Shown here one piece after another: positions 1 through 64,000 of a DNA stretch of 64,000 nucleotides. The stretch comes from Defluviicoccus sp. Lineage in GTDB: Bacteria; Pseudomonadota; Alphaproteobacteria; MPNO01. The stretch is taken from contig JAPPGP010000209.1 in NCBI GenBank assembly GCA_028821395.1, positions 1-64,000 of the forward strand, given 5' to 3'. The translations under genes were made by a program, and so were the position numbers. Each line of letters opens with the position of its first letter. Position 1 is the first letter of the stretch. The notes beneath the pieces were generated by a model that was not told the origin of the DNA, searched no databases, and saw only the letters and a list, made by a program, of their open reading frames with translations.

Positions 1-622
1 TGTCGTAGAGCAGCTTCCAGTTGCCCTTGAACTTGAGCCGGTTGGCCTCGCACAGCGCGACCTTGCCGCCGGGGTGGCGGTCGAGCCATTCGTCGAGCGG
101 GCCGGCGACGCCGCCGAGATAGTCGATCAGCGCCGGCGCATCGAGGTTGAGCGTGCCGAAGACGAAGCCGCGATAGCTCTCGACCCGCGGGACCTGGGCG
201 AGGTTGAACTTCTCGTCCGCGAAATTGTCCGCGTAGCCGTCCGGCCAGGGCACGCCGTTGAGCTTGCCCGAGTTCAGGAAGGTCCAGCCGTGATAGCCGC
301 ACTGGAAGGATTTCGCCGAGCCGCGCGCCTCGCGGCAGACGGTGGAGCCGCGATGGGTGCATCGGTTGTAGAGCGCGCGCAGCACGCCCTGGGAATCGCG
401 CACCAGGATGATCGGCCGGCGCCCGAGCTTGGTGGCGACGAAATCGTCGGGTTGCGGGATCTGGCTCTCATGGCCGAGATAGACCCAGACCGCGCCGAAG
501 ATCCTGGTCATCTCGTCCGCGAAGATCCGGGGATCGGTGTAGAGCACGCGGTGCACCCGGTCCTCGAACACCAGCCGGTCGTAATCATAGGCCGCGCCGT
601 CGATCGATGGCTGCTCGGTCAT
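1..622 (-). CDS. Rieske-type aromatic ring-hydroxylating oxygenase, alpha subunit (3' end outside window)
   Basis: This is the N-terminal 207 codons of a Rieske non-heme iron oxygenase large subunit, the terminal oxygenase that hydroxylates aromatic or amine substrates using electrons from a reductase. The [2Fe-2S] ligands are visible as C88-x-H90 (CTHRGS) and C108-x2-H111 (CGYHGW). The mononuclear-iron catalytic domain lies beyond the window edge. The ATG at 622 follows a GGGGGGAGAG ribosome-binding stretch. It begins 25 nt after the stop of the glutamine-synthetase-like gene, so it is the fourth gene of a minus-strand operon. Its N-terminus resembles the other Rieske alpha subunit at 49870. 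The substrate cannot be read from sequence; the GS-like neighbour suggests an amine or its gamma-glutamyl amide. Confidence 0.9.
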   Translation of the reverse strand, partial: MTEQPSIDGAAYDYDRLVFEDRVHRVLYTDPRIFADEMTRIFGAVWVYLGHESQIPQPDDFVATKLGRRPIILVRDSQGVLRALYNRCTHRGSTVCREARGSAKSFQCGYHGWTFLNSGKLNGVPWPDGYADNFADEKFNLAQVPRVESYRGFVFGTLNLDAPALIDYLGGVAGPLDEWLDRHPGGKVALCEANRLKFKGNWKLLYD

Positions 623-647
623 CGCCTCTCCCCCCGCAAGCGGGCGT

Positions 648-2150
648 TCAGAAGAAGTCAAAATACTCGTTCTGTTCCCACTCGGTCACCTGGTTGATCT
701 CGCGGTGGCCGCCCCGGTCGATGCCGTATTGCCGGAACCGGCCTAGCTCGGCGCGCTTCAGCGCCAGGAAGTAGTCGACGAACGGATCGCCGAACTCGCG
801 GCGGAACAGGGCGGAGGCGTCGAGGAACCCGAGCGCGGCGTCGAGGTCGGCGGGGAGCCTCTCGCGCTCGGCCTCGTAGGGGGCGAGGTCCTCGGCGGGC
901 GCGGCGAGGTTGCGGTCGATGCCGTCGAGCGCGGCGGCGATCTGCGAGGCGATGTAGAGATAGGGGTTGGCGGCGGGCTCGCCGGCGCGGTTCTCCAGCC
1001 GCGTGGCGGGGTCGCCGGCACCGCCGATCACCCGCATCATCGCGCCCCGCTGGTCGACCCCCCAGCCCGCCCGGTCGGGCGCGAGCGAGTTGGGGCGGAA
1101 GCGGCGATAGCCGTTGACGGTGGGGGTGACGAAGGCCGAGGCCGCGCCGGCGTGCTCGATCAGCCCGGCAAGCGCCGAAAGCCCCAGCGGCGACAGCGCA
1201 TGGTTGCCGTCCGCCGGCATGAACAGGTTCCCGCCGGTCGCGGCATCGACGAAGGACTGGTGGAGGTGCCAGCCGCTCGCGAAATGGCCCTCGAAGGCGG
1301 GCCGGCAGATGAAGCTCGCCGCGTAGCCGAGGCGGCGGCAGACCTGCCGCGCCGCGCTGCGGAACAGCGCCGCATCGTCCGCCGCGCGCCCCGCATCGTC
1401 GGCCGCGAAGGTGCATTCGACCTGGCCCGGTCCGAACTCGTTCTCCAGCGAGCGCAGCTTCAGCCCGAGTCCGGCGAACGCATCGGCCAGCGCGTCGAAG
1501 ACCGGCTGCATGATGTCGAGATTGGTCTCGGAGTGGTAGGAGAAGCCGGGCTCGACGGCGCTGGTCGCGAGCGGGCGGCCGCGCCGCCCCTGATGCGCCA
1601 CCTCCGCATCGCCCAGCCGGTCGTCGTCGATGCGCCGCAGGTACCACTCGATCTCGATGCCGACCAGCATGCGCCAGCCGCGCTCGGCGAGCCGCGCGCG
1701 CTGGCGGGCCAGCACCCGGCGGGTCGAGAATGGGAAGGGCTTGCCGTCGCGGAAGTACGAATCGCCCAGCACCCAGCCCGTCCCCGGCGCCCAGGGGAGC
1801 GTGCGGAAGGTCCCCGGGTCCGGCACCAGGACCAGATTGGGCGAGCCGGTCATCTCGTCGATGCCCATCCCGCCCCCCGGGGTGAAGGAGGCGAAGACCC
1901 GCCCGCCGGAGGCATCGAGGGTCGAGGTGGCGACGTTGATGTTGTAGCCGTCGACAAGCGCCTGGCAGAGCGCCGGCGGGGTGACCGCCTTGGCCCTGAC
2001 CGCGCCGTGGCTGTCGACCCAGGCGAGCCTGACCAGCCGCAGCCCGTCGGCCTCGACGCGGCGCAGGATTTCGGCCGCTTCCGCTTCCTGCCCGTCGCCC
2101 CACAGGCCGTTGCGGGCGATGAACCCCTCAGATGAAGCTCGACCCGCCAT
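648..2150 (-). CDS. Glutamine-synthetase-family gamma-glutamyl-amine ligase
   Basis: A 500-residue protein with the glutamine synthetase catalytic fold: the metal-binding segment GIEIEWYL, NEFGPGQVECTF, the active-site GWHLHQSF, and RLENRAGEPAANPYLYIA near the nucleotide/glutamate site. GS-like proteins of this kind in catabolic operons, such as those of aniline or isopropylamine degradation, ligate glutamate to an amine. True ammonia-assimilating GlnA is less likely given the operon, which contains a Rieske oxygenase and an SDR. The ATG at 2150 overlaps the end of the SDR gene by 23 nt, suggesting translational coupling; a later start is possible. The amine substrate is not identifiable. Confidence 0.85.
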   Translation of the reverse strand: MAGRASSEGFIARNGLWGDGQEAEAAEILRRVEADGLRLVRLAWVDSHGAVRAKAVTPPALCQALVDGYNINVATSTLDASGGRVFASFTPGGGMGIDEMTGSPNLVLVPDPGTFRTLPWAPGTGWVLGDSYFRDGKPFPFSTRRVLARQRARLAERGWRMLVGIEIEWYLRRIDDDRLGDAEVAHQGRRGRPLATSAVEPGFSYHSETNLDIMQPVFDALADAFAGLGLKLRSLENEFGPGQVECTFAADDAGRAADDAALFRSAARQVCRRLGYAASFICRPAFEGHFASGWHLHQSFVDAATGGNLFMPADGNHALSPLGLSALAGLIEHAGAASAFVTPTVNGYRRFRPNSLAPDRAGWGVDQRGAMMRVIGGAGDPATRLENRAGEPAANPYLYIASQIAAALDGIDRNLAAPAEDLAPYEAERERLPADLDAALGFLDASALFRREFGDPFVDYFLALKRAELGRFRQYGIDRGGHREINQVTEWEQNEYFDFF

Positions 2151-2949
2151 CGACGACGAGATTCTGACCGGTGATGTAGCCCGCCTCGTCGGAGCAGATG
2201 AACAGCATCGCCTTGGCGAGGTCGTGGATCGTCCCCTGGCGTGGCAGCGCCTGCGCCTGGGTCATGGTTTTGAACATGTGCCGCGGCACCGAGGGGCGCT
2301 CGATCTCGGTCTGCATCACCCCGGGCCAGAAGGTGTTGACGGTAATCCCGTGCGGCCCGAGCTCGCGCGCCATCGAGCGCGACATGCCGACCATCGCCGA
2401 CTTGGAGGTGATGTAGTGGAGGTAGTTGGGGCGGCCCTTCACATGGGTGCCCGACGAGACGTTGACGATCCGCCCCCAGCCCGCCTCCATCATCGCCGGG
2501 ACGACGGCGCGGGCGCACAGCATCGAGCCGGTGATATTGACATGCATCGCCGCCTTCCACTCGTCCACCGGGAGCTCCCAGAACGGCGCCATGGTGATCT
2601 TCGAGAACACGGCGGCGTTGTTGATCAGGATGTCGATCCGCCCGAAGGCCTCCAGCGTCCGGGCCGCCATCGCCTTGACCGAATCCTCGTCGCCGACATC
2701 GGTGGCAAGCGCGAGCGCCCGGCCGTGATCCCGCTCGACCTCGGCGGCGACGCGGCCCGCGTTGTCGCCGTCGATCTCGGCGATGACCGGGATCGCGCCC
2801 TGGGCGGCGAAGTAGTGCGCGTAGCCGCGCCCGATCCCCTGCCCGCCGCCGGTGACGACGACCACCCGGCCGGCGAGGCTCGCATAGCTCGCCGTCCTGT
2901 CGACGTCGATGCGGGCATAGTCGATATGGCCGATCTCGGCGTCGGTCAT
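2128..2949 (-). CDS. Short-chain dehydrogenase/reductase (SDR)
   Basis: A classical SDR of 273 residues, NAD(P)-dependent and cytosolic. The nucleotide-binding TGGGQGIG motif lies near residue 34, the structural NNAA follows near residue 111, and the catalytic serine (NVSSG) and YxxxK (YITSK) are all present. The C-terminal DGGSSFI ending is typical. The start codon overlaps the stop of the upstream selenoprotein-like gene by 4 nt (2946-2949), so the two are translationally coupled. Within this operon it probably oxidises an alcohol or dihydrodiol intermediate; that is inference from context. Confidence 0.93.
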   Translation of the reverse strand: MTDAEIGHIDYARIDVDRTASYASLAGRVVVVTGGGQGIGRGYAHYFAAQGAIPVIAEIDGDNAGRVAAEVERDHGRALALATDVGDEDSVKAMAARTLEAFGRIDILINNAAVFSKITMAPFWELPVDEWKAAMHVNITGSMLCARAVVPAMMEAGWGRIVNVSSGTHVKGRPNYLHYITSKSAMVGMSRSMARELGPHGITVNTFWPGVMQTEIERPSVPRHMFKTMTQAQALPRQGTIHDLAKAMLFICSDEAGYITGQNLVVDGGSSFI

Positions 2950-3578
2950 GCGTCGTTCCCCGCGCGCGCCCGGGCGCCGATCTCGGCGAGGAATTTCTCC
3001 AGCGTCTCGTAGGGCTGCGCGCCGACCACGCCGTACCCGCCGGCGACGAAGGTGGGAACGCCGCTCACCCCGATCTTGCGCGAGCGCGCCCAGTCGGCAT
3101 CGACCGCGTCCCGGAAGCGCCGCTCGTCCAGCACCGCGCGCGCCTCCTCCGCCGGAAGGCCGACAGCCTCGACGATGCCGAGCAACGTGTCGGCGTCGCC
3201 GATATTTCCGCCGTCCACGAAATAGGCCCGGTACAGCGCATCGTGCAGCGCCTCGCCGCCGTCGACCGTGTCGGCCCAGGCGCCGAGCTCCTGCGCGAGC
3301 CGGCTGTTATAGGTGTGGGTGCGCCGGGAATACTCGAGCCCTTCCCCGTCCATCAGCCCCTTCATGCGCGCATAGGACGCTTCGAGGTCGTAATCGCGCC
3401 CGGCGAACAGCGCCTCCAGCGTCATCCCCTCCGCCGGGGTCTCGGGGTGCAGCGGGAAGTGCACCCATTTGAGCTCGATGTCGAATTTTTGCCTGAGCTT
3501 CTCGATACGCACGGTACTGAGATAGCACCAGGGTCAGACGTAGTCGGTGAACACCTCAAGGGTGATCGGCTCGCTCAT
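2946..3578 (-). CDS. DsbA/FrnE-like thiol oxidoreductase, predicted selenoprotein (Sec15 at an in-frame TGA)
   Basis: The protein is 210 residues if the TGA at 3534-3536 is read through, the usual length for the DsbA/FrnE (2-hydroxychromene-2-carboxylate isomerase-like) thioredoxin-fold family. The ATG at 3578 has a strong GAAGGAGG ribosome-binding site 5 nt upstream. The first 14 residues (MSEPITLEVFTDYV) are beta-strand 1, then TGA, then PWCYLS. The family consensus here is CPWCY, so TGA falls exactly on the first active-site cysteine, giving U15-P-W-C18. The rest of the fold is intact, including the cis-proline region SGVPTFV. A SECIS-like hairpin lies 20 nt downstream of TGA. A conventional gene call would start at GTG 3512 and lose the active site. 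It is the first gene of the operon running to the Rieske gene. The alternative is a nonsense mutation, judged unlikely. Confidence 0.85.
3501..3521 (-). promoter_or_regulatory. Candidate bacterial SECIS hairpin of the DsbA/FrnE-like selenoprotein
   Basis: On the mRNA strand CTCAGTAC (3521-3514) pairs with GTATCGAG (3508-3501) around the loop CGUGC (3513-3509). That gives eight positions with one A-C mismatch and one G-U pair. The loop starts 20 nt after the TGA and carries G then U at loop positions 2-3, matching the known bacterial SECIS pattern (loop about 16-37 nt from UGA with an early G). SelB would bind here to deliver Sec-tRNA. The pairing was found by eye, not by folding software. Confidence 0.65.
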
Positions 3579-3861
3579 CGGGGCCTCCTTCGGGTCGAGC
3601 GGGGGCATTGTAGCGGGTGCGACCCGGGAAAGCGATTGAGGTAACGGTGGAGCATCGCGCCGAGCACAATTGGCTGGACTCGGGTGGAGACGCGATGAAG
3701 TATCGACTAGCATCGGGTCGCCCGGGAGCGGCAGAGCCCACCCATCGCGGGGATGCGCGACCGGGCGGAAGATCAAGGGCAGAAATGAAGGCGCCGGATG
3801 TCGGCAAGAGGGCCTACGCTGCGCCTGGACGGAAGACCATGACCACCTCTGACGGTGCGAC

Positions 3862-5088
3862 ATGATTACGGCGCTCAAACTATTTGACTTCAAGAATTTC
3901 GCACGAGAGACACTGGGCGCGGGACCCTTCACTGTTATTGTGGGCGCCAACGCGACCGGAAAAAGCAATATCCGCGATGCCTTTCGCTTTCTTCACGGTA
4001 TCGGTCGCGGGTATGCACTATCGGAAATCGTAGGCGGCAAACACGGGGCGGGGGGCCAACTCGAATGGGAGTCGATTAGAGGTGGTCCCCGTGAAATCAG
4101 TAGAGCCGGCAGTGGCGTCTTCGCCTTCAGCGTGGCTCTGACAGTGAAGAGTCGGAAATTTTCATATTTTGCGGGTGTGGCCTCAGAGGCATTTGGAGAA
4201 AGCGGATTCAAAATTGGCTTAGAAACTTTGGTAGTTGACAACGAGACCGTTTACCATTGGCGAAACGAAGAACTGACTCTTAATGGCGAAAAACTCGCGA
4301 AGGACACCCAGAGAATCTTTCGTCGAGACCAACCTATTTTAGCGCAGTTGCACGAAATGCAAGCAGGCAAGGACGTTGACCTACTCGTCGGTACGATTGT
4401 CGAAGCGTTCGCCAGCATGAGATTTCTCGACCTTGCACCGGATAGCATGAGACAGCCCTCCTTTCCGGGTCAGACTGTCCTGGGCGACCGTGGCGAAAAC
4501 CTCCCGTCGGTTCTCAAGGAACTTTGCGCCAAGCCGGAACACAAAGACGTCCTCATGCAGTGGACCCGTGAGCTGACTCCGATGGATATGGAAGACGTCG
4601 AATTTCCTCTCGATCCGGCCGGAAGAGTACATCTGGTGCTTCGGGAAAGAGGTAGAAAGGAGACAACCGCGTTCAGCGCCTCCGACGGAACGTTGCGTTT
4701 TCTCGCCATGCTGGCCGCTCTGCTCGGGCCCGATCCGGCGCAACTCTATTTCCTGGAAGAGATCGACAACGGCATCCACCCCTCGCGGCTCAGCTTGCTG
4801 GTCGACTTGATCGAACGGCAAACGGCCAAGGGCGGCTCGCAGGTGATCGCCACCACGCATTCACCGGAGCTGCTGACCATCATGGGAGATGTCACTTTCA
4901 ACAACACATCGGTTGTCTGTCGATTGGAAGGTGCCGATGACGCCGTAATCCGCCCGGTCGCGGAATTACCCAACGCCGCCAAGTTGAGGAAGAGCCAAGG
5001 ATTGGGACGGCTGCTGACAAGCGGTTGGATGGAAACTGCGGTCACCTTTTCCGAAGACGATGAAAATGGACGGGAAGTGTCGGAATGA
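3862..5088 (+). CDS. AAA/ABC-type ATPase (OLD/RloA-like), candidate defence gene
   Basis: A 408-residue ABC-family ATPase of the AAA_21/OLD type. Walker A is GANATGKSN at 28-36. A signature-like stretch SDGTLRFLAML, Walker B LYFLEEIDNGIHP and an H-loop ATTHSPEL follow in order. No membrane segment is seen. The gene overlaps the next one by ATGA (5085-5088), so the pair is co-translated. Base composition is visibly lower in GC than the flanks, especially 4100-4450, suggesting transfer. ATPases of this class paired with a small Toprim-fold or RloB-like protein occur in anti-phage modules such as PARIS-like systems; defence is inference. The ATG at 3862 has no strong ribosome-binding site. Confidence 0.8.
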   Translation: MITALKLFDFKNFARETLGAGPFTVIVGANATGKSNIRDAFRFLHGIGRGYALSEIVGGKHGAGGQLEWESIRGGPREISRAGSGVFAFSVALTVKSRKFSYFAGVASEAFGESGFKIGLETLVVDNETVYHWRNEELTLNGEKLAKDTQRIFRRDQPILAQLHEMQAGKDVDLLVGTIVEAFASMRFLDLAPDSMRQPSFPGQTVLGDRGENLPSVLKELCAKPEHKDVLMQWTRELTPMDMEDVEFPLDPAGRVHLVLRERGRKETTAFSASDGTLRFLAMLAALLGPDPAQLYFLEEIDNGIHPSRLSLLVDLIERQTAKGGSQVIATTHSPELLTIMGDVTFNNTSVVCRLEGADDAVIRPVAELPNAAKLRKSQGLGRLLTSGWMETAVTFSEDDENGREVSE

Positions 5089-5648
5089 ACGTCCTCGTCA
5101 TTCCCGAGGACTTCCGCAACGACCAGTACATCCTTAAGCCGCTATTCGATCGCTTGTTCAGCAACCTCGGCAAGCCCCAAGCGCGTGTCCAGGTGTGCCT
5201 GGAACCGCTGCTTGGCGGCATCCGCGAAGCGCTCAAGACCGAACGCATCCAGGAAGTCATAGACCAGTACGACGGGATGACCGACATCTTCATCCTTTGC
5301 GTCGACCGGGACGGCGACCTGGGTCGGCGAATACGCCTGAACCAGATCGAAGACGATTTCGGACCAGACCGGATTTTCCTGGCGGAGAACGCCTGGGAAG
5401 AAATTGAAACCTGGGTGCTCGCAGGCCTCGATCTGCCCAAGGACTGGATTTGGGCCGATGTTCGCGCGGAAGTTCATGTCAAGGAAGCCTATTTCGAGCC
5501 GCTTGCCGTCCAGCGTGGGGTCGCTGACGGTCCAGGCGGCGGGCGCAAGGTGTTGGCCGAGGAGGCGGCGCGCAGAATATCCGTAATCCGGCGCAAATGC
5601 CGAGGGGACTTTCACGCCTTGGCCAAACGGGTGGAGGAGGCGGTCTGA
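5085..5648 (+). CDS. Small Toprim/RloB-like (DUF4276-type) protein, partner of the ATPase
   Basis: A 187-residue protein. An acidic residue near the N-terminus (VIPEDF, E8) and a DxDxD cluster (VDRDGD, 73-78) recall the metal-binding site of Toprim-fold nucleases. The following AENAWEEIETWVLAG stretch resembles the E-x-E-x-W segment of RloB/DUF4276 proteins. It overlaps the upstream ATPase gene by 4 nt, so both are probably one functional unit, the ATPase sensing or remodelling and this protein acting as effector. Family assignment is from motif memory only; nuclease activity is inferred. Confidence 0.65.
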   Translation: MNVLVIPEDFRNDQYILKPLFDRLFSNLGKPQARVQVCLEPLLGGIREALKTERIQEVIDQYDGMTDIFILCVDRDGDLGRRIRLNQIEDDFGPDRIFLAENAWEEIETWVLAGLDLPKDWIWADVRAEVHVKEAYFEPLAVQRGVADGPGGGRKVLAEEAARRISVIRRKCRGDFHALAKRVEEAV

Positions 5649-5724
5649 CCGCACAGATTACTCTCCGACGCGCGCGCCCCGCTGGTACAATCCGCCGTCC
5701 CCGCAGCCCACACCGGGAGGAGCC

Positions 5725-6828
5725 ATGTCCGGGATCGAGTACGACACCCCCTACCACGTCCGCGAATCGCTGGTGGCGGCGCAGCGCCTGGCCTGGCGGC
5801 GCATCGCCGAGCCGGGCGCCTGGCTCGACGGGGAGCGCCGCGTGGCGGTGGCGGGCGAGGTTCGCGCGGCCGGCGACTGCGCGCTCTGCCGCGAGCGCAA
5901 GCAGGCGGTCTCGCCCTTCGCGGTCGCCGGCGAGCACGCGGCGAGCGGGCCTCTGGGCGCGGCGGAGGTCGAGCTGATCCACCGCCTGACCAGCGACCCG
6001 GGCCGGCTCCGCCGGTCCTGGGCCGAGGGGATACTCGCCGCCGGGGTGAGCGAGGAGGTCTATGTCGAGATCGTCGGCATCGTCTGCATGGTCATGATCG
6101 TCGACACCTTCCGCCGCGCGCTCGGCCTGCCGCAATTCGACCTGCCCGCGCCGGTGGCCGGGACGCAATCGGGCTACCGCGCCCCGGGAGCCCGGCGCCA
6201 CGACGCCTGGATCAGCCTGGTGCAGCCGGACGACGTGGTGGAGAGCGACGGCGACCTCTACGGCGCCGCCGCCTCGCCGGTGGTCAAGGCGCTGTCGCTG
6301 GTGCCGGAAGCCAAGCGGGCCTATTGGGATCTCGCCGAGGAGCACTATCTGCCGGGCAGCGAGATGACCGACTTCGCCACCGGAGCGCGCGCCATCGACC
6401 GCATGCAGATGGAGCTGGTCGCCGGCCGGGTGTCCGCCCTCCATCAATGCGTCTACTGAACCAGCGCCCATGCGTTCATGCTCCGTGCGAGCACAGAAGT
6501 CTCGGGCGCCGATTTCGATCTGGGCGCCGTCACCGGCGCGGCGACCGGAGACGGCGGCATCGCCGGCGGGGTGCTGCTGCACGGCTTCGCCGAGGCGGTC
6601 ACGCTCCGCGACGCGGCGCGGACGGCCGAGTTGAGGGACGCGCTGGTCGACCGGCTGGGCGAGGCGGCGATGATCGACGCGGCGGCGACCGCGGCGGCGT
6701 TCCACGGCTTCGTCCGGGTGGTGGACGCCACCGGCGCCCCGGTGGCGGGAGCGGCGGGCGGTCAGGTCACCGCGGAATTCCGCCAGGCGCTCGGCATCGA
6801 CGCGTTCTACGGCGCGCGCAACCCCTGA
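5725..6828 (+). CDS. Alkylhydroperoxidase (AhpD)-related protein, predicted selenoprotein (Sec245 at an in-frame TGA)
   Basis: Read through the TGA at 6457-6459, this is one 367-residue protein of the carboxymuconolactone decarboxylase/AhpD-related family. Around the TGA the frame gives HQCVY-U-TSAHAFMLR. The AhpD catalytic signature is CxxCx3H, so C242, U245 and H249 match it with TGA on the second cysteine. An additional N-terminal C52-x2-C55 (CALC) is present. The ATG follows GGGAGGAGCC. Conventional calling splits it into a 244-residue piece and a 116-residue piece starting at 6478-6480, neither of which has a complete active site. I recall a database family named alkylhydroperoxidase-related (seleno)protein that fits this layout. 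A SECIS-like hairpin follows. Its role is probably peroxide or thiol redox chemistry. Confidence 0.87.
6475..6498 (+). promoter_or_regulatory. Candidate bacterial SECIS hairpin of the AhpD-related selenoprotein
   Basis: TGCTC (6479-6483) pairs perfectly with GAGCA (6489-6493) around the loop CGUGC (6484-6488). The stem extends by TTC/GAA (6475-6477 with 6496-6498) across a small internal loop. The apical loop starts 24 nt after the TGA. Its five bases, and the flanking C and G, are identical to those of the hairpin in the gene at 2946-3578, although the surrounding sequences are unrelated. Found by eye. Confidence 0.68.
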
Positions 6829-6834
6829 CGCGGC

Positions 6835-7704
6835 TCAGAAGAGCGAGGGCGACTCCGGGTCGTGGCGCGCGTGGCGTGCCCTGGCGGCGCGGGGGCTCGC
6901 CACCGCGTAGCAGTAGATGCAGCCATGCGGGCAGCTGTCATAGGCGCCGATGTCGCGCGATTCGTGACAGGCGCAGCCCGGCCGGTTGCCCTTCTCCCTC
7001 GCCGCGATCGGCCGGCCCGCGACGTCGCCGAGGCGGCTTGCGTCGATGCAGCGCGCCTTACCCGCGCCGCCGGCGGCGAGACCCGGCTGGGCGCAGATCG
7101 TGGCCTCGATCCCGAACTCCCTTGCGGTGGCGGCGAGCTCGGCAACCACCCCCCGCTTGCGCCCGACCGCGGGGTCCTCCCAGGTCAGCCCCGATGTCCG
7201 GTTGGCGGCGGCGAGGTTGCGGCGCGTCTTGCGGTAGAAGCTCGCGAAGGACAGCACCGCCTCGTCGACCGCGCCGGCGAGCCCCTCGGCGAGGCGGGCG
7301 AAGCGTTCGGCATGCGAGGAGAGCGGCGTAGCGCCGGTCACGATGATGGGATCGCAGCGCCAGACGGCGGCGCGCGGCCCGAAATCCCGGGCGATCGCAT
7401 GCACCTGTTCCGCGGCGCGCGCGGCGTCGATCACCGACGTTTCGAGCGCGCGCGGATAGGCGGTGATCGTGTAGTGGACGACAAACGGGATGCCGTCCGA
7501 TGCCAGCCGGTCGAGCACCGGGCGGAACGGCGCCGCGTTCCGCGTCCAGAACACGAAGCCGGAGACCGACTCCCGGTCGAGGCGAACGGTGTAGGGCCTG
7601 CCGTAAGGGTTTCGCACCGTGCAAAACCCGGCCGCCAGGCGTCGTTCGAACCACGCGCCGTAAAAGGCCGGGATATCGGTGCGGTAGCTCGCGGACACGA
7701 TCAT
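6835..7704 (-). CDS. DUF1848 family protein with cysteine-rich C-terminus
   Basis: A 289-residue protein beginning MIVSASYRTDIPAFY, a start characteristic of DUF1848. Near the C-terminus lies GCACHESRDIGAYD followed by CPHGCIYCYA, giving a CxC...Cx3Cx2C cysteine pattern that probably binds an iron-sulfur cluster; the family has been related to radical-SAM-like or spore photoproduct lyase-like folds. Function is unknown. It is transcribed away from dnaK, sharing a 156-nt divergent region, and its end lies 6 nt from the end of the AhpD-related gene (convergent). The open frame upstream of 7704 is antisense to dnaK and is not part of this gene. Confidence 0.85.
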   Translation of the reverse strand: MIVSASYRTDIPAFYGAWFERRLAAGFCTVRNPYGRPYTVRLDRESVSGFVFWTRNAAPFRPVLDRLASDGIPFVVHYTITAYPRALETSVIDAARAAEQVHAIARDFGPRAAVWRCDPIIVTGATPLSSHAERFARLAEGLAGAVDEAVLSFASFYRKTRRNLAAANRTSGLTWEDPAVGRKRGVVAELAATAREFGIEATICAQPGLAAGGAGKARCIDASRLGDVAGRPIAAREKGNRPGCACHESRDIGAYDSCPHGCIYCYAVASPRAARARHARHDPESPSLF

Positions 7705-7735
7705 CGGCCATACCCTTGTGGAACGCGGCGACCGG

Positions 7736-7764
7736 TTGTACCGCCGGTTCCCCGACCCTATATA
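7736..7764 (+). promoter_or_regulatory. Candidate promoter of dnaK (possibly heat-shock type)
   Basis: TTGTAC (7736-7741) and TATATA (7759-7764) are spaced by exactly 17 nt about 100 nt upstream of dnaK. The -10 context ACCCTATATAT resembles the C-rich -10 elements used by alphaproteobacterial RpoH, while the -35 is only a partial match. Assignment is from pattern and position only. Confidence 0.4.
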
Positions 7765-7860
7765 TCCGCAATCGCAAGTGCGTATCGGGCGTAAGACCAC
7801 CGGGGATGCTGCGGGCGCCGTCACGGGCCCTTGGCGTCCGCTGCAATAATGGGGATTGAA

Positions 7861-9777
<1,917 letters not shown>

Positions 9778-9876
9778 GCCCGCTTCCCCGCCAGCACGGT
9801 GGCTCCGCGTTGAGCCGCTCACCGCGCCATCGACCGGGATGCCGCTCCCGGCGGTCGCGGCAACGGGTCTGACCGC

Positions 9877-11010
9877 ATGGCCAAAGAGGACTATTACGAC
9901 ACGCTCGGTGTGGCCCGCGGTGCCGACGCGGATGCGCTGAAGCAGGCCTACCGCAAGCTCGCCATGCAGTATCACCCGGACCGCAACCAGGGCGATGTCG
10001 CCGCGGAGCAGAAGTTCAAGCAGATCAACGAGGCCTACGACGTCCTCAAGGACGACCAGAAGCGCGCGGCCTATGACCGGTTCGGTCACGCCGCCTTCGA
10101 GGGCGGCGCGGCGGGCGGCCAGCCGGGGGGCGGCTTCGACTTCGGCTCCGGCTTCGCCGACATCTTCGACGAGATGTTCGGCGACTTCATGGGCGGGCGC
10201 CGCGGCGGGCGGACGCGCGGCGACGACCTGCGCTACAACATGGAGATCTCGCTGGAGGAGGCCTACAAGGGCTCGGAGACGCGGATCAAGATCCCGGCAT
10301 CGGTCGGCTGCGAGACCTGCGGCGGCTCGGGCGCGGCGCCCGGCAGCGGGCCGACCACCTGCGCCACCTGTCACGGCCACGGCAAGGTTCGGGCCCAGCA
10401 GGGCTTCTTCTCCATCGAGCGCACCTGTCCCAGCTGCCAGGGCGCCGGAAGGACGATCGAGAACCCGTGCCGCGACTGCGCCGGCACCGGGCGGACCCGC
10501 AGGGAGAAGACCCTCGCCGTCACCATCCCCCGGGGGGTCGAGGACGGCACCCGCATCCGCCTTGCCGGCGAGGGCGAGGCCGGCATGCAGGGGGCGGGTC
10601 CGGGCGATCTCTACATCTTCGTCTCGGTAAGGGCGCACCGCCTGTTCGAGCGCGACGGGACGACGCTGTTCTGCCGCGTACCGATCCCGATGACCACCGC
10701 GGCGCTCGGCGGCACCGTCGAGATGCCGACCATCGACGGCACGCTCGCCAAGGTCACCATCCCGCAGGGAACCCAGTCCTCGCGCCAGTTCCGGCTGCGC
10801 GGCAAGGGCATGACCGGGCTGCACGGGCGCGGTCGCGGCGACATGCTGGTCGAGATCCAGGTGGAGACCCCGGTCAACCTGTCGCAGCGCCAGCAGGAGC
10901 TGCTGCGGGAGTTCGAGCACGAGGGGAAGGGCGCCAAGCACGCCACCAGCCCCGAATCGGAAGGCTTCTTCGCCAGGGTCAAGGGGCTCTGGGAAGACCT
11001 GACGGATTAG
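9877..11010 (+). CDS. dnaJ: Co-chaperone DnaJ (Hsp40)
   Basis: A 377-residue type I J-protein that stimulates DnaK ATPase and delivers substrates. The J domain has the HPD triad at 33-35, followed by a Gly/Phe-rich linker (about 85-125). Then come four zinc-binding repeats [24 protein letters not shown] and CRDCAGTG, and two beta-sandwich peptide-binding domains. Length and domain order match the family. It forms an operon with dnaK. Confidence 0.98.
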
Positions 11011-11036
11011 CTCGGACCGGTCGCGGCGGGGCCGGG

Positions 11037-12203
11037 ATGGAAGCCGGGCGCGAGCGGATCCTCACGACCCATGTCGGCAGCCTGCCGCGCGGCGATCGGC
11101 TGGCCGACCTGCTGGTCGACAAGGCGCATGGCGAAGCCGTCGACGCGGATGCGCTCGGCGATGCGATCGCGCAAGCCCTGGAGAGGGTGATACGGCGGCA
11201 GATCGATGCCGGCATCGATATCGGCAATGACGGCGAGGTCCCGCGCACCGATTTCATCTCCTATGTCACCGACCGGATCGGCGGGTTCGGCCGGGGCGGC
11301 GGGCCGCGCCGCCGGCTGCCGCTGGACGCGAAGGCCTTTCCGGTCTGGTTCGAGCTGCTCGGCAGGAGCGGAAGGCGGCGCATCAGCCCCTACGGGCTCC
11401 CCCAGGCGATCGGGCCGCTGGTCTACCGGGATCCCGGCCCCATCGACGCGGAGTGCAGGCGGTTCCGGGAGGCGCTCGCGGCCGCCGGGGACGGTTTTGC
11501 CGAGACCTTCATGACCGCGGTCTCGCCCGGCTTCGCCGCGACGGCGATGGTCAATCTCCACTACGACCGCTTCGAGGACTATGTCTTCGCCCTGGCGCGG
11601 GCGCTGAAGCACGAGTACGAGCGCATCGTCGAGCACGGCTTCCTGCTGCAGATCGATTCGCCCGACCTCGGCATGGAACGGGCCGGCTTCTACCAGGAGA
11701 GCAGCCTCGCGGAATTCATCGCGGCGATGGAGATGCACATCGCCGCGCTCAACGAGGCGATCGCCGGCATTCCGCCGGAGCGGGTGCGCCTGCACGCCTG
11801 CTGGGGGAACCGGGACGGCCCGCATGTCCATGACGTGCCGTGCCCGGATGTCCTGCCGGCGATGTACCGGGCGAAGGTCGGCGCGCTCGTCCTGCCGTTC
11901 GCCAATCCGCGGCACAGCCACGAGATCGAGGCCTTCCGACGCCTGCCCTTGCCCGACGGCATGTCGCTCTGCGTCGGCGCCGTCGAGACCACCAACAACT
12001 ATGTCGAGCACCCGGAGGTGGTCGCCGAACGGCTGGTCCGCGCGGCCCGTTGCGTGGGCGATCCGTCGCGCATCGTGGCCGCGACCGACTGCGGCTTCGG
12101 CACCTTCGCCGGCGACAGTTTCACCGCCGAGGACGTGGTCTGGGCCAAGCTCGACGCGCTCGCCGAAGGCGCGCGGATCGCCAGCCGGCGGCTCTGGGGT
12201 TAG
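11037..12203 (+). CDS. Cobalamin-independent methionine synthase (MetE C-terminal domain) family protein
   Basis: A 388-residue stand-alone MetE C-terminal-like barrel, starting with the characteristic ILTTHVGSLPR. Zinc ligands can be recognised in HACWGN (His and Cys) and TDCGFGTF (Cys near the C-terminus). It lacks the N-terminal domain of full MetE, so the methyl donor and acceptor are uncertain; such short forms act as methionine synthases with other donors or as thiol alkyltransferases. It starts 26 nt after dnaJ on the same strand and its stop overlaps the convergent BCCT gene by 4 nt. The chosen ATG has only a weak GGGGCCGGG upstream. Confidence 0.85.
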   Translation: MEAGRERILTTHVGSLPRGDRLADLLVDKAHGEAVDADALGDAIAQALERVIRRQIDAGIDIGNDGEVPRTDFISYVTDRIGGFGRGGGPRRRLPLDAKAFPVWFELLGRSGRRRISPYGLPQAIGPLVYRDPGPIDAECRRFREALAAAGDGFAETFMTAVSPGFAATAMVNLHYDRFEDYVFALARALKHEYERIVEHGFLLQIDSPDLGMERAGFYQESSLAEFIAAMEMHIAALNEAIAGIPPERVRLHACWGNRDGPHVHDVPCPDVLPAMYRAKVGALVLPFANPRHSHEIEAFRRLPLPDGMSLCVGAVETTNNYVEHPEVVAERLVRAARCVGDPSRIVAATDCGFGTFAGDSFTAEDVVWAKLDALAEGARIASRRLWG

Positions 12204-13849
12204 CCCGGGCCGGCCGGAGCCGCCGCCTCCCTGTCGCTGCCGGGCGCGGCGACCGCCGAGCTGTCCTCCGACAGCGACTTCAGCAGCCCCCAGGCCATGA
12301 AGATCATGATCACCGAGATCGGCAGTGCCGCCGCGATGGACGCGGTCTGAAGCGCCTTCAGCCCGCCCGCGAGCAGCAGCACCCCGGCAACGAAGCCTTC
12401 GCCCAGCCCCCAGACGATGCGGAAGCGCTGCGGCGGGTTGTCGTCGCCCATCGAGAGCATGGTGGTGATCACCAGCGTGCCCGAGTCGGACGAGGTGATG
12501 AACCAGGTGGCCAGCAGCAGCGTGGCAAGCGCCGACATCACCCATTGCAGGGTCGAGAAATCGGTCAGGCGCTCGATGGTGCCGTAGAGCGCCGCCGGCA
12601 GGTTCCACGCCTTCACCAGATCGACGATGCCCGCCGTGCCGACGCCGCCCGCGGCGTTGAGCTCCATGTAGATCGCGTTGCCGCCGAACATGCAGAGCCA
12701 GAAGAAGGCGATCGTGGTGGGGACGAACATCACGCCCACCATGAACTCGCGGATCGTTCGGCCGCGGCTGATGCGCGCGATGAACAGCCCGACGAAGGGC
12801 GCCCAGGAGATCCACCAGCCCCAGTAGAAGATCGTCCAGCCGCCCTGCCAGGCGATCTCCTTCGCGGTGCCGGCGGTCCAGAACCCCATCGGGATGACGT
12901 TCCAGATGTAGTCGCCGAGCGAGGTGACGAAGAAGCCCATCAGCCATTTGAAGGGCCCGCCGAACAGGAAGAAGGCGAGCAGCACGAGCGAGAGCCAGAT
13001 GTTCCATTCCGAGATGATGCGGATGCCGTTGCCGACCCCGGATACCGCGGAAACCGTCGCGATGAGCGAGATGACGACGATCAGGATGATCTGCGTCCAT
13101 ATCCCGGGATCGACGCCGAACAGCACGTTGAGCCCGGTCGCCATCTGGTTGACCCCGAGGCCCAGCGAGGTCGCGACGCCGAAGATGGTGCCGAACACCG
13201 CGAGAAGGTCGACGCCGTGCCCGATGGGGCCGTAGATCCTGTCGCCGATGATCGGGTGGAGCGCCGAGCGCATGGTGAAGGGCAGCTTCTTGCGGAAGCC
13301 GAAATAGGCGAGGCAGAGGCCGACGATCACGTAGACCGCCCAGCCATGGAATCCCCAGTGGAAGTAGGTGACCCGCATCGCGTGGATCGCGCGGGTGAGG
13401 TCCATCGAGGTCGCACCGGCGACATCGGCATGCGGGTTGTTGGGGTAGCCGAAGGCGCCCGAGTTGTCGAAATAGAAGATCGGCTCGGCGACGCCGAAGA
13501 ACAGGATGCCGATCCCGACGCCGGCGGAGAACAGCATGGCGAACCAGGAGAAATTGCTGAACTCGGGCCGCGAATCGTCGTCGCCCAGGCGGATCGAGCC
13601 GAACCTCGAGAACATCATGATGAGGCAGAACAGCACCAGCCCCATGACGACGACGATGTAGTACCAGCTCAGCGAGGCCTCGATCCAGCCGCGGATCGCG
13701 GTGTAGACCCCGTTGGCGAACTCCACGTTGAGGATCGTGAAGACGACGAAGGCAACCACCATGCCCTTGGCCGCGAGGCCCATGCCGCTGTGCAACCCCT
13801 GCATCAGCCCGCTTCCGGCGATCAGGTCTTCCCGGCTTCTCGTCGACAA
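12200..13849 (-). CDS. BCCT-family betaine/choline/carnitine transporter
   Basis: An inner-membrane secondary transporter of 549 residues with about 12 membrane segments. Diagnostic motifs are GVGIGILFFGVAEP (substrate and Na+ site) and the aromatic stretch YWGWWISWAPFVGLFIARIS. Likely substrates are quaternary ammonium compounds such as glycine betaine or carnitine. I chose TTG at 13849 because GGGGAGGGG precedes it by 3-4 nt and the protein then begins STRSREDLI. The in-frame ATG at 13924 would add 25 residues without a ribosome-binding site. No long cytoplasmic tail is evident. Confidence 0.9.
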   Translation of the reverse strand: MSTRSREDLIAGSGLMQGLHSGMGLAAKGMVVAFVVFTILNVEFANGVYTAIRGWIEASLSWYYIVVVMGLVLFCLIMMFSRFGSIRLGDDDSRPEFSNFSWFAMLFSAGVGIGILFFGVAEPIFYFDNSGAFGYPNNPHADVAGATSMDLTRAIHAMRVTYFHWGFHGWAVYVIVGLCLAYFGFRKKLPFTMRSALHPIIGDRIYGPIGHGVDLLAVFGTIFGVATSLGLGVNQMATGLNVLFGVDPGIWTQIILIVVISLIATVSAVSGVGNGIRIISEWNIWLSLVLLAFFLFGGPFKWLMGFFVTSLGDYIWNVIPMGFWTAGTAKEIAWQGGWTIFYWGWWISWAPFVGLFIARISRGRTIREFMVGVMFVPTTIAFFWLCMFGGNAIYMELNAAGGVGTAGIVDLVKAWNLPAALYGTIERLTDFSTLQWVMSALATLLLATWFITSSDSGTLVITTMLSMGDDNPPQRFRIVWGLGEGFVAGVLLLAGGLKALQTASIAAALPISVIMIFMAWGLLKSLSEDSSAVAAPGSDREAAAPAGPG

Positions 13850-13963
13850 TTTCCCCTCCCCCGTGGGAACGCGCGCTTCCCCGATTCGGCAATCGGCTGG
13901 AGAAACCCTAGCAGACGGAAACATTCACGCAAGCAAGGCACGGTCTTCAAGGATGCGAGTATT

Positions 13964-14827
13964 CTAGAGACCGGCGACGTCGATCAGCGTCTGGCCCGCT
14001 GCGCGCTGACGGCGCTGGTTCGCCTCGACCGCCTGCTGGAGCTCGGGCGCCACCGTGACCTCGCGGGCGAATTCGTCCCGTGCGCGCAGCGGCCCGAACC
14101 ACGCGAACAGGCGGGGGTGCAGCCGCTCCACCGGGTAGCCGCAGCGGATCAGCCGGTTGACGTAGATGAACCAGGCGATGTCGGCGATGCTGAGCCGGGC
14201 GCCCAGGATATAGGGGGCGTCGGCCAGCTTGCGGTCGAGCTCCTCGAAGGACCGCCGGAACTTTCCCGCCGAGACCCGGATCGCCTCGTCGGTGATCCCA
14301 TCCCGCGCGATGCGCTCCCAGAAGGCGATCTCGGCGTCCTTGTTGGGGTCGCGCACGCCCAGCACCGTCCCGCTGCCGCCGGCGCGGTACTCGGCGAGCG
14401 CATCGGCCGATTTCGGCGCGCGCCCCCGGGGATGGGTGAAGCGGAAGGAGATCGTCCGCAGATCGTGGTGCAGGTCGTCCTCGTGGCGCAGCAGGTCGGC
14501 CATCTCGGCTTCGCGCCCCTCGGGGATCAGGAGGGGCTCGGGAAACCGCGCATCGAGCAGCGAGACGATATCGTTGCTCTCGATATGGACCGCCCCGTCG
14601 ATCACCAGCACCGGCACCATCCCGCGCGGGTTGATGCCGAGAAACCGCGGGTTCAGGTTCTCGTCCCGCGATATGTCGACCGGATGGGGCTGCCAGTCGA
14701 CGCCCTTGAGGTTGAGCACGATCCGCGTCTTCTGCGAGCACGACGAGTTGTGGAAGTGGAACAGGTGCACCCCGGTCCAGCTAAGCACCTCGCTGGTGCG
14801 GATGTCGCCTTCCAGGAGCTGAACCAT
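13964..14827 (-). CDS. Glutathione S-transferase family protein (long form)
   Basis: A 287-residue GST. The N-terminal thioredoxin-like domain begins about residue 19 with FHFHNSSCSQKTRIVLN, where S28, S29 or C30 sits at the position of the glutathione-activating residue; NPRGMVPVL is the cis-proline loop and ESNDIVSLLDARFP follows. A long helical C-terminal domain extends to 287, longer than the usual 200-220. It is the third gene of a minus-strand operon of glutathione enzymes, 7 nt after the preceding GST gene, with AGGGGCGG before its ATG. The substrate is unknown. Confidence 0.88.
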   Translation of the reverse strand: MVQLLEGDIRTSEVLSWTGVHLFHFHNSSCSQKTRIVLNLKGVDWQPHPVDISRDENLNPRFLGINPRGMVPVLVIDGAVHIESNDIVSLLDARFPEPLLIPEGREAEMADLLRHEDDLHHDLRTISFRFTHPRGRAPKSADALAEYRAGGSGTVLGVRDPNKDAEIAFWERIARDGITDEAIRVSAGKFRRSFEELDRKLADAPYILGARLSIADIAWFIYVNRLIRCGYPVERLHPRLFAWFGPLRARDEFAREVTVAPELQQAVEANQRRQRAAGQTLIDVAGL

Positions 14828-14834
14828 GCCGCCC

Positions 14835-15434
14835 CTACCCCTCCGCGGCGTGCGCCGCCTCGACGCTGTCGCGGGCGGAGAACCGTTCGTGGAACGCGGC
14901 CACGTTGGGGTGCTGGCCGAGGTCGTACTTGGCGGGCCTGGTCCAGTTGAGGATGGCGCCGCAATAGACGTCGGCGACGGTGAAGCGATCGCCGGTAAGC
15001 CAGTCCTTGCCTTCCAGCGCCTGGTCGAGGAAGCCCAGCCTGAGCGCGATCCGCGCCCGGGCGATGGGCCGCATGGCGTCCGGGATATGCGGCAGGAATA
15101 TCGGCGGCAGGCCCTTGTGCAGCTCGCCGCCGACGAAGCTCAGCCATTCCTGCACCCGGTAGCGCTCTTCCGTCCCGGCGGCCGGCAGCAGGCCGGAATC
15201 CGGCACCCGGTCGCCGATCCATTGCAGGATCACCGCACATTCCGACAGCGTGCTTCCGTCGTCGCGCTCCAGCAGCGGCACGTAGCCGCGCGGGTTGATC
15301 GCGAGATAGTCGCTGCCGTCGGCGAGCGTCTTCTCCTGCAGGTTCACCGACGCGAGGTCGAACTCGAGCCCGGCCTCCCTGAGCCCGACATGCGGCGCGA
15401 ACGAGCACGTGCCCTTGGCGAAATAGAGTTTCAT
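14835..15434 (-). CDS. Beta-class-like glutathione S-transferase
   Basis: A 199-residue cytosolic GST. The start MKLYFAKGTCSFAPHV carries Cys10, the conserved active-site cysteine of bacterial beta-class GSTs. NPRGYVPLL is the cis-proline region and SECAVILQWIGDR the glutathione gamma-glutamyl-binding segment. The ATG follows AAGGAGAGGCA. It lies 33 nt downstream of the glutathionyl-hydroquinone reductase-like gene and 7 nt upstream of another GST gene, so three glutathione-dependent enzymes are co-transcribed, probably for detoxification or dehalogenation. Confidence 0.92.
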   Translation of the reverse strand: MKLYFAKGTCSFAPHVGLREAGLEFDLASVNLQEKTLADGSDYLAINPRGYVPLLERDDGSTLSECAVILQWIGDRVPDSGLLPAAGTEERYRVQEWLSFVGGELHKGLPPIFLPHIPDAMRPIARARIALRLGFLDQALEGKDWLTGDRFTVADVYCGAILNWTRPAKYDLGQHPNVAAFHERFSARDSVEAAHAAEG

Positions 15435-15467
15435 TGCCTCTCCTTGGGTTGGGGGAAGTCCGCCGGG

Positions 15468-16439
15468 TCAGGCCGCGGCGGCGAAACGGTCCCGGTCGTG
15501 CGGCCGGGCGAGGTCGACCACCGGCCCGCGCGGCACGACGCCGTTGGCGCGGATCGGGCCGGCCCTCGAGAAGGTCTGGCGCTTCATCGCCGCGACGTCG
15601 CTGACCCGGGCGATACCGGGCGTCGCGTAGAGATCGCGCAGGTAGTTCGACAAGTGGCGGTAGTCCTCCAGGCGGCGCAGATTGCACTTGTAGCCGACAT
15701 AGTAGATGGGATCGAAGCGGAGCAGGCTGGGATAAAGTCGCCAGTCGGCCTCGGTCTGGACATCGCCGCAGAGATAGCGCCGATGCGCGAGCAGGCCGTC
15801 GAGCCCATCGAGCGTGCCGAACAGGCGGTCGACGGATTGGTCATAGGCCTGCTGCGCGGTGGAGCGGCCGCACTCGTTGACGGCGTTGTTGACGCCCCTC
15901 AGCACCCTCTCGTTCATCGCGTCGATCTCGCCCCGCAATCGAGCCGGGTAGTAGTCGGGGCTCGGCTCGACGATGGCGTCGAATTCGCTGTTGAACATGC
16001 GAAGGATCTCGGAGGATTCGTTGCTTACGACCGTCCCGGTCCCGCTGTCCCACAGCATCGGCACGGTCACCCGCGTGGTGCAGCCCGGCGCGCCCATCGC
16101 GTAGATCTCGTGCAGGTAGCTCACCTGCCTGTCGCTGCCGGGGACGGTGTGGGGACCGTCCGGGAAGGCCCAGCCCTGCCGGTCGGCCGACTGCTCGGTG
16201 TCGACCAGCGCGATCGCGCCTTCGAGCTTCTTGAGCACGCGGAAAATCGCCGTGCGGTGCGCCCACGGGCAACCGACCGACGAGTAGAGCACATAGCGCC
16301 CCGCCTCGGCGGGATAGGGGGAGGACCCGTCGGCGGCGATCCGGTCGCGGAACCGCGCGGGCTTCTTGACGTAGAGACCGGCTTCGCTCTCGGTGAGAAC
16401 GTCGTCGAAGGTCCATATCCCGTTGAGCAGATGGCCCAA
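15468..16439 (-). CDS. Glutathionyl-hydroquinone reductase-like protein (YqjG/ECM4 family)
   Basis: A 323-residue omega/xi-type GST that reduces glutathionyl-hydroquinones. The active-site motif is GCPWAHR with a catalytic Cys, and the region SNESSEILRMFNSEFD is typical of ECM4/YqjG. I chose the TTG at 16439 because it gives the family N-terminus MGHLLNGIWTFDD and is preceded by AGGGAGAAAG. The ATG at 16541 adds a non-conserved extension. It is the first gene of the GST operon, divergent from the flavin monooxygenase gene. Such enzymes often accompany aromatic or quinone degradation. Confidence 0.92.
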   Translation of the reverse strand: MGHLLNGIWTFDDVLTESEAGLYVKKPARFRDRIAADGSSPYPAEAGRYVLYSSVGCPWAHRTAIFRVLKKLEGAIALVDTEQSADRQGWAFPDGPHTVPGSDRQVSYLHEIYAMGAPGCTTRVTVPMLWDSGTGTVVSNESSEILRMFNSEFDAIVEPSPDYYPARLRGEIDAMNERVLRGVNNAVNECGRSTAQQAYDQSVDRLFGTLDGLDGLLAHRRYLCGDVQTEADWRLYPSLLRFDPIYYVGYKCNLRRLEDYRHLSNYLRDLYATPGIARVSDVAAMKRQTFSRAGPIRANGVVPRGPVVDLARPHDRDRFAAAA

Positions 16440-16617
16440 GCCCTTTCTCCCTGTTCCCGGACGGAACGGCGAACCGTCACCGTGCCGAACGATCGCCCGG
16501 CAGAATACGTCAGGAACACGACAGCCGCACGCGCGCCCCAAGCCCGGCGCAATCCTCTACGACGCCGGGGCCGGCGGCGCTGTTGACCGGCTACCGGCGT
16601 GGCTACATGGTGCCGGG

Positions 16618-17844
16618 ATGTCCGGCAAGCCTTCCGACATACTCATCGTCGGCGGCGGGATCGGCGGGCTGACGCTCGCGCTTGCGCTGCACGAACGCGG
16701 CCTGCCGTGCCGGGTCTACGAGGCCGCGCCGGAGTTCCAGCCGCTCGGCGTCGGCATCAACATGTTGCCGCATGCGATCCGCGAGCTGACCGCGCTCGGC
16801 CTCCAGGCCGCCCTGGAGTCCTACGGGGTGGAGGCGCGCGAGTTCGCCTATTTCAACCGGCACGGCCAGGCCGTCTTCGCCGAGCCCTGCGGTCGCTTCG
16901 CGGGGTACGAATATCCGCATTTCTCGATCCACCGGGCGGACCTCCACCAGGTGCTGTTCGACGCGGTGATCGACCGGCTGGGGCCGGGCGCGGTGCATCC
17001 CGGACATCGCTGCGTCGCCGTCGAGCAGGACGCGGCGGGCGTCAAGTTGCTGTTCGAACGCGCGGTGCCCGCGACCGGCGCCGTCGCCGTCGGCGCGGAC
17101 GGCTTCCACTCGGCCGTGCGGCGCCAGCTCCACCCCGCGGAGGGCGAACCCCATTTCGGCGGGATCAACATGTGGCGCGGGGTCACCCGGAGGGCGCCGT
17201 TCCTGACCGGCGCCAGCGTCACCCGCGTGGGCACGGTGGCGCGCGGCAAGATGGTGATCTACCCCATCCGGCGGTTCGCGGACGGCACCCAGCTGATCAA
17301 CTGGGTGACCGAGCAGCCGTCCGACAGCCTGAAGCCCAATGACTGGGCGACGCCCGGGCGGGTGGAGGATTTCATCGCCCCCTTCGCGGGCTGGACATTC
17401 GACTGGCTGGACATTCCGGCGCTGATCGCCGATGCCGAGTTCGTTCTCGAATATCCCATGGTCGACCGCGACCCGATCCGCCGATGGAGCTTCGGCCGGG
17501 TCACGCTGCTGGGGGATGCGGCGCATCCGATGTACCCGCGCGGCGGCAACGGAGGAGCGCAGGCGATCCTCGACGCGGAGGCGCTGGCCAGGCTGCTCTC
17601 GGAGCTCGACGATCCGCCGGCCGCGCTGAGGGCCTATGAGGACGAACGCCTGGGCGTCGCCAACCAGGTCGTGCTGACCAACCGCGAGCAGCCGCCGGAT
17701 CACATCATCGAGATCGTCGAGTCGCTGACCGGGGGCGAGCCGTTCGAGCGGATCGAAGACGTGATCGATCCCGCCGAGCTGGCGGCGGTATCCGATCGCT
17801 ACAAGCAAATCGCGCGATACAGCCTCGACTCCGTCGGGGATTGA
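16618..17844 (+). CDS. FAD-dependent monooxygenase (PhzS-like flavin-dependent oxidoreductase)
   Basis: A 408-residue group A flavoprotein. The Rossmann motif GGGIGGLTLALALHERG lies near the N-terminus, the NAD(P)H/FAD-binding GADGFHSAVR around residue 160, and the second FAD motif LLGDAAHPMYPRGGNG around residue 300. The segment VGINMLPHAIRELTALGL resembles phenazine and salicylate hydroxylase-type enzymes. It likely hydroxylates an aromatic substrate, possibly upstream of the divergent glutathione enzymes. The ATG at 16618 lacks a clear ribosome-binding site but starts at the conserved beta-strand. Confidence 0.9.
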   Translation: MSGKPSDILIVGGGIGGLTLALALHERGLPCRVYEAAPEFQPLGVGINMLPHAIRELTALGLQAALESYGVEAREFAYFNRHGQAVFAEPCGRFAGYEYPHFSIHRADLHQVLFDAVIDRLGPGAVHPGHRCVAVEQDAAGVKLLFERAVPATGAVAVGADGFHSAVRRQLHPAEGEPHFGGINMWRGVTRRAPFLTGASVTRVGTVARGKMVIYPIRRFADGTQLINWVTEQPSDSLKPNDWATPGRVEDFIAPFAGWTFDWLDIPALIADAEFVLEYPMVDRDPIRRWSFGRVTLLGDAAHPMYPRGGNGGAQAILDAEALARLLSELDDPPAALRAYEDERLGVANQVVLTNREQPPDHIIEIVESLTGGEPFERIEDVIDPAELAAVSDRYKQIARYSLDSVGD

Positions 17845-17861
17845 CGCGCCGCCGCCCCGGG

Positions 17862-18776
17862 TTAGGACGCGAGCGCGTAACCCTCGGCCTCGAGCCGCCG
17901 CGCGAGCTCCGCGATATGGGCGGGGCCGATCTCGCAGCAGCCGCCCAGGATCGTCGAGCCCCATGCCGCCCAGCGCAGCGCGTGGTCCGCGTAAGCTTCC
18001 GGGTCCAGATCCGCGCGCGCCTCCAGCACGTCCGCGGTTCCGCCGGGTTCGAGGACATCGACCGAGACGAACCCGTTGGCATAGGCGCCGAACGGGACCC
18101 CGGTCCGCGCGAGCGTCGGCAGTGCGTCGGCGGTCGCCTCCGGGCGGGAACAGTTGATCAGCAGCGCCGCCGCACCCGCTTCCAATGCCGCATGCGCGCC
18201 TGCGGCAACGGGTTCGCCGGAACGCAGCACCGAGCCGTTCGAGTCGTCGACCGTCAGCGCGGTCCACACCGTCCGTCCGCTCTCGCGCGCGGCGACGGTC
18301 GCGATACGCGCCTCCGCGACCGAAGCAAGGGTCTCGCAGAGGAACAGGTCGACATGCTCGGCCTGGGCGGCCACGATCCTGCGATAGTCCGCGAGGCAGG
18401 CTTCCTGCGGCGGCGTCAGATCGGGTCTGTAGCTGTCGACCAAAGGCGGCAGGCAGCCGGCGATCCGGATCTCCCGCCCGCTCCGCTCCCGCGCGGCGCG
18501 CGCCGCGGTCACGGCGGCTCCGTGCACTTCATCGAACATGCCGGCCCGGCCGGCGCGGGCGAGTTGGCTCGGGGTCGCGGTGTAGGCGTTCAACGTGATC
18601 ACCCGGGCGCCGGCCTCGATGAAGTCGAGATGGACCGTTTCGACGAGCTCGGGCTCGTCCATCATGACCTGGACCGACCAGAGCGGCGACGGCGGGAGCG
18701 CGCTCCGCCTGTGCAGCTCCTGGCCCAGCCCGCCGTCCAGGACGACGATTTCCGCGCTGCGCTGGGGAACGGACAT
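17862..18776 (-). CDS. Homocysteine S-methyltransferase family protein
   Basis: A 304-residue zinc-dependent methyltransferase barrel. It starts with VLDGGLGQELHRR. The zinc cysteines are LLINCSRPE near residue 210 and the C-terminal GGCCEIG pair. The family transfers methyl from S-methylmethionine or betaine to homocysteine or another thiol or selenol. The gene follows an amidohydrolase gene by 12 nt on the same strand, so both may belong to one operon. The substrate is unproven; selenohomocysteine is possible, but nothing in the sequence shows it. Confidence 0.9.
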   Translation of the reverse strand: MSVPQRSAEIVVLDGGLGQELHRRSALPPSPLWSVQVMMDEPELVETVHLDFIEAGARVITLNAYTATPSQLARAGRAGMFDEVHGAAVTAARAARERSGREIRIAGCLPPLVDSYRPDLTPPQEACLADYRRIVAAQAEHVDLFLCETLASVAEARIATVAARESGRTVWTALTVDDSNGSVLRSGEPVAAGAHAALEAGAAALLINCSRPEATADALPTLARTGVPFGAYANGFVSVDVLEPGGTADVLEARADLDPEAYADHALRWAAWGSTILGGCCEIGPAHIAELARRLEAEGYALAS

Positions 18777-18788
18777 CCGGCCCTCCGG

Positions 18789-20141
18789 CTAGGAAACGAG
18801 GCGAGCGACCCTGCGGCGCGCCGTCTCGGCGAGCGCAACCGGATCGACGGTAATCAAGCCGCCGTCGCGCACCACCGGGCGCCCTTCGACCAGCAGGTCG
18901 CGGACGGTAAACGGGCCGCACAGCACGAGGGCGGCGACCGGGTCCCAGGCGCCGGCGGCGCCGAGCCCCGATACGTCCCAGATTGCCAGATCGGCCCGCT
19001 TGCCGATTTCGATCGAGCCGATCTCGCCGGCCCGTCCCAGGATTTGCGCCCCGCCCAGGGTCGCGATCTCAAGGGCCTCGCGCGCGCCCATCGCATCCGC
19101 GCCGTGCCGCGCCCGCTGCATCAGCATTGCCTGGCGGGCTTCCGGCAGGAGACTCCCGGAATCGTTGCTGGCCGAGCCGTCGACCCCCAGCCCGACGGCG
19201 ATCCCGGAATCGCGCATCGCGCGCACCGGCGCGATCCCCGACCCCAGCCGGCAGTTGGAGGACGGACAATGCGCCACCCCGGTGCCGGTGCGGGCAAACA
19301 GCGCGATCTCGCTCGCATCGAGCTCGACGCAATGGGCGTGCCACACGTGATCGCCCAGCCAGCCGAGCGACTCGGCATAGTCGCCGGGCCGGCAGCCGAA
19401 GGTCTCGAGCGAGAAGGCGACGTCCTCGGCGTTCTCCGCCAGATGGGTGTGCAGCCGCACCCCCTTGTCCTCGGCCAGCAGGGCGGCATCGCGCATCAGC
19501 TCGCGCGACACGGAGAACGGGGAGCAGGGAGCGATGCCCACGCGCACCATCGCGCCGGGAGACGGATCGTCGAAGGCGTCGACCACCCGGATGCAGTCCT
19601 CGACGATGTCGGCTTCGCGCTCCACCAGGCGGTCGGGCGGCAGGCCGCCGGCGCTCTCGCCGACGCTCATCGCGCCGCGCGTCGGATGGAACCGCAACCC
19701 GATCGTGGCCGCGGCCTCGATGGTGTCCTCCAGCCGGACGCCGTCGGGAAAGAGGTAAAGGTGGTCGGCGCTCGTCCCGCAGCCCGACAGGGCGAGCTCG
19801 GCCAGGCCGAGCTGGGCGGAGACCACCATGTCCTCGGGCCGCATGCGCGCCCAGACCGGGTAGAGCGCCTCGAGCCAGGCGAACAGCAGCGCATCCTGGC
19901 ACTCGGGCACCGCACGCGTCAGCGTCTGGAACAAATGGTGGTGCGTGTTGACCAGCGCAGGCGTCACGACGCAGCCCGCGGCGTCGATCGTTTCCCAGCC
20001 GTCGGGGTCCCCGGGACCGGCGCCGAGGGCCACGATCCGTCCGTCCTCGACGAGGATATCCGCGCCCGCGAGCTCGGTGCGGTCGGAATCCATCGTGACC
20101 ACCGTCAAGGCGTCGCGGATCCGCCACTTTTCTACCGCCAA
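18789..20141 (-). CDS. 8-oxoguanine deaminase-like amidohydrolase (Atz/Trz family)
   Basis: A 450-residue metal-dependent hydrolase with the purine/triazine deaminase fold. NTHHHLFQTLTR supplies the HxH metal ligands, HTHLAEN and HAHCVELD further ligands, and GLGVDGSASNDSG the catalytic aspartate. These stretches match those I know from bacterial 8-oxoguanine deaminases that convert 8-oxoguanine to urate. Other deaminases of the superfamily remain possible. The start is a TTG at 20141 with GGGAGCGACGGG ahead. The gene lies 78 nt downstream of a lysR gene, which may regulate it. Confidence 0.85.
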   Translation of the reverse strand: MAVEKWRIRDALTVVTMDSDRTELAGADILVEDGRIVALGAGPGDPDGWETIDAAGCVVTPALVNTHHHLFQTLTRAVPECQDALLFAWLEALYPVWARMRPEDMVVSAQLGLAELALSGCGTSADHLYLFPDGVRLEDTIEAAATIGLRFHPTRGAMSVGESAGGLPPDRLVEREADIVEDCIRVVDAFDDPSPGAMVRVGIAPCSPFSVSRELMRDAALLAEDKGVRLHTHLAENAEDVAFSLETFGCRPGDYAESLGWLGDHVWHAHCVELDASEIALFARTGTGVAHCPSSNCRLGSGIAPVRAMRDSGIAVGLGVDGSASNDSGSLLPEARQAMLMQRARHGADAMGAREALEIATLGGAQILGRAGEIGSIEIGKRADLAIWDVSGLGAAGAWDPVAALVLCGPFTVRDLLVEGRPVVRDGGLITVDPVALAETARRRVARLVS

Positions 20142-20219
20142 CCCGTCGCTCCCGTCCGAACGGCTTCGTGGCCGGGAGTATCGTCCAAAACGGCGCAGAT
20201 TCCAGGGTGCCGGGCGTCG

Positions 20220-21131
20220 CTAAACGCAGTCTTCCAGGATAGCCAAGCAGCTGCGCGCGACCGGCCTGTTGCGCCCCCGTTCGGTCAGGTAGCCGCAATA
20301 CCGGCTGTGGAACTCGACGAAGTCGTCGGTCACCAGGGTCAGCGCTCCGCGCTCGAGATACGGATCGACGAAGTGCCGCCAGCCGAGCGCGATACCGCGG
20401 TCCGAGGCTGCGGTCTCCAGCACGTAGGCGTAGCTGTCGAAACCCATGTAGCGGGGTCCGGTGTCGGGCCGGCCCACGATCCGAAACCAGTCATCCCAGG
20501 ACACCGAGCCCGCAGTGCTGCGAATCTGCTGGAGAAAGGTCAAGTCTCCCCAAGAGCTGACCGGCCGCTCCAGGGTTGCCGCGTGGGTCGCGGCGTAGCC
20601 GGGCGAGCAGACCGGCGCCACCGCTTCCCCGAGAAGCACGACGTAATCCTGGTCTCCGGTACGGGGGTCCCAGGCCAGCACCAGATCGGCGATCGGATCG
20701 AGCGGGAGTTGGCGTGCGTCGTACTGGAAGGTGAGCACCCGTACCGTGACATTTTCGCCGAGCGCGCTCTGAAGCGCCTCGTATCGCGGCAGCAGGAAGA
20801 ACTGCGATGCATCGTGGGAGCAGGCGATCACCACCTGTTCCGCTTGCGGACCGCTGGAGGCATCGATGATCGCCGTGCGGATGATGCCGAGCCCGGTGAC
20901 CACGGCTTCGCAAAATCGCCGCCCCGCATCGGTCAAGACCACCCCCTTGCGGGAGCGTTCGAAGAGCTGCGTACCCAGCTGCTCTTCGAGACTTGCGATA
21001 TGGCGGCTGATCGCGGGCTGGGTCGCCCCGAGCTCCAAGGCCGCTCGTGAAAAACTCCCGTGACGCGCGGCGCATTCGAAAGCGGCCAACGCGCTCATCG
21101 ACGGAACCCGCTGAGACGATTGTCGAGCCAT
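20220..21131 (-). CDS. LysR-family transcriptional regulator (GcvA-like)
   Basis: A 303-residue LysR-type regulator. The N-terminal winged helix-turn-helix (about residues 12-70) contains SALAAFECAARHGSFSRAA and GATQPAISRHIASLEEQLG. The remainder is the two-lobed effector-binding domain. The pattern resembles GcvA-type members. It is on the same strand as the downstream deaminase gene and also close to the tartrate-dehydratase-like gene upstream. The target could be either set. The ATG at 21131 starts just before the conserved VPSMSALAAFE. Confidence 0.92.
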   Translation of the reverse strand: MARQSSQRVPSMSALAAFECAARHGSFSRAALELGATQPAISRHIASLEEQLGTQLFERSRKGVVLTDAGRRFCEAVVTGLGIIRTAIIDASSGPQAEQVVIACSHDASQFFLLPRYEALQSALGENVTVRVLTFQYDARQLPLDPIADLVLAWDPRTGDQDYVVLLGEAVAPVCSPGYAATHAATLERPVSSWGDLTFLQQIRSTAGSVSWDDWFRIVGRPDTGPRYMGFDSYAYVLETAASDRGIALGWRHFVDPYLERGALTLVTDDFVEFHSRYCGYLTERGRNRPVARSCLAILEDCV

Positions 21132-21397
21132 GGGGCATCAAATACATGCATAACCAGATCGTTACAACCGAGACGATAAACTTTGAAGAAGTGGTTAGAA
21201 TATTACTTTATCCTACAAATATATGCCTTTTGGTTATATTCATGAATGCGTGACCCGTCACTCTTCCGGGCAATGTCCGTGCCTGGCGGACGGGCCCCGG
21301 CCGGCGTGGCGTTTACCGGGCATGCCGAGGCGCGGGTCCGCAGAGGATCGGACGCCGCCGCAGCCGGGCCTGGGACTTCAATGCAATCCGCCCGCCC
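21132..21397. other. Non-coding, AT-rich region upstream of lysR with a 10-bp palindrome
   Basis: This 266-nt gap between the lysR start and the stop of the tartrate-dehydratase-like gene contains a strikingly AT-rich stretch (about 21140-21250) compared with its surroundings. It includes the perfect palindrome ATTCATGAAT at 21238-21247. It probably holds the lysR promoter and autoregulatory operator. No convincing gene or terminator was seen. Confidence 0.4.
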
Positions 21398-22543
21398 TCA
21401 TCCCGTGAGGTCGGCGAACAGCGCGGCAAAGCGCGGGTCGCGTTCGAAACCGACGCCGGGGGCATCGCCGGGCCGGGCATAGCCGTCCGAGACTTCGAGG
21501 CCGGGCGGAAACGTGCCGAGCGGTGCCGCCTCGTGGCCGCCCAGACCGAGCCCCGCGGCGACGTGGAAAGCGAGCAGATGCCCGGCATGCGGCAGGCATT
21601 GTCGGCGTGGCCAGCCATGCGCCTCGACGATATCGAGGATGCGCAGATATTCGACGATGCCATAGCTCAGCGAGATGTCCATCTGCAGCAGGTCGCGGTC
21701 GGGACGGAGTCCGCCATAGCGCAGGAGATTGAGCGTGTCCGCCGCCGAGAACAGGTTCTCGCCGGTGGCGAGCGGTAGCGGTGCGGCTTCGGCGAGCGCG
21801 CTCAGGGCTTCGAAGTCCAGCGGATCGACCGGTTCCTCGATCCACGCCAGATCGCGGCCGGCCACCTCGGAGATGAAGGTCGACGCCTCGGATCGACTCA
21901 ACGCGCCGTTGCAATCGACCGCGAGGGTGCCGCCCGCGCCCAAATTGTCGAGAGCGGCGTCGATCCGGCGGAGATCTTCCCGAACGGGCGCGCCGCCGGC
22001 CTTGATCTTGACCGTGCGGAACCCGAGATCGACGCACGCGCGCACCTCGCCCGCGAGCCGCGCGAGGTCGTTCCCCTCATGGTAGTGGCCGGCGCTCGCA
22101 TAGACCGGCACGCGGTCTTCCCCGACGCCGTCCCCGAAACGTTCGGCAAGCAGCCGCCAGAGCGGCTTGTCCTCGAGCTTGGCCGCGAGATCCCAGCAGG
22201 CCGCGTCGATCAGCCCGACCGCGCCGGATCGTTCGCCGTGCCCGCCGGGTTTCTCGTCCCGCATGGCGATTTCCCAGATCCGGAACGGATCGGGACCCCG
22301 CTCGCCGGCATAGTCTTCCGGGTCGGCCGCCAGCACCCGCGGAACAAAGCGTTCGCGCAGCAGACCTCCGTGGCCGTAACGCCCGACCGAGTCGAAGGCC
22401 AGCCCGATCGCGGGCTTGCCGCCGCGGGACTCGTCGGAGATCATCGCCAGCGCGCTCGCGGTCATCCCGCGGAAGCCGATGCTGGCGTTGCGCACGCCCG
22501 ATGACAGCGCGACGGTCTTTTCCCGTATGGCGACGATGCGCAT
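21398..22543 (-). CDS. Enolase-superfamily acid-sugar dehydratase, D-tartrate dehydratase-like
   Basis: A 381-residue mandelate racemase/muconate lactonizing enzyme-type barrel. Catalytic K179-x-K181 (TVKIKAGG), metal ligands D210 (DCNG), E236 (EEP) and E262 (GEN), and H319 (LPHAGHL) are visible. All sit three residues before the equivalents I recall in Bradyrhizobium D-tartrate dehydratase (K184, D213, E239, E265, H322), which supports that activity: D-tartrate to oxaloacetate. It needs Mg2+ and is cytosolic. It lies downstream of the tRNA-Arg gene on the same strand. Confidence 0.85.
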   Translation of the reverse strand: MRIVAIREKTVALSSGVRNASIGFRGMTASALAMISDESRGGKPAIGLAFDSVGRYGHGGLLRERFVPRVLAADPEDYAGERGPDPFRIWEIAMRDEKPGGHGERSGAVGLIDAACWDLAAKLEDKPLWRLLAERFGDGVGEDRVPVYASAGHYHEGNDLARLAGEVRACVDLGFRTVKIKAGGAPVREDLRRIDAALDNLGAGGTLAVDCNGALSRSEASTFISEVAGRDLAWIEEPVDPLDFEALSALAEAAPLPLATGENLFSAADTLNLLRYGGLRPDRDLLQMDISLSYGIVEYLRILDIVEAHGWPRRQCLPHAGHLLAFHVAAGLGLGGHEAAPLGTFPPGLEVSDGYARPGDAPGVGFERDPRFAALFADLTG

Positions 22544-22621
22544 GCCCGCATTGCCCCGGATCTGGCTGGCGTCGCCTCATCGTGCGGCGCAGCGCGGGGC
22601 CCGGCAACCCGTCGAGGGGAC

Positions 22622-22698
22622 TGGCGCGCCCGGGAAGATTCGAACTCCCAACCTCCTGATCCGTAGTCAGGTGCTCTATCCAGTTGAGCTACGGGCGC
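22622..22698 (-). tRNA. tRNA-Arg (anticodon ACG)
   Basis: Full cloverleaf on the minus strand. The acceptor stem is GCGCCCG (22698-22692) pairing with CGGGCGC, then a G discriminator and an encoded CCA (22624-22622). The D arm is GCTCAACTGGATAGAGC. The anticodon stem CCTGA/TCAGG encloses CTACGGA with anticodon ACG. The T arm is GGGAG-TTCGAAT-CTTCC. The A34 is presumably deaminated to inosine by TadA to read CGN codons. Confidence 0.97.
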
Positions 22699-22750
22699 AT
22701 GAGGCCGCCGATATACCGTCTGTGGGGTGGCGTGGCAACGGCTATTCGGG

Positions 22751-23425
22751 CTACTCGGCCGCTTCCGCCTTGGGCTCGCCGGCCATGCCGCGGCGCAGAT
22801 GCTCCGCGTCGGGTCCACCCGGCACCATCGCGAAGACGCTGTCGACGGCGGTGTAGTCGTGATAGCCGAGCCGCGCCAGCGGGCGCAGCCGGGCGATGTC
22901 GAGCTTGCCGTCGGCGGTCAGCGCATCGTCGGCGATGTGCACGCCGATCACCCGCCCGACCACCACGTATGAGGTGTTCTCGACCGTGCGCCCAGGCAGC
23001 ACCATGGTGGCGTGGTAGAGGCATTCGAGATGGACCGGCGAGGCCGCGACCCTGGGCGGCTTCACCAGCCTCGAGGGCGCGGGCTCCAGCCCCGCGAGCG
23101 CCATCTCGTCGACATCCGCATCGACGAACTGGGCCGTCGTGTTGACCGCCTCGCGCAGCGCCCAGGTCGCCATGCTGCACACGAACTCGCCGGTCTGCAT
23201 GGCGTTGCGCGCGCTGTCCTTGGGATCCCCGCCCGGTTTCGGGCTGGCCGAGAACATTACATAGGGCGGATCGTAACCCAGATTGTTGAACTGGCTGTAG
23301 GGCGCGAGATTGGGCACCCCGTGGGGGTCGAGAGTGGAGACCCAACCGATCGGACGTGGCACGACGATCGACTTGTAGGGGTTGAAGGGCAGGCCGTGAT
23401 CAGTCTTCCCAGGCTCGTAGAACAT
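22751..23425 (-). CDS. Flavin reductase family (FMN-binding split-barrel) protein
   Basis: A 224-residue FMN-binding split-barrel oxidoreductase of the flavin reductase-like/DIM6 type. Conserved features are YKSIVVPRPIGWVST near the start, APYSQFNNLGYDPPYVMFS, and ECLYHATMVLPG. The ATG at 23425 is preceded by GGAGAGA; an open extension to 23542 has no support. Such proteins supply reduced flavin to monooxygenases or act on small aromatic substrates. It is a single gene on the minus strand upstream of tRNA-Arg. Confidence 0.88.
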   Translation of the reverse strand: MFYEPGKTDHGLPFNPYKSIVVPRPIGWVSTLDPHGVPNLAPYSQFNNLGYDPPYVMFSASPKPGGDPKDSARNAMQTGEFVCSMATWALREAVNTTAQFVDADVDEMALAGLEPAPSRLVKPPRVAASPVHLECLYHATMVLPGRTVENTSYVVVGRVIGVHIADDALTADGKLDIARLRPLARLGYHDYTAVDSVFAMVPGGPDAEHLRRGMAGEPKAEAAE

Positions 23426-23856
23426 GGCGGCATCTCTCCGCGTTCGCCGACCGCCATTCTTCCACATCGCGGCATCCGCGGACAGCAGAGGGGAGGCAGC
23501 GAACCGGGTGAACGATCTCCACCCGTCTGCTACTCTGGGCACCGGCGCGGGCCGGAAGCTTGCGCTCGATCTTTCCCCGGGGCGGTACAGTCCGGTCCCG
23601 GTCCCAGGGAACCTCCAGCCCGAGATCGGTGAAGCGCAGGCGGCCCGCGCCGGCTCGGCTGGACGGCGACGCGCGGCATCAATCCATGGTCACGACTGCT
23701 ATTTGGAGTTGTGTTTCGGGTAGTTCATACAGTGCGGAGAAAATAAATCCAAGAGAGCAATTTAATTATTTTATGCACGCCCAGATGGCAGGCACGGCCT
23801 GACCGCAACGGGCGGGCGTTCCTCGGAAGGCTGTCAAGGGCTTCGGACGGACGCTG
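23426..23856. other. 431-nt gap with no recognisable gene
   Basis: Between the flavin reductase start and the panC stop. A short open frame at 23424-23723 has no recognisable domain. An AT-rich stretch at about 23700-23780 stands out from the GC-rich surroundings. It presumably holds the flavin reductase promoter; nothing else was identified. Confidence 0.5.
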
Positions 23857-24744
23857 TCAGCCCCGCGGCGACTCCCCCGACCCCCGGGGCGGCACCGCGA
23901 CGTTGTCGATCAACCGGGCCTTGCCGAGCCAGGCGGCGGCGAGCGCCCGCGCCTCCTGCCGGATCGGCGGGTCCGCCGGCCGCAGCGTCTCGCGGTCGGC
24001 CACGGCGACATAGTCGACGCGCTGGAAGCCGGCGGCGAGGATGCTGCGCCGGGCCTCCCCGATCGCCTGGGCGAGATCGACGCCGGGGGCGACCGCACGT
24101 TCGGCCAGCGCGAGAAGCGCGCGGTGAAGCGCCGGCGCCGCTGCGCGCTCTTCCGCGCTCAGATAGACGTTGCGCGAAGACAGTGCGAGGCCATCCGCCT
24201 CCCGCACCGTGGGCACGCCGTGGACCGCGACGCCGAGATCGAGGTCCCGGGCAAGCCGGCGGACGACCTGGAGCTGCTGGAAGTCCTTCTCGCCGAACCA
24301 GGCGGCGTCGGGCCGCACCATGTTGAACAGCTTGGCGACCACCGTGGCGACGCCCTCGAAATGGCCCGGCCTGAAGGCGCCGCACAACCCTTCGCTCAGC
24401 TCGCCGACGGAGACCGCGGTCGAAAAGCCCGCGGGATAGACGGCCTCTCCGGGGGGGGCGAACAGGACGTCTCCGCCGGCCGACGCGATCAGCTCGGCAT
24501 CCCTGGCCTGGTCGCGCGGATAGGCGGCGTAATCCTCGCCCGGCACGAACTGCCTGGGATTGACGAACAGGCTGGCGACCACCCGGTCGGCTGCCTCCGC
24601 CGCTTCCCTGACCAGCGCCAGATGGCCGTCATGGACGGCGCCCATCGTCGGCACCAGCCCGACCGAAAGCCCGTCGGCGCGCCAGCCGGCGACCCGGCGC
24701 CGGACGTCTTCGGTCGCGTGCAGGATCTCGAGGCCCGGGGGCAC
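23857..24744 (-). CDS. panC: Pantothenate synthetase (pantoate-beta-alanine ligase)
   Basis: A 295-residue enzyme joining pantoate and beta-alanine with ATP, the last step of pantothenate synthesis. Motifs are PTMGAVHDGHLALV (HIGH-like nucleotide site), FGEKDFQQLQVV and SSRNVYLS. Start GTG 24744 gives MPPGLEILHATED; the frame stays open much further upstream but that part is antisense to panB. It lies 32 nt after panB in a panB-panC operon. Length and motifs match the family. Confidence 0.95.
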   Translation of the reverse strand: MPPGLEILHATEDVRRRVAGWRADGLSVGLVPTMGAVHDGHLALVREAAEAADRVVASLFVNPRQFVPGEDYAAYPRDQARDAELIASAGGDVLFAPPGEAVYPAGFSTAVSVGELSEGLCGAFRPGHFEGVATVVAKLFNMVRPDAAWFGEKDFQQLQVVRRLARDLDLGVAVHGVPTVREADGLALSSRNVYLSAEERAAAPALHRALLALAERAVAPGVDLAQAIGEARRSILAAGFQRVDYVAVADRETLRPADPPIRQEARALAAAWLGKARLIDNVAVPPRGSGESPRG

Positions 24745-24776
24745 GTCGTCCTCGTCGGTAAGGGCGCGCGGCGGGC

Positions 24777-25613
24777 TCAGGCGAGCTTGGCGCGCTTGGG
24801 CACGCCGAAGCAGTGTTCCGGTCCGGGGAAGCGGCGCGCCCGCACATCCTTGGCATAGGCCGCCACCGCCTCGCCGAGCGCCTCGCCGAGCTCGGCATAG
24901 CGACGGACGAAGCGCGGCGTGAACTCGGTGAACAGCCCGGCCATGTCCTCGGTGACCAGCACCTGCCCGTCGCAGCTCGGCGACGCGCCGATGCCGATGG
25001 TCGGCACCGGCACGCTCCCGGTGATCTCGCGCCCGACCGGTTCGATGACGCCTTCGACCACCATCGAGAAGGCCCCGGCCGCGGCGATCGCCCTGGCGTC
25101 CTCGACGATGACGCGCCCATCCGCCTCGCCGCGCCCCTGCACCCGGAACCCGCCATAGGCGTGGACCGATTGCGGCATCAGCCCGACATGGCCCATGACC
25201 GGAATCGAGCGCCTGACCAGGAACTCGACCGTCGGCGCCATCTCGACCCCGCCCTCCAGCTTGACCCCGGCACATCCGGTTTCGGCCATTACCCTGGCGG
25301 CGTTGCGATAGGCCTGGGCGGGCGATTCCTGGTAGCTGGCGAACGGCATGTCGACGATGACGCAGCCATGCTCGGAACCTCGGACGACCGCGGCACCGTG
25401 CGCGATCATCATGTCCAGCGTCACGCCGAGGGTGTCCTGGAGCCCGTAGATCACCATGCCGAGGGAATCGCCCACCAGCAGCACGTCGACATGGGGGTCG
25501 AGGATCTTCGCCTGCGGCGCGGTATAGGCGGTCAACACGACGATCGGCTCGGCGCCCTTGCGGGCGCGGAGCTCGGGCACGGTCACCCGCTGATCCCTGC
25601 TCGCCACGCTCAT
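24777..25613 (-). CDS. panB: 3-methyl-2-oxobutanoate hydroxymethyltransferase
   Basis: A 278-residue (beta/alpha)8 barrel that transfers a hydroxymethyl group from methylenetetrahydrofolate to ketoisovalerate, the first committed step to pantothenate. Motifs are [12 protein letters not shown], the metal-binding [16 protein letters not shown] and GHVGLMPQS, with a C-terminal [19 protein letters not shown] 25613 follows AAGAGGACGGG. An in-frame upstream start at 25649 is less likely. It is first in the operon with panC. Confidence 0.96.
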
Positions 25614-25760
25614 CCCGTCCTCTTGTGTCGCCCGCGCCGCCGCGTGCAATAACCGGCGGGCTGCGACGGGCTAGTTGTAGACCTTTTTTGGGCCGCGCGA
25701 AACGTTGTCGACGGACCGCCCGTTCCGCGGCGCTCCGGCAAATGCTTTATTGTCCCCGCC

Positions 25761-26972
25761 ATGGCAACGCTCGCGATCGACGATATCGGCGACCGGCCGG
25801 CGATCCGCTTGGTGCCCGGACGCCACAAGCGGATGCGGGCGGGCCATCCCTGGGCCTTTTCCAACGAGATCGCGATGTCCCGCGAGGCCAAGGCGCTGCC
25901 GCCGGGCGCGGTCGTCCGCCTTGAGGACAGCGCCGGCGGGCCGCTGGGGGCCGCCATGTTCAACCCGCGGCCGCTGATCAGCGCCCGGATTCTGTCGCGC
26001 GACCCGGACGCAGCGGTCGACCGGGACTTCCTCGCCGCCCGCCTCTCCCGGGCGCTGGCGCTCCGCGAACGGCTTTACGACACCCCCTATTACCGGCTCG
26101 CCTGGTCGGAGGCGGACGGGCTGCCCGGCCTGGTGCTGGATCGCTACGGCGACGCGGCGGCCGCACAGATCAACACCGCCGGCATGGACCGCCTCGCCGG
26201 GGCGCTGACCGAGGCGATATTCGAAGCGATCGGGCTGCGCTCCATCGTCTGGCGCAACGACACCGCGGCGCGCGGCCTCGAAGGCCTGCCGTCGGGCACG
26301 GCGCAGGCGGGTGCCCCGGTCGACGCACCGGTCGAGATCGCGGAGAACGGGGTGCGGTTCCTGGTCGATCTGGGCCAGGGCCAGAAGACCGGCTGGTTCT
26401 ACGACCACCGCGAGAACCGCGCCCGGGTGGCGGCGTTGGCGTGCGACGCGGACGTGCTCGATGCGTACAGCTATCTCGGCGGCTTCGGGCTCCAGGCCGC
26501 CGCGGCGGGCGCGCGTTCGGTGCTCTGTCTCGACCGGTCGGAGCCGGCGCTCGCGCTCGGCGCCGAGGCGGCGCGGCTGAACGGGCTTGCCGGCGCTTGC
26601 GCGTTTCAGCGCGGCGAGGTGTTCGCCACCCTGGAAGCGTTCGCCCGGGACGGGCGAAGCTTCGACGTCGTGGTCTGCGACCCGCCCGCCTTCGTCAAGT
26701 CGAAGAAGGACCTGGCCACCGGGCTCAAGGGCTACCGCAAGCTGATCCGCCTCGCCGCGGCGTGCCTGCGCCCGGGCGGGTTCCTGTTCGCGGCGTCCTG
26801 TTCGCACCATGTCGACGCGAGCCAGTTCGCCGAGGCGGTGCGCGGCGCGCTGCGCGGGATCGGGCGCAGCGGGCGGGTGCTGCATCGCGGCGGCGCCGGG
26901 CCGGATCACCCGGTCCACCCCTTCCTGCCCGAGAGCGCCTATCTGAAATCGGCTCTCCTGCAACTCGACTGA
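25761..26972 (+). CDS. rlmI: Class I rRNA (cytosine-C5) methyltransferase, RlmI-like
   Basis: A 403-residue SAM-dependent methyltransferase with an N-terminal PUA domain (about 15-85, including RMRAGHPWAFSNEI) and a C-terminal Rossmann methyltransferase domain. Motifs include QKTGWFYDHRENR, SAM-binding DAYSYLGGFGL, and VVCDPPAFVKSK. The layout matches RlmI (23S rRNA m5C1962). It is monocistronic or first before the tandem GST genes, which begin 13 nt later on the same strand. Confidence 0.9.
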   Translation: MATLAIDDIGDRPAIRLVPGRHKRMRAGHPWAFSNEIAMSREAKALPPGAVVRLEDSAGGPLGAAMFNPRPLISARILSRDPDAAVDRDFLAARLSRALALRERLYDTPYYRLAWSEADGLPGLVLDRYGDAAAAQINTAGMDRLAGALTEAIFEAIGLRSIVWRNDTAARGLEGLPSGTAQAGAPVDAPVEIAENGVRFLVDLGQGQKTGWFYDHRENRARVAALACDADVLDAYSYLGGFGLQAAAAGARSVLCLDRSEPALALGAEAARLNGLAGACAFQRGEVFATLEAFARDGRSFDVVVCDPPAFVKSKKDLATGLKGYRKLIRLAAACLRPGGFLFAASCSHHVDASQFAEAVRGALRGIGRSGRVLHRGGAGPDHPVHPFLPESAYLKSALLQLD

Positions 26973-26985
26973 CACGGAGGAAACC

Positions 26986-27609
26986 ATGCTCAGGATTCTC
27001 GGCCGCGCCACCTCGTCCAACGTCCAGAAAGTGGTCTGGCTGTGCGAGGAGGTGGGCCTTGCCTACGAACGCGAGGATATCGGCGGGCCGTTCGGCGGCA
27101 ACGACCAGCCGGACTACCTGGCGCTCAACCCCAATGGCAGGGTGCCGACGCTGATCGACGGCGATTTCGTGATCTGGGAATCGAACGCCTGCGTGCAGTA
27201 CCTCGCCTCCGGCCACGCCGCGGGCAGCTGGTATCCGGACGACCTCCAGGCCCGCGCCCGCGCCGTGCAGTGGATGGACTGGTCGCTGGGAACGCTCGCG
27301 CCGACCCATGTGCCGGCCTTCCAGGGGCTGATCCGCACGCCGCCTGAGAAGCGCGATCCCGACGCCATCGCACGCAGCCGCGATGCCTGGTCGAAGCTGA
27401 TGGCGATGCTGGACGCCCATCTCGCCGACCGGGCCTATATCGCGGGCGAGACGATCACCATGGGCGACATGCCGCCGGCGGTGATCGCCTTCCGCTGGTT
27501 CAACCTCGATTTCGAGCGCGAGGACTATCCCAACGCTCGGCGCTGGTTCGACGCCATCGCCGGGCGTCCCGCCTTCGCGCGGCACGTGGTCGATATCGGC
27601 CTCGCCTGA
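26986..27609 (+). CDS. Glutathione S-transferase (tandem copy 1)
   Basis: A 207-residue GST with MLRILGRATSSNVQKVVW at the N-terminus, where a serine of SSN occupies the glutathione-activating position. NPNGRVPTLIDGD is the cis-proline loop and ESNACVQYLA the gamma-glutamyl contact. The gene has GGAGGAAACC ahead of ATG. Its stop shares one base with the next GST start (TGATG), so they are coupled. The two proteins are clear paralogues sharing the IGG-FGGND and WMDW segments, arising by tandem duplication. The substrate is unknown. Confidence 0.92.
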   Translation: MLRILGRATSSNVQKVVWLCEEVGLAYEREDIGGPFGGNDQPDYLALNPNGRVPTLIDGDFVIWESNACVQYLASGHAAGSWYPDDLQARARAVQWMDWSLGTLAPTHVPAFQGLIRTPPEKRDPDAIARSRDAWSKLMAMLDAHLADRAYIAGETITMGDMPPAVIAFRWFNLDFEREDYPNARRWFDAIAGRPAFARHVVDIGLA

Positions 27610-28229
27610 TGCTCAGGATCCTCGGACGCGACACCTCGTCCAACGTGCAGAAGGTGCTGTGGGCGGCGGGCGAGCTCGGGCTCGATTTCGAACGCGAGGA
27701 TATCGGCGGGAAGTTCGGCGGCAACGACACGCCGGACTATCTGGCGCTCAACCCGAACGGCTACGTGCCGACCCTGATCGACGGCGACTATACGCTGTGG
27801 GAATCGAACTCGATCGTCCGCTACCTCGCCGCCACTCACGGGATGGGGACGCTGTGGCCCGCCGATGTGCGCATCAGGGGCAGCGCCGAACGCTGGATGG
27901 ACTGGCAGATCGCGACGCTGAGCCCGGCCATGGTGACGGTGTTCCGCGGCCTGATACGGACCCCGCCCGAAGAGCGCGACATGGCGGCGATCGCGGCCGC
28001 GCGCGACCGTACCGCCCGGCTGTTCGCCATGCTCGATGCGGCGCTCGCGGGATCGGACTTCGTCGCGGGACGGCACTTCACGATGGGCGACATCCCCGTC
28101 GGCATCGCCGCCTATCGCTGGTACCACCTGGACATCGAGCGCGAGGACTTCCGCAACCTGGAGCGCTGGTACCGCCGGCTCGCGGAACGCCCGGCCTACC
28201 GGGAGCACATCATGAAGCCGCTTGCCTGA
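27609..28229 (+). CDS. Glutathione S-transferase (tandem copy 2)
   Basis: A 206-residue paralogue of the preceding GST: MLRILGRDTSSNVQKVLW, DIGGKFGGNDTPDYLALNPN and the WYRRLAERPAYREH tail. It again lacks an N-terminal catalytic Cys and uses the SSN serine. ATG overlaps the previous stop by one base. The divergence between copies is moderate, so the duplication is old and the substrate ranges may differ. A DMT-family transporter gene follows 14 nt later. Confidence 0.92.
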   Translation: MLRILGRDTSSNVQKVLWAAGELGLDFEREDIGGKFGGNDTPDYLALNPNGYVPTLIDGDYTLWESNSIVRYLAATHGMGTLWPADVRIRGSAERWMDWQIATLSPAMVTVFRGLIRTPPEERDMAAIAAARDRTARLFAMLDAALAGSDFVAGRHFTMGDIPVGIAAYRWYHLDIEREDFRNLERWYRRLAERPAYREHIMKPLA

Positions 28230-28243
28230 GCCCGGCTCCGCCC

Positions 28244-29119
28244 GTGACGGGCTATCCGCCGGCCGTCCGGGGCGCCGTCTACATGACGCTGGCGGCGCTC
28301 TGCTGGACGGCGATGATGATCCTCGTCCGCGCGCTGGGTGGGGGATATTCGGTCTTCGAGATCCTGTTCGTCCGCAACCTGGTCACGGTGGCGGTCATCG
28401 TGCCGCTGTTGCTGAGAAGCGCCGGCGCGGCGTTCCGCACGCGCCGGCCGGGGCTTCACTGCACCCGCGTCGCCTTCGCCTATATCGGCATTTTGGGGCT
28501 GTTCTACGGCCTGCTCCACATCCCGGTCGCCGACGTGGTGGCGCTAAGCTTCACCCAGCCGCTGTTCATCGCCCTGCTCGCCGCCGCCCTGCTCGGCGAA
28601 GCGGTCGGGCTCGCGCGCTGGCGGGCGGTCGCGATCGGCTTTGCCGGCGTGCTGGTGATCCTGCGCCCCGGGTTCGCGGAGATCGGTGCAGCCACCCTCG
28701 CCGTGCTGGCCTCCGCGGCCGCCTACGGGGCGTCGAACATCTGCATCAAGAAGCTGATGACCACCGACACGCCGGCCCAGAGCACGCTATACGGCAATCT
28801 CCTGATGTTGCCGCTCTCCGCCCTGCCGGCCGCCTTCGTGTGGGTCACGCCGGGATGGTGGGACGCGCTGGCGATGATCGGCGTGGGGCTCGGCGGGATG
28901 GGCGGAATTTATTTCGTCTCGCGCGCCTATGCGGCGGCCGATGCGAGCGCGGTCGTGCCCTACGACTTCCTGCGGCTGCCGCTCGCGGCCGGCGCCGCCT
29001 GGCTGCTGTTCGGCGAGACCAGCGACGTCTGGATGCTGGCGGGCGCGGCGATCATCTTCGCAAGCTCCTACGCGCTGGTGCGCATCGAGGCGCGGGAGGC
29101 GAGGACCGGAGCTTCCTAA
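28244..29119 (+). CDS. EamA/DMT-family transporter
   Basis: A 291-residue inner-membrane protein with ten predicted membrane segments in two EamA repeats of five, as in drug/metabolite exporters. The second repeat starts near AVLASAAAYGASNI. GTG 28244 was chosen to give a short N-terminal tail before helix 1; ATG 28283 is an alternative 13 codons later, and neither has a strong ribosome-binding site. Its place just after two GST genes suggests export of a glutathione conjugate or metabolite, which is inference. Confidence 0.85.
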   Translation: MTGYPPAVRGAVYMTLAALCWTAMMILVRALGGGYSVFEILFVRNLVTVAVIVPLLLRSAGAAFRTRRPGLHCTRVAFAYIGILGLFYGLLHIPVADVVALSFTQPLFIALLAAALLGEAVGLARWRAVAIGFAGVLVILRPGFAEIGAATLAVLASAAAYGASNICIKKLMTTDTPAQSTLYGNLLMLPLSALPAAFVWVTPGWWDALAMIGVGLGGMGGIYFVSRAYAAADASAVVPYDFLRLPLAAGAAWLLFGETSDVWMLAGAAIIFASSYALVRIEAREARTGAS

Positions 29120-30330
29120 ACGACTCCCGCCTCGGCGAGGCGGGTGCGCTCGGCCTCGTCGATTCCGAGCAGGCCGCCGAGGATCTCGGCGTTGTGCTCG
29201 CCGAGCGCGGGGCCGGTCCTCAGCACGGCGCCCGGCGTGTCGGAGAGCCTGGGCGCGACGTTCTGCATGCGCATCGGGCCGAGCACGGGATCGGCGATTC
29301 GCACGATCGCCTCGCGCGCCCTGAAATGGGCGTCGGCCAGCATCTCCGGGGCGCGGTAGATGTCGCCGTTCGGGATGCCGTGCGCGTTCAGCCGCTCGAT
29401 CAGCGCCGGCGCCTCCAGAGTCGCGGTCCAGGCGGCGATGCGCGCATCCAGCTCGGCCTGGTTGTTGCCCCGCGCGATGTGGGTGGCATAGCGTTCGTCC
29501 GCCGCCAGCCCGGGCTCCTCCATCGCCTCGGCGAGGCGGGCGAACACGCTGTCCTGGTTGGCGCCGATCAGCACCATCTTGCCGTCCTTGGTCGGGTAGA
29601 CGTTGGACGGCGCGATCATCGGCAGGATCGAGCCCGTGCGCTCGCGCACATAGCCGCCGACATCGTACTCGGTGACCAGGCATTCCATCACCGCGAGCAC
29701 CGCCTCGTAGATCGCGCTGTCGACCACCTGGCCGCGCCCGGTGCGCCGGCGGTTGTGGATCGCCATCACCGCGCCGAGGGCGGCGAAGGTGGCAGCGAGC
29801 GTATCGCCGATGGAGATTCCGGTGCGGCTCGGCGGGGTCGCGGGGTCGCCCACCACGTAGCGCAGCCCGCCCATCGCCTCGCCGATCGCGCCATACCCCG
29901 CGCGCTGCGCGTAGGGCCCGGTCTGGCCATAGCCCGAGACGCGGACCATGACGATGCCCGGGTTGACCTCCGCAAGCCTGTCATAGCCGAGGTTCCAGCG
30001 CTCCATCGTGCCGGGGCGGAAGTTCTCGACGACGATGTCGGACTGCTCCGCGAGGCGCCGGACGATCGCCTGGCCCTCGGGTTCGCGCGCGTTCACCGTC
30101 ACCGACTTCTTGTTGCGCGCCAGCACCGGGAACCAGAGCTTCTTGCCGTGCGGCTTCTCCGCCCCCCATTCGCGCATCGGGTCGCCCTTGCCGGGCTGTT
30201 CGAGCTTGATCACCTCGGCGCCGAAATCGGCGAGCAACTGGCCGCAGAACGGCCCGGCGATGAGCTGGCCCATCTCGAGCACGCGCAAGTCGTTGAGCGG
30301 CCCCTGTCGGTCTGCGGGATCGATCGGCAT
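29116..30330 (-). CDS. Class III CoA-transferase (CaiB/BaiF family)
   Basis: A 404-residue family III CoA-transferase that moves CoA between carboxylic acids. It has LRVLEMGQLIAGPFCGQLLADFG at the start (given in part: MGQLIAGPFCGQLLADFGAE), VVENFRPGTMERWNLG, and VSGYGQTGPYA. The usual catalytic aspartate of this family lies just after GPYA...; here the stretch reads RAGYGAIGEAMGG with Gly where Asp is expected, as I believe occurs in one subfamily. Start ATG 30330 (MPID) or 30339 (MVTM); CAGGA lies just upstream. Its stop overlaps the convergent DMT gene by 4 nt. Confidence 0.88.
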   Translation of the reverse strand: MPIDPADRQGPLNDLRVLEMGQLIAGPFCGQLLADFGAEVIKLEQPGKGDPMREWGAEKPHGKKLWFPVLARNKKSVTVNAREPEGQAIVRRLAEQSDIVVENFRPGTMERWNLGYDRLAEVNPGIVMVRVSGYGQTGPYAQRAGYGAIGEAMGGLRYVVGDPATPPSRTGISIGDTLAATFAALGAVMAIHNRRRTGRGQVVDSAIYEAVLAVMECLVTEYDVGGYVRERTGSILPMIAPSNVYPTKDGKMVLIGANQDSVFARLAEAMEEPGLAADERYATHIARGNNQAELDARIAAWTATLEAPALIERLNAHGIPNGDIYRAPEMLADAHFRAREAIVRIADPVLGPMRMQNVAPRLSDTPGAVLRTGPALGEHNAEILGGLLGIDEAERTRLAEAGVV

Positions 30331-30397
30331 GGTCACCATTCCTGAGCGGGGTCGGGAATCTTGGTTGCGCCCCCGCCCGGGTGTCAACGGCGCCCGG

Positions 30398-31066
30398 TCA
30401 GGAGCTGGTTCCCAGCCGGGAGGCGAGGAACCGCCGGCCGATCCCGATCCCGGCCTCGTCGATGCCGTGGCCGAGCCCGGGCCTGACATGGGCGGCGACG
30501 TCGAAGCCGTTCTCGGTGAGCGCCGCCTCGGCGTGCTGCAGGCGGTGGAGCGGCAGCAGCTCGTCCGAATCGCCATGCACCAGGACCACCGGCGGGCGCG
30601 AGACCGTCTCCGCGGCCAGCAGGTCCGCCCCTTCGAGCCGCCCGGAATAGCCGAGCACCCCGGCGCAGGGTGCCGCCCGCCTCGGCGCCACGAACAGCGA
30701 CATCATCGTCCCCTGGCTGAAACCCAGCAGAGCGAGCCGATCCTCGGCGATGCCGAGGGCGGCGATGCGCTCGTCGATGAAGCCATCGAGGATCGCCGCG
30801 GCGTGGCGGATTTCCGCGAGACGCGAGACCGGATCCTCGTTCCAGACGTTGAACCACTGGCGGCCGAACGGCGCCATCTCGCACCGTTGAGGGGCGTGCG
30901 GCGAGACGAAGGCGGTGCCGGGCAGGGTTTGCGCGAAATGCGGCGCGAGACCGATCAGGTCGTTGCCGTCCGCGCCGTAGCCGTGCACCAGAACCACCAG
31001 CGAATCCGGCGTGCCGACCGATGCCGGCCCCGCCTCCGGCCCGGCCAGCTGAATGAGATTGGCCAC
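30398..31066 (-). CDS. Phospholipase/carboxylesterase-family alpha/beta hydrolase
   Basis: A 222-residue serine hydrolase of the acyl-protein-thioesterase/carboxylesterase type. Oxyanion-hole region VVLVHGYGADGNDL, nucleophile GFSQGT (Ser in GxSxG), acid HGDSDE and His GLGHGID are visible in the right order. No signal peptide, so it is cytosolic. It is a single gene 67 nt upstream (in transcription) of the CoA-transferase gene start region and on the same strand. The natural ester is unknown. Confidence 0.9.
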   Translation of the reverse strand: MANLIQLAGPEAGPASVGTPDSLVVLVHGYGADGNDLIGLAPHFAQTLPGTAFVSPHAPQRCEMAPFGRQWFNVWNEDPVSRLAEIRHAAAILDGFIDERIAALGIAEDRLALLGFSQGTMMSLFVAPRRAAPCAGVLGYSGRLEGADLLAAETVSRPPVVLVHGDSDELLPLHRLQHAEAALTENGFDVAAHVRPGLGHGIDEAGIGIGRRFLASRLGTSS

Positions 31067-31282
31067 TTTGCGCCCGGCTCCCCCAGTGTCGCGGGGTGTC
31101 TACAGTCGCGCGAGGGCCATATCAAGCGGAACAGCGCCGACCCCGGATCGGGTAAGATTGCCCCCACCGGTCAGCGCGTAGCGACTTGGACGGAAACCTT
31201 GGGCTTGACCGATCCGACCGATCCATCCTGGCAGCGTCGAAGGGGCCTGCTTCACCGAGACGGCGCCCCGGTTTCGCGCTCG

Positions 31283-31849
31283 ATGGCAATCCGGCTCGCG
31301 CTGATCTGCCTCGTCCTGAGCCCGGTCGGCGCATGGACGATCTACAAGCCCGCCCGGGTGCTGGCACCGGAGTGGGCGGGCGTCTCCTGCGTGAGCGAGT
31401 CGATCTGCACCGACGATACGTCGCGCGCCGCGGAAGCCGCCGCCCTGTACGACAGCGCGTATGCCTTCGTCGCCTCTTCGGTCGGGACCATCGAAACCAG
31501 GCCCCGGGTGATCTTCTGCGCCTCGCCGGCGTGCTTCCGGTCGTTCGGGTTCGATCGGGCGGCGGCCCACACCGTCGGGGTCTCCGGCATCGTTCTGGCC
31601 CCGCGCGGCTGGCGGGACTACATCCTGCGCCACGAGATGATCCACCATCTTCAGGCCGAGCGGCTGGGCGTCATCCGCCAGTGGCGCATGCCCGTCTGGT
31701 TCTCGGAGGGGATGGCCTATGCGTTCAGCGAAGATCCCCGACCCGAGCTCGGCGAGCCCCGGCAGGGCCACCGCGAGCGGTTCAGGCGCTGGTACCGGTC
31801 GGTCGGCAGGGAGAAATTGTGGTCCGAGGCGCGCAAGCTCTGGCCGTGA
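31283..31849 (+). CDS. Membrane-anchored or secreted HExxH protein (peptidase MA-like)
   Basis: A 188-residue protein with an N-terminal hydrophobic segment MAIRLALICLVLSPVGAW that is a signal peptide or anchor. A zinc-peptidase HEMIH motif (RHEMIHHLQ) lies mid-protein, followed by WFSEGMAYAFS, whose glutamate is placed as the third zinc ligand of gluzincins. The mature domain contains four cysteines that could form disulfides. I do not recognise a specific named family beyond this. The ATG at 31283 is preceded by no clear ribosome-binding site; a longer frame exists but the hydrophobic start supports this one. Confidence 0.65.
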   Translation: MAIRLALICLVLSPVGAWTIYKPARVLAPEWAGVSCVSESICTDDTSRAAEAAALYDSAYAFVASSVGTIETRPRVIFCASPACFRSFGFDRAAAHTVGVSGIVLAPRGWRDYILRHEMIHHLQAERLGVIRQWRMPVWFSEGMAYAFSEDPRPELGEPRQGHRERFRRWYRSVGREKLWSEARKLWP

Positions 31850-31854
31850 CCCGC

Positions 31855-32496
31855 TTACGCCGCCGCCCGCCCCCGGCGCCTGGCGTTGAGGTAGTGGTGC
31901 CAGAGGATGCGCGCGGCAACCGACCGCCAGGGCCGCCACGCCTCGCCGATGGCCTGCATCGCTTTCTCGTCGGGGCGGGTATCGAGTCCCTTCACCGCCC
32001 GCGCCGCCTCTTGCAGGGCGAGGTCGCGGGCGGGCCATACGTCCGGCCGTTGGAGCGCGCTCAACAGGTAGATATCGACCGTCCAGTCGCCGATGCCCTT
32101 GATCGGGATCAGGGCGGCGCGCACCGCCTCGTCCGCGGCGCGGCCGAGCTTGCGGAAATCGATCCCGCCGGAGGCCGCCGCCACGGCCAGGCCGTGGACG
32201 TAGCGGGCCTTCTGGCGCGACAGCCCGGCCTCTCTCATCCGTTCCTCGCCGAGCGCGAGGATTGCGCCGGGCTCGATCGCGCCGGCGCGCTGTTCGAGCC
32301 TGGCGAAGGTCGCCTCGGCCGAAGCCAGCGAGACCTGCTGTTCGAGGATCAGCAGCACCAGGGTGGCGAATCCCTGCTTCCGCCTCCAGCGCGGCGGGGC
32401 GCCGTGATCCGCCACCACCCGGCCGAGCGCCGGGTCGCGCGCGGCGAGCTCGGCGATCGCCGCCTCGTAGGATGCGCGGGTGAGGGCGATACCCAT
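31855..32496 (-). CDS. DNA-3-methyladenine glycosylase II-like (AlkA/HhH-GPD) protein
   Basis: A 213-residue helix-hairpin-helix base-excision glycosylase. LEQQVSLASAEATFARLE, the hairpin LIPIKGIGDWTVDIYLL and the catalytic-Asp region WPARDLALQEA are visible. It lacks the N-terminal domain of E. coli AlkA and any Cys cluster, like short bacterial AlkA2 forms. It removes alkylated purines. It is divergent from gluQ with 31 nt between starts and convergent with the HExxH gene. Confidence 0.9.
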   Translation of the reverse strand: MGIALTRASYEAAIAELAARDPALGRVVADHGAPPRWRRKQGFATLVLLILEQQVSLASAEATFARLEQRAGAIEPGAILALGEERMREAGLSRQKARYVHGLAVAAASGGIDFRKLGRAADEAVRAALIPIKGIGDWTVDIYLLSALQRPDVWPARDLALQEAARAVKGLDTRPDEKAMQAIGEAWRPWRSVAARILWHHYLNARRRGRAAA

Positions 32497-32527
32497 CTCC
32501 GGCGCTCTATGGCATAGAACCGCGACC

Positions 32528-33367
32528 ATGGCAAAGCGCGGCGCCGTCACCCGTTTCGCACCGAGCCCGACCGGGCTGCTGCATCTGGGGCACGCCCATT
32601 CGGCGCTGTTCGCCCACGCGCTGGCCGGAGAGGGCGGCCGGTTCCTGCTCCGCATCGAGGACATCGACCGCGGCCGTTGTCGGCCCGAATTCCAGGCGGC
32701 GATCCACGAGGACCTCGCCTGGCTCGGCCTCCGCTGGGAGGCCGGCGTCCGGCGCCAGTCGGAGCACATGGCGGACTACGCCCGCGCGCTCGATGCCCTC
32801 GACGGGATGGGGCTGGTCTATCCCTGTTTCTGCACGCGGGCCGAAATCAGGGCGGAGATCGTGCGCTCGGGCGCCGCTCCGCACGGGCCGGACGGCCCGC
32901 TCTATCCCGGCACCTGCCGCGGGCTCGCCGATGCGGCGGCGCGCGTCGCGGCCGGGGAGAGCCATGCGCTTCGCCTCGACATGGGCCGCGCCGTGGCGCG
33001 CGCCGGCCCGCTCGCCTGGCACGACCGCGGGAGGGGCCGGGTCGCGGCGCGGCCCGAAATCTTCGGCGACGCGGTGCTCGCCCGCAAGGACACGCCCACC
33101 AGCTACCACCTCGCGGTCACGGTCGACGACGCCATTCAGGGGGTGAGCCTGGTGACCCGCGGCGCCGATCTGTTCCAGGCGACCCATGTTCACCGCCTGC
33201 TGCAGGCGCTGCTCGGCCTCGGCGTGCCGGAATACCGCCACCACCGTCTGCTCGCCGACGACAAGGGGCAGCGCCTCGCCAAGCGCCACGACAGCCTCGC
33301 CATCCGACGCTTGCGCGAACGCGGCTACACGGCCGACGAGGTCCGCGCGATGGCGGGAATCGGCTAG
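32528..33367 (+). CDS. gluQ: Glutamyl-Q tRNA(Asp) synthetase
   Basis: A 279-residue GluRS-like catalytic domain without the anticodon-binding domain; it glutamylates queuosine at position 34 of tRNA(Asp). It has FAPSPTGLLHLGHAHSA (class I HxGH), zinc ligands CFC (YPCFCTR) and Y-x3-C (YPGTCRG), and KLAKRHDS as the KMSKS equivalent. ATG 32528 begins MAKRGAVTRFAPSPTG. Its stop overlaps the convergent acyl-CoA ligase gene by 4 nt. Confidence 0.96.
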   Translation: MAKRGAVTRFAPSPTGLLHLGHAHSALFAHALAGEGGRFLLRIEDIDRGRCRPEFQAAIHEDLAWLGLRWEAGVRRQSEHMADYARALDALDGMGLVYPCFCTRAEIRAEIVRSGAAPHGPDGPLYPGTCRGLADAAARVAAGESHALRLDMGRAVARAGPLAWHDRGRGRVAARPEIFGDAVLARKDTPTSYHLAVTVDDAIQGVSLVTRGADLFQATHVHRLLQALLGLGVPEYRHHRLLADDKGQRLAKRHDSLAIRRLRERGYTADEVRAMAGIG

Positions 33368-34821
33368 GTCGACAGCCCTCCGCGCTCGATTTGCGCGCGC
33401 AAGGCGCGCCGGTCCGCCTTGCCGGTACGCCCTGTGGGCAGGGCGTCGCCGATATGGACGGCGTCGGGGCGCTTGTAGCCGTCGATGCGGCCCGCAGCCC
33501 AGGCGCGGAGGTCGCCCGCGGTCGGCGCGGCGCCCAGACGCGGGACGATCAGCACGTGGATCGCCTCGCCCAGCCGCTCGTCGGCTACGCCGGTCGCCAG
33601 CGCGTTGCCGACATCGGGGTGCTCCAGATAGAGCCGTTCCACCTCGAGCGGAGAGATCTTGTGGCCGCCGCGAACGATCAGCTCCTTCGCCCGGCCGATC
33701 AGCTCGACGAACCCGTCGGCGCGTTCCCGCGCCAGGTCGCCGGTGAGGAAATAGCCGTCCGCGTCGTAGCTCGCCGCGGTCAGCCCTGGGTCATCGAGGT
33801 AGCCGAGCATGTGGTAGGGCGATCGCAGCGCGAGCTCGCCATCCACCGCGAGGCGGTACTCGATGTCCTTGCCGGGCCGGCCGATGCTGCCGGCGGCCGC
33901 GTCGTAGTCGTCCGGCCGGACATAGAAATCGGCGGTTCCGCACTCGGTCATCCCGTACACGTCCCACAGCCGGACGCCCGGAAAGGCGCCGCGCAGCCGG
34001 CGCGCCAGCACGGCGGGCAAGACCTCGCCCCCCGACATCATGTGCCCGGCCCAGGGATGCCGCGCGCCGCCCAGCTCCGCCAGCATCGCGCGCAGCATCG
34101 TCGGCACGAACGGCGCCCGGTCGATGCCGCCATCGGCGAGATCGCCCAGCAGACCGGCCGCATCGAAACGTTGGCGCAGATGGACGGTGCCGCCGTGGCG
34201 GAGCGTGATCTGCGCCACCCATTGGGCGAAGGCGAAATTCAGCTGCAGCGGCACGAGGCTCCGCGTGCCGTCCTCGAAGCCGATCTCGCTGTCGATCCGG
34301 TCGAGCTTGGCGGAGAATCGCCGGTGTCCCACCACCATGGCCTTGGGCTCGCCGGTGGTGCCGGAAGAAAACAGGATGAAGCCCGCGCCTTCCAGCAGCG
34401 GGCGCGGGGGCGGCGGCTCGCGGCCGAGCAGCCGAACCGTGGCCGGGGCTCGCAGAGAGGCGGGCGCGGCAAGCTCCGGGTCGGCGTTGACGACGATGCG
34501 CGCGCCGATCTTGCGCAGCGCGCCCGCGGCCGACTTCTCCACCGAATTTCGATGAACCGGCACCGCGACGCCGCCCGCGAGCCAGACCGCGAGGAGGGCA
34601 ATAACGTCGCGCGCGCGGTTGGAGGTCGCGACGGCGACCGGCTCGTGCGGCGCGAGGCCTTCCGCCCGCAACCGGTCGGCAAGAGTTTCGGCCCCGGCCC
34701 GCAGACCGGCATAGGCGAACGCCTCGGCCCCGTCATCGAGCGCGGGTCGGTCCGGATAGGCGCGGCAAGCTTCGAGGAGGCGGGCCGCCAGCGCTCCCGG
34801 AACCGCATGCTCCTTCGCCAC
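33364..34821 (-). CDS. AMP-dependent acyl-CoA/aryl-CoA ligase
   Basis: A 485-residue ANL-superfamily adenylating enzyme. P-loop LFSSGTTGEPKAMVVGHR, A5 motif VYGMTECGT, A7 YFLTGDLARE, A8 hinge RAKELIVRGGHKISPLEVE and C-terminal catalytic Lys GRTGKADR are all present. It activates a carboxylic acid to its CoA thioester. Start GTG 34821 has GGAG about 10 nt upstream. It is divergent from an enoyl-CoA hydratase gene (82 nt between starts), suggesting a shared acid catabolic role. The acid is not identifiable. Confidence 0.92.
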   Translation of the reverse strand: MAKEHAVPGALAARLLEACRAYPDRPALDDGAEAFAYAGLRAGAETLADRLRAEGLAPHEPVAVATSNRARDVIALLAVWLAGGVAVPVHRNSVEKSAAGALRKIGARIVVNADPELAAPASLRAPATVRLLGREPPPPRPLLEGAGFILFSSGTTGEPKAMVVGHRRFSAKLDRIDSEIGFEDGTRSLVPLQLNFAFAQWVAQITLRHGGTVHLRQRFDAAGLLGDLADGGIDRAPFVPTMLRAMLAELGGARHPWAGHMMSGGEVLPAVLARRLRGAFPGVRLWDVYGMTECGTADFYVRPDDYDAAAGSIGRPGKDIEYRLAVDGELALRSPYHMLGYLDDPGLTAASYDADGYFLTGDLARERADGFVELIGRAKELIVRGGHKISPLEVERLYLEHPDVGNALATGVADERLGEAIHVLIVPRLGAAPTAGDLRAWAAGRIDGYKRPDAVHIGDALPTGRTGKADRRALRAQIERGGLST

Positions 34822-34903
34822 TGCTATAGTCTCCGTGAAAGCGGCGACACCGGCGTGGGAGCTTCCCACCCGTCCGCCGGACGCGCAAGCGAGGGGCGAG
34901 ACC

Positions 34904-35731
34904 GTGGCGTACCGGCACCTGATCCTGGAACGGCGGGGCGACGTGGCCGTCATCACGCTCGACCGCCCGGCGCGCGCCAACGCGATGCACAGGCCGCTGC
35001 TGGGCGAGATGACGGCCGCATGCGCCGAGGTCGAAGCCGATGACGGCGTCCGCGTCGTCGTGCTGACCGGCGCCGGCAACGCCTTCTCCTCGGGATTCGA
35101 CCTGAAGGAGCAGGCCGAGAGCCCGCCCGTGGGCGTCGCCGGCTGGCGGGCCGTATTGCGCCAGGATTTCGACGCGGTGATGCGGTTCTGGCACCTCGGC
35201 AAGCCGTCGATCGCCGCCGTGAAAGGTCCGGCGCTGGCCAGCGGGTTCGAGCTCGCCTGCGCCTGCGACATCACCATCGCCGGCGAAGACGCGGTGTTCG
35301 GCGAGCCGGAGCTGAAATTCGGCGCCGGCATCGTGGTCATGCTGCTGCCGTGGCTCGCCGGCCCGAAGCTCGCGAAGGAAGTGTTTTTCACCGGCGCCGA
35401 CCGGATCCCGGCCCGGCGCGCTTACGAGATGGGGCTGGTCAACCGGGTCGTGCCGGCGGGCGAGGAGCTCGAGAGCGCGCTGGCGATGGCGCGCGAGATC
35501 GCCGTGATCGACCCGAACCTGGTGCGCCAGACCAAGCTCGCGGTGAACCGCTCGATGGAATTGATGGGCATGGGCGAGGCGCTGGAAATGGCGCTCGACA
35601 TCGACCTGCACATCGAAGCGGAGGGCTCGCCGGACAAATGCGCCTTCCTGGAGGTCGCCCGGCGCGACGGGCTGCGCGCTGCGCTCGCCTGGCGCGACGC
35701 CCGCTTCGCGGCGGCTCGCGGGGCGGGCTGA
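34904..35731 (+). CDS. Enoyl-CoA hydratase/isomerase family protein
   Basis: A 275-residue crotonase. It has ITLDRPARANAM, the oxyanion/CoA segment GNAFSSGFDLKEQ, KGPALASGFELACACDI and FGEPELKFGA, where the two glutamates sit in or near the hydratase positions. GTG 34904 was chosen because GAGGGGCGAG precedes it and the protein then begins MAYRHLILERRGDVAVI; an in-frame start at 34835 lacks support. Divergent from the acyl-CoA ligase gene. It may hydrate, isomerise or dehydrate; the reaction is unspecified. Confidence 0.92.
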   Translation: MAYRHLILERRGDVAVITLDRPARANAMHRPLLGEMTAACAEVEADDGVRVVVLTGAGNAFSSGFDLKEQAESPPVGVAGWRAVLRQDFDAVMRFWHLGKPSIAAVKGPALASGFELACACDITIAGEDAVFGEPELKFGAGIVVMLLPWLAGPKLAKEVFFTGADRIPARRAYEMGLVNRVVPAGEELESALAMAREIAVIDPNLVRQTKLAVNRSMELMGMGEALEMALDIDLHIEAEGSPDKCAFLEVARRDGLRAALAWRDARFAAARGAG

Positions 35732-35763
35732 CGGCGCTATCCTGTGCGGAACTGCGGATCCGG

Positions 35764-36564
35764 TTACGGTGTCTGGCGCCGCAGCCAGTCGACTATCGTG
35801 CGCATCGCCTTGTCGGCTTCCTCGATCAGGAAAAAGTGGCTGCTACGCTCGAAGATGACGGTTTCGGCGTCGGGCATCCGTTCCTGCATCCAGCGCGTCG
35901 CGGTCATCGAGCAGACAGGGTCCAGCGCGCCGGCCATGATCAGCGTGGGACAGGCGATCTCGCCCAGGCGGTCCAGCGTGTCGTGCGCGATGCAGGCCTT
36001 GTTGAGGTTGACGTAGGAGATCTTGCTCCGCGCCTCGTCGCCGATGATCGCCGTCATCTGGGCGACCGCCTCGGGGTTGTCGTTGTAGAACCCGGGCGCG
36101 AAGAACAACCATGCGCCGTGCCGCGCCCAGTCGGCCCAGTTGTCGCGCCATTCCAGGATCTCGCGCATATTGGTCAGCACGAGGGCGCCGAGCGCGTCGA
36201 GCCTGGCGAACGAGGCGGCCATCGCAATGGACTGTACCCTGTGCGGCGCGAGCAAGGACATGTGCTGGGCGATCGACCCCCCCATCGAGCGCCCGACCAC
36301 GTGAGCGCGCTCGATGCCGAGCTCCTCCATCAGCGACAGCGTCGCCCGCGCCAGATCCTCGGTGGTCGCCGGCGCGTCCACGTCGCTGCTCTCGCCCGAG
36401 CCCGGATTGTCGAACGCGACGACCCGGTAGTCGCCTTTGAGCGCGGCGATCTGCGGCATCCATGCCCTGTGGTCCCCGGCGAGACCGTGGATCAGCACGA
36501 CGGGGAAGCCCGTCCCCTCTTCGACGTAGTGCAGCCTGAAACGGCCGGTGTCCAGCGACGGCAT
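35764..36564 (-). CDS. Alpha/beta-fold hydrolase
   Basis: A 266-residue hydrolase. LHYVEEGTGFPVVLIHGLAG, nucleophile GRSMGGS, acid GALDPVC and the His loop SSHFFLIEEAD are in canonical order. It resembles 3-oxoadipate enol-lactonase or meta-cleavage-type hydrolases. ATG 36564 follows an excellent GGGAGGAGG. It is second in a two-gene operon after the isochorismatase-family gene (25-nt gap), and this operon diverges from the TRAP transporter genes. Both hydrolases could process what the transporter brings in. Confidence 0.9.
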   Translation of the reverse strand: MPSLDTGRFRLHYVEEGTGFPVVLIHGLAGDHRAWMPQIAALKGDYRVVAFDNPGSGESSDVDAPATTEDLARATLSLMEELGIERAHVVGRSMGGSIAQHMSLLAPHRVQSIAMAASFARLDALGALVLTNMREILEWRDNWADWARHGAWLFFAPGFYNDNPEAVAQMTAIIGDEARSKISYVNLNKACIAHDTLDRLGEIACPTLIMAGALDPVCSMTATRWMQERMPDAETVIFERSSHFFLIEEADKAMRTIVDWLRRQTP

Positions 36565-36589
36565 TTCCACCTCCTCCCGGCGCGGCGAC

Positions 36590-37318
36590 TCAGTCGTTGA
36601 GCGCGCGCCCTTCCTCGAGCTTTTGCTTGAATTCCTCGTTGGTCAGCACCCAGCCCAGGCAGCGCGAGACCTGCTGCAACCCGAAGACATGCAGGTCGTC
36701 GCCGTACATGCTGGCCACGCAGTCCGAAAGCACGATCGTGCGGTAGTTGTTGTTGAAGGCGGTGAACGCGGTGTTGAGGATGCAGGTATTGGTGTTGATG
36801 CCCATCAGGCAGATCGTCTTGGCGCCGACATTGCGCAGCAGCAGTTCGAGGTCCGTGCCCATGAAGCAGTCGAGCCGCTTCTTGTTGTTGATGACGTAAT
36901 CGCCCTCCGCATAGAGCTCGGGGATGATCTGCGTCTGCGGCGTCCCTTCGATGTTGTGGTCGTTGACCGTGCTCTTGCGGCCGGGGGTGAGGCGGTTCTC
37001 CTCCTCGGTGATCTCGGTCATGCAGACCCAGAACGGCTGGGTCATCCATTCGCTGCCAAGACCCGGGATCTTGCGCAGGATGAGGATGACGTGGATCACC
37101 GGGACGCCCTGGCTCCGCGCGTGATCGAGGAGGTCCTTCCCACTGGCGATAACCCGCGCGCAGTCCTCGAGGCTCGCGGGCAGCGTCGCGATCTCGGGAT
37201 CGAGATGGCCGCGATGCATGTCAATGGCGACGATCGCGGTCTCGCGCGGCCGGAGTTCCAGCATGTCCATCATCTTGCTGGTCATGTTGGAGCGATCGAC
37301 GATTTCCACCGTGGTCAT
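36590..37318 (-). CDS. Isochorismatase-family cysteine hydrolase
   Basis: A 242-residue cysteine hydrolase of the isochorismatase/nicotinamidase group. Catalytic triad candidates are D33 (AIVAIDMHRGH), a Lys of NNKKRLDCF, and Cys in GINTNTCILNTAF. Family members hydrolyse amides such as N-carbamoyl compounds, biuret or nicotinamide, or vinyl ethers; substrate unknown. ATG 37318 has GAGAGAGGGAAG upstream. A fragment of its first 32 codons recurs at 39352-39447, showing that the end of this gene lies inside the tandem duplication. Confidence 0.9.
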   Translation of the reverse strand: MTTVEIVDRSNMTSKMMDMLELRPRETAIVAIDMHRGHLDPEIATLPASLEDCARVIASGKDLLDHARSQGVPVIHVILILRKIPGLGSEWMTQPFWVCMTEITEEENRLTPGRKSTVNDHNIEGTPQTQIIPELYAEGDYVINNKKRLDCFMGTDLELLLRNVGAKTICLMGINTNTCILNTAFTAFNNNYRTIVLSDCVASMYGDDLHVFGLQQVSRCLGWVLTNEEFKQKLEEGRALND

Positions 37319-37496
37319 GGCTGGCTTCCCTCTCTCGTTGCGCCGTCGGCATCTCGACGTCGAAACCGCGGGTTCGCGGGCGGGCCGAAGCGCGGGATAC
37401 GCCGGTTCGACGGCTAACGGGACCGCGCCTTGACCGGCACGATTCCCGACCATTAGCATAGCCCGCAAGACCACGAAATAAACAGGGGAGGAGAGG

Positions 37497-38657
37497 GTGA
37501 CACACAAGAGGAGCCCGGCATTTGCGCTGGGCGCGATCTTCGCCACAACGATCCTGGCGCTCTCGGCGCCCGCCGGCGCAAAGAGCATGGTCGAGCAATG
37601 GCTGGATGGCGAGCTGGCCCAGGCCGGCCCGAAACTGGCCTACCAGGGCAAGCCGATCACCGTCCGCATATCCACGTTTCTCGGCGCCGGCAATCCGCTG
37701 ACCAGCGTCTGGGCACGGGCGGTCAAGCGCCTGGATGCGGAGGTCGGCGGCAAGATCCGGGTCAAGATCTTCTATGGCAACTCGCTCGCCGATGCCCAGC
37801 GCGGCGCCTTCGAGGCCGTCGCCTCCGGCGTCGCTGACGTATCGAGCTGTTATTCGTTCATCAACCCAGGGTTCTTCGATCTGCAGCTCGGATTGCGGCT
37901 CCCCTTCCTTTTCGAGAGCACCACCGTCGGATCGCACGCGATCCTTCAGATCTATCCCCAGTACTTCAAGAAGAAGTTCGAGTCGAACGGGGTGCTGTTC
38001 GCGCGATCCACCGTCACGCCGCCCAACCAGATCCTCAGCCGCGACCGGCCGATCAAGGTGCTGGAGGATCTCAAGGGCCGCAAGGTCGGCGGCAACGTGC
38101 AGCCCCAGTTCATCCGGGCGCTCGGCGCGACGCCGGTCGCCTTGACGGTGCCGGAGTACTACACCGGCTTTCAGACCGGTGTGGTCGATACCATGGCCAT
38201 GCATGACGCCGGGCTCAAGCTGTTCCGCATGATCGAGCTGACCAAGTTCCGCACGCTCGCGAACCTCAGCTCGGTGCCGATCGAATACTGCATGAACAAG
38301 GACTTCTTCCTTGGACTGCCCCGGGACGTGCGCGAAGTCTTCCATGTCTGGCTCATGCGGCTGAATCACGCGGAGGCCGAAGTCTATTTCGACAATGTCT
38401 CGGAGATTGGCAGGCGGGATGCCGCCAAGGCGGGCATCCAGACCCATACCCTGCCCGAGAAGGAGTACGCGCGCTGGGTGGCGGCGGTGCAGCCCGGAAT
38501 CGATGCCTGGGTCAAGGAGATGGAAGGCAAGGGCCTGCCGGCGCGACAGATGCTGAGCGACCTCAAGGCCAAGGTCGCGGAACTCGCCAAGCTGTCCCAT
38601 GACGCGCTGTTCAAGAAGATCTACACCGCGCCCTATCCCGGGCTGGTCGATTACTAG
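37497..38657 (+). CDS. dctP: TRAP transporter solute-binding protein DctP, copy 1
   Basis: A 386-residue periplasmic DctP-type binding protein. The N-terminal signal peptide (about 1-29) ends near LSAPAGAKS. The mature part shows the TRAP pattern ISTFLGAGNPLTSVWARAV, NSLADAQRGAFEAVASGVAD, and RALGATPVAL with the conserved Arg of the carboxylate-binding site likely nearby. GTG start after GGGGAGGAGAGG. It captures an organic acid for the DctQ-DctM channel. It differs from copy 2 only in the first ~230 residues. Confidence 0.93.
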   Translation: MTHKRSPAFALGAIFATTILALSAPAGAKSMVEQWLDGELAQAGPKLAYQGKPITVRISTFLGAGNPLTSVWARAVKRLDAEVGGKIRVKIFYGNSLADAQRGAFEAVASGVADVSSCYSFINPGFFDLQLGLRLPFLFESTTVGSHAILQIYPQYFKKKFESNGVLFARSTVTPPNQILSRDRPIKVLEDLKGRKVGGNVQPQFIRALGATPVALTVPEYYTGFQTGVVDTMAMHDAGLKLFRMIELTKFRTLANLSSVPIEYCMNKDFFLGLPRDVREVFHVWLMRLNHAEAEVYFDNVSEIGRRDAAKAGIQTHTLPEKEYARWVAAVQPGIDAWVKEMEGKGLPARQMLSDLKAKVAELAKLSHDALFKKIYTAPYPGLVDY

Positions 38658-38669
38658 GGAGATCGACCG

Positions 38670-38692
38670 GGCGCCGCTGAGCAGGCGGCGCC
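38670..38692 (+). promoter_or_regulatory. Perfect 8-bp inverted repeat between dctP and dctQ, copy 1
   Basis: GGCGCCGC (38670-38677) and GCGGCGCC (38685-38692) form a GC-rich stem with a 7-nt loop 12 nt after the dctP stop. There is no U run, so a factor-independent terminator is unlikely. A stem here would protect the dctP mRNA 3' end or attenuate, giving more binding protein than membrane subunits, as is common for such operons. Confidence 0.6.
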
Positions 38693-38713
38693 GAGGGGTC
38701 GAGACGGGCATCC

Positions 38714-39241
38714 ATGGCCGGTGATGCGCCGAGCGAACCGGAGCGCCTGGAGCAATCGGCGCTCGACCGCTTCACCCGCCACCTGTTCTTCTTCGGATCC
38801 CTCGCCTCGTTCATGGCGATGGTGCTGCTCATCGCGCTCGACACGATCCTGCGCTATTTCTTCAACGCGCCCATATTCGGTGCGCAGGAAGTCGTCGGTC
38901 TCGGGCTCCTGATCGCGTTTCTCGTGGCCCTTCCCCATTCCTGGCACGGCAACTACCACGTGCGCATGGACCTTCTCTACCAGCGCTACGGCAGGCGCGC
39001 GAAACTTCTGGTCGACGGGCTGGCGGGCATCGGGGCGCTGGCCTTCGGCGGACTCCTGGCCTACCAGGGCTATTTCACGATCTCGCGCTACATGGCCTCC
39101 AGGAAGGCGACCTCCCTGCTGGAGATCCCCTATTGGCCGTTCTCGATCTGCGTCGGCGTGTTCGCGACCGTCTTCTGCCTTTCCGTCGTCCTCAACCTGA
39201 TCCGGGCGTTCCGCACGCCCGGACCCGGCAACCCACGCTAG
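38714..39241 (+). CDS. dctQ: TRAP transporter small membrane subunit DctQ, copy 1
   Basis: A 175-residue protein with four membrane helices (about 28-50, 60-80, 100-120 and 140-165), typical of DctQ. The segment LIALDTILRYFFNAPIFGAQE is the family hallmark region (first 20 residues LIALDTILRYFFNAPIFGAQ). It links DctM to the binding protein. It ends immediately before the truncated dctM remnant, so it must work with the intact DctM of copy 2 if used. It differs from copy 2 in four residues near the C-terminus. Confidence 0.93.
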   Translation: MAGDAPSEPERLEQSALDRFTRHLFFFGSLASFMAMVLLIALDTILRYFFNAPIFGAQEVVGLGLLIAFLVALPHSWHGNYHVRMDLLYQRYGRRAKLLVDGLAGIGALAFGGLLAYQGYFTISRYMASRKATSLLEIPYWPFSICVGVFATVFCLSVVLNLIRAFRTPGPGNPR

Positions 39242-39349
39242 ATGGAACCGGTCACCCTCGGGGTCATCGGTCTGATAGCCCTCGTGGTGCTGATCGCATT
39301 CGGGGTTCCGCTCGCCTTCGCGATCACGCTGGTCGCGGTCGCCGGCATT
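39242..39349 (+). pseudogene. Truncated dctM (first 36 codons)
   Basis: The start MEPVTLGVIGLIALVVLIAF matches the intact dctM at 41351 almost exactly. The match stops at GCCGGCATT (39349), where it meets the antisense isochorismatase fragment after two extra bases. The chimeric frame ends at 39424 after about 60 codons, giving a single membrane helix only. It is a duplication by-product and not a functional permease subunit. Confidence 0.92.
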
Positions 39350-39351
39350 TT

Positions 39352-39447
39352 AATGGCGACGATCGCGGTCTCGCGCGGCCGGAGCTCCAGCATGTCCATC
39401 ATCTTGCTGGTCATGTTGGAGTGATCGACGATTTCCACCGTGGTCAT
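39352..39447 (-). pseudogene. Truncated isochorismatase-family gene (first 32 codons)
   Basis: Reads MTTVEIVDHSNMTSKMMDML and continues to codon 32, differing from the intact gene at 37318 by one residue (R9 to H), then runs into antisense dctM. It keeps the start codon and divergent promoter, so a short hybrid peptide may still be made, but the catalytic residues are lost. It marks the duplication junction. Confidence 0.92.
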
Positions 39448-39605
39448 AATTGGCTTCCCTCTGTCGTTGCACCGTCGGCGTCTCGACGTCGAAACTGCGG
39501 GTTCGTGGGCGGGATACGCCGGCTCACCGGACCGCGCCTTGACCGGCAGGATTCCCAGCCATTAGCATAGCCCGCAAGACAACCAAAAGAACAGGGGAGG
39601 AGAGG

Positions 39606-40766
39606 GTGGCACACAAGAGGAGCCCGGGATTTGCGCTGGGCGCAATCTTCGCCGGATCGATCCTGGCGCTTTCGGCGCCCGCCGGCGCAAAGAGCATGGT
39701 CGAGCAATGGCTGGATGGCGAGCTGGCCCAGGCCGGCCCGAAACTGGCCTACCAGGGCAAGCCGATCACCGTCCGCATATCCACGTTTCTCGGCGCCGGC
39801 AATCCGCTGACCAACATCTGGGCGAAGGCGGTCAAGCGCCTGGATGCCGAGGCCGGAGGCAAGATCCGGGTCAAGACCTTCTATGGCAACTCGCTCGCCG
39901 ATTCCGAGCGCGGCGCGTTCGAGGCGGTTTCCGCCGGCGTCGCTGACGTATCGAGCTGTTATTCGTTCATGAATCCCGGGTTCTTCGACCTGCAGCTCGG
40001 ACTGCGGCTCCCCTTCTTGTTCGAGAGCACCACGGTCGGATCGCACGCGATCCTTCAGATCTATCCCAAGTACTTCAAGAAGAAGTTCGAATCGAACGGC
40101 GTCTTGTTCGCGCGATCCACGGTCACCCCGCCCAACCAGATCCTGAGCCGCGATCGGCCCATCAAGGTCCTTGAGGATCTCAAGGGCCGCAAGGTCGGCG
40201 GCCCGGTGCAGCCCGAATTCATTCGGGCGCTCGGCGCGACGCCGGTCGCGTTGTCGGTACCGGAGTTTTACACCGGCTATCAAACTGGCGTGGTCGATAC
40301 CATGGCCATGCATGACGCCGGGCTCAAGCTGTTCCGCATGATCGAGCTGACCAAGTTCCGCACGCTCGCGAACCTCAGCTCGGTGCCGATCGAATACTGC
40401 ATGAACAAGGACTTCTTCCTTGGACTGCCCCGGGACGTGCGCGAAGTCTTCCATGTCTGGCTCATGCGGCTGAATCACGCGGAGGCCGAAGTCTATTTCG
40501 ACAATGTCTCGGAGATTGGCAGGCGGGATGCCGCCAAGGCGGGCATCCAGACCCATACCCTGCCCGAGAAGGAGTACGCGCGCTGGGTGGCGGCGGTGCA
40601 GCCCGGAATCGATGCCTGGGTCAAGGAGATGGAAGGCAAGGGCCTGCCGGCGCGACAGATGCTGAGCGACCTCAAGGCCAAGGTCGCGGAACTCGCCAAG
40701 CTGTCCCATGACGCGCTGTTCAAGAAGATCTACACCGCGCCCTATCCCGGGCTGGTCGATTACTAG
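39606..40766 (+). CDS. dctP: TRAP transporter solute-binding protein DctP, copy 2
   Basis: A 386-residue paralogue of the gene at 37497 with the same signal peptide and domain layout. Differences cluster in the N-terminal part: for example TTI to GSI in the signal, TSVWARAV to TNIWAKAV, DAQRG to DSERG, and NVQPQF to PVQPEF. From GVVDTMAMHDAG to the end the two are identical. The altered positions include lobe residues around the binding cleft, so ligand range could differ. GTG start after GGGGAGGAGAGG. It is followed by dctQ copy 2 and the intact dctM, so this is the complete system. Confidence 0.93.
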   Translation: MAHKRSPGFALGAIFAGSILALSAPAGAKSMVEQWLDGELAQAGPKLAYQGKPITVRISTFLGAGNPLTNIWAKAVKRLDAEAGGKIRVKTFYGNSLADSERGAFEAVSAGVADVSSCYSFMNPGFFDLQLGLRLPFLFESTTVGSHAILQIYPKYFKKKFESNGVLFARSTVTPPNQILSRDRPIKVLEDLKGRKVGGPVQPEFIRALGATPVALSVPEFYTGYQTGVVDTMAMHDAGLKLFRMIELTKFRTLANLSSVPIEYCMNKDFFLGLPRDVREVFHVWLMRLNHAEAEVYFDNVSEIGRRDAAKAGIQTHTLPEKEYARWVAAVQPGIDAWVKEMEGKGLPARQMLSDLKAKVAELAKLSHDALFKKIYTAPYPGLVDY

Positions 40767-40778
40767 GGAGATCGACCG

Positions 40779-40801
40779 GGCGCCGCTGAGCAGGCGGCGC
40801 C
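40779..40801 (+). promoter_or_regulatory. Perfect 8-bp inverted repeat between dctP and dctQ, copy 2
   Basis: Identical to the element at 38670-38692: GGCGCCGC and GCGGCGCC around TGAGCAG, 12 nt after the dctP stop. It likely sets the ratio of binding protein to membrane subunits. Confidence 0.6.
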
Positions 40802-40822
40802 GAGGGGTCGAGACGGGCATCC

Positions 40823-41350
40823 ATGGCCGGTGATGCGCCGAGCGAACCGGAGCGCCTGGAGCAATCGGCGCTCGACCGCTTCACCCGCCACCTGTTCTTC
40901 TTCGGATCCCTCGCCTCGTTCATGGCGATGGTGCTGCTCATCGCGCTCGACACGATCCTGCGCTATTTCTTCAACGCGCCCATATTCGGTGCGCAGGAAG
41001 TCGTCGGTCTCGGGCTCCTGATCGCGTTTCTCGTGGCCCTTCCCCATTCCTGGCACGGCAACTACCACGTGCGCATGGACCTTCTCTACCAGCGCTACGG
41101 CAGGCGCGCGAAACTTCTGGTCGACGGGCTGGCGGGCATCGGGGCGCTGGCCTTCGGCGGACTCCTGGCCTACCAGGGCTATTTCACGATCTCGCGCTAC
41201 ATGGCCTCCAGAAAGACGACCTCCCTGCTGGAGATCCCCTACTGGCCGTTCTCGGTCTGCGTCGGCGTGTTCGCGACCGTGTTCTGCCTTTCCGTCGTCG
41301 TCAACCTGATCCGGGCGTTCCGCACGCCCGGATCCGGCAACCCGCGCTAG
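40823..41350 (+). CDS. dctQ: TRAP transporter small membrane subunit DctQ, copy 2
   Basis: A 175-residue four-helix DctQ. It differs from copy 1 at RKTTS (RKATS), WPFSVCV (WPFSICV), VVVNL (VVLNL) and GSGN (GPGN), all in the last third. The stop is directly followed by the dctM ATG with no gap, so translation is coupled. It is the natural partner of the intact DctM. Confidence 0.94.
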   Translation: MAGDAPSEPERLEQSALDRFTRHLFFFGSLASFMAMVLLIALDTILRYFFNAPIFGAQEVVGLGLLIAFLVALPHSWHGNYHVRMDLLYQRYGRRAKLLVDGLAGIGALAFGGLLAYQGYFTISRYMASRKTTSLLEIPYWPFSVCVGVFATVFCLSVVVNLIRAFRTPGSGNPR

Positions 41351-42652
41351 ATGGAGCCGGTCACCCTCGGGGTCATCGGTCTGGTAGCCCTTGTGGTGTT
41401 GATCGCGTTCGGGGTCCCGCTCGCCTTTGCGATCACGCTGGTCGCGGTCGCCGGCATTGTCGAGATCTTCGATTTCGCGCGCGCCGCCGTGCAGATCTTC
41501 AACATGCTGTTCACCAAGGGCACCAGCTTCATCCTGGCCAGCGTGCCGCTGTTCATCTTCATGGGCCAGCTTGTCTCGGAAGGAAATATCGGCAAGGACC
41601 TCTACGACTGCGTCCACAAGTGGTTCGGCCGGCTTCCGGGCGGGCTGGCGATCACCTCCGTGCTGACCAGTGCCGGCTTCGGCGCGGTCACCGGCGTCAG
41701 CGCGGCCGCGGTGGCGACGATGGCGACCATCAGCCTGCCCGAGATGCGGCGCTACGACTACGATATCCGGCTTGCGGCCGGCAGCATCGCCTCGGCCAGC
41801 ACGCTCGCCATTCTGGTCCCGCCCAGCCTGCTGTTGGTGCTCTACGGGGTCTGGACCGAGACCTCGATCGGCCAGCTCTTCATCGCCGGCATCGTCCCGG
41901 CGATCTTCATGTCCACGGTGTTCTGCCTCTACATCTACATCCGGTGCAGGCTCAGCCCCGCGATGGGGCCGACCGGGCCGCGCTACCCGCTGGATGAGCG
42001 CCTTCGCGCGCTCGGCGCGCTGGCACCGATCCTGACGATCTTCGTCATCGTCATCGGCGGGATCTACGCCGGCGTGTTCACCCCGAGCGAGGCCGCCGGG
42101 GTCGGCTGTTTTGCGGTGCTGGTCCTGCTGATATTGACCGGGCGGCTCGACTGGCCCGGCTTCGTCCGTGCGCTGCTCAGCTCGGCACGGCTTACGGTGA
42201 TGATCTTCACCATATTCATCGCGGTAAACCTCTTCACCAGCTTCCTCGCGGTGACCGAGATCACGCCCACATTCATCGGGTTCCTGGGCGAATCGGGCCT
42301 GAATCGGTACCTGGTGATGGCGATCATCGTGGCGATGTTCGTCTTGATGGGCATGGTGCTCGACCCGATAGGGATGCTGCTGCTGGCGTTGCCGTTCGTC
42401 TTTCCGGTCGCCATGCAGCTCGGCTTTCACCCGGTTTGGTTCGGCGTCATCATCACCGTGCTGGTCGAAATCGCCCTGGTGACGCCGCCGGTCGGGTTCA
42501 ACTGCTATATCCTGAAGCAGATCGCCGGGGACGTCGAAATCAGCGACATCTTCCTCGGCACCGGCCCCTTCGTCGCCATGTCGCTGCTCCTGATCGCCGG
42601 CTTTACCGCCTTTCCTCGCATCGTCCTCTGGCTGCCGGAGGCGATGTATTAG
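41351..42652 (+). CDS. dctM: TRAP transporter large membrane subunit DctM
   Basis: A 433-residue inner-membrane permease with about 12 helices. Typical motifs include PLFIFMGQLVSEGNIG, LTSAGFGAVTGVSAAAVATM, LVPPSLLLVLYG and the C-terminal VTPPVGFNCYILKQ. It carries solute across the membrane by Na+ symport using DctP-delivered ligand. It is the only complete dctM in the window and may serve both DctP copies. It ends 59 nt before the convergent acyl-CoA ligase stop. Confidence 0.96.
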   Translation: MEPVTLGVIGLVALVVLIAFGVPLAFAITLVAVAGIVEIFDFARAAVQIFNMLFTKGTSFILASVPLFIFMGQLVSEGNIGKDLYDCVHKWFGRLPGGLAITSVLTSAGFGAVTGVSAAAVATMATISLPEMRRYDYDIRLAAGSIASASTLAILVPPSLLLVLYGVWTETSIGQLFIAGIVPAIFMSTVFCLYIYIRCRLSPAMGPTGPRYPLDERLRALGALAPILTIFVIVIGGIYAGVFTPSEAAGVGCFAVLVLLILTGRLDWPGFVRALLSSARLTVMIFTIFIAVNLFTSFLAVTEITPTFIGFLGESGLNRYLVMAIIVAMFVLMGMVLDPIGMLLLALPFVFPVAMQLGFHPVWFGVIITVLVEIALVTPPVGFNCYILKQIAGDVEISDIFLGTGPFVAMSLLLIAGFTAFPRIVLWLPEAMY

Positions 42653-42711
42653 AGCGGTATCGAATCGGGTCGGATCGCAGCCGGCGTCGTGAGGGGCGGG
42701 CGGAACCGCGC

Positions 42712-44340
42712 TCACGCCGTCGGCAGGACGTGGTCCTTGTAGTCCTCGCGGAGCTGCATCTTCAGGAGCTTGCCGGTCGCGGTGTGCGGCAGCTCGTCGA
42801 CGAACACCACGTCGTCCGGCACCCACCAGCGCGCCACCTTGCCCTCGAAATAGGCGAGCAGCGCCTCGCGGGTGAGCTCGGAGCCCTCGCGTCTGACCGC
42901 CACCAGCAGCGGGCGCTCGTCCCATTTCGGATGGCGGACGCCGATCGAGGCGGCCTCGGCGATCTCGGGATGGCCGATGGCGATGTTCTCCAGCTCGATC
43001 GAGGAGATCCACTCGCCGCCCGACTTGATGACGTCCTTCGACCGGTCGGTGACCTGCATGTTGCGCCCGGGATCGATGGTGGCGACGTCGCCGGTGGCGA
43101 ACCAGCCCTTGTCGTCATGGGTGTCGGACCCGCTCTCCCTGTAATAGGACCGGCACACCCACGGCCCGCGCACTTTCAGCATGCCGAAGGCGACGCCGTC
43201 CTCGGGCAGCGGCTTGTCGTCGTCGTCGACGATCTTCATCTCGACGCCGAAGAAGACGCGGCCCTGCTTGACCTGGCGGTCGCAGAACCGCTGCGGCGTC
43301 TCGTCCCCGGTGCGGTGGGTCGGGCTGTTGATGGTGCCGAGCGGCGACATCTCGGTCATACCCCAGGCATGGCGCACCTCGACCCCGTGGCGGGCGAGGA
43401 AGGCTTCGATCATCGCCCGCGGCACCGCCGAGCCGCCGATGACCAGCCGCTTGACGGTCGACAGCGTCTTGCCCGTCTCCTCGAGATATTGCAGCAAACC
43501 GAGCCACACCGTCGGCACCCCGGCCGAGATGGTCACCCTTTCGGTCTCCAGCATCTGGTAGATCGAGGCGCCGTCGGCGAGCGGGCCGGGCAGCACCAGC
43601 TTCGCCCCCATCATCGCCGTGAAATAGGGAAAGCCCCAGGCGTTGACGTGGAACATCGGCACCACCGGCATGGTGGTGTCGGTCGCGGCGACGTTGATCA
43701 CGTCGGGCAGCGCCGCCGACATCGCATGCAGGACGGTCGAGCGGTGGCTGTAGAGCACGCCCTTGGGGTTGCCGGTGGTGCCCGAGGAATAGCAGAGCGT
43801 GGAGGCGGTGTTCTCGTCGAAGGAGGGCCATTCGAAGTCCTCCGACGCGCCCGCCATCAGCGTCTCGTAGCAGAGCGCCCCGGGCAGGCTCGTCTCGGGC
43901 ATGTGGGCCTCGTCGGTCATGATGACGTGGGCCTCGACGGTCTCGAACCGATCGGCGAGCCGTTCCACCAGGGGGACGAAGGTGAGGTCGATGAACAGCA
44001 CCTTGTCCTCGCCGTGGTTGACGATATAGGCGATCTGCCCCGCGAACAGGCGCGGGTTGACGGTGTGGCAGACGGCGCCCGAGCCCGAGCTCGCGTAGTA
44101 GATCTCGACATGCCTGTAGGTATTCCAGGCGAGCGTGCCGACCCGGTCGGAGGGTCCGATTCCGAGCTCGCGGAGCGCGTTGGCGAGCCGCCGCGCACGG
44201 CATTCCAAATCGCCATAGCCGTAGCGGTGGATCGGCCCCTCGACGGTGCGCGAGACCACCTCGGTAGCGGCGTGATTGGTCGCGGCGTTCCTGAGCAGGG
44301 ACGAGACCAGGAGCTGCGTCCCCATCATCAGACCTTGCAT
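42712..44340 (-). CDS. Medium/long-chain fatty-acyl-CoA ligase (AMP-forming)
   Basis: A 542-residue ANL enzyme. [18 protein letters not shown] (P-loop), [50 protein letters not shown] and the catalytic Lys [12 protein letters not shown] match the fatty-acyl-CoA synthetase subgroup that begins [19 protein letters not shown] 44340 follows GAAGGAGG. It is divergent from metY. Its role is acyl activation for beta-oxidation, fitting the acyl-CoA dehydrogenase downstream. Confidence 0.93.
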
Positions 44341-44452
44341 CGCACTGCCTCCTTCGCTCCGCTTGCCGGGGCACTCTATCGCCGCGGAAAAAGGGCGACA
44401 ATTCGATCTCGCCGGATACACTCGCCCCCGGTAACGGCGTGGGAACGAGACG

Positions 44453-45769
44453 ATGGTCGATGCCAAGCTGCCGAAATTCGACACGCTGAGCCTGCATGCC
44501 GGCCAGCAGCCCGATCCTGCGACCGGCGCCCGTGCGGTGCCGATCTACCAGACCACGTCCTACGTCTTCCCCGACACCGACCACGCCGCCTCGCTGTTCA
44601 ACCTGGAACGCGCGGGCCACATCTACACCCGCATCTCCAACCCGACCACGGCGGTGTTCGAGGAACGCATCGCGGCGCTCGAAGGCGGCGTCGGCGCGGT
44701 GGCCACGGCGAGCGGTCAGGCCGCGCTCCACCTCGCGGTGGCGACGCTGATGGACGCAGGCTCCCATATCGTCTCCTCGGCCTCGATCTATGGCGGCAGC
44801 CACAACCTGTTCACCCACACATTGCCCCGCTTCGGGATCGCGACGACCTACGTCGATCCGCGCGACCCGGCGGCGTTCGAGGCGGCGATCCGCCCGGAGA
44901 CCCGGCTGGTCTTCGGCGAGACGCTGGGCAATCCGGGGCTCGAGGTGATGGACCTCCCGCGCGTCACCGCGATCGCGCACGCGGCGGGCATTCCGGTCCT
45001 GATCGACAACACCTTCGCCTCGCCCGCATTGTTCCGCCCGTTCGACCACGGCGCCGACCTGGTGCTCCACTCGGCGACCAAGTTCTTGGGCGGGCACGGG
45101 GTCGCCATCGGCGGGGTGCTGGTCGACGGCGGCACCTTCGACTGGCAGGGATCGGGCAATTTCCCGACTTTGACCGAGCCCTATGCCGGCTATCACGGCA
45201 TCAATTTCTCGGAAGAGTTCGGCCCGAGCGCCTTCGTCATGCGGGCGCGCGCGGAGGGGCTGCGCGATTTCGGCGCCTCGATGAGCCCGGCCAACGCCTT
45301 CTACCTCTTGCAGGGGGTGGAGACGCTGCCGGTCCGCATGGCCCGCCATGTGGAGAACACACGCAGGATCGTCGCCTTTCTCGACGGGCACGGCGCAGTA
45401 TCGTCGATCGGCTACCCGGAGCTCGCGAGCCACCCCGACCATGCGCTGGCCGCGCGGCTCCTGCCCAGGGGGTGCGGCGCGGTGTTCTCTTTCGAGATCG
45501 CCGGCGGGCGCGAGGCGGGGCGGGTGTTCATCGAACGGCTCGGGCTGTTCTCCCATCTCGCCAATGTGGGCGATGCCAAGTCGCTGGTGATCCACCCGGC
45601 CTCGACCACGCATCAGCAGATGGACGCGGCGGCGCTGAATGCGGCGGGGATCGGCGAAGGGCTGGTCCGGCTCTCGGTCGGGCTGGAGGATCCGGACGAT
45701 CTGGTCGGCGACCTCGACCAGGCGCTCCGCGCGGCGGCGCGCGCCACAGCCCCGCGCGCGGCGGAGTAA
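44453..45769 (+). CDS. metY: O-acetylhomoserine sulfhydrylase-type PLP enzyme
   Basis: A 438-residue Cys/Met metabolism PLP-dependent enzyme. The N-terminal FDTLSLHAGQQPDPATGARA and YQTTSYVFPDTDHAA are diagnostic of O-acetylhomoserine aminocarboxypropyltransferase; the PLP lysine is in HSATKFLGGHG. It makes homocysteine from O-acetylhomoserine and sulfide. A second use with methanethiol or selenide is possible for the family. A hydrolase gene follows after 4 nt. Confidence 0.94.
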   Translation: MVDAKLPKFDTLSLHAGQQPDPATGARAVPIYQTTSYVFPDTDHAASLFNLERAGHIYTRISNPTTAVFEERIAALEGGVGAVATASGQAALHLAVATLMDAGSHIVSSASIYGGSHNLFTHTLPRFGIATTYVDPRDPAAFEAAIRPETRLVFGETLGNPGLEVMDLPRVTAIAHAAGIPVLIDNTFASPALFRPFDHGADLVLHSATKFLGGHGVAIGGVLVDGGTFDWQGSGNFPTLTEPYAGYHGINFSEEFGPSAFVMRARAEGLRDFGASMSPANAFYLLQGVETLPVRMARHVENTRRIVAFLDGHGAVSSIGYPELASHPDHALAARLLPRGCGAVFSFEIAGGREAGRVFIERLGLFSHLANVGDAKSLVIHPASTTHQQMDAAALNAAGIGEGLVRLSVGLEDPDDLVGDLDQALRAAARATAPRAAE

Positions 45770-45773
45770 GCCG

Positions 45774-46577
45774 ATGGAGTTTCTCGTCGACGGGAAGTCC
45801 GCCTTCGCGGCCACCGGCGGGCGGGCCTTCGATGCCGCGCGCCCAGCCATCCTGTTCGTCCACGGCGCGGCCAACGACCATTCGGTGTGGCATCTGCCGG
45901 CGCGCTATTTCGCGCATCACGGGTTTTCCGTCGCCGCGATCGACCTGCCCGGCCACGGGCGGTCGGAGGGCGCGCCGTTCGCTGCGATCAACGACATGGC
46001 AGCCTGGATTGGACGGGCGCGGGACGCGATCGGGCTCGACCGCGCGGTGCTGGCGGGGCACTCGATGGGGGCGCTGATCGCGCTTTCCGCCGCCGCCGCC
46101 GCGCCCGACAGGACGGAAAAGCTGATCCTGCTCGGCCCCGCGTCGGCGATGCCGGTGCATGACGACCTGCTGGATGCGGCCCGGCGCAACGACCGCAAGG
46201 CCATCGACCTGATCACCTATTGGGGGCTCAGCCGGGACTCGCAGATCGGTGGGCACCGCAGCCCGGGCCTCTGGATGCACGGTGGCGGACGGCGGCTGCT
46301 GGAGAGCGCCGATGACGGGGTGCTGGCGGCCGGGCTCGCCGCCTGCGCGGCGTTCGCCGACGGCGAGGCGCGCGCTCGCCTTGTGGCGGCGGAGACCCTG
46401 CTGATCCTCGGCGAGCGGGACATGATGACGCCGCTGAAGGGCGGGCTCGCGCTCGCCCGCACCATTCCCGACGCACGCTATGTGGTGCTGAAGGGGTGCG
46501 GCCACATGATGCTCGCCGAGCGGCCCAACGAGACGCTCGACGCGATGCGGGATTTCATCCTGCCGGACGCGCTATAA
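45774..46577 (+). CDS. Alpha/beta-fold hydrolase
   Basis: A 267-residue hydrolase with AILFVHGAANDHSVW, nucleophile GHSMGAL, acid GERDMMT and His GCGHMMLAERP. No signal peptide. It starts 4 nt after the metY stop and 6 nt before the acyl-CoA dehydrogenase gene, so it is inside an operon metY-hydrolase-acd-aph-DUF6285. It could be an esterase or acyl-homoserine hydrolase; not determined. Confidence 0.9.
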   Translation: MEFLVDGKSAFAATGGRAFDAARPAILFVHGAANDHSVWHLPARYFAHHGFSVAAIDLPGHGRSEGAPFAAINDMAAWIGRARDAIGLDRAVLAGHSMGALIALSAAAAAPDRTEKLILLGPASAMPVHDDLLDAARRNDRKAIDLITYWGLSRDSQIGGHRSPGLWMHGGGRRLLESADDGVLAAGLAACAAFADGEARARLVAAETLLILGERDMMTPLKGGLALARTIPDARYVVLKGCGHMMLAERPNETLDAMRDFILPDAL

Positions 46578-46583
46578 CGCGGC

Positions 46584-47780
46584 ATGGACTTCACCCTGCC
46601 GCCCGAGCTCGACGACTACCGCCGCCGCGTCCGCGCCTTCGTGGAACAGCACATCCTGCCGCTGGAGCGGGATGCGGCGAACGCCGACGAGCACGAGAAC
46701 CTGCGCGAGGACGTGCTGGAGGACGTGCGCGCCAGGGTCAGGGCCGCCGGTCTCTGGGCGCTCCAGATGCCTAGGGAGCGCGGCGGTCAGGGCCTGCCCG
46801 TGATCGGCATGGCGGCCTGCTACGAGGAGATGAATCGCTCGATCTACGGGCCCGTCTGCTTCAACTCGGCCGCCCCCGACGACGGCAACATGATGGTGCT
46901 GGAGAAGGTCTCGACCGAGGCGCAGAAGGAACGCTGGCTGCAGCCGATCGTCGACGGCAGGGTGCGGTCGTCCTTCGCCATGACCGAGCCGATGCCGGGC
47001 TCGGGCTCCGACCCCGCAGCGATGCTGACCACGGCGACGAAGGCGGGCGACCGCTGGGTGATCGACGGGCACAAGTGGTTCATCACCGGCGCCGCGGTGG
47101 CGCAACACTTCATCCTGATCGCCCGGACCTCGGACGACCGGCGGCGCGGGCTCACGGCCTTTCTGTTCGATGCCGGCCAGCCCGGCTTCGAGATCGTCCG
47201 GCGCATCCCGATCATGGGCCCGGAGGAGCATGGCGGGCATTGCGAAGTCCGCTTCGACGGCATGGAGATACCCGACGAGAACCGGCTGATGGAGGTGGGG
47301 GACGGGCTCAAGCTCACCCAGATCCGGCTCGGCACCGCGCGTCTGACCCACTGCATGCGCTGGACCGGGATGGCCAAGCGCGCGCTGGAAGAGACCTTCG
47401 CCTATGTCCGCGAGCGCGAGAGCTTCGGCGCCAGGCTCGGCGACCACGAGGGCGTGCAGTGGATGCTGGGCGAGGCGGCGATGCAGGTCGATATCGGCCG
47501 GCTGCTCACAATGCGGGCGGCGGCGCGGCTGGACGCCGGCGATTTCGCGCGCAAGGAGGTCTCGATGGCCAAGGTCGTGGTCTCCGAGGCGCTGCACACC
47601 GCCGTCGACACGGCGATCCAGCTGCTCGGCGCGCGCGGCTACTCCAAGGACACCAAGCTCGAATGGATGTACCGCTACGCCCGCCAGGCACGGCTGGTCG
47701 ACGGGGCGTCGGAAGTGCACAAGATGGTGCTGTCCCGCTTCCTGCTCGAAGAGGGGGTCGATTTCTGGAGCTGGCCGTGA
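46584..47780 (+). CDS. Acyl-CoA dehydrogenase family protein
   Basis: A 398-residue FAD-dependent acyl-CoA dehydrogenase. FAMTEPMPGSGSDPAAM is the FAD/substrate motif, WFITGAAVAQHFIL follows, and QLLGARGYSKDTKLEWMYR belongs to the C-terminal helical domain. The catalytic base at the ACAD11-like position is not certain from sequence. It is coupled by GTGA overlap to a phosphotransferase gene and then a DUF6285 gene, the same grouping as the ACAD10/11 kinase-dehydrogenase pair that degrades 4-hydroxy acids. Confidence 0.92.
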   Translation: MDFTLPPELDDYRRRVRAFVEQHILPLERDAANADEHENLREDVLEDVRARVRAAGLWALQMPRERGGQGLPVIGMAACYEEMNRSIYGPVCFNSAAPDDGNMMVLEKVSTEAQKERWLQPIVDGRVRSSFAMTEPMPGSGSDPAAMLTTATKAGDRWVIDGHKWFITGAAVAQHFILIARTSDDRRRGLTAFLFDAGQPGFEIVRRIPIMGPEEHGGHCEVRFDGMEIPDENRLMEVGDGLKLTQIRLGTARLTHCMRWTGMAKRALEETFAYVRERESFGARLGDHEGVQWMLGEAAMQVDIGRLLTMRAAARLDAGDFARKEVSMAKVVVSEALHTAVDTAIQLLGARGYSKDTKLEWMYRYARQARLVDGASEVHKMVLSRFLLEEGVDFWSWP

Positions 47781-48778
47781 GCAGCCGCCTCGCCGCCTTC
47801 ATCCGGGACGAGGCCGGCGCGGACTCCGTTGCCATCGCCAACGAGAGACGCCTGGCGGGCGGGGCGATCCAGGAGAACCGGGCGCTCGATGTAGAGATCG
47901 CGGGCGGCCCGCTAGCCGGGCGGTACAAGCTGGTATTGCGGACCGAGGCGAAATCCTCGGTGCCCCTCAGCCAGCCGGTCGCCCACCAGTTCGCCTGTCT
48001 GGAACGCGCCCGCTCGGTCGGGATGACGGTGCCGGAACCGCTCTGGCAGTCCGACGATCCGGCGATCGTCGGCGCCCCGTTCTACCTGATGCGCCGCATC
48101 GAGGGCGAGGCGCTCGGCAACCGCGTGGTGCGGCAGGGGCCGAACCCGGGGCTCGCCGCGACCCTCGGGCGCGAACTCGCCAGGCTGCACCGCATCGCGC
48201 CGCCCGACGACGCGCTCGCCTTCCTCGGCGAGCCGCCCGACGACCCGGGCGCCTCCGGCATCGCGCTCTATCGCGGCTTTCTCGATGCCGAGGCGATGCC
48301 CCACCCGGCAATCGAATGGGGCCTGCGCTGGCTGGAGACCCATCCGGTGGAACCCGGCGAGATCGTGCTCTGCCACCACGATTTCCGCACCGGCAACTAC
48401 ATGGTGGAGGACGGACGGCTCACCGGAATCCTCGACTGGGAGTTTGCCGGCTGGGCCGACCCGATGGAGGATGTCGCCTGGTTCTGCGCGCGGTGCTGGC
48501 GCTTCGGCGCGCACGCGCTGGAGGCCGGCGGCATCGCCGACCGCGCGCCGTTCTACGCTGGCTACGAGTCGGAAAGCGGACGCAGGATCGATCCCGAGAA
48601 AATCCACTTTTACGAGGTCATGGCGCATATCCGCTGGGCGGTGATCGCGCTCCACCAGTGCAACCGCCACCTGTCGGGCGCCGAGCCGGACCTTGAGTTC
48701 GCGCTGATCGGCCGGCGCCTCCCCGAGCTCGAGCACGAGATCCTCGCGCTCACGGCGCCGGCAGGACGCGATGCGTGA
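47777..48778 (+). CDS. Phosphotransferase family protein (APH/ACAD10-11 kinase-like)
   Basis: A 333-residue APH-fold kinase. The catalytic loop is CHHDFRTGNYM (HxDxxxxN) and the metal-binding DWEFAGWADP plays the DFG role. GTG start overlaps the dehydrogenase stop (GTGA). In vertebrates and bacteria this fold next to an acyl-CoA dehydrogenase phosphorylates 4-hydroxyacyl-CoA before dehydrogenation, so the same is inferred here; antibiotic resistance is unlikely. Confidence 0.9.
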   Translation: MSSRLAAFIRDEAGADSVAIANERRLAGGAIQENRALDVEIAGGPLAGRYKLVLRTEAKSSVPLSQPVAHQFACLERARSVGMTVPEPLWQSDDPAIVGAPFYLMRRIEGEALGNRVVRQGPNPGLAATLGRELARLHRIAPPDDALAFLGEPPDDPGASGIALYRGFLDAEAMPHPAIEWGLRWLETHPVEPGEIVLCHHDFRTGNYMVEDGRLTGILDWEFAGWADPMEDVAWFCARCWRFGAHALEAGGIADRAPFYAGYESESGRRIDPEKIHFYEVMAHIRWAVIALHQCNRHLSGAEPDLEFALIGRRLPELEHEILALTAPAGRDA

Positions 48779-49121
48779 CAAGCCGGACATCGCCGACCTG
48801 CTGGAGGCCGCGCGGACGACGCTGATGGAAGACCTGCTCCCCAAGCTTCGGCCCGAGCACCGCTACCGCGCGCATCTGGTCGCCGCGGCGATGGCGACGG
48901 CGGCGCGCGAGCTCGCCGCCGGACAGGCGCCGGAGGAGGCTGAGCGAGAGGCGCTCGCGCGTCTCCTCGGCGAGGACGCGGACCTGGAGGCACTCAACCG
49001 GAGGTTCGCGGCGAAATTGCGCGCCGGCGCCTTCGACGCCAGCGAGACGGCCTACGCCCTCCTCGCCCGCTCGACCGCCGCCCGCCTCGCCGAGTGCAAC
49101 CCGGGCTACGAGACCGATTAG
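48771..49121 (+). CDS. DUF6285 domain protein
   Basis: A 116-residue, helix-rich protein (MRDKPDIADLLEAARTTLME). Small proteins of this type regularly follow the kinase in dehydrogenase-kinase operons. It overlaps the kinase gene by 8 nt. Function unknown; probably an accessory of the kinase or dehydrogenase. Its stop overlaps the convergent DUF1989 gene by 4 nt. Confidence 0.8.
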   Translation: MRDKPDIADLLEAARTTLMEDLLPKLRPEHRYRAHLVAAAMATAARELAAGQAPEEAEREALARLLGEDADLEALNRRFAAKLRAGAFDASETAYALLARSTAARLAECNPGYETD

Positions 49122-49747
49122 CCCGGGCGGTAGTGGATCGCCCGCATCGGCGTCGGGTTGAAGGCGTTGCACTTGTTGCGCTCCTGCGGGCAGTTCGACA
49201 TGGCGACCAGCACGTCGGTCTCGGCGGTGAAGTCGACGTAATCGCCCGCTTTGGAGCTCGGCAGCTCGATCGTGAAGGTGCCGTCGGGCTGGATCGGGCA
49301 GTTCATGAAGACGTTGATGTTGTAGGGGATCTGTTTCCATTCGATGCCCCACGGCGCGAGCGCGGCGGCGAAGTTGTCGCGGCAGTTGGGCGTGCCCTCG
49401 ACGCCGTAGCGGTACTGGTTGGTGAAGCGCGAACAGGCGCCGGCGATGATGTCGTGCGTGCCGTTGGTGTCGGCGGTCATGGTCATCAGCGCGCCGGCCT
49501 CGTCGGAGAACAGCGTGTAGCCGACCCCCGGGAAGACCTGGTTGTTCAGGAGCAGCGTGTTGTGCGGCGAGAGCTTCTCCTCCAGCCGGTGCAGGTTGAA
49601 GCAGAGGAAATCGGCCACCTGCTGGCCCTCGACGTCGACGATGCGGTAGACCTCGCCCTTGCTGACCTCGCAGGCGTGGTGGCCGCGCGGCTCGACGAGC
49701 CTGTCCTCGATCACGGTTCCGGGAACCGTAATGACATCGGTACCCAT
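49118..49747 (-). CDS. DUF1989 (urea carboxylase-associated family) protein
   Basis: A 209-residue protein with EPRGHHACEVSKGEVYRI, GQQVADFLCFN, and a conserved cysteine/histidine-rich core including NCRDNF and MNCPIQPDG. Family members occur beside urea carboxylase or amine catabolism genes and some act as metal-dependent hydrolases. ATG 49747 follows AAGGGAGGCAGGG. It is divergent from the Rieske oxygenase genes (122 nt between starts) and may share their promoter region. Confidence 0.85.
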   Translation of the reverse strand: MGTDVITVPGTVIEDRLVEPRGHHACEVSKGEVYRIVDVEGQQVADFLCFNLHRLEEKLSPHNTLLLNNQVFPGVGYTLFSDEAGALMTMTADTNGTHDIIAGACSRFTNQYRYGVEGTPNCRDNFAAALAPWGIEWKQIPYNINVFMNCPIQPDGTFTIELPSSKAGDYVDFTAETDVLVAMSNCPQERNKCNAFNPTPMRAIHYRPG

Positions 49748-49869
49748 CCCTGCCTCCCTTGAGGTTTGCGATCGCCCAGCGTGGCACGGGCCGGGCGCCG
49801 CGTCCACGGGGGGTTCCGGGCGCCGCCCGCTGGTGTAGTCTCCGATCCGAGCGGGCCAGGGAGAGGGCG

Positions 49870-51192
49870 ATGGCGGGGCCGACCGAGAGCGAGATCGCCG
49901 GGCTCGTCCGGCCGGGGCGGGTGCACCGCAGGGTCTATGCCGATCCGGCGATCTTCGAGCTCGAAATGGAGCGCATCTTCGCCCGTGCCTGGATCTATGT
50001 CGGGCATGAGAGCCAGGTGAAGGCGCCGGGCGATTACGTCCGCACCCGGATCGGCCGCCGCCCGATGGTCATGACGCGCCACGAGGACGGCTCGATCCGG
50101 GTGATCCACAACCAGTGCGCCCATCGCGGCGCCATGGTGGTGGCGAAGGACGCCGGCAACGCCCGGCGGTTCGAGTGCTGCTACCACGGCTGGACCTACG
50201 CCACCGACGGCAGGCTGATCCATGTGCCGCTCCGGCACGGCTATCCCGCCCATTTCAACCCGGACGATCCGCGAACCGCGATGGTCGCGGCGGCGCGGGT
50301 CGCGAGCTATCGCGGCTTCGTCTTCGCCTCTCTCGCGGCGGACGGGCCGCCGCTCGCCGACTTCCTCGGCTACATGACCACCTCCTTCGACGACATGGTC
50401 GACCGCGCGCCGGACGACGAGATCGAGGTCGCGGGCGGGGTGTTCAGGCACGCCTATGACGGCAACTGGAAGCTGTACCTGGAGAATCTGTGCGACGCGG
50501 CGCATCCGATCTTCGTCCACCGCTCGTCGATCGACGCCGCCAGGGCGCAGGACGATGCGGCGCATTCGACCGGGGCGGGCGAGATCGCGGTGCGCCAGAT
50601 GCGCCAGAACGGCGCGCCGCACGATTTCTGGCGCGAGCAGGTGGGCATCTGGACCTATCCCGGCGGGCACGCCTTCCTCGGCGACTATCACGACGACGAG
50701 AAGCTGGTCGCAGCCGGCGGCGACCCCCTGTTCGCCGAGTACCTCGCGGCGCTGGAGGCGAAGAAGGGGGCGGCGGAGGCGAAGCGCGTCATGGAGGTGA
50801 CGCGCTGGAACTCGAACGTCTATCCCAACCTCTCCTTCATGAGCCAGTTCCGCCAACTCCGCGTGGTCCACCCGGTGGCGGTCGACCGCACCGAGGTCCA
50901 TACCTATGCCTTCCGGCTCAAGGGCGCGCCGGCCAGGATGTTCGAGGACACCATCGCCTTTGCCAACGTCACCAACGGGACCGGATCGCCGGTGCTGACC
51001 GACGATCTGGAGACCTACGGGCGGATCGGCCAGGGCGTCGCCTCGGCGGGCGCCGAGTGGATCGAAATCGGCCGCGGCTACGAGACCGACCGGCCCGACG
51101 GCACGGGCGGCGTCGCGGGCATCGATTCGACCAGCGAAATCTACATCCGCAACATGTACGACGCCTGGCTCGGCTACATGGCGGCGCCGTGA
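49870..51192 (+). CDS. Rieske aromatic ring-hydroxylating dioxygenase, alpha subunit
   Basis: A 440-residue oxygenase large subunit. The Rieske cluster ligands are CAHRG (CxH) and CCYHGW (CxxH), residues about 80-105. The mononuclear-iron site lies in the C-terminal domain, with NWKLYLENLCDAAHPIFVH supplying two histidines and the Asp bridge. It hydroxylates an aromatic ring with its beta subunit encoded next (GTGA overlap). ATG 49870 follows GGGAGAGGG. Related to the truncated gene at position 1-622. A separate reductase is not in the window. Confidence 0.95.
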   Translation: MAGPTESEIAGLVRPGRVHRRVYADPAIFELEMERIFARAWIYVGHESQVKAPGDYVRTRIGRRPMVMTRHEDGSIRVIHNQCAHRGAMVVAKDAGNARRFECCYHGWTYATDGRLIHVPLRHGYPAHFNPDDPRTAMVAAARVASYRGFVFASLAADGPPLADFLGYMTTSFDDMVDRAPDDEIEVAGGVFRHAYDGNWKLYLENLCDAAHPIFVHRSSIDAARAQDDAAHSTGAGEIAVRQMRQNGAPHDFWREQVGIWTYPGGHAFLGDYHDDEKLVAAGGDPLFAEYLAALEAKKGAAEAKRVMEVTRWNSNVYPNLSFMSQFRQLRVVHPVAVDRTEVHTYAFRLKGAPARMFEDTIAFANVTNGTGSPVLTDDLETYGRIGQGVASAGAEWIEIGRGYETDRPDGTGGVAGIDSTSEIYIRNMYDAWLGYMAAP

Positions 51193-51665
51193 GCCGGCCC
51201 GCACCCGACGAGATCGAGGGCTTCCTTGTCGCCGAGGCGCGGATGCTGGACGAGCGCCGCTGGGAAGACTGGCTCGCGCTGTTCGCCGAGGACGGCTGGT
51301 ACTGGGTGCCGCTGGAGGAAGGCCAGGACAATCCGCGGGAGGTGGTCTCGCTGATCTATGACGACCGGCGCCTCCTGGAGACCCGCATCCGCCGCCTCGC
51401 CGAGGCCGCGCTGCACGCCCAGACCCCGGCCTCGCGCACCAGCCGCATCGTCGCCAACCCAACCGTGGAAGAGGAGGAAGGCGGCGAGGTCACCGTCCGC
51501 GCCAAGTTCCAGATGGTGGAGTCCCGCAACGACGCCCGCCGGGTGTTCGCCGGCACCACCTGGCACCGGCTCCGGCGCGACGGCGAGGGCTTCCGCATCC
51601 GCTGGAAGCGGGTCGATCTGGTCGATTGCGACGCCGTCCATGACGGGATCAGCGTCCCGTTCTAG
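51189..51665 (+). CDS. Aromatic ring-hydroxylating dioxygenase, beta subunit
   Basis: A 158-residue small subunit with the cystatin/NTF2-like fold: EIEGFLVAEARMLDERRWED, WLALFAEDGWYWVP and SRTSRIVANPTVEEEEGGE. It stabilises the alpha hexamer. GTG start overlaps the alpha stop by 4 nt, so expression is coupled. Substrate type (benzoate-, anthranilate- or biphenyl-like) cannot be told. The stop overlaps the convergent DUF2339 gene by 4 nt. Confidence 0.92.
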   Translation: MSRPAPDEIEGFLVAEARMLDERRWEDWLALFAEDGWYWVPLEEGQDNPREVVSLIYDDRRLLETRIRRLAEAALHAQTPASRTSRIVANPTVEEEEGGEVTVRAKFQMVESRNDARRVFAGTTWHRLRRDGEGFRIRWKRVDLVDCDAVHDGISVPF

Positions 51666-54352
51666 GTCGAGCCGGGGACTACCCGCGGCGGGAACACGTA
51701 GCGGCGGTAGAGATAGCTGACGCCGACCGCCGCCAGCCCGACGCCGAAGAAGGAGAGCGCCCGCCAGATCCCGGTCAGCGCGGCGGTGTCGAAGAACACC
51801 GCCTTGCCCGCCGCTAGCAGGACGAGCACGAGAGAAGCGTAGCGCAGCATGACCCCGCCCTGTCCGAGCGCGAGCGCGAGCAGGATGGCGGCATAGGCGA
51901 GCCAGCCGAGCGAGTAGGCGTAGAGCTCGGCATTGGTGGTCGCGCCGGCGAGCAGGCTGCCGTGGAAGCTGTGCCTGATCTCGGCGTTGAGCCAGACGAA
52001 GCCGAGCGCCAGCGCGGCGACGCCCGCCCAGCGCGCCACCCGCGCATCGCCGCGCCGGACCGCCGCCCACATGAACAGGACCGCGAAGCCGGCGGGCACG
52101 AGGTAGCCAGGCAGCAGCAGGTTGAAGAACGGCCAGCTCCCTACCGGATCGGCGCGAAGCCAGGGGTTGTCGAAGAGGATTTGCAGCACGGCCACCTGGG
52201 CAAGAGCGAGACCGGCCAGGATGCGCCAGCCCCAGACCGGCACCAGGCGGTCGGCGGGAAGGCGCGCGTAGAGGATGTAGGCCACGGCGAGCCACGCGAT
52301 CGACTGGACGGATTGCTCGGCGAAGCCGTAACGCCGCGCATCGAGCGGCCCGCCCGACATCAGGTGACGGATCTCGAGGCTGACGAAGAGGACGGCGAAG
52401 GCCAGCGCGCCGGCTTCCAGGAGGGAGACGAGGCGGTCATCTGTCCTGCGCCGGAACATCCGCGCGGCGGCGAAGAAGGCGAGTGCCGGCCCGCCATAGC
52501 CGTAGATCAGCCAGTTGAGGCCGGGGACGCCGCCGATCGGATAGTCCAGCACGTGGGGGTTCAGGATGAGGCGGACCAGCACGACCGCGGCGACCGCGAA
52601 GGCCACGCGGCGCAGCGCCGGCAGGTCGAGCCTGGCCGCGATCCAGGCCATTGCCGGGAGCTGGATGGCCAGCGCCACGGTGAGCCAGGCCTGTTCGAGC
52701 GCCGTCGCCGCCGCCAGGGACAACGCCGCGACCACGCCCGCGGCGTAGGCGCCGAGCGCGCCGGTCATCCCCGGCGCGTCGCGATGGCGCTGCACCCGCT
52801 CCGCCGCGAACAGCAGGACCAGGCCGAGGCCGAGCGCTGCCCCGGTCCAGGCCAGGTCGAGCGCGAATCCCTCGATCCGCCAATAGGCGACGGTGAAGAC
52901 CAGGACCGGCGTCGCCGCCGATACCGACGCCCAGAGCGCCGGGCGAGCGGCGCCCCAGAGCGCGGCAAAGCCGCCGGCGCCGACGATCGCGGCATAGATC
53001 GCGGCCACGCCCAGAAACGGCACCAGGTCGGGAGGCACGATCGGTCCGGGCACGCGACCGATCTCCTTTCCCTCCATAACCCAGATCGGCGCGCGCTTGT
53101 CGGTGATTTCCGGCAGGTGCCAGCCGGCGACGATCGCCAGGACAAGGATCGCGGCGGCGATCTGGAACGCATCGAACGCGGCCTCTCGTCGCGCTGCGGC
53201 GAGCATGCCGGCGGCAGCGATCCCGGCCACCGTGAGGGAGGCGTCGCCATAGTGATCCATGCGGACCAGCGCAAAAATCAGCGCGCCGGTGACCAGCACC
53301 GCAATCGCGGCGATGAGTTCGGAGGTCCGAAGCGCCTCCCAATCGAGCGGCTGCGGCAGGTCGCCGTCGGACCCATCCGGAGCGAACGGATAGCGCACCA
53401 GCATGAAGACCGCGCCCAGGGCCAGGAGATAGGGCCCGACGAAATTGGCATCGCCGGTCTGCCAGGCGGCGGAGAACCAAAGCAGCGGCCAAGCCGTCGC
53501 GCCGGCCAGGCCAAGCCAGGCGAGCCACCATCGCCCCGTGTAGCGCGCGATCGCCAGCAAGCCCGCCGTCAGCAGCAGCAGATAGGGGAACAGCACCTCC
53601 GGGCGGTGTTCCCCTGTCGCGGTCAGCCACGGGGTCAGGTATCCGCCGACCAGGCCGATCGCCGCGACCAGCGGCCCCTGCAACAGCGACAGCGCCACCG
53701 CGCCGGCGGCGACGCTGGCCAGCAAGACGAAAGCGGCGGCGGGCGAGATCAGGTCGTAGAGCGCATAAGCCGCGTAGATGCTGGTGAACAGGATCGAGAC
53801 GCCCGCCGCCGTCAGCGCCGGCGGTATGTAGGACGGCTGGATCGCCGCCAGCGCGCGCTCCAGCGGCCGGCGGCGCAGCCAATCGCCGGCGAGGGTCAGC
53901 AGCGCGCCCAGCACCGCACCCAGGCAGACGCGGATCTCCGGGCCGAGCCAGCCCTGCTCGATCGAGAACTTGACCAGGAAGAATCCGCCGACGGCAAGCG
54001 CGACGCTGCCCCCCCAGACCAGCCATTTGGAGGTTAGCGCCTCCTCGATGGATGGGGGCGGGGACGGGGGAGGCGGCGCCCAGCGCGCCACCTGCGGTTC
54101 GGGCGGCGCTGCGGGGGTCGGTTCGGGCGGCTCCGGCCGGGCGGCGGCCGGCTCGACCCCATCCGGCGTTGCCTCTTCCGGCGGCGCGGACGGGTCCTCG
54201 GATGCAAGCGCCAGCCGGGCAACCTCACTCTGGAGGGACTCCAATTCCTTCGCCACACGGTTGGACCGGATCCATGCCCCGATACCGAGGATCGGGCCGG
54301 CCAAGACCGCGAGCAGAATGATCCCTGAGATCAGCGCCATGAGGCTATCCAT
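51662..54352 (-). CDS. DUF2339 multi-spanning membrane protein
   Basis: An 896-residue inner-membrane protein. An N-terminal hydrophobic helix (about 5-28) is followed by a short coiled segment VAKELESLQSEVARLA and a Pro/Ala/Glu-rich linker (about 50-102). About 20 or more hydrophobic helices follow to the C-terminus. IEEALTSKWLVWGGSVALAV and RPLERALAAIQPSYIPPALT are typical of DUF2339. The function is unknown, perhaps envelope-related. It is monocistronic and lies 200 nt downstream of mutL in transcription order. Confidence 0.9.
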   Translation of the reverse strand: MDSLMALISGIILLAVLAGPILGIGAWIRSNRVAKELESLQSEVARLALASEDPSAPPEEATPDGVEPAAARPEPPEPTPAAPPEPQVARWAPPPPSPPPSIEEALTSKWLVWGGSVALAVGGFFLVKFSIEQGWLGPEIRVCLGAVLGALLTLAGDWLRRRPLERALAAIQPSYIPPALTAAGVSILFTSIYAAYALYDLISPAAAFVLLASVAAGAVALSLLQGPLVAAIGLVGGYLTPWLTATGEHRPEVLFPYLLLLTAGLLAIARYTGRWWLAWLGLAGATAWPLLWFSAAWQTGDANFVGPYLLALGAVFMLVRYPFAPDGSDGDLPQPLDWEALRTSELIAAIAVLVTGALIFALVRMDHYGDASLTVAGIAAAGMLAAARREAAFDAFQIAAAILVLAIVAGWHLPEITDKRAPIWVMEGKEIGRVPGPIVPPDLVPFLGVAAIYAAIVGAGGFAALWGAARPALWASVSAATPVLVFTVAYWRIEGFALDLAWTGAALGLGLVLLFAAERVQRHRDAPGMTGALGAYAAGVVAALSLAAATALEQAWLTVALAIQLPAMAWIAARLDLPALRRVAFAVAAVVLVRLILNPHVLDYPIGGVPGLNWLIYGYGGPALAFFAAARMFRRRTDDRLVSLLEAGALAFAVLFVSLEIRHLMSGGPLDARRYGFAEQSVQSIAWLAVAYILYARLPADRLVPVWGWRILAGLALAQVAVLQILFDNPWLRADPVGSWPFFNLLLPGYLVPAGFAVLFMWAAVRRGDARVARWAGVAALALGFVWLNAEIRHSFHGSLLAGATTNAELYAYSLGWLAYAAILLALALGQGGVMLRYASLVLVLLAAGKAVFFDTAALTGIWRALSFFGVGLAAVGVSYLYRRYVFPPRVVPGST

Positions 54353-54552
54353 CGTGCGTGCCGGATCCGACTTTGGGGGCTCGGCCGGCCCGAATCGGAG
54401 GCTCTCTGCCGCCCGAGCCTCCTCGCCTCAGCGCTTCGTTCCGGTCCTATCGATATTGGGAGGCAGTCACCCATGCGCCATGACCTCGTAACCAGATCGT
54501 GACCTTGCGGTGCGGGATGGCAATGTCGGGGTGCGCGTCACGCGCGGGGGCG

Positions 54553-56313
54553 TCAGCGCCGGCCGAACAGGCGCTCGATATCGGCGAGCTTGAGCTCGAC
54601 ATAGGTGGGCCGGCCGTGGTTGCACTGGCCCGCGTTTGGCGTCGCCTCCATCTGGCGCAGGAGCGCGTTCATCTCGTCCGCCGTCAGCCGCTTGCCGGCG
54701 CGGACCGAGCCGTGGCAGGCCATGGTGGAGCAGAGCGCATCCAGCCGCTCCTTCAAGGCGAGCCCGGTGCCGTGCTCGGCGAGCTCGTCGGCGAGGTCGC
54801 GCACCAGCCCGCCCGCCTCGCTGACCCCGAGCAGCGCCGGCACCGCGCGCACGATCACGGCCTGCGGCCCGAAGCGCTCCAGCACCAGGCCGAGCTCGGC
54901 GAGCTCGGCGGCCCGCGCCGCCACCCGGTCGGCCGCATTCTCGTCGAGCTCCACCACCTCGGGGATCAGGAGCTGCTGCTGCGTCGCGCCGCCCTCCCCA
55001 ACCGCCGATTTGATGCGCTCATAGACGATGCGCTCATGCGCCGCGTGCTGATCGACGATGACGATCCCGTCCTCGGTCTGGGCGACGACATAGGTCGCGT
55101 GCAGCTGCGCCCTGGCCGCGCCGAGGGGGTGCGCCCCGGCCTCCGGCGGGGCTTCGTCGGGCGCCGCGGCGGCGGGGGCGAAGTCGTCCTGGGGCGGTTG
55201 CAGCGGCGCCTGGAAGCGGGAAGCCGCCTCGGCGAGATGACCCATCGCCGGTGCTCCGGTTCCCGGCCGGAACCTGCCGAGCGTGTGGGCAGCCACGGTG
55301 GACGAGGCCCGATGCCCGGCCGCCGCCAGCGCGTGGCTGAGCGCCCCCACGATCAGCCCGCGGACGAGGGCTGCGTCGCGGAACCGGACCTCGGTCTTCG
55401 CCGGGTGGACGTTGACGTCGACCAGGCGGTGCGGCACCTCGAGCCGCAGCACCACGAGCGGGTGCCGATCGCGGGCGAGCAGGTCGGTATAGGCCGCGCG
55501 GATCGCGCCCGAGAACAGACGGTCCTGCACCGGGCGGCCGTTGACGAAGACGAATTGCGACTGCGCGTTGCCGCGGTTGAGCGTCGGCAGCCCGGCGCGG
55601 CCGGTGAGAATCAGCCCCTCTCGCCCGGCCTCGACGACGACCGAGTTCTCGACGAAATCGGCGCCCATCACCTGGACCAGCCGCCCGGCATCGGCCTCCA
55701 GCAGATCCCCGGTGCCCGCCTCGTAGCGGAGATGGGTGCGGTCCTCGCTCATCAGCGTGAAGGCGATCCCGGGCTCGGCGAGCGCGAGCCTGCGAACCGC
55801 GTCGGTGGCGTGGCGCAGCTCGGAACGCGCCGATTTGAGGAATTTGAGCCGGGCGGGCGTGGCGAAGAACAGGTCGCGCACCTCGACCCGGGTGCCGGCG
55901 GCGAGCGCGACGGGGCGGGGCCGGCCGATCGCCCCGCCCTCGACCGCGATGACGTTCGCCGCGTCCGCGCCGCGGGCGCGGCTCGCGATGGAGAGCCGGC
56001 TCACCGAGCCGATCGAGGGCAGCGCCTCGCCGCGGAAGCCGAGCGTCGCGATGCGCGACAAATCGTCGTCGGGCAATTTCGAGGTCGCGTGGCGTTCGAC
56101 CGCGAGCGCGAGCTCTTCCGCCGTCATGCCGCAGCCGTCGTCGGCGACCGCGATCAGCGTGCGCCCGCCGTCGCGCAGGGTCACGTCGATGCGTCCCGCA
56201 GCGGCGTCGATCGCGTTCTCGACCAGTTCCTTGACCGCCGAGGACGGGCGTTCCACCACCTCGCCGGCGGCGATGCGGTTGACCAGCGTCGCCGGCAGGC
56301 GCCGGATGGTCAT
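54553..56313 (-). CDS. mutL: DNA mismatch repair protein MutL
   Basis: A 586-residue GHKL ATPase. N-terminal ATPase motifs are [16 protein letters not shown] and [14 protein letters not shown], then [11 protein letters not shown]. After an Ala/Pro-rich linker (about 340-395), the C-terminal dimerisation domain contains [12 protein letters not shown], which fits the DQHA(x)2E(x)4E endonuclease motif, plus ACHGSVRAG and CNHGRPT. It therefore probably nicks DNA itself, unlike E. coli MutL. ATG 56313 overlaps the pgi stop by 4 nt. Confidence 0.97.
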
Positions 56314-57644
56314 GGCCCCTCCCGGCCCGCCGCCAGGTAGGACCGGGTCAGCGCCTTCCCCTGCTCCACCGCCGGCTGGTCGAACGCATCGACGCCGAGC
56401 AGATGCGCGGCGATCATGGTCTCCAGCATGAAATGCATCATCAGCGCGCCCATCGACCGTTCGTCGAGCGCGGACAGCCGGGTCACGCGCACCGGACGCC
56501 CGCTGCGCGCCAGCACCTCGGCGGTGGCGCGCTGTTCGGCGGCCATCAGGTCGCCGACCGTCTTGTCCCGAATATAGGCCAGCGCGGGGTCGGCGGCGAG
56601 GGAGGCGGGGATTCGCGCGCCCGTCCCGGCGCGGTCCAGCACGATCAGGGTGAACAGCTTGTCGGCCGGCCCGTCGAGCCAGAGCTGTAGCTGGCTGTGC
56701 TGGTCGATGGTGCCGAGCGCATTGATCGGCGTGGTGCCCGCGCCGTCCTTGCCGAGGCTCTCGGCCCAGAGCTGGCGGAACCAGCGGCCGAAATCGGCCA
56801 GCCGGTCGGCATAGGGCATCAGCACGGTCTGGGCGATGCCGCGGCTCTGGAGCGCCAGATGCGCGAGCGCCGCGCCCTCGGCGGCGGGGACCTCGCGAGG
56901 CGGCGCGCCGGCGAGCACCGGGTCGAGCACGGCGGCCGCACCCTCCCGGATCGCGGCGACATCGAGCCCCGCGATCATCGCCGGCAACAGCCCGGGGGCC
57001 GACAGCGCCGAGTACCGCCCGCCGATCCCGGGGTCGCAGTCGAGCACCGGGACGCCATGCGCGGCGGCGAGCCGGCGGAGCGTGTTGTCGCCGGGCTGGG
57101 CCAGCGCGGTCACGCATGCGCCCGCGTCGAGCCCCTCCGCTTCCAGCGCCGCCAGAACGACCAAGAGCTGGGCCAACGTCTCCGCGGTCTCGCCGGATTT
57201 GGAGACCGCGAGCCAGCCGGTGCGGGCGAGGTCGAGCGCGGCGAACATCGCGTCCAACGCGTCGGGATCGACGTTCTCGGCGAAGTCGATGCGGGGCGCG
57301 CCGGGCGGGGGGCCGAAGCCCCGGTCGGCCAGCGCGCAGAGCGTCTTGCCGCCGAGGCTCGAGCCGCCCGTCCCCAGCACGACCATCCGGTCGAACCGGT
57401 CCCGGCAGCGCCCGGCGGTGCGCGACAATGCCGGCAGGTCGCCGCGCATCCCGGGCAGGCGGAGCAGCGGAAGACTGCCGTCTCGATGCGCCGCGCGAAT
57501 CGCCGCGAGAGCCGGCCCGGTCTGCGCCAGCGCGGCCGCGAAGGCCACCCGGTCCAGACCGGGCGCGCCGATGGCATCGGCGAAACAGGCGGCCAGGTCC
57601 TGGGTGTAGGCTCCCGTCGCGGGTGCGGTGTCACCGTTCGGCAT
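56310..57644 (-). CDS. pgi: Glucose-6-phosphate isomerase
   Basis: A 444-residue sugar isomerase interconverting glucose-6-P and fructose-6-[16 protein letters not shown] binds phosphate, [11 protein letters not shown] is the SIS signature, and [20 protein letters not shown] holds the catalytic His. It is shorter than the 549-residue E. coli enzyme, as are several alphaproteobacterial forms. ATG 57644 overlaps the M16 peptidase gene by 14 nt and its stop overlaps mutL by 4 nt. Confidence 0.93.
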
Positions 57645-58950
57645 CGAGCCCCTCCGGGCTGCCCGCGACGACGATGGTGAGCTTGTCCGGCGAGAGCAGG
57701 CGCCGCGCAACCCGCTGCACATCGCTGGCGGTCACACCGTCGATCAGCGCCGAACGCCTGTCGATATAGTCGATGTCGAGCCCGTTCTCCTGTAGCCCGA
57801 CCAGCATGCGGGCGATGCTGCGCGTGGAATCGAGGCGGAGCGGGAAAGCACCGTTGAGATACCGCTTTGCCGCATCGAGCTCGTCCTCGCTCACCCCTTC
57901 GCGCGCCATCCGACCCCACTCGGCGCGCAACAGGTCGAGCGCCGTCTTCACCCGCGCATTCGCCGTGGCGAGCCCGCCGACGATGAGCCCGGCCTTCTCG
58001 AAGGGGGCGAGATGGCTGGAGACCGAGTAGACGAGACCCCGCTTTTCGCGGAGCTCCCGGTTGAGGCGCGAGCTTTGCCCGACCGCGAGAATGTGGTTCA
58101 TCGCGTAGGCGGCGTAGAAGTCGGGGTCGTGGCGCCCGATACCGGCCTGCCCGAAGACGACGACGCTTTGCGGGATCGGTTTCGCGATCACCTTCAGCAC
58201 GCCGCCGGCAGGCGCCGCCTCGGGGAGCGCGGCGGGCGCGCCCGAGGCGGGCAGCGGGCCGAACACCTCGTCGAGCCGCCGGGCGAGCTCGGCGGGCGAG
58301 ATGTCGCCGGCGACGCCCACGATCAACCCGTCGCGGACAAGCCGCTGGCGGGCAAAGCGCCGCAGCTCCCCGACCGTCACCGCGGCGACGCTATGTGGCG
58401 TACCGCCGAGGGGCCTGGCGTAGGGGTGATCTCCGAACACCAGCCGGTACCACGCGCGGCCCGCCAGCCGGCGGGGGTTGTCCCTGTCGCTTTCGAGCCC
58501 GGCGACGATCTGCCGGCGGATGCGTTCGACCGGCTCGGCATCGAAGCGGGGTGCGGCGAGCGCCTTGCCGAGCAGCGCGAAGGCCCGCGAGCGATGCTCG
58601 CTCAACGTTCTCAGCGAGCCGTCGAAGCGCTCGACCCCCGCATCGAACCCGATCGACGCGACGATGTCGTCGAGCGCCTCCCGGAACGCCCGCGAATCGA
58701 GATCGCCGGCCCCCTCGTCGAGCAACCCGGCGACCATGTTGGCGAGGCCTTCCTTCCCCACGGGATCGAGCGCGCTGCCGCCCTTGAAGGAGAAGCGAAG
58801 GCTGATCACCGGTACCGAGCCGTCCTCGACCAGCCAGGCCTCGATCCCTCCCGGCGAACGGACGCGCTTGATCTCGGTCGCCGCCGCGGGAAAGGCGATC
58901 GCAAGCGCCAGGACCGCCGCTCCGATCCGGCATCGTGCGTGTCGTCGCAT
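57631..58950 (-). CDS. M16-family peptidase homologue, inactive-type subunit
   Basis: A 439-residue secreted M16 (pitrilysin) protein. Signal peptide with a hydrophobic core at about 10-22 ending FPAAATE. The HxxEH zinc site is absent: the place reads GKEGLANMVAGLLDEGAG. The substrate-binding R/Y region REKRGLVYSVSSHL is present. This is the usual catalytically dead partner of an active M16 subunit, here encoded directly upstream (12 nt). The two form a periplasmic heterodimer. ATG 58950; GTG 58956 is also possible. Confidence 0.92.
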   Translation of the reverse strand: MRRHARCRIGAAVLALAIAFPAAATEIKRVRSPGGIEAWLVEDGSVPVISLRFSFKGGSALDPVGKEGLANMVAGLLDEGAGDLDSRAFREALDDIVASIGFDAGVERFDGSLRTLSEHRSRAFALLGKALAAPRFDAEPVERIRRQIVAGLESDRDNPRRLAGRAWYRLVFGDHPYARPLGGTPHSVAAVTVGELRRFARQRLVRDGLIVGVAGDISPAELARRLDEVFGPLPASGAPAALPEAAPAGGVLKVIAKPIPQSVVVFGQAGIGRHDPDFYAAYAMNHILAVGQSSRLNRELREKRGLVYSVSSHLAPFEKAGLIVGGLATANARVKTALDLLRAEWGRMAREGVSEDELDAAKRYLNGAFPLRLDSTRSIARMLVGLQENGLDIDYIDRRSALIDGVTASDVQRVARRLLSPDKLTIVVAGSPEGLDAER

Positions 58951-58962
58951 CGCCACGCGCCG

Positions 58963-60303
58963 CTAGCCCGCCGGTTCCGGGAGCAGCACCGCGGTCACCG
59001 AACCCCGCTCCACGAACACCGCCCGCGCGGCATCGTTCACCGCCGCCGCGTCGACCGCCGCGATCCGCTCCGGCCAGGCCTCGACATCGGCGATCGTCCG
59101 GCCGGTGGTCAGCGCCCGGCCGATGACCCGGGGCGCCGCGCCCAGACCGTCGCGGGCGTAGATCGCCGCGGCCAGCAACGCCCGCTTGCTGCGCGCGAGC
59201 TCGGCCTCGGTGACCCCGTGCTTCAGGATGCGGGCGATCTCGTCCCGCAACAGCGCCTCCACCCGACCGATGTCTCCGCCGGCCAGCGCCGACGCGGATA
59301 CCGTGAACTCGCCCATGTCGAGCGCGGTTCCGAGATAGCCGGCGCCGGTACCGGCTGCCGCCTTTTCCTCGATCACCAGGCGGCGGTGAAGCCGGCCGGT
59401 CGCGCCGCCGCCGAGGATGTCGTCGAGCAGGAGCAGCGGATAGGCGTGCCGGGTCTCGCCCGAAGCGAAGCTCGGCGCGCGCCAGGTGATGGATACGCTC
59501 GGCACATGCACCCGTTCGTTCTTCAGCGTCACCCGCTTGGCGGCCAGCTGCTCGGGCTCGCCGGGGCGGACGCGCGCCGGTACCGGGCGCCGGGGGATCT
59601 TGCCGTAATGCTTTTCGGCGAGGCTGCGCACGAGCTCCGCGGTGGCGTCGCCGGCAACGATCAGGATCGCGTTGTTGGGGGCGTAGTGGGTCCGGTAGAA
59701 GGCGAGGGCGTCCGCCGCGGTCAGCCCGTCGATCTCGCTCTTCCAGCCGATCACCGGCGTCCGGTAGGGGTGCCGCAGATAGGTCACCGCGCGACGGCGC
59801 TCGTAGAGCTGGGCGCCGGGGCTGTTGCCGGTGCGCGAGCGCCGCTCCTCGCGCACCACGCCGCGTTCCGGAGTGGCCTTTTCCTCGGTCAGTTGCAGAT
59901 TGACCATGCGGTCGGCTTCCATCCGCATGACAAGCTCGAGCTTGTCGCTGGCGACGCGCTGGACATAGGCGGTGTAGTCCTGGCTGGTGAAGGCGTTGTC
60001 GGAACCGCCATTGGCGGCGACGATCCTGGAGAACTCGCCGGACGGGACCGACGGCGTACCCTTGAACATCAGGTGCTCCAGGAAATGGGCCAGGCCGGAC
60101 TTGCCCGGCGGCTCGTCGGCGGCGCCGACCCTGTACCAGACGGCATGGACGACGACCGGCGCGCGCGGGTTCTCGACCACGACGACCCGGAGCCCGTTAT
60201 CGAGGGTGAAGCTGCCGGGGCTGAACACCCCGGCTTCGGCGGGCAGATGGGCCAGCGCCGCCGCCAGCAGGACGGCGAGGATTGCGCGGCGCTGGACGCT
60301 CAG
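58963..60303 (-). CDS. M16-family zinc metallopeptidase, active-type subunit (CTG start)
   Basis: A 446-residue periplasmic zinc peptidase of the pitrilysin family. HFLEH is the inverted zinc motif, with the downstream Glu in the EADRMVNLQLTEEKATPE area as third ligand. Signal peptide LSVQRRAILAVLLAAALAHL. No ATG, GTG or TTG precedes this signal in frame; the only sensible start is CTG at 60303, whose last bases form CTGA with the stop of the lipoprotein gene. Translation therefore looks re-initiated at a non-standard codon. Its partner lacks the zinc site. Confidence 0.88.
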   Translation of the reverse strand: MSVQRRAILAVLLAAALAHLPAEAGVFSPGSFTLDNGLRVVVVENPRAPVVVHAVWYRVGAADEPPGKSGLAHFLEHLMFKGTPSVPSGEFSRIVAANGGSDNAFTSQDYTAYVQRVASDKLELVMRMEADRMVNLQLTEEKATPERGVVREERRSRTGNSPGAQLYERRRAVTYLRHPYRTPVIGWKSEIDGLTAADALAFYRTHYAPNNAILIVAGDATAELVRSLAEKHYGKIPRRPVPARVRPGEPEQLAAKRVTLKNERVHVPSVSITWRAPSFASGETRHAYPLLLLDDILGGGATGRLHRRLVIEEKAAAGTGAGYLGTALDMGEFTVSASALAGGDIGRVEALLRDEIARILKHGVTEAELARSKRALLAAAIYARDGLGAAPRVIGRALTTGRTIADVEAWPERIAAVDAAAVNDAARAVFVERGSVTAVLLPEPAG

Positions 60304-60875
60304 TTGAGCAGACCCTCGAGGAAGCCGCGCTCCCGGCGCTCGATCATCGGCGTGGCGCCGGCGGCCGGCGGCTTGCCGAGCGCCGCGTTCGACTTCAGGC
60401 GTTGCGCCTCCTGCTCCGCATCGACCACCTCGCCGGGCGGATCGGGGTCGCGCCAGAAAACGATCTTGTCGATGAACCCGGTCCGGGCGTCCGCGAGCGC
60501 CTGGGACTCGGCGTCGACCTTGGCGCGGATCCCGGGATCCGCTCCCGCGGCGCCGATGCGCAGCAGCAATGCGTTCTCCGCAGGCGACGTGTCGCCGCTG
60601 GGCGACCCGCCGGTTGCCGCGCTCCGGATCAGCGTCTCGCGGACCTGATCCCTGATCTCGGCTTCCTGCGGCCGCCGGGTGCCGGGTGCCGGCGGACGCA
60701 GCGCGTAGTCGGGGGGCAGTGCCAGCGGTGCGCGGGTCGCAACCGCAAACTCGTCCGGCGGCTCGTTGCCGAGACCGATGCGCTGGCGCGTCTCTTCGCC
60801 GCACCCCGCCATCCCGGCCAGAACGCCCGCCGCCAATACGGCGCCGAACGTGCGTCGCAGCCTCATCGAAGGCAT
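60300..60875 (-). CDS. DUF3035 family lipoprotein
   Basis: A 191-residue predicted outer-membrane or periplasmic lipoprotein. The signal GAVLAAGVLAGMAGC has a lipobox-like end with Cys at about residue 25. PPDEFAVATRAPLALPPDY is the DUF3035 signature. Its function is unknown. It follows lspA by 1 nt, apt since LspA would process its signal. ATG 60875 with GAAGGAGGG about 11 nt upstream. Conserved context in alphaproteobacteria. Confidence 0.9.
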   Translation of the reverse strand: MPSMRLRRTFGAVLAAGVLAGMAGCGEETRQRIGLGNEPPDEFAVATRAPLALPPDYALRPPAPGTRRPQEAEIRDQVRETLIRSAATGGSPSGDTSPAENALLLRIGAAGADPGIRAKVDAESQALADARTGFIDKIVFWRDPDPPGEVVDAEQEAQRLKSNAALGKPPAAGATPMIERRERGFLEGLLN

Positions 60876-60876
60876 C

Positions 60877-61386
60877 TCACGTCGACCCTCCTTCTGGGCC
60901 GGGTACGGTACGACCACTCCGCCCGCCGATCAAGCTCCCGTAGAGGACGATCGCGACCCCGACGGTGATCGCGCTATCGGCAAGGTTGAAGGCCGGCCAA
61001 TGGTAGCCGGCAACATGGAAGTCGAGAAAATCGATCACGTGGCCGTGCGCGATCCGATCGGCCCCGTTGCCCGCAGCACCGCCGATTATCAGGCCCAACG
61101 GGACCGTGAGTCCGCGTTCGCGGGTGCGTGCCATCCAGGTCAGCATTCCGGCGATGACGACAACGGTGAACCCCGCGAGAAGCCACGGCCCCCACGGCGA
61201 GTCGGTCTGGAACATGCCGAAGCTCGCGCCACGGTTGTGGACCAGAACCAAGTCGAAGAACCCGGTCACCGTCAGGCCCCGCCCGACCTCCTCCAGCCAG
61301 CCCGCCACGATCCATTTGGTGGCCTGATCGGCGAGCGCGACCGCCGCGGCGATCGCCAGCCCCTCCCGCAGCCTGGGATTGGGCAC
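60877..61386 (-). CDS. lspA: Lipoprotein signal peptidase (signal peptidase II)
   Basis: A 169-residue inner-membrane aspartic peptidase with four helices. Catalytic aspartates are in GNGADRIAHGHVIDFLDF and FNLADSAITVG; NRGASFGMF is another conserved box. It cleaves prolipoprotein signals before the lipidated Cys. Start GTG 61386 is 5 nt after the ileS stop. The ileS-lspA pair is widely conserved in bacteria. Confidence 0.95.
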   Translation of the reverse strand: MPNPRLREGLAIAAAVALADQATKWIVAGWLEEVGRGLTVTGFFDLVLVHNRGASFGMFQTDSPWGPWLLAGFTVVVIAGMLTWMARTRERGLTVPLGLIIGGAAGNGADRIAHGHVIDFLDFHVAGYHWPAFNLADSAITVGVAIVLYGSLIGGRSGRTVPGPEGGST

Positions 61387-61391
61387 GGGAT

Positions 61392-64000
<2,609 letters not shown>

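Follow-up and report, generated by a model that had tools for sequence, protein, structure and literature searches.

The window analysed here, a 64,000-nucleotide stretch of Defluviicoccus DNA, contains a minus-strand reading frame for a DsbA/FrnE-like oxidoreductase in which a TGA occupies the codon of the first active-site cysteine. The locus therefore raises the question of what protein this frame encodes, and whether the TGA is a defect, is decoded as some standard amino acid or is read as selenocysteine (Sec). We hold it as close to certain that the UGA is read as Sec and that the product is a cytosolic, FrnE-type selenoprotein of the DsbA family, into which Sec would be inserted by SelB and a SECIS element, and which would act as a reductase or isomerase and not as a periplasmic oxidase. 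The features concerned are the following:

2946..3578, minus strand: gene for the DsbA/FrnE-like selenoprotein (translation with TGA as Sec, Pfam DSBA, FrnE match, AlphaFold)
3534..3536, minus strand: in-frame UGA, predicted Sec15, the N-terminal residue of UPWC (TGA and Cys codons in homologues)
3584..3589, minus strand: Shine-Dalgarno sequence AGGAGG, 5 nt upstream of the ATG (sequence)

Translation of 3578..2949 on the minus strand yields MSEPITLEVFTDYV, the in-frame TGA (codon 15, 3536-3534) and PWCYLSTVRIEKL, continues to a C-terminal RARAGNDA and stops at a terminal TGA (2948-2946), the product counting 210 residues with Sec15 included. The strong ribosome-binding site of the preliminary description is borne out by the AGGAGG listed above, as is its complete, family-length domain: behind the TGA come PWCYLS and a full DsbA/FrnE domain, with Pfam DSBA (PF01323) matching residues 6-197 of the read-through protein (E 5e-35; 121 bits against a cut-off of 25.6) and Deinococcus radiodurans FrnE, from the PDB, matching residues 2-203 (phmmer, E 1.4e-28). 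The fold predicted by AlphaFold (pLDDT 92) superimposes on that of D. radiodurans FrnE with a TM score of 0.86 and an rmsd of 2.1-2.2 Å, 5coh and 5cnw being the top hits, and places the UGA position directly ahead of helix 16-31, at the start of helix 1. Cys18 is the sole cysteine of the Sec-form window protein. Because the N-terminus opens straight into strand beta-1 in the predicted structure, no signal peptide is apparent, and the protein would be cytosolic. The next start 3' of the TGA is a GTG at 3512, from which the mechanical ORF list calls a 188-amino-acid ORF without the active site, just as had been foreseen for standard gene finders. No NCBIfam model scored above its cut-off against the DsbA/FrnE-like protein, and dozens of genomes are therefore likely to carry a wrong annotation of the gene, automatic annotation truncating it or dropping its active site.

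A scan of 84,980 genomes returned 216 relatives, the best 80 of which were analysed. Sixty of these 80 carry TGA at exactly the same codon and continue with PWCY and an intact domain, showing no decay after the TGA, and the remaining 20 have TGC or TGT at this codon; these are the orthologues with U or C at position 15 by which the placing of the TGA at the first active-site cysteine was to be checked. Between the resolving and the attacking cysteine, both of which had been considered, the TGA corresponds to the latter and not to the former, being the N-terminal residue of CXXC. The TGA forms are spread over Alpha-, Beta- and Gammaproteobacteria, Rokubacteria, Planctomycetes and one Acidobacterium, and the closest among the best 80 relatives belong to four Defluviicoccus genomes (85-92% identical). 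On a tree of 81 rows the Sec/Cys label changes only twice, giving one large Cys clade, of the CPWCYLGDNR type, and a lone row, L064, nested inside a supported Sec clade (98/87).

Downstream of the gene lie three others:

2128..2949, minus strand: SDR oxidoreductase (Pfam adh_short/adh_short_C2; adjoins the orthologue in L021-L024)
648..2150, minus strand: glutamine-synthetase-like (GS-like) ligase, placed between GlnA type III and gamma-glutamylputrescine synthetase
1..622, minus strand: N-terminal part of a Rieske oxygenase alpha subunit whose gene is truncated by the start of the contig (translation MTEQPSIDG...CTHRG...CGYHGW)

The GS-like and Rieske genes do follow in the operon, as first described, but the gene order then given was incomplete, as the SDR sits between; in the window, as in L021, the selenoprotein stop overlaps the ATG of this SDR (ATGA). 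The order SDR, GS-like, Rieske is found downstream in 5/5 Defluviicoccus-type loci (window and L021-L024), the GS-like ligase, which falls below every NCBIfam cut-off, being 85-91% identical in L021-L024, where the operon runs on. This set was not found in the other Sec-form loci, and the operon setting, which had been called unusual, is a trait of Defluviicoccus that the family as a whole does not share. Across most Sec-form loci no recurrent gene neighbour was found save adjacent SDRs: at 18 loci the Sec-form gene has an SDR directly beside it, the arrangements being of four kinds (L021-L027, L029, L033, L034, L045, L076, L077, L082, L084, L088, L090 and the window), and 0 Cys-form genes have one. 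We treat this adjacency as a weak lead, because the SDRs are mutually distant, those outside Defluviicoccus being only about 25-33% identical to the window SDR.

The operon could suggest that the Sec protein serves specifically in aromatic or amine catabolism, catalysing for example a step like that of 2-hydroxychromene-2-carboxylate (HCCA) isomerase, and is not a general thiol-disulfide enzyme. The gene heads the SDR/GS-like/Rieske operon in five Defluviicoccus genomes, GS-like and Rieske genes make up aniline-type pathways (PMC11335346, PMC4539516), and HCCA isomerase and GST kappa have the same fold (ranks 11-24 of the structure search); yet outside Defluviicoccus the Sec gene has different neighbours, the redox motif UPWC is retained, and FrnE is a much closer relative in both sequence and fold, which makes a catabolic role quite unlikely. 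The protein is probably a cytosolic disulfide reductase or isomerase.

How the UGA is decoded can be judged from the sequence that follows it. Bacterial SECIS elements are hairpins directly 3' of the UGA, with an apical loop about 16-37 nt away that has G as its first or second base. At this site we found:

3497..3526, minus strand: SECIS-like hairpin whose core helix pairs 3520-3514 with 3508-3502 (folding, covariation, recoding test)
3513-3509, minus strand: apical loop CGUGC, starting 20 nt downstream of the UGA

Placement, loop distance and loop G are thus those of a bacterial SECIS. The window hairpin has a z of -1.9 to -2.0 in single-sequence folding, and the mean folding z is -0.7 in Sec forms versus 0.0 in Cys forms, a weak signal; because the folding energy of single sequences is weak, the case rests on covariation and on a synonymous-recoding test. 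At least 6 of the 7 core pairs are present in 61/61 Sec forms (the window gene plus the 60 relatives) as against 0/20 Cys forms, a complete contrast, albeit one whose counts overstate independence since the sequences are related; under synonymous recoding with each gene's own codon use, this level is expected in 1.4% of cases. Paired cells amount to 90% in the 61 Sec forms versus 32-52% in slid registers, and their 26 compensatory cells, in which both sides have changed, were equalled in 0/500 shuffles, whereas in the same columns the Cys forms are 58% paired and do not exceed their shuffles. Columns 21/31 change from U-A to C-G in 7 rows (UCAGUAC/GUAUUGA to UCAGCAC/GUGUUGA), columns 12/39 hold UA in 27 rows and CG in 16, and columns 19/33 turn from A-U to U-A in one row; in L056 a Ser codon AGT has become Cys TGT and an Ile codon ATT has become ATA, with the pair preserved. 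Arg at a helix position is always encoded by CGT (52/52), a codon used for 57/710 Arg residues elsewhere in the same genes, and the codon at the Ser site is AGT in 53/61 Sec forms, AGT being rare elsewhere in the same genes. The loop base G25 is invariant in the 61 sequences, and an A-C mismatch lies within the core of the Defluviicoccus hairpin. These comparisons indicate that the hairpin after the UGA is under selection in the Sec forms, and the search for a bacterial SECIS that had been proposed thus led to a covarying hairpin directly past the UGA. A scan of the window for further UGA-plus-hairpin sites, with a fixed geometry that does not list the shorter hairpin of the AhpD-related gene described below, returned the known site and 11 placements in implausible frames with no family support.

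The machinery for Sec is encoded in the window's genome, where all four sel genes named in the preliminary description as a check were found: a tRNA-Sec (selC) with anticodon UCA (76.7 bits), selB (463 bits), selA (565 bits) and selD (311 bits). The assembly has 5.3% listed contamination; by sequence, selA is not a contaminant, because its product is 89% identical to SelA of Defluviicoccus bin129, in line with the 92% of the DsbA-like protein. Among the genomes sampled, selA was found in 24/25 with the Sec form and was over the cut-off in 4/19 with the Cys form (Fisher p 2e-7, the genomes being related and their independence overstated), the 24 including the draft MAG of L054, with a selA broken into two pieces. 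No selA was found in the draft MAG of L042, which has the Sec form, or in the Cys-form genome of L064, whose gene is the following:

L064:5001-5597: Cys-form gene, betaproteobacterial, with TGC at the site and the hairpin lost

As this gene has TGC, the hairpin is gone and the genome yielded no selA, L064 is most simply read as a replacement of Sec by Cys, with the SECIS eroded and the machinery lost. Combining Sec and Cys forms with a covarying SECIS and with a Cys reversion that coincides with the absence of selA, the family constitutes an unusually clean natural experiment.

Since an open frame does not by itself specify the residue inserted, the UGA might also be decoded as Trp, Cys or another residue through suppression or a changed code, with no part for selenium; however, UGA is the ordinary stop of the same gene (2948-2946), the genome has a tRNA-Sec with anticodon UCA together with selA, selB and selD, the SECIS is conserved, and Cys stands in place of the UGA where selA has been lost, so that we find such decoding very improbable. 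A sequencing error or nonsense mutation, leaving either a pseudogene or a shortened gene with its start at GTG 3512, would agree with the 188-amino-acid ORF of the mechanical caller but is practically ruled out by the conservation of the TGA in 60 of the best 80 relatives, with both flanks intact and conserved and with a hairpin under selection. Overall, UGA conservation, the covarying SECIS, the sel genes and the Cys relatives argue for the selenocysteine that had been thought to fit the TGA. From what is established for Sec insertion, SelB carrying Sec-tRNA-Sec would bind the hairpin and insert Sec at the UGA; the Sec15 selenolate would attack the substrate disulfide, Cys18 would resolve the mixed selenosulfide, and glutathione or thioredoxin would re-reduce the resulting bond between Sec15 and Cys18, an external donor being expected because the protein has no further Cys and no C-terminal CXXXXC.

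The window holds a second selenoprotein gene, missing from the preliminary description and divergent from the first:

5725..6828, plus strand: AhpD-related selenoprotein gene of the CFYUT family (NF041238 over its cut-off; read-through translation)
6457..6459, plus strand: in-frame UGA (CVYU-T), with TGA at the same codon in L021, L022, L024, L098 and the paralogues
6479..6493, plus strand: SECIS-like hairpin UGCUC-CGUGC-GAGCA, downstream of the UGA at 6457-6459
3862-5648, plus strand: two-gene insert between the divergent pair, an AAA_21 ATPase and an overlapping 187-amino-acid protein without a family match

The ORF 5725-6459 ends exactly at the Sec position of NF041238 (AhpD_rel_CFYUT) and, read through to 6828, gives ...HQCVYUTSAHA...; the model scores 286 bits with the part before the UGA (5725-6459) and 417 bits with the whole gene, against a cut-off of 175. 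The two selenoproteins are genomic neighbours but unrelated by sequence family. Their hairpins have an identical apical loop, CGUGC, and the top CUC-CGUGC-GAG is present in most of the AhpD-related hairpins read (window, paralogues and relatives, one per sequence). Five AhpD-related paralogues, each with exactly one in-frame TGA, occur in the same genome and further favour the reading of UGA as Sec:

C232:18573-19622
C164:52775-53833
C164:6714-7751
C227:34388-35440
C174:5758-6810

The Defluviicoccus relatives have several AhpD-related selenoprotein genes each, an expansion of one family. One homologue, L113 (G011:C45:2698-3738), has one TGA and one more in-frame TAA and is possibly decaying. 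Defluviicoccus is a lineage of wastewater glycogen-accumulating organisms and, having several selenoproteins, it would require selenium; in the literature searched, a single paper has both "Defluviicoccus" and "selenocysteine", each word occurring in it once.

The divergent DsbA-like and AhpD-related genes are 116-164 bp apart in L021 and L022, where the two-gene AAA_21 insert is absent, and the same layout is seen in L098 (Nitrosomonadales), about 600 bp apart. The AAA_21 ATPase resembles the defence candidate PDC-M07A, hits to the defence library being weakly specific. The corresponding site of another Defluviicoccus is occupied by a different gene:

L024:2419-4896: alkane- or membrane-monooxygenase-like gene (translation judged by eye)

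The divergent site may for this reason be an insertion hot spot. One might further imagine the UXXC and CVYU proteins as a selenium redox module forming one electron-transfer chain, tied in Defluviicoccus to the SDR/GS-like/Rieske amine pathway, in which the DsbA-like protein would keep, for example, a thiol of the oxygenase or ligase reduced; we regard this as a tentative and rather unlikely proposal.

Among known systems, the closest are the DsbA-like selenoproteins of COG2761, which we take to be the FrnE group. FrnE-like selenoproteins had been thought rarely described, but they have been known since the Sargasso Sea study of 2005 ("DsbA-like protein, COG2761, UXXC", nine sequences; PMC1088965), and the GOS study of 2008 counted 63 selenoproteins and 704 Cys homologues of "DsbA 1" (PMC2398784); a later survey reported the DsbA-like selenoprotein in 41 organisms (PMC5029168), and a 2026 review has it as "DsbA-like protein form 1" (PMC13188914). 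Literature searches for FrnE as a selenoprotein or for UPWC gave nothing relevant, the family going under "DsbA-like". The published selenoprotein (COG2761/PF01323) and the window protein have in common the DSBA domain, Sec first in UXXC, a SECIS directly past the UGA and widespread Cys homologues, the likeness to published members (AACY01178397, NIP15863.1) being drawn from descriptions. The window protein shows the DSBA domain over its whole length, a UGA first in UXXC with Cys homologues, and Sec machinery in its genome; it differs from the published protein in its Defluviicoccus-like genome and SDR/GS/Rieske operon. D. radiodurans FrnE (DR_0659; PDB 5cnw, 5coh and others), about 35% identical and alike in fold, is a cytosolic thiol oxidoreductase with a CPWC site, for the first Cys of which the window protein has Sec. 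It has been proposed to act in the cytoplasm as a disulfide reductase whose site is regenerated by a C-terminal CXXXXC, a motif that some FrnE proteins do without (PMC8945050) and that is absent from the window protein. The kind of selenoprotein is therefore already known, while the Defluviicoccus operon and the divergent selenoprotein pair may be new.

Follow-up and report, generated by a model that had tools for sequence, protein, structure and literature searches.

The Defluviicoccus gene at 5725-6828 is strongly supported by its sequence as one intact gene in which an internal TGA is read as selenocysteine (Sec). The gene was studied within a contig stretch of 64,000 nucleotides, here called the window. 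Judged by its match to the family model, the product is an additional member of NF041238, an already recorded selenoprotein family that was first described as 'hypothetical protein 1' in the 2005 Sargasso Sea survey (PMC1088965); an NF041238-type selenoprotein is also included in the lists of PMC13188914. For the Defluviicoccus genome, this resolves a gene that ordinary callers would give as two hypothetical fragments. The reading that we favor, and consider probable, is that the gene encodes a 367-residue selenoprotein in which SelB and a downstream hairpin direct Sec to residue 245 of a two-lobed AhpD, which reduces hydroperoxides by a Sec mechanism. The gene and its recoding signals are as follows.

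5725..6828, + strand: NF041238 selenoprotein gene, 367 residues with Sec at 245, two-lobed and AhpD-like, ending at its own TGA stop (6826-6828).
Directly 5´ of the ATG of the 5725-6828 gene, + strand: Shine-Dalgarno-like GGGAGGAG, recognized from the sequence.
6457..6459, + strand: UGA as putative selenocysteine codon, residue 245, at the second position of the AhpD CxxC; TGA in all relatives checked.
6479..6493, + strand: SECIS-like apical hairpin UGCUC-CGUGC-GAGCA, from synonymous-site fixation and pairing over 119 genes.

The open reading frame contains a single internal in-frame stop, TGA 6457-6459, in the context SALHQCVY-U-TSAHAFMLRAS, and the C-x-[FY]-U-T motif of NF041238 is present at this TGA as CVYUTSAH. 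When joined across the TGA, the frame scores 425.3 bits against the NCBIfam model NF041238 (AhpD_rel_CFYUT; curated cut-off, 175 bits) and covers model positions 1-356 of 357. Taken alone, the part preceding the TGA scores 286 bits (positions 1-238) and the part following it 111 bits (positions 240-356). The two halves match separate parts of one model, with a joined score of 425 bits, which indicates that the TGA is not a chance occurrence. In comparison with four Defluviicoccus orthologues, dN/dS is 0.15-0.26 before the TGA and 0.13-0.23 after it; purifying selection is thus alike on either side, which argues that the post-TGA stretch is translated in the same frame. These results uphold the first-pass annotation of this DNA, which had run the frame through the TGA to yield CVY-U-TSAH (with exact coordinates, residue 245) and had taken the two halves as one gene. 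Its proposed name, 'alkylhydroperoxidase-related (seleno)protein', is the exact NCBIfam name of NF041238. It did not note that the family is already recorded and appears to be Sec-only, nor that the two selenoprotein genes are a divergent pair with an island between them. Similarity to studied AhpD proteins is weak, as the Pfam CMD match of the product (19.4 bits) lies below its cut-off.

If TGA 6457-6459 were an ordinary stop or a disabling mutation, the locus would hold two genes or a pseudogene, and an ATG at 6478, seven codons past the TGA, would open a 116-residue ORF. However, the active-site His falls between the TGA and this ATG, the low dN/dS (0.13-0.23) extends past the TGA, a single in-frame TGA is present in each of the 145 family members from whole genomes, and the hairpin is fixed at synonymous sites. 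We therefore regard this explanation as extremely improbable. The relatives, which the first-pass annotation had wished to see compared for chains that end before the motif, run through it.

The hairpin starts about 20 nt past UGA 6457-6459, and its loop begins 24 nt past it. From +8 to +11 after the TGA, the codons show a fixed nucleotide choice (CTC-CGT-GNG-AGC) that goes far beyond the amino-acid constraint. CTC occupies codon +8 in 115/116 genes (expected for 26% of Leu codons), CGT occupies codon +9 in 108/116 (expected for 11% of Arg), codon +10 is GCG in 66/66 Ala and GAG in 30/30 Glu, and codon +11 is AGC in 104 of the 112 Ser (expected 30%). Per degree of freedom, the statistic for codon choice reaches 62, 89, 20 and 46 at these four codons and does not exceed 11 at 250 positions elsewhere; relatedness inflates such counts, and the other positions of the same genes share that relatedness. 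In the family hairpin, UGCUC-CGUGN-GAGC(A/G), 97.8% of the stem cells are paired over 119 genes, compared with 24-65% when the stem is slid by 1 to 3 bases. The second base of the loop is G in all 119 genes, and one compensatory change occurs at the closing pair, which is U-A in one gene (L148) and C-G in the others. The hairpin emerged from this codon-level conservation: no SECIS was reported for the window by Rfam at its gathering thresholds, and neither bulk folding energy over the 48 nt that follow the TGA nor dinucleotide-shuffle z-scores of short stretches were discriminating. The family SECIS 12-mer occurs six times in the host genome; four occurrences belong to known paralogues, and two (contigs C54 and C120) have no Sec frame.

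The host genome (4.94 Mb, 266 contigs, 100% complete, 5.3% contamination) encodes SelB (463 bits) and SelA (565 bits) adjacently on contig C71, SelD (311 bits) on contig C62, and tRNA-Sec on contig C236 (76.7 bits; identified by Aragorn as tRNA-SeC with anticodon TCA, so that two programs agree). A missing Sec machinery had been named in the first pass as grounds for doubt; selA, selB, selD and tRNA-Sec are all present. Across 385 genomes drawn from the class, SelA is above cut-off in 27/27 NF041238-bearing genomes versus 29/358 others (hypergeometric P ~3e-26). The relatives found supplied 14 more host genomes; SelA exceeds its cut-off in 13 of them and gives a partial match in the remaining one. 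This co-occurrence answers the concern that the Sec genes of the draft are contamination. In seven genomes of the class (G007, G091, G123, G227, G357, G185 and G279), an NF041238 gene and selA share a contig and are only a few kb apart, and the data suggest that NF041238 sometimes travels or is co-regulated with the Sec machinery.

A second selenoprotein gene lies on the opposite strand, and the two are separated by an insertion.

2946..3578, - strand: DsbA-like selenoprotein gene with U-P-W-C and Sec codon TGA 3536-3534 (TDYV-U-PWC); PF01323, 121 bits.
3492..3532, - strand: SECIS-like hairpin of the DsbA-like gene, apical loop CGUGC, fold z -2.0.
3615..5669 (approximate borders), + strand: inserted island splitting the selenoprotein pair; empty site in L084, GC 53-59% versus ~70% around it.
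3862-5088, + strand: island AAA ATPase (AAA_21), best PADLOC match PDC-M07A, candidate defence gene.
5085-5648, + strand: island ORF of 187 aa, no Pfam match.

The first-pass annotation had announced a second selenoprotein within 3 kb, and the DsbA-like gene at 2946-3578 with TGA 3536-3534 is that gene. It had also argued that two families with TGA at a catalytic Cys support Sec decoding, and this argument gains strength from the apical loop CGUGC, which is common to the hairpins of the AhpD-like and DsbA-like genes at SECIS distance in both, as expected if one SelB reads both genes. The DsbA-like gene also carries TGA at six further loci (L080, L081, L082, L084, L093 and L098). Among the other in-frame TGAs of the window with nearby Cys, only the DsbA one was recognized, and the rest were taken as probable chance occurrences.

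General decoding of TGA as an amino acid (e.g. Trp, code 4) in the Defluviicoccus host would explain the open frame and nothing more. Against it, the 5725-6828 gene and both island ORFs terminate in TGA, the internal TGA of both selenoprotein genes falls at the redox-Cys site of homologous folds, and tRNA-Sec, SelA, SelB and SelD are present. We give general recoding almost no credence and retain specific insertion of Sec.

In locus L084, the Sec-DsbA and Sec-AhpD genes diverge from a spacer of ~117 bp, which represents the empty site. In the window, a defence-like island of ~2 kb is inserted into this spacer and does not belong to the selenoprotein. Two Betaproteobacteria have the divergent pair as well, with TGA in both genes. 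The pairing was observed in only some of the closer relatives of the window gene and was not found near most relatives; no earlier report of it was found in the literature searched. In other Defluviicoccus (L082 2411-4885 and L083 272-2749, minus strand), the same spacer holds a gene for an 825-aa protein with fatty-acid-desaturase-type (AlkB-like) and GlnE-like domains, a different gene from that in the window, which indicates that the spacer takes insertions repeatedly. The wider neighborhoods, viewed for the best 80 of 480 relatives, contain AMP-ligases, amidohydrolases and acyl-CoA dehydrogenases, each at no more than 12 loci, and no functional link is drawn from them. On the other side of the window gene, a DUF1848 protein (268 bits) that bears clustered Cys residues close to the C-terminus is encoded at 6838-7704 on the minus strand, between the selenoprotein gene and dnaK/dnaJ.

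The host contains five NF041238 genes on four contigs, each with one TGA: the window gene, one on C232, two on C164 and one on C227. The five copies are scattered in the family tree, where supported branches force at least 4 label changes, which indicates that they are old paralogues or separate acquisitions and not recent duplicates. The closest relatives of the window gene come from Defluviicoccus metagenome genomes and one Rhodospirillales MAG (99% identical). Its sister group mixes Alpha- and Betaproteobacteria, which suggests transfer. No NF041238 relative was found in viral contigs, and when 398 genomes were drawn evenly across the phylum, only the copies of the host itself came up, which shows the family to be patchy.

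All 145 NF041238 members over cut-off in whole-genome searches contain exactly one internal stop, and it is TGA. The set combines draws of the class, the Myxococcota phylum and one gammaproteobacterial order (52 + 77 + 16); the exact codon position was read in fetched sequences, and for the remaining members the match was scored as containing one TGA. In a second scan, of 84,980 species, from which the best 80 of 480 loci were taken, the Sec codon was TGA in 81/81 genes, a set that overlaps with the 145. No Cys-coding member was found among the 145 from whole-genome draws; the search for Cys orthologues of the same length, recommended in the first pass, thus came back empty. Such homologues commonly back up a selenoprotein assignment but are not necessary for it. 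Distant single-lobed AhpD proteins have Cys at the Sec-equivalent position. The Sargasso Sea paper tabulates a few Cys homologues of 'hypothetical protein 1' (PMC1088965), which may correspond to the single-lobed AhpD proteins whose match here is confined to the C-lobe (<=66 bits). At the sequence level, NF041238 appears to be Sec-only in everything examined.

According to a 2026 review (PMC13188914), Cys homologues exist for almost all selenoproteins; the review also asks why Sec is retained. NF041238, with Sec coded in 145/145 members and SelA in 27/27 class hosts, is a clean case where Sec seems indispensable. A bolder proposal is that the family is locked to Sec: a two-lobed, sestrin-like fused AhpD whose chemistry is impossible with Cys, maintained in genomes of Pseudomonadota, Myxococcota and Acidobacteriota as several long-standing copies each, some members having a Sec-DsbA as their redox partner. 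We advance this tentatively and think it somewhat less probable than its negation. If true, NF041238 would stand outside the rule that Cys homologues far outnumber selenoproteins and would offer a natural test of Sec maintenance. No statement on the Sec-only status, the two-lobed fold or the paralogy of NF041238 was found in the literature searched.

The predicted active site and its N-terminal counterpart lie in the two lobes of the chain.

6412..6471, + strand: C-lobe active-site stretch with the AhpD proton relay E230, C242, Y244, U245 and H249, from conservation and PA0269 spacing.
5878..5889, + strand: N-lobe C52-x-x-C55, in the position that corresponds to the active pair but lacking the His; C52 in 107/116 and C55 in 108/116 genes.

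E230, C242 and H249 are invariant and Y244 is present in 115/116 genes; the 116 rows were selected for C..U...H, so the invariance of C242 and H249 is partly due to selection, and a separate scan left the Sec position free. The relay spacing of 12, 2, 1 and 4 equals that of Glu36-Cys48-Tyr50-Cys51-His55 in PA0269, with Sec replacing the second Cys. The helix bearing the N-lobe CxxC is missing from a separate deep clade of seven genes. The AlphaFold2 model, built from the family alignment, has a pLDDT of 89.8. Its C-lobe matches D. radiodurans AhpD (6k40) with a Z of 12.8 and the structures of the debrominase Bmp8 with Z values of 12.8 and 12.7, and the best match of the whole chain is human Sestrin2 (Z 17.0 over 240 residues of both lobes, rmsd 3.4 Å, 9% identity). 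The first unrelated structure appears at Z 2.9. As modeled, the product is a fused two-lobed AhpD with the complete site in its C-lobe. A single-lobed AhpD-like gene with CFY-U-TQSH, sub-cut-off for NF041238, occurs at L049 202-594 in a genome with SelA, and it is possibly a relative of the ancestral Sec form.

The role suggested by these sequences is likely that of a Sec-dependent hydroperoxide or thiol-disulfide reductase. We infer that SelB, guided by the hairpin ~20 nt past the UGA, would insert Sec at residue 245, and that the selenolate of Sec245, activated by H249, Y244 and E230, would attack an organic hydroperoxide to form a selenenic acid, which C242 would resolve as a selenenylsulfide. 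A dithiol donor would then reduce the selenenylsulfide; candidates are the N-lobe pair C52/C55, the Sec-DsbA of the divergent gene and other thiol proteins of the cell, and any redox partner, Sec-DsbA included, is a guess.

The same selenoprotein could serve another chemistry, such as reductive dehalogenation in the manner of Bmp8, an AhpD-fold debrominase, or another selenolate-dependent reduction. Bmp8 matches the model as well as AhpD-like proteins do, and selenolates suit dehalogenation, as Sec deiodinases show. However, a shared fold shows no function, all the AhpD relay residues are present, and no halogen-metabolism gene was recognized near the gene within the window, which leaves this chemistry unlikely. 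Somewhat less remote, yet still improbable in our estimate, is that the protein acts mainly as a thiol-disulfide adaptor that passes electrons to a peroxiredoxin or similar, or as the oxidant partner of Sec-DsbA, with little peroxidase activity of its own. The characterized AhpD of M. tuberculosis is such an adaptor with weak peroxidase activity (PMC3141380), and both the N-lobe CxxC and the divergent Sec-DsbA neighbor conserved in Alpha- and Betaproteobacteria fit this role, but Sec-DsbA was not found near most relatives. Hydroperoxide reduction by Sec245 remains the reading that we prefer.

In comparison with known members of NF041238, the window protein shows the whole-length match, the same Sec place in CxxU and the downstream SECIS, with no difference in kind. 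The DsbA-like gene shares with known DsbA-like selenoproteins (PF01323, UxxC) the DSBA domain with UPWC, a form listed in PMC1088965 and PMC13188914, and differs in being divergently paired with an NF041238 gene. M. tuberculosis AhpD, PA0269 and the TIGR01926 peroxidase-related proteins share the fold, the helix-turn-helix site and the Glu-Cys-Tyr/His-Cys-His relay; in contrast to these single-lobed Cys enzymes, the window protein has two fused lobes and Sec in place of the second Cys. Sestrin2 resembles it in carrying two AhpD-like lobes in one chain. In Sestrin2, the active Cys lies in the N-lobe and only the first of the pair is kept (PMC4674687), the second being Leu, whereas the window protein has its complete site in the C-lobe with Sec second and does not have the N-lobe active Cys with Tyr/His relay that characterizes sestrins. 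A sequence-family link to sestrins was not found, the Pfam scan of the window protein giving only the sub-cut-off CMD match. By the predicted model, Sestrin2 and the window protein would share an architecture with the active lobe reversed, either from common ancestry or from separate fusions, and the two-lobed build of NF041238 thus offers a bacterial comparator for sestrins.
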